A stretch of 19,554 nt of DNA. It comes from Solirubrobacter ginsenosidimutans (GTDB lineage: Bacteria > Actinomycetota > Thermoleophilia > Solirubrobacterales > Solirubrobacteraceae). Below, piece by piece: positions 1-19,554 of the stretch. The number at the start of each line of letters is the position of its first letter. Position 1 is the first letter of the stretch. The notes beneath the pieces were generated by a model. It did no database searches. It was not told the DNA's origin and was given only the letters and a program-made list of their open reading frames with translations. The translations under genes were made by a program, and so were the position numbers. The DNA is taken from positions 1 through 19,554 of the forward strand of contig NZ_JAPDOD010000091.1 in NCBI RefSeq assembly GCF_027587205.1. Reading direction: 5' to 3'.

Positions 1-63
1 AGCCGGACGCGACGCGCGGCGAGGCGCGGGCGGCGGGCGGCGAGCCGGACGCGACGCGCGGCG
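1..63 (+). repeat. 21-bp direct repeat with 42-bp period
   Basis: The 21 bases at 1-21 recur exactly at 43-63. The period is 42 bp, a multiple of three, so in the frame ending at 95 it duplicates the peptide PDATRG with a 14-residue period. The intervening 21 bases are GC-rich and are not repeated after the second copy. It is most simply an in-frame slippage duplication in a low-complexity protein tail. The first copy may continue beyond the window edge. Confidence 0.7.
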
Positions 64-95
64 CCGCCGCGGCCGCCGGGCTACGTGGCGCGTGA
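3..95 (+). CDS. C-terminal tail of upstream gene, probably azlC-like (partial)
   Basis: An open frame enters from the window edge and ends at TGA 93-95. It encodes about 30 residues rich in Ala, Gly, Arg and Asp, with the motif PDATRG present twice, 14 residues apart. The stop overlaps the ATG of the next gene as TGATG, the usual arrangement of translationally coupled partners. Because the downstream gene looks like AzlD, this is probably the end of the AzlC permease partner. The visible residues are a low-complexity extension and carry no family signature, so the identity is inferred from context only. The other two forward frames are also open at the edge, so this frame was chosen because of the overlap. 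Confidence 0.45.
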   Translation, partial: PDATRGEARAAGGEPDATRGAAAAAGLRGA

Positions 96-382
96 TGTGG
101 GCGCCGATCCTGATCGCGGCGGCCGGCTGTTACGCGCTTAAGTTCGCCGGGCTTTCGATTCCGCAGCGCGTGCTCGACGACGCGCGCGTTCAGCGCGTCG
201 CGTTGCTCCTTCCCGTGGCGCTGCTCGCGGCGCTGATCTCCGTGCAGACGTTCGGCGAGGGTCTCGACGCGCGTGCGGCGGGCCTCGGCGTCGCGGTCGT
301 CGCGCTCGTCCTGCGCGCGCCGTTTCTCGTGGTCGTCGCCGCCGCGGCGGTCACGACGGCGCTGCTGCGTCTCGCGCTCTGA
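95..382 (+). CDS. azlD: AzlD-like branched-chain amino acid transport protein
   Basis: This small integral membrane protein of 95 residues begins MWAPILIAAAGCYALKF and has about four hydrophobic segments with few charges between them. Size, composition and the AzlD-like phrases (an N-terminal GCYALKFAG, a middle LPVALLAALISVQTF and a hydrophobic C-terminus) fit the AzlD subunit of the AzlCD exporter family, which moves branched-chain amino acids across the cytoplasmic membrane. A GTG at 92 is also in frame. ATG 95 is preferred because it overlaps the stop of the preceding frame (TGATG), implying coupling. A hairpin terminator follows at 401. The partner azlC would lie upstream, outside the window. 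Family membership is recognised by eye; substrate is not shown. Confidence 0.75.
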   Translation: MWAPILIAAAGCYALKFAGLSIPQRVLDDARVQRVALLLPVALLAALISVQTFGEGLDARAAGLGVAVVALVLRAPFLVVVAAAAVTTALLRLAL

Positions 383-400
383 TCAACGAGAGCAAGGTTC

Positions 401-417
401 GTCGGGCTCTGCCCGAC
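401..417. terminator. Hairpin terminator between convergent genes
   Basis: A perfect 7-bp stem (GTCGGGC / GCCCGAC) with a TCT loop lies 18 bases after the azlD stop. It touches the stop codon (417-419) of the minus-strand hydrolase. There is no long T tract, but on the plus strand the stem is followed by TAAGTTGACGTTCGTTT. Its position between convergent genes suggests a bidirectional terminator. Confidence 0.55.
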
Positions 418-1205
418 TAAGTTGACGTTCGTTTCGCGAGGAACGCGGTGACCTCCGCGAGGTAGGTGTCGCGGTGCGCGCGTTCGTCGTGGATGCTGTG
501 GCCCGCGCCGCGCACCCGCTCGACCGATACATGCGGATGCGACAACGACAACCGCGCCTCGTGCGCGGAGGTGAACGCGGCGCCTAACGCGTCGTCGGCG
601 GCGATGATCGTCATCGGCACGGTCATCGGCGCCGCCACGTCGGTCGCGGCGAGCAGCGTGCCGTCGATGACCGTGTCGAGCACGCTCGGGTCGAGGTGCA
701 GGAGCGCGTAGGCGCGCGCGGCGAGCGCTTCACTCGTCGCCACCGAACGCATCGAACGCGACGGATCCGGCCCGTAGGCCTCCTCCGCGAGCCGTTGGGC
801 GGCGACGGGCTCCGCCACCCCCTCGGCCTGCCACGCGGGCGAGATCTCGTGCAGATGCCGGAAGTGGGGAATCGCGCCGTTGGACGCGTGCCCTTCGGCC
901 GAACCCAGGTACAGCGGCGGGTCCTCGAGCACGGCGCCGAGCACGAGCTCCGGGACCAGTTGCGCCGCCCACCACGCCGCCACACCGCCGAGCGAGTGTC
1001 CGACGACGAACGCCGGACCGATCTCACGCAGGACCTCTACGGCATCGTTCGCGTAGTCACGGATGAGGTAGGCGCCCGGGGTCCGCGCCGCGGCCCCGTG
1101 GCCGCGGAAATCCACCCGCATGACGGCCTGGCCGGCGATCGCGTCGGGCAGCCAGTCGTAAGTCCGGCGGCTCCCCGCGACCCCATGAAGGAAGAGGACC
1201 GTCAC
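417..1205 (-). CDS. Alpha/beta-hydrolase fold enzyme
   Basis: This is a 262-residue soluble alpha/beta hydrolase, beginning at GTG 1205 with TVLFLHGVAGS (beta-strand plus HG oxyanion motif). The nucleophile elbow is GHSLGG with Ser71. The acid is probably Asp204 in IIAADDALG, and the catalytic His is His236 in GAGHSIHDE. VDFRGHG is the typical strand-turn after the first helix. The frame stays open upstream to 1253 (17 more residues, MWRARICC...), but that segment would overlap the neighbouring plus-strand start and looks unlike the fold. Starting at GTG leaves 55 bp for divergent promoters. No clear Shine-Dalgarno sequence is visible. Substrate is unknown. The stop abuts the hairpin at 401-417, and the MepA-like peptidase is divergently transcribed upstream. 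Confidence 0.85.
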   Translation of the reverse strand: MTVLFLHGVAGSRRTYDWLPDAIAGQAVMRVDFRGHGAAARTPGAYLIRDYANDAVEVLREIGPAFVVGHSLGGVAAWWAAQLVPELVLGAVLEDPPLYLGSAEGHASNGAIPHFRHLHEISPAWQAEGVAEPVAAQRLAEEAYGPDPSRSMRSVATSEALAARAYALLHLDPSVLDTVIDGTLLAATDVAAPMTVPMTIIAADDALGAAFTSAHEARLSLSHPHVSVERVRGAGHSIHDERAHRDTYLAEVTAFLAKRTST

Positions 1206-1260
1206 GCCAAAGAGGGATCGTCCACTCGCGCAACATATCCGAGCGCGCCACAATGCGCGG
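1206..1260. promoter_or_regulatory. Divergent promoter region (putative)
   Basis: A 55-bp gap lies between the divergent hydrolase (-) and MepA-like peptidase (+). It contains the locally AT-rich island AACATATCC at 1232-1240. Read on the minus strand this includes TATGTT, which fits an actinobacterial TANNNT -10 box about 30 bases before GTG 1205. On the plus strand CATATC could be a -10 about 20 bases before ATG 1261. No convincing -35 box is seen on either strand. Confidence 0.3.
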
Positions 1261-1998
1261 ATGCGCTACGTCGTGCTCGCACTCGCGGCGCTGCTGGTCG
1301 TCGTGGCAGTGGCGTTCGCGCAAGCTCCTCCGGAACCGAGCCAAACCGCCCCTGAGCCCACGACCACGCCGAACATCCCGCCGCCGGACGACACGCCGGT
1401 GGCCACGGATACGGCGACGCCCACCGAGACGCCCGTCGATCCCGGCACACCGCCCGACTTCGCCGCGGTGAACTGGCATCACTCGAAGGCGCTCGGCCGC
1501 CCCTTCCTGCGCGGACGCCTGGCCGACGGCACCCAGCTCCCCGAGCTCGGCGAGGACTTCTTCACCTGGGACCCCGTCTACAACCGCATCCCGAACCGCG
1601 CGTGGCGGCGCTGGGGAACGGACCGGTTGATCCGGACGGTCCTGACCGTGATCCACGCCTACCGCACCGAGCGCGACAGCGCCCAGCGCGTCGGGATCAT
1701 GGACCTGTCACGCCCGCACGGCGGCAAGTTCGGCAAGAACTACGGCGGGCTCGGCCACGCGAGCCACCAGAACGGCCTCGACGCTGACATCCTCTACCCG
1801 CGCAAGGACGGCACCGAGGCCCGCGCGCTGAAGCCGCGCGAGGTCGACCGCGAGCTCGCCCAGGATCTCGTCGATCGCTTCGTCAAGGCGGGCGCGGTGA
1901 AGGTCTTCGTCGGCCCGCACCTGCATCTCAAAGGCCCGAAGAACGTCGTCGTGCCGCTGATCTACCACGACGACCACCTGCACGTCCGAATCCGCTAA
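1261..1998 (+). CDS. Secreted MepA-like LAS metallopeptidase (M74-type murein endopeptidase)
   Basis: A 245-residue exported protein. Residues 1-20 form a signal peptide (cleavage near AFA-QA), and residues 22-66 form a Pro/Thr-rich linker. The C-terminal domain carries the hallmarks of the penicillin-insensitive murein endopeptidase family: SRPHGGKFG, then GHASHQNGLDAD (putative zinc ligands His169 and Asp176), and HDDHLHVR near the end (His239/His241). In MepA this H-x6-D ... H-x-H arrangement binds Zn and cleaves peptidoglycan cross-links. The linker suggests tethering or spanning outside the membrane. The ATG at 1261 is followed directly by the signal sequence and has no obvious Shine-Dalgarno. 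The TAA stop lies inside the CTAA repeat flanking the downstream palindrome. Exact peptide-bond specificity cannot be read from sequence. Confidence 0.85.
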   Translation: MRYVVLALAALLVVVAVAFAQAPPEPSQTAPEPTTTPNIPPPDDTPVATDTATPTETPVDPGTPPDFAAVNWHHSKALGRPFLRGRLADGTQLPELGEDFFTWDPVYNRIPNRAWRRWGTDRLIRTVLTVIHAYRTERDSAQRVGIMDLSRPHGGKFGKNYGGLGHASHQNGLDADILYPRKDGTEARALKPREVDRELAQDLVDRFVKAGAVKVFVGPHLHLKGPKNVVVPLIYHDDHLHVRIR

Positions 1999-2162
1999 GG
2001 CCAGTCACCGGAGCTCCGACGGATTCTGGCGGGGCCTCGACCGCCGCTGCCGGGCGGCGGCCGCCGCACACGTACAACCAGTATGCGAGCGGCGTCCGCC
2101 GCGAGCAGCGACGCCCGATGCAGCCACCAGCGATCCGCCGGAGCTCCGCCGACTGGCCCTAA
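1995..2162. repeat. Approx. 160-bp palindromic element flanked by CTAA direct repeats (MITE-like)
   Basis: Bases 1999-2075 and 2081-2158 are inverted copies of each other, leaving a 5-base loop AACCA at 2076-2080. Aligning the arms by hand gives 59 identical positions of 76, with three single-base gaps. The outer 26 bases differ at only three positions. The element is bracketed by CTAA at 1995-1998 and 2159-2162. The first supplies the TAA stop of the plus-strand peptidase, and the second supplies the TAG stop of the minus-strand glycosyltransferase. This looks like a small non-coding element inserted where the two stops overlapped, with a 4-bp target duplication. A TA duplication with ends AGGCCAGTC/GGGCCAGTC is equally compatible. 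The whole interval could also act as a long bidirectional terminator. No coding potential is recognised inside it. Confidence 0.8.
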
Positions 2163-3634
2163 CGGACTTCGTAGAGCGCCGCGGTGACGGTGTTCTTGGG
2201 CAGCGCGATCGTCGAGACGCCACCCACCCGCCGCAGCCGCGGTGAGGCCTCCAGCGCCGCGGTCCACTCCCGCGTCCGGATCCGCACCGCCCGCGCCCAT
2301 GGCGCCTGGGAGGGATGCGCGCCCGGCTCGGGGGTGACGATCAGCACCCGCTGGCCGCGATCCATCCGCGCGACCGCCGGCAGCAGTTCGGTCTCCGCCT
2401 GCCCCGCCCGCAGCCGCGCGAGCCCGTTGCGCCAGTCCGTCTGCCGCGGGTCGGGGACGAGCCCCATCGGCGTCCGGTAGACGACGCCCTCCGGCAGGTA
2501 GCGATAGAGCGCCGGCACCTGCTCCGGCTGTGTCGCGACGACCAGGTCACCCGGCCGGACCTGCGGCGCGATGCTCTCCGACACGGTCCGCACATTGCTC
2601 TTGACCGGCGGCGGCCCGCCGCTCATCACCCACACCAGCGCCACGCCCACCAGCGCCAGGAACGTCCACAGCCTGCCGCGCGAGACCACCGAGGCCAGCG
2701 CCAGCAGCACCGGCCCGAGCACGACCGCGAGGTAGCGCGTCGCCCACGCCGGCTGGATCTGCGAGCACACCCACGCCAGCGACACGGTCATGATCGCCAT
2801 CGCGGCCAGCACCCGCACCGCGCGATCGACCGGCGGGCGCCGGCGCAGAGCGAAGAACACCGCGACGACCAGCAGCGGCAGCGCGAGATAGCCGAACAGG
2901 CCGCCCGCGAACCCGAGCAGCAGCAACGGCGACGGCCGCTCTGCCCACGGGGCCGCGGTGTGGGCCGTCTGCGAGATCACGCTCGGCAGCCACGGCGCGT
3001 ACAGGAGCGCCAGCACGACGGCGAGCCGCGCGCCGTCGCCACCGCCGACGAGGCCGCGCCGCCAGAGCACCAGCCAGCAGACCGCCATCGACGCGGCCAG
3101 GAACAGACCCCAGGTGTGCGTGTAGAGCAGCAGCCCCAACCACAGCCCGAGCCACGCCACCTGTCGTCGCTCCCCGCGCACGAACGCCAGGGCGAACGCG
3201 GCGGAAGCCAAGATCGAGAGCAGGACGACGAGCGAGTACATCCGCGTCTCCTGCGCGTAATACGTCAGGAACGGCGCGCCCGCGGCACCCGCGGCGGCGA
3301 CGAAGCCCGCCCGCCGGTCGAAGACCCGCGAACCCGCCCAGAACGACGCGGGGATCGCCAGCAGCGCAAAGGCGAGCGAGAGCGCCCGGGTCGCCGCCTC
3401 GCCCTCGCCGAAGCCGAGCATCCAGACGTGCAGCAGCAGGTAGTACAGCGGCGGATTGCCGTCCTGGCCGAGGATCCGCGGGATGTCCGAGAGCGGGTGG
3501 GAAGCGATCCCGACCGCGATTCCCTCGTCGATCCAGTAGCCCGTCGACAGTGCGCCGACCCGCAGCGCGAGCGACAGGCACATCAGCGCCGCAAGCGCCA
3601 GCAGGGGTCCGTAGCTGACGCTCCTCCGAGTCAC
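2159..3634 (-). CDS. GT-C fold membrane glycosyltransferase (GT39/GT83, RgtA-D-like)
   Basis: A 491-residue polytopic membrane protein. After TM1 comes the acidic loop motif WIDEG (residues 34-38). It is followed by DGNPPLYYLLLHVW (58-71) and YYAQETRMYSL (about 124-134), features of the PMT_2/ArnT-like GT-C transferases that use polyprenyl-phosphate sugars outside the membrane. Around ten hydrophobic segments occupy residues 8-345. The remaining C-terminal 140 residues look soluble and extracytoplasmic. Start is GTG 3634. There is no good Shine-Dalgarno upstream; a GGAGGAG lies just inside the gene but has no usable start codon after it. It lies 52 bases downstream of the MscS-like gene on the same strand and may be cotranscribed. 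Its TAG stop is part of the CTAA repeat at 2159. Sugar and acceptor are unknown. Confidence 0.85.
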   Translation of the reverse strand: MTRRSVSYGPLLALAALMCLSLALRVGALSTGYWIDEGIAVGIASHPLSDIPRILGQDGNPPLYYLLLHVWMLGFGEGEAATRALSLAFALLAIPASFWAGSRVFDRRAGFVAAAGAAGAPFLTYYAQETRMYSLVVLLSILASAAFALAFVRGERRQVAWLGLWLGLLLYTHTWGLFLAASMAVCWLVLWRRGLVGGGDGARLAVVLALLYAPWLPSVISQTAHTAAPWAERPSPLLLLGFAGGLFGYLALPLLVVAVFFALRRRPPVDRAVRVLAAMAIMTVSLAWVCSQIQPAWATRYLAVVLGPVLLALASVVSRGRLWTFLALVGVALVWVMSGGPPPVKSNVRTVSESIAPQVRPGDLVVATQPEQVPALYRYLPEGVVYRTPMGLVPDPRQTDWRNGLARLRAGQAETELLPAVARMDRGQRVLIVTPEPGAHPSQAPWARAVRIRTREWTAALEASPRLRRVGGVSTIALPKNTVTAALYEVR

Positions 3635-3686
3635 ACGAAGCAGTGTGCCCGCGAAGGCGGGTTCACCCGCTACAGCTCAACGCCTC

Positions 3687-4583
3687 CTAACCGGTGGCGG
3701 TCTTATGCCAGACGGTCTGCTGCGGGAACGGGATCTCAATGCCCTCGCGCTCGAACGCCGCCTTCAGCCGTGCGCGCAGCTCCCGCGAGACGCGGTACTG
3801 CTGGGACGGGCGGGTCTTGACGACGAGCCGGATCGTCACGCCGTGCGCGCCGAGCGCCTCGACGCCCCAGACCTCGGGCTCGTCGAGGACGTCGGAGTCG
3901 GCCGCGCCGATCTCATGGGCCACACCCGCGATCACGGCCTGGGCGTGGTCGAGGTCGGTCTCGTAGGCGACCTCGACGTCGATCAGCGCCCGCGACCAGT
4001 GCTGGGACTGGTTGCCGACCCGCCGGATCTCGCCGTTGGGGACGTGCCAGACGGTGCCGTCGACGGCGCGCAGGCGGGTGGTGCGCAGCGAGACGGCTTC
4101 GACCGTGCCGGAGGTCTCGTTGTCGAGGTTGACGATGTCGCCGACGCCGAACTGGTCCTCGATCAGGATGAAGACGCCCGAGAGGAAGTCCTTGACCAGC
4201 GACTGCGAGCCGAAGCCCAGCGCGACGCCGATGATGCCGGCGCCCGCGATCAGCGGCCCGAGCTCGATCCCGACCTCGCCCAGGATCATGAACGCGGCGA
4301 CCGCGTAGATGACGAAGGTCGTCAGCGAGCGCAGGACGGAGGCGAGCGCCTCGATCCGCTGCTCGGCGCGCAACGAGTGCTCGGTGGTCGCCAGCAGCGC
4401 GTCCGGGGTCGCGGCGCGCAGGGAGCCGAGGCGCTCCTGCACCGCGCCCGATTGCAGGGTCCGCAGCGCGCGCTTCACGCCCTTGCGCGCGACCCGGTTC
4501 GCCACCACGGCGAGCACGAGAATCACCACGATCTTGAGCGGCGCGTCGACGAGGAAGTCGACGATTTCTGTCGTCTCAGGCAT
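3687..4583 (-). CDS. MscS-family mechanosensitive channel
   Basis: A 298-residue channel protein. An N-terminal TM segment lies near residues 15-30, a second near 88-105, and the pore-lining TM3 follows (GPLIAGAGIIGVALGFGSQS) with the conserved run into VKDFLSGVFILIEDQFGVGD. After it come the MscS beta domain (NLDNETSGTVEAVSLRTTRL, then WHVPNGEIRRVGNQS) and the alpha/beta C-terminal cage. Such channels open under membrane tension to release osmolytes. The length is close to E. coli MscS (286). ATG 4583 is preceded by AGGGTG about nine bases upstream, a plausible ribosome-binding site. The GT-C transferase gene follows on the same strand; the secreted protease is divergent across 71 bp. Confidence 0.93.
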   Translation of the reverse strand: MPETTEIVDFLVDAPLKIVVILVLAVVANRVARKGVKRALRTLQSGAVQERLGSLRAATPDALLATTEHSLRAEQRIEALASVLRSLTTFVIYAVAAFMILGEVGIELGPLIAGAGIIGVALGFGSQSLVKDFLSGVFILIEDQFGVGDIVNLDNETSGTVEAVSLRTTRLRAVDGTVWHVPNGEIRRVGNQSQHWSRALIDVEVAYETDLDHAQAVIAGVAHEIGAADSDVLDEPEVWGVEALGAHGVTIRLVVKTRPSQQYRVSRELRARLKAAFEREGIEIPFPQQTVWHKTATG

Positions 4584-4654
4584 CGCCGATTCACCCTAGC
4601 GAGTGAACTTTTTCACCCCTGGTATCAGCGGGAGAAGACCGTGCTCTCCCTGCC
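4584..4654. promoter_or_regulatory. Divergent intergenic region with interleaved TTCAC/GTGAA repeats
   Basis: The 71-bp gap between the divergent MscS-like and protease genes contains TTCACCC at 4589-4595 and again at 4612-4618, with GTGAA between them. This makes two overlapping inverted repeats (TTCAC-N8-GTGAA and GTGAA-N4-TTCAC). They could be an operator for a shared regulator, or a small hairpin. A weak TATCAG -10-like box and GGGAGAAG lie closer to the protease start. No regulator can be named. Confidence 0.3.
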
Positions 4655-5782
4655 ATGCTCAAGAACCTCCCCACTCGGCGGGTCGGCCTCACGGCCCTCG
4701 CCGCGCTCGCTCTGCTGCCCTCGGCCGCCATGGCCGCGCCGCACGCCAAGGCCAGCCAGGAAGCCGATCGGACGAGCGCCGCGGCCGAGAACACGATCAC
4801 CAAGGAAGCCTGGGCGGCCGGCGAGAAGCTTTACGGCGCGAAGGTCACGGCCGACCAAGCGCTGTACGCCTACTGGACGCCCGAGCGCATGAAGGCCTCG
4901 CAGTCGGTCGACAGCGCGCCGTTCCTGGAGCGTGCGTACAAGCAGTACCAGGCGACCGACGCCGAGCGCCAGGCGCAGGCCAAGCTCAACGAGGAGAAGG
5001 GCATCAAGCCGCCCGAGCAGGGCCCGGAGCTGCTCATCAAGCCCGACCTCGACGGCACCAAGCCCGCCGCCAAGGCCGCCGCGTTCAACCCGAACCTCGG
5101 CTCCAACCACCCGACCGCGCGCACCAACGGCAAGGTCTTCTTCAACCTCAACGGCAGCTCGTTCAACTGCTCGGCCTCGGTCGTGAACTCCGAGGGCAAG
5201 GACACCGTCTGGACCGCCGGTCACTGCGTCAACGCCGGCCAGACCAACGGCGCGTGGGCGACGAACTGGACCTTCGTCCCCGCGTATGACGACGACCTCG
5301 CCAACCCGCGCCCGTTCGGCACGTGGAGCGCCAACCAGCTCTGGACCAAGACGGCGTGGAAGAACAACGCCGACTTCGCCGAGGACATGGGCGTCGCGAT
5401 CATGAACACCCACAACGGCCAGCACATCGTCTCTCAGTTCGGCGGCCACGGCCTGCGCGCCAACGCCGGCAAGAACGTCTTCGAGTTCGCGTTCGGCTAC
5501 CCGGGCGAGTCCCCGTTCGACGGCGGCAACCTGTTCCGCTGCGCCGGTTCCTCCTCGCCCGAGTGGAGCTTCCTGTTCTGGAGCTCGGACACGATCAAGA
5601 TCGCGTGCGACATGACCCGCGGCTCGTCCGGCGGCCCGTGGCTGAACGGCTACGACGGCAACTACGGCTACCTCAACGGCGTCAACAGCCGCATCGACCA
5701 GATCGTCGGGCCGACCATCATGCTCTCGCCGTACTTCGACGACTCCGCGGTGTCCCTATACAACTCCACCCGCTTCCTCTAG
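4655..5782 (+). CDS. Secreted trypsin-like (S1 family) serine protease
   Basis: A 375-residue exported protein. A signal peptide covers residues 1-28 (arginines followed by GLTALAALALLPSAAMAA). A charged, helical propeptide-like segment runs to about residue 150, and a chymotrypsin-fold domain follows. The catalytic triad is readable: His190 in WTAGHC, Asp244 in AEDMGVAIM, and Ser325 in RGSSGGPW. Cys172-Cys191 and Cys296-Cys318 are likely disulfides. The N-terminal extension suggests synthesis as a zymogen. Start ATG 4655 fits the signal peptide; a purine-rich GGGAGAAG lies about 20 bases upstream, rather far for a ribosome-binding site. The gene end overlaps the next, lipoprotein-encoding frame by 25 bases. 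The substrate is unknown. Confidence 0.92.
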   Translation: MLKNLPTRRVGLTALAALALLPSAAMAAPHAKASQEADRTSAAAENTITKEAWAAGEKLYGAKVTADQALYAYWTPERMKASQSVDSAPFLERAYKQYQATDAERQAQAKLNEEKGIKPPEQGPELLIKPDLDGTKPAAKAAAFNPNLGSNHPTARTNGKVFFNLNGSSFNCSASVVNSEGKDTVWTAGHCVNAGQTNGAWATNWTFVPAYDDDLANPRPFGTWSANQLWTKTAWKNNADFAEDMGVAIMNTHNGQHIVSQFGGHGLRANAGKNVFEFAFGYPGESPFDGGNLFRCAGSSSPEWSFLFWSSDTIKIACDMTRGSSGGPWLNGYDGNYGYLNGVNSRIDQIVGPTIMLSPYFDDSAVSLYNSTRFL

Positions 5783-6096
5783 CAGTCGCGCTGCTCGTCG
5801 CGGGTTGCGGCGGTTCCAAACAGGAGCCGCCGCCCCGCGAGGTGCCGTTCAAGCTGGTCGGGACCGAGGGCCGCACGCTGCGGCTCGAGGTCCAGGCCGG
5901 CGGGGCGCCCTGCGACGGCGTGCGCAAGGTCGCCGTCGAGGAGACGCCCAAGACGGTCACCGTGACGGTCACGACCGGGCCCGACCCCGAAGCCAAGTGC
6001 GGGCCCGGGGTCGTCGCCATGATCGGCCGGATTCCGGTGCAGGCAAAGCTCCGCGATCCGCTGGGAAATCGCACGCTGATCGACGGGGCGCCATGA
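5758..6096 (+). CDS. Small predicted lipoprotein without a canonical start codon
   Basis: The frame contains a clear lipoprotein signal, PLAVALLVAGCGGS, with lipobox L-V-A-G-C. About 95 residues of mature protein follow, rich in Thr/Val with two further cysteines (CDG and KCG), ending at TGA 6094-6096. No ATG, GTG or TTG occurs in this frame close to the signal peptide. The only table-11 candidates are ATA 5758 (used here, giving 112 residues with the lipidated Cys at 17) and CTG 5791, which would be too short. Initiation would overlap the protease end, so reinitiation or coupling is plausible. An indel in the sequence is the main alternative. The regulator gene begins nine bases after the stop in the same frame. 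The protein family is not recognised. Confidence 0.5.
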   Translation: MQLHPLPLAVALLVAGCGGSKQEPPPREVPFKLVGTEGRTLRLEVQAGGAPCDGVRKVAVEETPKTVTVTVTTGPDPEAKCGPGVVAMIGRIPVQAKLRDPLGNRTLIDGAP

Positions 6097-6105
6097 TGCA
6101 GTCCG

Positions 6106-8751
6106 ATGCCACTGGTCGGACGCGCGCGGGAGCTGCGACGCCTGCATGACCTGCTCGCCGTGCTGCCCCAGCACGGCGGCGGTCTGCTGCTGCGCGGCGA
6201 GCCCGGGATCGGCAAGTCCGCCCTGCTGGCCGCGGTCTCCCGCTCGGCCTCAGACCGCGGGATGCGGGTCCTGCGCACGACCGGCGTGCAGTCCGAGGCC
6301 CGGCTCCCGTTCGCCGGCCTGCACCAGCTGCTGTGGCCCGTGATCGACCAGCTCGAGACGCTGGCGCCGCCGCAGCGCCACGCGGTCCTCGCCGCCTTCG
6401 GCATGACCGAACGCGAGACCCCGGACCTCTTCCTGATCGCCCTCGCCACGCTGAACGTGCTCAGTGAGGTGGCGACGGCGGCGCCGGTCGTGATCGTGGT
6501 CGAGGATGCCCACTGGCTGGACCGCTCGACGATCGACGTGCTCGCCTTCGTCGCGCGCCGCGTCGAGTCCGAGCCGATCCTGTTAGTCGGCGCGGTCCGC
6601 GACGGCTTCGACGGCGGCGGGTTCGCCGAGCTGCGGATCGAGGGGCTCGACGACGAGGCCGCCGCGGCGCTCTTGGACGCGACCGCAGACCTCGAGCCCG
6701 ACGTCCGCGCCCGCCTGCTGGCCGAGGCCGCGGGGAATCCCCTGGCGCTGGTCGAGCTCCCGCTCGCGACCGCCAAGCTCGAGCCCGGCACGCTGCTCCC
6801 CGCCTGGCTCCCGCTCACCGCTCGGCTCGAGCACGCGTTCGCCGCCCAGGCGAGTGATCTCCCCGAGGCCACGCGCCGGCTGCTGCTGGTCGCGGCGCTC
6901 AACGACGGCGCGTCGCTGAGCGAAGCGCTCATGGCACACGAAAACGTTATTGCGACGCTCGAGCCTGCGCTGAAGGCGCGTCTGGTGGTCGTCGAGGGCG
7001 AGGAGCTGCGCTTCCGTCACCCGCTCGTGCGCTCCGCGATCCGCCAGGCGGCGAGCCTCCCCGAGCGCCACGCCGCCCACGCCGCGCTGGCGGCGGTCGT
7101 CGCGCTCGACCGGCGCGTGTGGCATCGCGCGGCCGCGGTCGTCGGCCCGGACGAGGCGACCGCGACCGAGCTGGACTGGACCGCCGCCGCGGCCGAGCGG
7201 CGCGGCTCGCTGGCCGTCGCGGTCTCCGCCCTCACCCGCGCCGCCGAGCTCAGTGACATCCCCGCCCGCCGCGGAGCGCGCTTGCTGCGTGCCGCTGAGC
7301 TGGCGTTCGAGCTCGGCCGCAGCGACGTCGTCGTGCGCCTGCTGCGTGACGCCGAGCCGCTCCCGCTCGACGCCGGCGAGCGCACCCGCATGGCCTGGCT
7401 GCGCGAGCTGTTCGCGACCCAGCTGTGGTCCGGGACGGCGCGGACCGAGGCGCTGATCGAGATCGCCGACCGGATGCGGGTCGAGGGCGACCCCGACCGC
7501 GCGCTGAAATGGCTGCGCAACGTGGCCTTCCGCTGCTGGTGGTCGTACCCGGACCCCGCCGCCGAGGCGCTGGTGCTCGAGGCCGCGGCGCGGGTGCCGG
7601 TCGCGCCGGACCATCCCGAGCTGGTCGACACGCTCGCGCTCGCGGCGCCCGTGCAGCGCGGGCGCGAGGTGATCGCGGAGCTGACCCGCCGGCCGATCGC
7701 CGGCAACACCCACGCCGCCTACCACCTCGGCGGCGCCTCGACCGCCGTCGGCGCGTTCTCGGCCGAGCTGATCGCCGAGGCGGTCGCCGGGCTGCGCGCC
7801 CAGGGGCGGGTCGGCCTGCTCGCCCAGGCGCTCGTCGCCCAGGCCTGGACGAGCGTCTACCTCGGCAACTGGGTGCTCGGGCTGGCGGCGGCCGAGGAGG
7901 CGATCGCGCTCTCGCAGGAGACCCGGCAGCTGCGGCACGCGGTCGCGGGAAGCCTCGCGGCGGCGACGCTGCACGCGCTGCGCGGCGACGGCGCCGCCAA
8001 TACGGACGCCGCCGCCGACGCCGCCGAGCGCGTCCTGCTGCCGATGGGCGCGAGCCCGCTGCTCTCGCTCGCGCAGCTCACGCGCGGAGTGGGCGCGCTG
8101 GGCGAGGGCCGGCACTTCGACGCGTACGTCGCGCTGCGCCGGATCTTCGCGCCCGGCGACACCGCGCACCACCGCTTCGTGCGCTGGTGGGCGCTGGTCG
8201 ACCTGATCGACGCCGCCATCCACAGCGACCACCACGACCAGGCGCGCGTGCTCGTGGCCGAGTTCGAGCCGATCCTCGAGCAGACCGGCGCGCCCCTGCT
8301 GGACGCGGCGCTGATCTACGCGCGGGCGGTGCTGGGCGACGACGAGGTGCTGTTCGCCGGCCCGATCAGCGGGTATCCGCTCATCCGCGCCCGCCTGCTG
8401 CTCGCCCACGGGGCGTGGCTGCGGCGCCGCCGGCGGCTGGCGGACTCGCGCGTGCCGTTGCGGGCGGCGCGCGAGGCGTTCGACGCGCTCGGCGCCGCCG
8501 GTTGGGGCGAGCGTGCGCGGCAGGAGCTGCGGGCGTCGGGGGAGACGAGCCGGCGGCGCACGCCGGACGCGTGGGACGAGCTGACGCCGCAGGAGCTGCA
8601 GATCGCGCAGATGGCCGCGGCGGGCCTGACGAACCGCGAGATCGGCGAGCGCCTGTATCTCTCGCACCGCACGATCGGCAGCCACCTGTACCGGATCTTC
8701 CCGAAGCTGGGCGTGACGTCGCGGTCGGAGTTGCGCGACGCAGTCGGCTGA
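6106..8751 (+). CDS. Large ATP-binding LuxR-family transcriptional regulator (LAL/MalT-like)
   Basis: An 881-residue STAND-type regulator. Near the N-terminus lies a P-loop GEPGIGKS (residues 31-38), followed by Walker B VVIVVEDAHWLD (128-139). The middle is a long alpha-helical, TPR-like region rich in Ala and Leu. The C-terminal 59 residues form a LuxR helix-turn-helix: LTPQELQIAQMAAAGLTNRE, then LSHRTIGSHLYRIFPKLGV. Such proteins hydrolyse ATP and activate transcription upon sensing a ligand through the helical repeats. In actinobacteria they often sit beside the genes they control. Here the next genes are an alpha/beta hydrolase and a starch-debranching enzyme, which makes glucan-related control possible but unproven. 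Start ATG 6106 lies just before the GRARELRRL segment typical of the family start. No Shine-Dalgarno is visible. Confidence 0.93.
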   Translation: MPLVGRARELRRLHDLLAVLPQHGGGLLLRGEPGIGKSALLAAVSRSASDRGMRVLRTTGVQSEARLPFAGLHQLLWPVIDQLETLAPPQRHAVLAAFGMTERETPDLFLIALATLNVLSEVATAAPVVIVVEDAHWLDRSTIDVLAFVARRVESEPILLVGAVRDGFDGGGFAELRIEGLDDEAAAALLDATADLEPDVRARLLAEAAGNPLALVELPLATAKLEPGTLLPAWLPLTARLEHAFAAQASDLPEATRRLLLVAALNDGASLSEALMAHENVIATLEPALKARLVVVEGEELRFRHPLVRSAIRQAASLPERHAAHAALAAVVALDRRVWHRAAAVVGPDEATATELDWTAAAAERRGSLAVAVSALTRAAELSDIPARRGARLLRAAELAFELGRSDVVVRLLRDAEPLPLDAGERTRMAWLRELFATQLWSGTARTEALIEIADRMRVEGDPDRALKWLRNVAFRCWWSYPDPAAEALVLEAAARVPVAPDHPELVDTLALAAPVQRGREVIAELTRRPIAGNTHAAYHLGGASTAVGAFSAELIAEAVAGLRAQGRVGLLAQALVAQAWTSVYLGNWVLGLAAAEEAIALSQETRQLRHAVAGSLAAATLHALRGDGAANTDAAADAAERVLLPMGASPLLSLAQLTRGVGALGEGRHFDAYVALRRIFAPGDTAHHRFVRWWALVDLIDAAIHSDHHDQARVLVAEFEPILEQTGAPLLDAALIYARAVLGDDEVLFAGPISGYPLIRARLLLAHGAWLRRRRRLADSRVPLRAAREAFDALGAAGWGERARQELRASGETSRRRTPDAWDELTPQELQIAQMAAAGLTNREIGERLYLSHRTIGSHLYRIFPKLGVTSRSELRDAVG

Positions 8752-8777
8752 CCCATACGAGTCCGCGTCACTTTCCA

Positions 8778-8783
8778 TACCTT
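8778..8783 (+). promoter_or_regulatory. Putative -10 box for a leaderless transcript
   Basis: TACCTT matches the actinobacterial TANNNT -10 pattern and lies exactly seven bases before GTG 8791, the spacing expected if transcription starts at the start codon. No Shine-Dalgarno is present there. A clear -35 box is not visible, so this rests on one short motif plus spacing. Confidence 0.35.
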
Positions 8784-8790
8784 CACCGGC

Positions 8791-9399
8791 GTGGCCACCA
8801 TCGTCCTCGTCCACGGACTGTGGGTGACCCCGCGGTGCTGGGAGCACTGGGTCGCCCGCTACGAAGGCCAGGGTCACCGCGTGCTGGCGCCCGCGTACCC
8901 GGGTCTCGAGGGTTCCGTCGAAGCGCTGCGCGCCGATCCGTCGCCGATCGCGGCGCTGACGCCTTCGGCCACACTCTCGGCGCTGTCGGAGATCGTGCGC
9001 GCGCTGGATCGCCCGATCGTCATCGGCCACTGCTTCGGCGGCGTCCTCGCGCGCAGCCTGGCGCGTGACAGCGCGGCCGCGGTGGCATTGCACGCGTTGC
9101 CGGCGGCGGGTGCGGGCACTCCGGGAACCGTGTCGCTCTCACGCGAGCAGTTCCGCTACGCGCTGGCCAACTTCGACGGAGCGGAGGCGCTGTACGAGCG
9201 CTACGTGATCCCCGCGCCCGGCACGTGGGCGTGGGACGCACCGGCGGGGCGTGCGCTCGAGGTCGCGGGAGCGGAGGACAACCTCGCGCCGCGGTGCGGC
9301 GGCGCGACGGTGATGCCCGGGCGGACGCACCTGACGATCCTCCAGCCGGGTTGGGAGGCGATCGCCGACGAGGTCCTGGAGTGGGCGCTGAGCCGGTGA
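8791..9399 (+). CDS. Alpha/beta hydrolase with Cys in the nucleophile position, shortened form
   Basis: A 202-residue alpha/beta hydrolase beginning ATIVLVHGLWVTPRCWEHW, a start typical of an actinobacterial hydrolase family whose members usually run about 270-290 residues. The nucleophile elbow reads GHCFGG, so Cys81 replaces the expected Ser. The acid is probably Asp163 (AGAEDN) and the base His180 (GRTHLTILQPGW). The missing length falls after the elbow, in the cap or lid region, and before the acid strand. Cys nucleophiles occur in dienelactone hydrolases, so activity remains possible. GTG 8791 is the only sensible start. The stop overlaps the GTG of the following debranching enzyme (GTGA), indicating translational coupling. 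Confidence 0.85.
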   Translation: MATIVLVHGLWVTPRCWEHWVARYEGQGHRVLAPAYPGLEGSVEALRADPSPIAALTPSATLSALSEIVRALDRPIVIGHCFGGVLARSLARDSAAAVALHALPAAGAGTPGTVSLSREQFRYALANFDGAEALYERYVIPAPGTWAWDAPAGRALEVAGAEDNLAPRCGGATVMPGRTHLTILQPGWEAIADEVLEWALSR

Positions 9400-11609
9400 A
9401 CGCGCGGTGGGTGCGCGAGCGGCGCATCGAGCGGGTGGGGAGGACGGCGACGCTGCACACCGATCTCGGGTCGTGGCCGCTGCGGGGCGGCATCGTGCCC
9501 GACGAGGTGCCGGTGCGCGAGGTGCTCAAGGGACGCCTGCGGGTGGACGACGCGGCGGTGCAGATCGCGGAGGTGCTCGACGACCTCTACGACGCGAGCG
9601 ACGCGGAGCTGGGGCCGACGTGGCGCGGAGAGGTGCCGAGCGTGGCGGTGTGGGCGCCGACGGCGCGCCACGTCGCCCTGCGGCTGCGCCGCCTGCGCGA
9701 CGGCGACGAGTCGTCTCGCGACGTCTCGTCGCGAAACGTGACGTTGAACGACGACACATCTGGTGGCGAGCAGCGCGTCGCGATGCGCCGCGGCGACGAC
9801 GGCGTCTGGCGCGTGACCGGCGACCCCTCCTGGCGCGACGCCGAGTACGCGCTCGAGGTCACCGTCTTCGCGCCGACCGTCGACGCTGTCGTCACCAACG
9901 TCGTCACCGATCCGTACTCGCTCGCGCTCACCGTCAACTCGCGCCGCAGCCTGCTCGCGCGGCTCGACCCGCCGGCCGGCTGGCCGAAGCCGCCGCTCGT
10001 CCCGGTCGCGCGCGCCGCGATCTACGAGTTGCACATCCGTGACTTCTCGATCGGCGACACGTCGGTCCCGGAGGCGCATCGCGGCACCTATCTCGCCTTC
10101 ACCCACCTCGAGAGCGCGGGCATGCGGCACCTGCGCGCGCTCGCCGAAGCGGGTCTCACGACGGTCCACCTGCTGCCGTGCAACGACATCGCGACGATCG
10201 AGGAAGACCGGGCGAAACAGCGCGTCGCGCCGAGGCTCGAACACCACCCGCCGCACTCGCCGCTGCAGCAGCGCGCGATCGGCAGGATCCGCGACCGCGA
10301 CGGGTTCAACTGGGGCTACGACCCGCTGCACTATTCGACGCCCGAGGGTTCCTACGCACACGACCCGGACAGGCGCACATACGAGTTCCGCGAGATGGTC
10401 GCCGCGCTCAATGCGATCGGCCTGCACGTCGTGCTCGACGTCGTCTACAACCACACGCCGAACGCCGGCCAGGACCCGAAGTCGATCCTGGACCGCATCG
10501 TCCCCGGCTACTACCACCGGCTCTCGGCGACAGGCGAGGTCGAGAACTCGACCTGCTGCGCGAACACCGCGACCGAGCACCGGATGATGGAGAAGCTGAT
10601 GCTCGACTCGCTCGCGACGTGGGTCGGCCAGTACCGCGTCGACGGCTTCCGCTTCGACCTGATGGGCCACCACACCAAGGCCAACCTGCTCAAGGTGCGC
10701 GAGCGGTTCCCCCACCTGCAGCTCTACGGCGAGGGCTGGAGCTTCGGCGAGGTCGCCGGCGACGCGCTGTTCGTCGCCGCCTCGCAGCGCAACATGGTGC
10801 ACACCGGGATCGCGACGTTCGACGATCGCCTGCGCGACGCCGTCCGCGGCGGCGGCCCGCACGACAACGATCCCCGTCACCAGGGCTTCGCGACCGGGCT
10901 CGCCGACGCGCCGTCCAGAGCGCTGCAAGAAGCCCAGGAAGAAGTCATGCGCGGCCTCGCCGGGACCGCCGACCAGATCGCCTACGTCGACGCGCACGAC
11001 AACGAGACCCTGTTCGACGCGCTCGCGCTCAAGCTGCCGCGCGCGACCACGATGGACGACCGCGTGCGCATGAACACGCTCGCGCTCGCCACGGTCACGC
11101 TGTCCCAGAGTCCCTGTTTCTGGCACGCCGGCACCGACCTCCTGCGCTCTAAGTCACTTGACCGCAATTCCTACGACTCAGGCGACTGGTTCAACCGCGT
11201 CGACTGGACCGCCACCCACTCCACGTTCGGCTCCGGGCTGCCGCCGCGCTGGGACAACTTCGAACGCTGGAAGTACCTGCGCCCGCTGCTGAAGGATCCG
11301 AACCTCAAGCCCCAGCCGCACCACATCCGCACCGCCCGCGACCGCGCCCTCGAGCTCTTGCGCATCCGCGCCTCGACCCCGCTCTTCGGCTCCGCCGAGG
11401 TCACCTTCGAGAGCGGGGCACCCGGCGTGATCGTGATGGTCCTCTCGGCCGAGAGCGTCCTGATCTTCAACGCCACCCCGCACGCCACCAAGCAGACCGC
11501 GCACGCGAGCGCGACCCAGCTTCACCCCGCGCTGGCCGAACGCGAAGCGACCTACGCGGACGGTGTCTTCACGGTCCCGGCGCGGACCGTCGCAGTGTTC
11601 CTTCCGTGA
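9396..11609 (+). CDS. pulA: Pullulanase/limit-dextrinase-type debranching enzyme (GH13)
   Basis: A 737-residue alpha-1,6-glucosidase of the pullulanase/limit-dextrinase type. An N-terminal beta domain (about 1-205) precedes the GH13 barrel. The barrel shows YELHIRDFSIGD (from 210), NWGYDP (305), DVVYNHT (348-354), STCCANTATEHRMMEKLMLD, DGFRFDLMGHH (nucleophile Asp421), LYGEGW (acid/base Glu446) and DAHDNETLFD (Asp535). The STCC...TEHRMMEKLM phrase is distinctive for this subfamily. The C-terminal beta domain ends in RTVAVFLP. No signal peptide is present, so it probably acts on glycogen or imported dextrins in the cytoplasm. It is shorter than secreted pullulanases, which carry extra N-terminal modules. 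GTG 9396 overlaps the preceding stop. The open frame extends upstream, but that part is an Arg/Gly-rich shadow of the hydrolase. Residues 105-127 look inserted. Confidence 0.9.
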   Translation: MNARWVRERRIERVGRTATLHTDLGSWPLRGGIVPDEVPVREVLKGRLRVDDAAVQIAEVLDDLYDASDAELGPTWRGEVPSVAVWAPTARHVALRLRRLRDGDESSRDVSSRNVTLNDDTSGGEQRVAMRRGDDGVWRVTGDPSWRDAEYALEVTVFAPTVDAVVTNVVTDPYSLALTVNSRRSLLARLDPPAGWPKPPLVPVARAAIYELHIRDFSIGDTSVPEAHRGTYLAFTHLESAGMRHLRALAEAGLTTVHLLPCNDIATIEEDRAKQRVAPRLEHHPPHSPLQQRAIGRIRDRDGFNWGYDPLHYSTPEGSYAHDPDRRTYEFREMVAALNAIGLHVVLDVVYNHTPNAGQDPKSILDRIVPGYYHRLSATGEVENSTCCANTATEHRMMEKLMLDSLATWVGQYRVDGFRFDLMGHHTKANLLKVRERFPHLQLYGEGWSFGEVAGDALFVAASQRNMVHTGIATFDDRLRDAVRGGGPHDNDPRHQGFATGLADAPSRALQEAQEEVMRGLAGTADQIAYVDAHDNETLFDALALKLPRATTMDDRVRMNTLALATVTLSQSPCFWHAGTDLLRSKSLDRNSYDSGDWFNRVDWTATHSTFGSGLPPRWDNFERWKYLRPLLKDPNLKPQPHHIRTARDRALELLRIRASTPLFGSAEVTFESGAPGVIVMVLSAESVLIFNATPHATKQTAHASATQLHPALAEREATYADGVFTVPARTVAVFLP
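9716..9734. repeat. Perfect hairpin inside the debranching-enzyme gene
   Basis: An 8-bp perfect stem, TCGCGACG / CGTCGCGA, with loop TCT lies inside the coding sequence. It falls in a stretch (about 9708-9776) that codes for Ser/Arg/Asn/Asp-rich residues 105-127 and uses codons rare elsewhere here (TCT, ACA, TTG, CGA). It may be a small palindromic insertion kept in frame, or chance in GC-rich DNA. Confidence 0.55.
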
Positions 11610-12504
11610 GCTCCACGCCGATCGGGTCGACGATCTCGAAGGAGAGGATCCCCTCGGGCTCCTGATTGAGGAAGCCGACGAAGCACCACGTGCCGTCGCG
11701 GCGCTGGACCAGCGGCGCGGCGAACAGCTTCGGCTCGCCCTCGAACGGCTTGGCGTTCGCGACGTCCCACGGCCCCAGCGGCGAGTCGCCGAGGACGTAC
11801 CAGGTGCTGAACGGCCGCGGGTGGGCCTGCTCGTCCGGGTGGCAGGTGAACAGCAGCAGCCATTGCCCGTCGACCTGCCGCACCTGCATGACCTCGAACT
11901 GCCCGAAGATCGACGGCTCGGTCAGCGGCGCGCCGAGTCGCCAGTTGACCATGTCGTCGCTGCGCGCGTGGGCGATCACCCCGTCCGCCAGCCGTTCGGC
12001 GTGCAGGTCGCGGGCAGTGATGTACATGTGCCACAACCCGTCGTGGTGGAAGACGAACGGGTCGCGCCAGGTCTCGCTCGCGCCGGAGCCGTCGCCGAGC
12101 ATCGTGTACCAGCACGGGTCGGGCTCGACCAGCGGCTCGGTCGCCACCCGCCGCCAGGTCATCAGGTCGTCGGACTCCGCCAAGCCGATCCGCTGGTCGC
12201 GGACGCCGCGGCCTTCGGAGTTGAGCGCCGTGTAGTACAGGCGCCACACCCCGTCGTCGGAGCGCGCGACCGACCCGGTCCACAGCGCCAGATCGTCGAA
12301 GCCGGACGCCGCCGGCCCGAGCGCGTCCGCGTGGACGTCCCACTCGACCAGGTCCAGCGAGCTCGCGTGGCCGATCCGCGCGGCCTCGTGCCGCAGCCGC
12401 GGATCTCGCACCGCGCGCGGCGCCTTGAGGAAGAACAGGTGGTAGCGCTCGCCGTCGTCGGCGATCCAGCTGTCCCAGATCCAGTCCTCCCGCGAACTGA
12501 GCAC
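11569..12504 (-). CDS. GH32-like (GH32/GH43 clan) beta-propeller glycoside hydrolase
   Basis: A 311-residue protein with repeated DDGxW/SxDLxxW blades of a five-bladed propeller. Candidate catalytic acids appear in the usual order: Asp11 in WIWDSW (nucleophile), the RDP motif with Asp148 in ETWRDPFVF, and Glu204 in FGQFEVMQV (acid/base). This order matches fructosidase-type GH32 and related GH43 enzymes. There is no signal peptide. Start is taken at GTG 12504; a TTG at 12513 is also in frame. Everything further upstream is Arg/Ser-rich antisense of the neighbouring gene. No ribosome-binding site is evident. The 3' end overlaps the convergent debranching gene by 41 bases. The substrate (fructan, sucrose, arabinan or other) cannot be read. 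Confidence 0.8.
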   Translation of the reverse strand: MLSSREDWIWDSWIADDGERYHLFFLKAPRAVRDPRLRHEAARIGHASSLDLVEWDVHADALGPAASGFDDLALWTGSVARSDDGVWRLYYTALNSEGRGVRDQRIGLAESDDLMTWRRVATEPLVEPDPCWYTMLGDGSGASETWRDPFVFHHDGLWHMYITARDLHAERLADGVIAHARSDDMVNWRLGAPLTEPSIFGQFEVMQVRQVDGQWLLLFTCHPDEQAHPRPFSTWYVLGDSPLGPWDVANAKPFEGEPKLFAAPLVQRRDGTWCFVGFLNQEPEGILSFEIVDPIGVELTEGTLRRSAPGP

Positions 12505-12505
12505 G

Positions 12506-13231
12506 GTGGACAATGATGCCGATGGACGCGCATCTGCGGCGCATCGAACGCGAAGCGGGGCGCACGAGGCGCTCGCGTTCCGCGCGGCGGAGGGGTTCGA
12601 GCCGGTCGCGCTCTCCCCGGTCAGCCCGCTCGGGCTCAACGCGATCCTGGGGCGGATCGACCAGAACAACGTGCTCTCGACGATCCGCAACACCGAGGTG
12701 CTCGCCGACCCGACGGCCGCGCTCGCGCTCGAGGCCGCGGTCCGCCGCCGCAGGGGCGAGGACACCGTCCGCCTCTGCGCCGCCTGCCGCGTCCTGCGCC
12801 TGCAGCCGGTCCCCGACGTCCCGGGGTTCACCCAGCACTTCGAGCTCTTCGCCCTCGTCACCGCGGGTCGCTCACAGGCCTCCTACGGCTTCGAGATCGA
12901 CGCGCTGCGCGAGCACATCGCCGTCTACCGGCGCCTGCTCGCGGCCGCCGGCGTCGACGACTACGTCGTGCGGCTCACGGACGCGCCGCCGCAGGTCCTC
13001 GAGGCGCTGCCCGGCGTCGTGGAGGACGCCGGGCGAACGCAGGGCCGCGGCTACTACGACGGCATGCTGCTCAACATCACCGCCACTGACCGCGAGGGCA
13101 ACGCCGTCGGCCTCGCGGACGGTGGGCGGACCGACTGGACCCAGCGGCTGCTCTCCAACCGCAAGGAGCGGCTGCTGACCAGCGGGATCGGCCTCGGCCT
13201 GATGGCGGAGCGTTTCCCTACCGCAGCGTGA
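12506..13231 (+). CDS. Stand-alone HisRS/HisZ-like class II aminoacyl-tRNA synthetase core
   Basis: A 241-residue protein resembling the catalytic core of histidyl-tRNA synthetase or HisZ. It has a motif-1-like GFEPVALSPVSPLGLN (30-45), then VLADPT (66-70), and a motif-2-like strand pair RLCAACRVLRLQ...GFTQHFELFALV (89-118). EIDALREHIAVYRRLLAAAGV (130-150) parallels the helix of HisRS. Next come GRGYYDGMLLNIT (180-192) and ADGGRTDW (204-211), and a motif-3-like SGIGLGLMAERF (226-237). No anticodon-binding domain follows, so aminoacylation of tRNA is unlikely; a regulatory or amide-forming role is possible. GTG 12506 opens the frame. ATG 12513 in another frame encodes a more natural N-terminus, see the frameshift finding. 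It overlaps the convergent delta-60 gene by 14 bases. Confidence 0.65.
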   Translation: MDNDADGRASAAHRTRSGAHEALAFRAAEGFEPVALSPVSPLGLNAILGRIDQNNVLSTIRNTEVLADPTAALALEAAVRRRRGEDTVRLCAACRVLRLQPVPDVPGFTQHFELFALVTAGRSQASYGFEIDALREHIAVYRRLLAAAGVDDYVVRLTDAPPQVLEALPGVVEDAGRTQGRGYYDGMLLNITATDREGNAVGLADGGRTDWTQRLLSNRKERLLTSGIGLGLMAERFPTAA

Positions 13232-15023
13232 CCTTCACCGCGGATTTCGTGGACCCCGAGGTGATGTGCAGCGTGTAGTGGCCGGCGCGGACCTTCCCGC
13301 GCAGCGCGACCTTCGCGCCACCGGTTCCGGTCGCGACGGTCCTGCCCGCCTTCGCCAGGCGCAGCGAGACCTTGCCCTTGGCCTGCTTGGTGGTGCAGCT
13401 GACCTTGTTCTTCTTCTTGCCGGTCAGCTTGCAGGAGACGGAGAGCTTCTTGGCCGCGGCGCCGGGGTCGCCCTTCGGGCCGGCCGGACCCTGCGGGCCC
13501 GCCGCGCCCGGTGAGGCGTTGACCGTCGGACCAGGCTCGCCCTGCGGGCCGGCGTCGCCCTTCGGGCCTGCCGGGCCGGCGGGACCGGCGACCGCCGGCG
13601 GCAGATCGGCGCGCACGAGCACGGCCTGGTCGAGCGTCGCGTCGGTGCCGGCCCGGTAGCCGGCGGCGACGACCTTCGTCCCGTTGGACACGGTCGTCGA
13701 TCCGAAGAAGGAGTCGGCGGTGCCGCCCAGGTCGACCTGCAGAGCGGATTCCAGCGCCGAGCCGTCGGGCTTGATGGTGAGGATCAGGCCGTCCAGGTCG
13801 GCCGGCGGCGGATTCGTGCCGCCGGCCTGAGGCGGAGCGGTGCTGCCGACGGTCACGATCCGGCCGTCGCCGAGCACGGTCAGGTCGCGGGCGCGGTCGG
13901 CGCCGTTGATGCGGTTGTACGTGAACAGGCCGTTCTGGGCGAATGTCAGGTCGTAGGTGCCGTTGGCGTTGAAGCGATACACCACGACATCGATGCCGTT
14001 GGCGGGGGTCGTCGAGCGGCCGCCGTAGCCGGCGAGGACGTACTTGTCGCCCTGCGGCGCGATGTCGTAGACCTCGGCCGAGCCGTTCGGGGCGGGGCCG
14101 CCGACCTCGGCCGTCGCGACGCCGCCGGTGCCGAACGTGGCGTCCGCCGTGCCGTTGGCGTTGTAGCGGAAGAGGAACGGGCGGGTCGTGCCGCCGATGC
14201 CGGTGCCGTAGGAGGTCGCGACGACCTTGCCGTCGGCCTGCACCAGGCCCTGCCGCGGGTTCTCGCTGACCCCGGCGTTGCGGGTGATCGCGATGCCGCC
14301 CGAGCCGAACGCCGGGTCCGGCTCGCCGTCGGCGGCCTTGAGCTGGACGATGGCGATGTCGCGGTCGGCGCGCGCCGCTTCGCCGGTGTCGAGCCCCTTG
14401 GACGCGACGACCACGATCTCGCCGGTCGGGCGCAGCATCAGGCCGTAGGACTGGTCGGTCGTCTGGCCGCTCAGCGTCGCCGACGGCCCGCCGTTGGAGA
14501 GGTCGATGCGCTTGACGCCGCCGGTGCCGAACGTCGGGTCCGGCGTGCCGTCGGCGTTCAGGCGGGCGACGTAGACGTCGATGTCACGGCTGTCGGGCTT
14601 GCCCGCCGCGGGCGGCGTCTCGGCCTGTCCCGAGATGACGATCTTGCCGTCGGCCTGGACGACGATGCCACGCGCGATCTCGGCGGTCCCGGTCGGTGCC
14701 GTGCCGGACGGTGGCGCTGCGAACGGGCCGGTGACGACGTTGACGATCGCCTTGCCGTGGTCGCCGAAGCCGTCGACGAGCTCGCCGCCCGCGTCCACCC
14801 GCGTGACCACGAACGCCCGGTCGGTGCCGGCGACGGTCGTGTAGCCGACGTTGTAGGTCCCGCCGCCCGGGGCACGGGTGGTGTTCTGGTAGCGGTCGCT
14901 CAGCGGCGACAACGACGTGAACGCCGTGCCGTTGATCCCGAAGGTGTCGTCCAAGCCGGCGTAGGCGTTCGGCGCGATCGCGAACGTCCCCGCGACGGCG
15001 AGGGCTCCTGCGAGTTTTCTCAT
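13218..15023 (-). CDS. Secreted delta-60-repeat protein with collagen-like stretch
   Basis: A 601-residue exported protein. A signal peptide covers residues 1-22 (cleavage AYA-GLDD). Six delta-60-type units follow, marked by DxTFGxxG-like motifs (LDDTFGINGT, VDGFGDHGK, PDPTFGTGG, PDPAFGSGG, ADATFGTGG, YDLTFAQNG) and by strands such as QADGKIVISG. Residues 480-524 are a collagen-like Gly-X-Y run (GPAGPAGPKGDAGPQGEPGP, then a second block), interrupted once by TVNASP. The last 77 residues are Lys/Thr-rich with two cysteines and look like a small beta-sandwich. The repeats probably form a beta-propeller on the cell surface. The Shine-Dalgarno GGAGGA sits three bases before ATG 15023. Its gene is divergent, 45 bp from the next exported protein. 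The molecular function is unknown. Confidence 0.88.
   Translation of the reverse strand: MRKLAGALAVAGTFAIAPNAYAGLDDTFGINGTAFTSLSPLSDRYQNTTRAPGGGTYNVGYTTVAGTDRAFVVTRVDAGGELVDGFGDHGKAIVNVVTGPFAAPPSGTAPTGTAEIARGIVVQADGKIVISGQAETPPAAGKPDSRDIDVYVARLNADGTPDPTFGTGGVKRIDLSNGGPSATLSGQTTDQSYGLMLRPTGEIVVVASKGLDTGEAARADRDIAIVQLKAADGEPDPAFGSGGIAITRNAGVSENPRQGLVQADGKVVATSYGTGIGGTTRPFLFRYNANGTADATFGTGGVATAEVGGPAPNGSAEVYDIAPQGDKYVLAGYGGRSTTPANGIDVVVYRFNANGTYDLTFAQNGLFTYNRINGADRARDLTVLGDGRIVTVGSTAPPQAGGTNPPPADLDGLILTIKPDGSALESALQVDLGGTADSFFGSTTVSNGTKVVAAGYRAGTDATLDQAVLVRADLPPAVAGPAGPAGPKGDAGPQGEPGPTVNASPGAAGPQGPAGPKGDPGAAAKKLSVSCKLTGKKKNKVSCTTKQAKGKVSLRLAKAGRTVATGTGGAKVALRGKVRAGHYTLHITSGSTKSAVKVTLR
13452..13586 (-). 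repeat. Collagen-like Gly-X-Y coding segment
   Basis: This part of the delta-60 gene encodes residues 480-524, two blocks of Gly-X-Y triplets containing GPKGDAG and GPKGDPG, separated by a short non-triplet segment. Such runs in bacterial surface proteins can form trimeric triple helices that act as stalks. Here the segment links the repeat domain to the C-terminal domain. Confidence 0.85.
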
Positions 15024-15026
15024 TGT

Positions 15027-15032
15027 TCCTCC
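15027..15032 (-). promoter_or_regulatory. Strong Shine-Dalgarno of the delta-60 gene
   Basis: GGAGGA on the minus strand, three bases before ATG 15023. It fixes this start and contrasts with most genes in the window, which lack a recognisable ribosome-binding site. Confidence 0.75.
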
Positions 15033-15052
15033 ATCACGCTTTCATCGTCCGT

Positions 15053-15063
15053 TAACCTACCTT
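15053..15063 (+). promoter_or_regulatory. Putative -10 region for a leaderless or near-leaderless transcript
   Basis: Two overlapping TANNNT matches, TAACCT (15053-15058) and TACCTT (15058-15063), precede ATG 15069 by 10 and 5 bases. No Shine-Dalgarno is present before that ATG, so transcription may start at or just before the codon. TACCTT is the same hexamer seen before the hydrolase GTG at 8791. Confidence 0.35.
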
Positions 15064-15068
15064 GACAG

Positions 15069-16604
15069 ATGAAATTAGGCGCGTCTATCACCCTCCTGCT
15101 CGTCCTCCTGTTCGCGGCGCCGGCCGGCGCCGCGACGTCCCCGAACGCCTGCCGGTACTCGTTCGACACGCTCTACCGGGACATGCCGGTGGCGATCGAC
15201 ACCACCGTCACCGCGCCCGGGGAGGTCATCCCGGGGGACACGCTTCAGTCCGCGGCCGGCACCGCGGGCGTCGAGCTGCCGGGCTACCTGGCGTCGTTCG
15301 GATATGCCGTCCGCCTCCTGCACGCCGGCAGGAACGACATCCCGGTGAAGGTCTGGATCGCCCTGCGCGCGACCAACACCAAGGAGCGCGTGCAGGTGGT
15401 CGGGCCGATCACCGTGACGGCGACGACCACGATCACCGTCGACCCCGCCGACGACGACCGCTTCCTCAGCGCGACGCCCTTCACGTACACGACGCCGGTC
15501 GTCCCGGAGCTGACGTGGACCGCCGTCGGCGGCGACGTCGTCATCGCGCAGGACGCGGGCGGCAGCCTGCCGCAGCTCCCGGTCGGCACCAACGGCGCCC
15601 TGCGCACCGTGACCGGCAGCGCCGTGATCGAGGCGGCGTTCGCCGGCGGAGCATCGATCTACATGGACTGCCGCCCAGGGCACACGACCGGCATCGAGTT
15701 CGACTTCGCCGGCCCGACGTACGCGCCCGGGCCATCGACGCCGATCGGCACCGTCAAGGGGCCGAAGAACCTGATGTGCATCGACGCCGGCGCGCTGAAA
15801 GCCGTGCGCGGCGTGCTGCGCACGGCGGGTGCGCCGGCCGAGTACACCGTCGGCTCGCCGTACACGCTCCCGCCGGTCACGCTCGACACCGACCAGGGAT
15901 ACGCGTCGGCCGCGGTCACGATCGCCGCGGCCAATACGGTCGAGAAGACGCAGACCGTGGCGCCCGGGACGGCGACGACCTGGACGCCGACCGGAGACGG
16001 CCCGCTGCGGTTCACGCTCGCGCTCCCGCGCTCGACCGCCCCCTACGGGAGCGTCCAGCTCGCCACCGCGGGCGGAGCGCTCGATTGCGCTCCGGCCGCG
16101 ATCCGGACGCCGCAGCCGGGGCAGTACGCGTTCGATCCGAACCTGGACACGCCGGTGTTCGCGAGCGCGGTCAGACGTGAGGAGCCGGCTCCCGAGGTCA
16201 CGCCGACGCCCACCCCGATCGCGACCGCCGCCCCGGCTCCCGCACCCACCGCGACGCCGACCCCGACGCCGGTCCTGAAGGCGCCGGCGGGCACGATCGC
16301 CTCGACCAAGCTCACCAGCCGCGGCGGCAGGCTCCAGTTGCGGCTGCGCTGCCCGTCGGGCTCATCCAGCTGCCGCGGGAGGATCACCGTCGTGACGGCG
16401 GCCAAGCCCAGGCGCTCGCTGGCGGCGCGGGCCAGCTACGCGATCGCGCCCGGCAAGCAGCGCACGGTCACGCTGAAGCTGAGCGCGGCGGGCCGCAGCG
16501 CGGTCAAGCGTCACCGCTCGGTCAAGGCGCGCGTGACGCTCACGACGAGCGCGGGCGTCACCGCCACGCGCACCGTCGCGCTGTCTCAGCGGCGGGGATC
16601 GTAG
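15069..16604 (+). CDS. Secreted multidomain protein with Pro/Thr linker, function unknown
   Basis: A 511-residue exported protein. The signal peptide is residues 1-21 (MKLGASITLLLVLLFAAPAG, cleavage near AGA-AT). Two beta-rich regions follow, each bounded by a cysteine pair: Cys28...Cys201 and Cys237...Cys340. They loosely resemble each other, as well as actinobacterial DUF6801-type wall proteins, but that match is only by eye. Residues 371-408 are a Pro/Thr/Ala linker with PTPTP repeats. The C-terminal domain (about 409-511) is basic and beta-rich with Cys428-Cys435, similar in style to the end of the divergent delta-60 protein. Start ATG 15069 is fixed by the signal peptide. Probably surface-exposed or released. 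The last 19 bases overlap the small minus-strand ORF. Confidence 0.85.
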   Translation: MKLGASITLLLVLLFAAPAGAATSPNACRYSFDTLYRDMPVAIDTTVTAPGEVIPGDTLQSAAGTAGVELPGYLASFGYAVRLLHAGRNDIPVKVWIALRATNTKERVQVVGPITVTATTTITVDPADDDRFLSATPFTYTTPVVPELTWTAVGGDVVIAQDAGGSLPQLPVGTNGALRTVTGSAVIEAAFAGGASIYMDCRPGHTTGIEFDFAGPTYAPGPSTPIGTVKGPKNLMCIDAGALKAVRGVLRTAGAPAEYTVGSPYTLPPVTLDTDQGYASAAVTIAAANTVEKTQTVAPGTATTWTPTGDGPLRFTLALPRSTAPYGSVQLATAGGALDCAPAAIRTPQPGQYAFDPNLDTPVFASAVRREEPAPEVTPTPTPIATAAPAPAPTATPTPTPVLKAPAGTIASTKLTSRGGRLQLRLRCPSGSSSCRGRITVVTAAKPRRSLAARASYAIAPGKQRTVTLKLSAAGRSAVKRHRSVKARVTLTTSAGVTATRTVALSQRRGS

Positions 16605-16753
16605 TCGTCGTTGACCACGTCGATCAGGGCGCGGATCGTGGGGGAGAGCTTGGCCTGTTCGTTCAGGCCCGCCATCCCCGCGCCGCGGGAAGCGGCGATC
16701 TGGCCCTGGTACACGTGGAGCATGGTCTTGGCGCTGGGCATGTGTCTGCACAT
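16586..16753 (-). CDS. Small uncharacterised protein (55 residues)
   Basis: A minus-strand frame from ATG 16753 (or ATG 16741, 51 residues) ends at TGA 16586-16588. The residues are balanced and protein-like (MLHVYQGQIAASRGAGMAGL, then LSPTIRALIDVVNDDYDPRR), with no Arg/Ser-rich shadow character. Third codon positions are almost all G or C. No signal peptide or membrane segment is seen; the C-terminus is acidic (NDDYD). There is no good Shine-Dalgarno. A TTGTATGTAACC stretch just upstream, beyond the MMPL terminator, could supply its own promoter. It overlaps the convergent exported-protein gene by 19 bases. The family is not recognised. Confidence 0.6.
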   Translation of the reverse strand: MCRHMPSAKTMLHVYQGQIAASRGAGMAGLNEQAKLSPTIRALIDVVNDDYDPRR

Positions 16754-16782
16754 AGGAGCGCCGGGCGCGTTGGTTACATACA

Positions 16783-16809
16783 AACGGCCCGCCACATGGG
16801 CGGGCCGTT
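16783..16809. terminator. Strong bidirectional terminator hairpin
   Basis: An 11-bp perfect stem (AACGGCCCGCC / GGCGGGCCGTT) encloses loop ACATG, 25 bases past the MMPL stop. On the minus strand it is followed by TGTATGTAACC, and on the plus strand by CTATACC. It should end MMPL transcription and may also stop readthrough from the plus-strand exported-protein gene. Confidence 0.85.
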
Positions 16810-16833
16810 CTATACCTTCGGTCGATTGACGAG

Positions 16834-19017
16834 CTAGGCGGGTGAGGGCGCGGGGCGCAGACGCGGGGCGCGGTGGGGCTTCTCGCCGCCGTTGCCCTCG
16901 ATGTCGAGCTCCGGAATCCACTGCAGCCAGCGCGGCAGGTACCAGTTCCAGTCGCCGAGCAGCTTCATCGAGGCGGGCAGCAGCACGCCGCGGATGATCG
17001 TCGCGTCGACGAGGATGGCGAAGGCGAGGCCGACGCCCATCTGCTTGGAGTCCAGCGAGCTCGTGGTGGCGAACTCGGCGAAGACGGCGACCATGATGAT
17101 CGCGGCGGCCGTGATCGTGCCGGCCGTGGTCTTGATGCCGTGGGCGACGGCGTTCTCGGAGCTCATGCCGCTCTTCCAGGCCTCGCGGACCCGGCTCAGG
17201 ATGAAGACGTGGTAGTCCATCGACAGGCCGAAGAGGATCACGAAGAGGAACAGCGGGAGCCAGGAGGTGACGGCGCCGTTGGACTCGAAGCCGAGCAGCT
17301 TCTCGCCGTGGCCGTCCTGGAAGACGAGCTTCAGCAGGCCGTAGGACGCGCCCACCGACAGCAGGTTGAGGATGATGGCCTTGATCGGGATGACGATCGA
17401 GCGGAACGTGGCGAGCATCAGCAGGAACGCGAGCCCGAGCACGAAGGCGAACACGATCGGGGTCTTGCTCTTCATCACCTGGTTGAAGTCGGCCGTCGAG
17501 GCGGCGATGCCGGTGACGTCGGCGGTGGCCTTGCCGTCGAGCCGGTTGAACGCGGCCGGGATCGTGTCCTGGCGCAGGTGGGCGAGGCCGTCCATGGCGG
17601 CGTCGTTGACGCCGCTGCCCGGCAGCCCGACGTTGACGCGGGCGACCGTGTGGTTCGGGTTGATGTCGACCTCGGCCGGGTGCAGCTGGTTGATCGCGTG
17701 CTTGATCTCCGGCGTGCGGACGTCGGCGGCCTTGACGACGACGGTGGCGTAGTCGGCCTCGGCGGGGAACGCCTTCTGGACCTTCAAGTACGTCTGGATG
17801 GTGGGCTCGGACTTGTCGTAGGACTCGATGCCCGGGAGCTTGGTCTGCATGCCCAGCGCCGGCACGGCGAGGGCGACGAGCATGCCGCCGGCGACGACGA
17901 TGGCGACGACGGGGTGACGCATGACGCGGTCGGTCAGCCAGCCCCACATGCGGGACTCGCGGGCCTGCGACTGGCGGCGGCCGATGAACGGCAGGCGGCC
18001 CTTCTCGACCTTGTCGCCCAGTGCGCCGAGCACGGCGGGCAGCACGGTCAGGGAGCCGATGACGGCGACGGCGACGACGAGGATGACCGCGAGGCCCATG
18101 CTCATGAAGATGGTGTTGCCGGTCAGGAACATGCCGGCCATCGCGGTGATGACGGTCAGGCCGGAGATCAGGACGGCGCGGCCTGAAGTGGCGGAGGCGA
18201 TGTCGATCGCGTCGAGCTTGCTCTTGCCCTTGGCGCGCTCCTCACGCTCGCGGCGGATGTAGAAGAGCGAGTAGTCGACCCCGACCGCGAGGCCGATCAG
18301 CATGATCGCCGGCAGCGCGATGTCGTCCATCGGCATGATCTGGCTGGCCAGCGCGACGACGCCCGTGGTGCCGAAGATGGCCGTGATGGCGAGGATCAGC
18401 GGCACCGAGGCGGCGACGAGCGCGCCGAAGGTCAGCAGCAGGATCACCAGCGTCACGATCATCGAGCGCATGTTCGAGGCGCTCTCCTCCTTCTTGGAGG
18501 TCTTGTCGAGCTCGTGCATCATGCTGGCGGCGCCGAACTGCTCGACGGCCAGGCTCTTGTGCCGCGCGGCGACGCCGCTGGTCGCGTTCAGGATCGGCTC
18601 GACCTTGTCGATCGCCTTCGCCGGGTCGCCCGTGATGTCGAACTGCACAAGGGCGGAGTGGCCGTCGTTCGAGACGAGCGCAGGGGTCACGTCGGCGACG
18701 TTCTTCTGCTTGGCGACGGTCTGGCTGACGTCCTTGATCGCCGCCTTGAAGGCCGGGTCCTTGGCGGACGCGGACTTGCTCTGGATCAGGACCATCTCGC
18801 CCGACGTCTCGGGGAAGCCGGCCTTCTCGAGGATCGTCTCGGCGCGGCGGCTCTCGCCGTCGAAGGACTTGGCGGCATCCGGCTTCTGCTGGCCGAGCGC
18901 GCCGCCGATCATGAACGCGATGACGATGAACGCGAGCCAGCCGAAGATGGCGGTCTTGCGGTGACGGGCACTCCAGTGCCCCGCCCGGGCGGCGAGGCCC
19001 TTGGGCTTAGTAGACAT
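16834..19017 (-). CDS. MMPL-family RND transporter
   Basis: A 727-residue inner-membrane transporter with the twofold RND layout. TM1 lies near residues 21-42, then an extracytoplasmic domain (about 43-180) and a block of TM2-6 with the signature GVDYSLFYIRREREER (246-261). The second half repeats this: one TM, a loop domain, then five TMs with GLSMDYHVFILSRVREAWKS. MMPL proteins use the proton motive force to export lipids or hydrophobic compounds, and some confer drug tolerance. The start is ATG 19017 (MSTKPKGLAARAG), preceded by AGGAGA at 19034-19029. An in-frame ATG at 19047 has no ribosome-binding site. A terminator follows at 16783-16809. The cargo is unknown; no lipid-synthesis gene is adjacent. 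Confidence 0.93.
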   Translation of the reverse strand: MSTKPKGLAARAGHWSARHRKTAIFGWLAFIVIAFMIGGALGQQKPDAAKSFDGESRRAETILEKAGFPETSGEMVLIQSKSASAKDPAFKAAIKDVSQTVAKQKNVADVTPALVSNDGHSALVQFDITGDPAKAIDKVEPILNATSGVAARHKSLAVEQFGAASMMHELDKTSKKEESASNMRSMIVTLVILLLTFGALVAASVPLILAITAIFGTTGVVALASQIMPMDDIALPAIMLIGLAVGVDYSLFYIRREREERAKGKSKLDAIDIASATSGRAVLISGLTVITAMAGMFLTGNTIFMSMGLAVILVVAVAVIGSLTVLPAVLGALGDKVEKGRLPFIGRRQSQARESRMWGWLTDRVMRHPVVAIVVAGGMLVALAVPALGMQTKLPGIESYDKSEPTIQTYLKVQKAFPAEADYATVVVKAADVRTPEIKHAINQLHPAEVDINPNHTVARVNVGLPGSGVNDAAMDGLAHLRQDTIPAAFNRLDGKATADVTGIAASTADFNQVMKSKTPIVFAFVLGLAFLLMLATFRSIVIPIKAIILNLLSVGASYGLLKLVFQDGHGEKLLGFESNGAVTSWLPLFLFVILFGLSMDYHVFILSRVREAWKSGMSSENAVAHGIKTTAGTITAAAIIMVAVFAEFATTSSLDSKQMGVGLAFAILVDATIIRGVLLPASMKLLGDWNWYLPRWLQWIPELDIEGNGGEKPHRAPRLRPAPSPA

Positions 19018-19108
19018 GGGGTTTTCGCTCTCCTGAGAAGGTCTCATTGACTTGGGGAGAGCATCGTCTTTCGGAAGCCTTTACTCGGCCGGGGTGGCAG
19101 GCGTCATG

Positions 19109-19126
19109 GGGGTCCTGCATGACCCC
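19109..19126. promoter_or_regulatory. Inverted repeat in the MMPL/DivIVA divergent region (operator candidate)
   Basis: GGGGTC (19109-19114) and GACCCC (19121-19126) are inverted copies around CTGCAT. The site sits about 90 bases upstream of the MMPL start and about 50 bases before the DivIVA-domain start. A second G-run/C-run pair follows at about 19130-19149. MMPL genes are often controlled by TetR-type repressors that bind such palindromes, but no regulator gene is visible here. A structural hairpin is the alternative. Confidence 0.35.
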
Positions 19127-19178
19127 GGATGGGGGTGTGGCTGCCCCCCCGGCGACGGTGCGGTCATCATCTGTGGGG

Positions 19179-19554
19179 ATGGCACCGAGCGGGGAGTCCC
19201 ACTCGATCTTCGTGGTCCAGCAGACGTTTCGCACCGTGCGACGCGGCTATGACCCCGACGAGGTCGATCGCCACCTGGAGCTGGTCGCGGAGATGTTCCG
19301 CTCCAGCCGGGACATGCAGCTGCAGCGCGACCTGCAGCGCCGCGAGGGCGAATTGCGGCATGAAGTGGACGCGGCGAAGCTGGAGGCCGAGGCGACGCTC
19401 GAGGGCGCGCGGCTGAAGGCCTCCGCCGACACCGCGGCGGGTGAGGCGGCGCTGCGCTCCGCCCGCTCGGAGGCCGAGCGGATCGTCGAGGCGGCGCGGG
19501 CGGAGGCCGCCGCACGGGTCGCCGCGGCGCGCGGCGAGGGCGAGGCGGCGGGGC
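19179..19554 (+). CDS. DivIVA-domain coiled-coil protein (partial, 3' end outside window)
   Basis: The first 125 codons of a protein that runs off the window edge. Starting at ATG 19179, residues 10-35 contain FVVQQTFRTVRRGYDPDEVD followed by RHLELV, the DivIVA/GpsB N-terminal signature (RGYDPDEVD) that targets curved membrane and organises polar growth or septation. From about residue 50 it becomes a long Ala/Glu/Arg heptad-rich coiled coil. The phrase AERIVEAARAEAAARVAAAR resembles the coiled-coil part of actinobacterial DivIVA paralogues and of ATP synthase b-like stalks. No strong Shine-Dalgarno is visible; GTG 19212 is a less likely internal start. It is divergent from MMPL across 161 bp. 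Whether it is the main DivIVA/Wag31 or a paralogue cannot be decided from the fragment. Confidence 0.82.
   Translation, partial: MAPSGESHSIFVVQQTFRTVRRGYDPDEVDRHLELVAEMFRSSRDMQLQRDLQRREGELRHEVDAAKLEAEATLEGARLKASADTAAGEAALRSARSEAERIVEAARAEAAARVAAARGEGEAAG

Follow-up and report, generated by a model that had tools for sequence, protein, structure and literature searches.

A probable mobile hairpin between convergent stop codons in Solirubrobacter ginsenosidimutans

In Solirubrobacter ginsenosidimutans, two convergent genes meet at a long hairpin whose two bases coincide with their stop codons. The locus raises the question of what kind of sequence can occupy such a position with both genes intact. 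It lies in a 19,554-nucleotide stretch of contig NZ_JAPDOD010000091.1 (the window). The hairpin is probably one copy of a non-autonomous mobile element of the Solirubrobacteraceae, about 166 bp in length, that inserts at CTAR and leaves stop codons intact.

Structure and insertion site of the window hairpin

The hairpin element occupies window positions 1996–2161 (166 bp; extent from the envelope of a profile alignment) and is defined by this alignment, its fold and the empty site in relatives. It is a copy of the subfamily designated family A. The gene on its left (1261–1998, plus strand; ORFs and Pfam) encodes an M74 penicillin-insensitive murein endopeptidase-like protein. The gene on its right (2159–3634, minus strand; ORFs and Pfam) encodes a PMT_2-like glycosyltransferase that scores 25.6 bits, just below the Pfam cut-off of 26.1. 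Both genes end in a CTAA tetramer, read here on the plus strand. The left CTAA (1995–1998) contains the peptidase stop codon TAA (1996–1998). The first three bases of the right CTAA (2159–2162; sequence and ORFs) form the minus-strand stop codon TAG (2159–2161) of the glycosyltransferase gene. The CTAA bracket overlapping both convergent stops, as described in the initial annotation, is therefore confirmed.

The element folds into a single hairpin of 62 base pairs (60 Watson–Crick) with a five-base apical loop (−113.6 kcal/mol), in which the outermost pair joins positions 1999 and 2158. When six bases of flank are included at either end, the fold reaches −119.7 kcal/mol (z = −10.1), and none of 200 dinucleotide shuffles is equally stable. 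The fold confirms the earlier view that the whole intergenic interval is one imperfect hairpin with a five-base loop. A gapped alignment of the arms contains 61 identities in 82 columns; the figure given in the initial annotation was 59 of 76. Because the arm identity is only 61/82, the palindrome is long but imperfect, and its earlier description as near-perfect does not hold.

Alignment columns of related copies, converted to window positions by hand, divide the hairpin into paired blocks (plus-strand coordinates; covariation). Helix 1 is formed by the left (1997–2005) and right (2152–2160) outer arms, which differ among copies and show double changes at 8 of 8 pairs. Helix 2 pairs the left arm at 2009–2028 with the right arm at 2128–2148 (double changes at 16 of 19 pairs), and helix 4 forms the inner stem from positions 2045–2065 and 2091–2110. 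The conserved apex (2069–2087; also located by an apex-word search) consists of a stem and the five-base loop. Its common form is CACGTACCACCAGTATGCG, from which the window copy differs by one mismatch. Three profiles detected no second hairpin copy within the window. No Rfam family matched above its gathering score, and the best matches, MIR918 (53.1 of 268 bits) and MIR3454 (23.7 of 142), were far below it.

The closest relatives of the neighboring peptidase are found in Solirubrobacter; identity to the S. soli protein is 86% in the best-matching segment. The junction of the peptidase and glycosyltransferase genes in S. soli reads CGCTAACGGAC, and its one CTAA supplies both stop codons, matching the convergent pair that had been reconstructed by removing the element together with one CTAA. 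Relative to this junction, the window carries 162 bp plus a second CTAA, 166 bp in total. A single CTAA without the element is also present in S. phytolaccae, so that the single-CTAA alleles expected of an empty site exist in two species. Short element-free junctions are observed in Solirubrobacter sp. CPCC 204708 (with CTAG) and S. taibaiensis (with TGA), and an uninterrupted gene junction thus replaces the element in four related species. In S. pratensis, a different gene follows the peptidase. Insertion of the element in the lineage of the window is the simplest reading of these junctions.

At a second insertion site, that of one copy in the draft genome G025, the relatives have variable junctions and no clean empty site: a 19-nt mini hairpin in G021 and other short junctions in G020, G022 and G024. 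In G023, the right flank had no match at the threshold used. Short hairpins of about 13–106 nt with similar tips were also seen at other loci (L208–L215, L367, L368 and L376), and on visual inspection several coincide with stop codons. These short forms may be remnants of deletion, seeds or minimal units.

Dispersal, target site and stop codons

The apex word, with up to two mismatches, occurs at 27 places in four of the seven Solirubrobacter genomes, and the reversed word, at the same tolerance, occurs at none in the seven. Searches with the window copy, a second subfamily and profiles yielded 51 distinct Solirubrobacter copies, including that of the window, which fall into two main subfamilies, A and B. 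Fifty of the 51 copies are 164–167 bp long and share the same end points; the remaining one measures 201 bp. A covariance model built from 19 family A copies, for which E-values are rough, finds matches in 30 of 146 family genomes at E ≤ 0.001. Full-length matches occur in 27 of the 146, since G022, G026 and G098 carry partial matches only. These are mostly 160–170 bp, with some of 94, 153, 203 or 225 bp. Second copies, on which the initial annotation had made its proposal depend, are present in all seven congeneric genomes, which represent at most six independent ones because G003 and G006 are nearly identical in their matches. Virus contigs contain no exact match to the 18-base apex word. 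No such family is described for Solirubrobacter or Thermoleophilia among the titles and abstract openings listed by searches of open-licence literature. A protein-coding reading of the hairpin, judged from alignments, was rejected: the copies of the G025 burst differ by single-base indels, which argues against it.

One copy matches at least 40 places in G025 (44 matches, of which four repeat a place on the other strand; 40 candidates scored). Contig ends truncate at least 11 of these places, the expected fate of a repeat in a draft assembly. Five of the 26 copies recovered are identical, and the multiplication in this genome is therefore recent. The dispersed copies, the empty sites and this burst support the earlier classification of the hairpin as a non-autonomous mobile element or dispersed palindromic unit.

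CTAG borders the hairpin on both sides in 19 of 26 copies in G025, 7 of 8 in G057, 4 of 7 in G029 and 3 of 6 other copies. In Solirubrobacter, with the window left out, only 11 of 52 copies have this arrangement. One further copy (L119) has identical tetramers (TCAG twice), 10 of the 52 are consistent with a duplicated TA and not with a duplicated tetramer, and 30 fit neither the 4-bp nor the TA rule; either many copies are therefore old or the site rule is looser. The window, with CTAA twice, fits a four-base duplication, and the CTAG flanks of recent copies are compatible with a duplication of either 2 bp (TA) or 4 bp. The best reading of the usual target is CTAG, with CTAA at the window, that is, CTAR. 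The CTAA target first proposed thus holds for the window locus but not for the family, where CTAG is usual.

CTAG is scarce in these genomes: 18 sites were observed in 121,915 bases from six Solirubrobacter loci (L001, L002, L003, L005, L006 and L018), against 94 expected from trinucleotides. Among CTAG sites away from the locus ends in six loci selected without regard to copies, 10 of 18 are apparent gene stops. For a comparison with the hairpin copies, gene calls came from a GC-frame heuristic applied to copies and background by one common rule. In a set of 106 copies, which omits L174 (201 bp), L271 (Ns), L288 (a duplicate of L127), and L355 and L366 (cut or low score), 64 have a gene TAG stop at the base, including 8 with such a stop at each end; the corresponding figure for CTAG sites elsewhere is 94 of 218 (p = 0.004). 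When only copies flanked twice by CTAG are counted, the proportion with a gene stop at CTAG rises to 35 of 44 against the same background (Fisher p = 1e-5). CTAG targeting alone explains much of the gene-end placement, and the stop excess in the whole set is modest; selection against gene-breaking insertions could supply what remains. The idea that the element targets stop sites is thus borne out by a stop excess at copies, but the preference is mostly what CTAG targeting alone gives.

The base that follows TA is usually G at both element ends, and a TAG stop is therefore retained on either side. Because CTAG is rare and often a gene stop, the element can spread without breaking its neighbors. 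In the proposed course of events, the element, apparently without genes of its own, would enter CTAR, usually CTAG, and leave a short target on both sides. Its ends would usually continue the sequence such that an interrupted stop codon stays a stop codon and the flanking proteins keep their ends. In this little-studied soil lineage, many genes thereby gain a large hairpin at their 3′ end.

Pairing of the arms

The hairpin varies in its outer arms and inner stem and is conserved in the apex and the left mid-block. The outer arms differ in sequence between copies and keep their complementarity inside each copy. Element ends past CTAGT are not conserved, whereas the apex and core are. The outer 26 bases, offered earlier as a terminal inverted repeat, are accordingly among the most variable parts, and it is pairing, length, core and apex that are conserved instead. 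In family A, double changes are observed at 32 of 53 consensus pairs, and 92.4% of cells are paired. The 138 double-changed cells compare with a shuffle mean of 45 (0 of 500 shuffles reach 138) and with 16–26 in slid controls; relatedness inflates these counts, though the slid controls retain it, and the sequences counted also served to derive the structure. Folding of 99 copies (the 106-copy set minus L352, which contains Ns, and six copies from G021–G024) gave z < −3 in 93 of them (25 shuffles each), with a median of 60–65 pairs across the hairpin middle in every group.

In G025, 75 sequence pairs with less than 9% divergence contain 183 one-sided and no two-sided changes, and two-sided changes are confined to more distant pairs. 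The 37 family B sequence pairs below the same divergence, however, contain 65 one-sided and 19 two-sided changes. In both comparisons, the sequence pairs share ancestry, and the counts are not independent events. The G025 pattern fits a requirement for pairing in lineages that move on, followed by decay after insertion.

Paired changes could also arise without selection on pairing if replication switches template from one arm to the other (palindrome correction). This mechanism is published (PMC8794818) and is compatible with a mobile hairpin. It would suit the large excess of double Watson–Crick changes over wobble states and the two-sided changes in family B, a pattern that is compatible with arm-to-arm copying. 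The lack of two-sided changes among the 75 close G025 pairs speaks against it, and it is a possible, though not the favored, source of the paired changes.

Alternatively, host selection could favor the hairpin as a two-way terminator or a 3′ RNA element that is rarely duplicated and not mainly mobile, with its pairing maintained by selection on RNA. The frequent position at gene ends, the very stable fold and the strong covariation would all be expected from such an element. As in intrinsic terminators, the hairpin is GC-rich and directly follows convergent stops. Unlike intrinsic terminators, it has 62 pairs, is homologous between loci and lacks a U-run past either end in the window, where the flanking sequence was read directly. 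Moreover, the burst of near-identical copies is at odds with rare duplication, and the one-sided changes in G025 indicate that pairing is not tightly kept after insertion. In family A, mismatches in paired columns comprise 31 A·C and 11 G·T (two columns in which G·T is commonest were excluded), and there is no wobble signature on the modelled strand. The opposite strand would show such a signature, so selection on RNA may still act there. On balance, an element maintained chiefly as a terminator or RNA structure is improbable.

With the mobile hairpin as the preferred reading, a strong hairpin would be placed in both convergent transcripts as a side effect of insertion, perhaps ending or protecting them, and a two-way terminator role of this putative transcript hairpin is plausible. 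Insertion would be performed by an enzyme acting in trans, which would need the hairpin (its structure, core or apex) and not a long terminal sequence. More speculatively, the family might represent a class of transposable element that is recognized by its folded hairpin (length, core and apex), targets CTAG, rebuilds stops and moves on only from well-paired copies. We regard such a class with some doubt; if it exists, gene ends would be a safe harbor for the element. Because recent copies in the burst genome are directly comparable with old copies elsewhere, the family is a natural experiment on whether long hairpins stay paired through mobility, through a function of the host RNA or through copying from arm to arm.

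Search for a mobilizing enzyme and comparison with known elements

A transposase with matching ends, which the first description had proposed looking for, was sought in the related draft genomes and was not found among the matches listed; among these matches, no gene was seen between two hairpin ends. Single end matches were considered as possible autonomous elements. By eye, eight such regions contained only short hairpins or partial ends, and eleven further regions contained full or short hairpins, partial copies or lone ends with no recognizable partner.

The hairpin could be a MITE of the conventional sort, derived by internal deletion from a DDE insertion sequence (IS701 or IS5 type, with a YTAR target) and moved by the transposase of the latter via shared terminal inverted repeats. 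The target is consistent with this origin. In G025, an IS701-family element (L383:1329–2743; NF033540, 415.6 bits) has CTAG on both sides and occupies the CTAG that closes a hairpin copy on the right, and in G029 an insertion sequence is likewise flanked by CTAG on both sides. IS701 is reported to have 4-bp repeats (PMC2266710) and IS5 the target YTAR (PMC10359306). A 4-bp target duplication is also possible for the hairpin, but these insertion sequences carry a transposase, and the termini of the local IS701 are not shared. After CTAG, the G025 element begins with TAGGACTTCG, whereas the hairpins begin with TGG, TAC, TGC, TGT and others; judged by sequence, the element shares its target, not its termini, with the hairpins. 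Further, the hairpin ends vary, no autonomous insertion sequence with these ends was found among the matches listed in these drafts, and PF01609 and PF13358 had no match in the copy-rich drafts G002 and G007. A MITE origin is thus conceivable and somewhat doubtful. An IS630 gene was also considered as the source of the mobilizing enzyme. A search of six genomes gave a single such gene, with no perfect 16-base inverted repeats in its surroundings; IS630 does not track the hairpin copies and was rejected.

A RAYT/HUH enzyme could instead mobilize the hairpin as an element of the REP/REPIN kind, recognizing it in single-stranded form and cutting beside the tetranucleotide. The hairpin shape, the basal tetranucleotide and the absence of conserved long ends would suit such an enzyme, and Y1_Tnp genes, 13 in all and RAYT-like (L216–L228), are present in six of the seven Solirubrobacter genomes. 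Neither profile A nor profile B found a hairpin copy within about 1.5 kb of any of the 13. A search of the other family genomes (drafts) detected Y1 in 3 of the 23 that carry model matches and in 5 of the 23 that do not, and none was found in the burst genome G025, also a draft. RAYT was rejected as the mobilizer, since the Y1 genes are neither linked to the copies nor track them, and we consider this route quite unlikely. A short recurring stretch close to the end of the gene is common to some of the RAYT-like translations and could be a repeat of their own.

REP and REPIN hairpins often lie downstream of genes or between convergent genes and carry a tetranucleotide tag (PMC3733652, PMC3116915), and REP units are described as 20–40 bp with a GTAG or CGTC tag (PMC3733652). 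The hairpin here differs from them in its size (166 bp), in having CTAG at both ends and in lacking a linked RAYT. The nearest system by size and habit is YPAL/RU-2 of Yersinia, which consists of dispersed palindromes of about 167–168 bp with known empty and filled sites, whose targets span or adjoin dyad symmetries (PMC2229807, PMC2759123); the likeness is one of description. YPAL has duplications of 3 to 26 bp and internal inverted repeats (PMC2229807), whereas the hairpin here has a CTAR target and pairing up to its ends.

ERIC, RUP and Correia elements are likewise small non-autonomous hairpins. ERIC and Correia have conserved ends, whereas the outer arms here vary and covary, and no insertion sequence with the same ends was found. 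RUP inserts at TA, and its ends match those of IS630-Spn1 (PMC2229807). TA lies inside CTAG, and a RUP-like TA duplication is therefore possible for the hairpin. We place the element among the dispersed palindromic mobile elements of bacteria. Small palindromes of this dispersed sort are familiar, but the nearly fixed length, changing yet covarying arms, CTAG target and stop-preserving ends are unusual.

In agreement with the initial annotation, no transposase was recognized among 12 ORFs of the window scanned with Pfam and two more scanned with NCBIfam only. Other genes of the window were also noted. A 375-residue protein (4655–5782, plus strand) without a Pfam or NCBIfam match resembles, by eye, a secreted trypsin-like serine protease. 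A pullulanase-type α-1,6-glucosidase (9225–11609, plus strand) adjoins a GH32-like hydrolase (11569–12861, minus strand), and the convergent ends of the two ORFs overlap. A protein with delta-60/DUF5122 β-propeller repeats (13218–15023, minus strand) also shows, toward the C-terminus, a weak collagen-like match.
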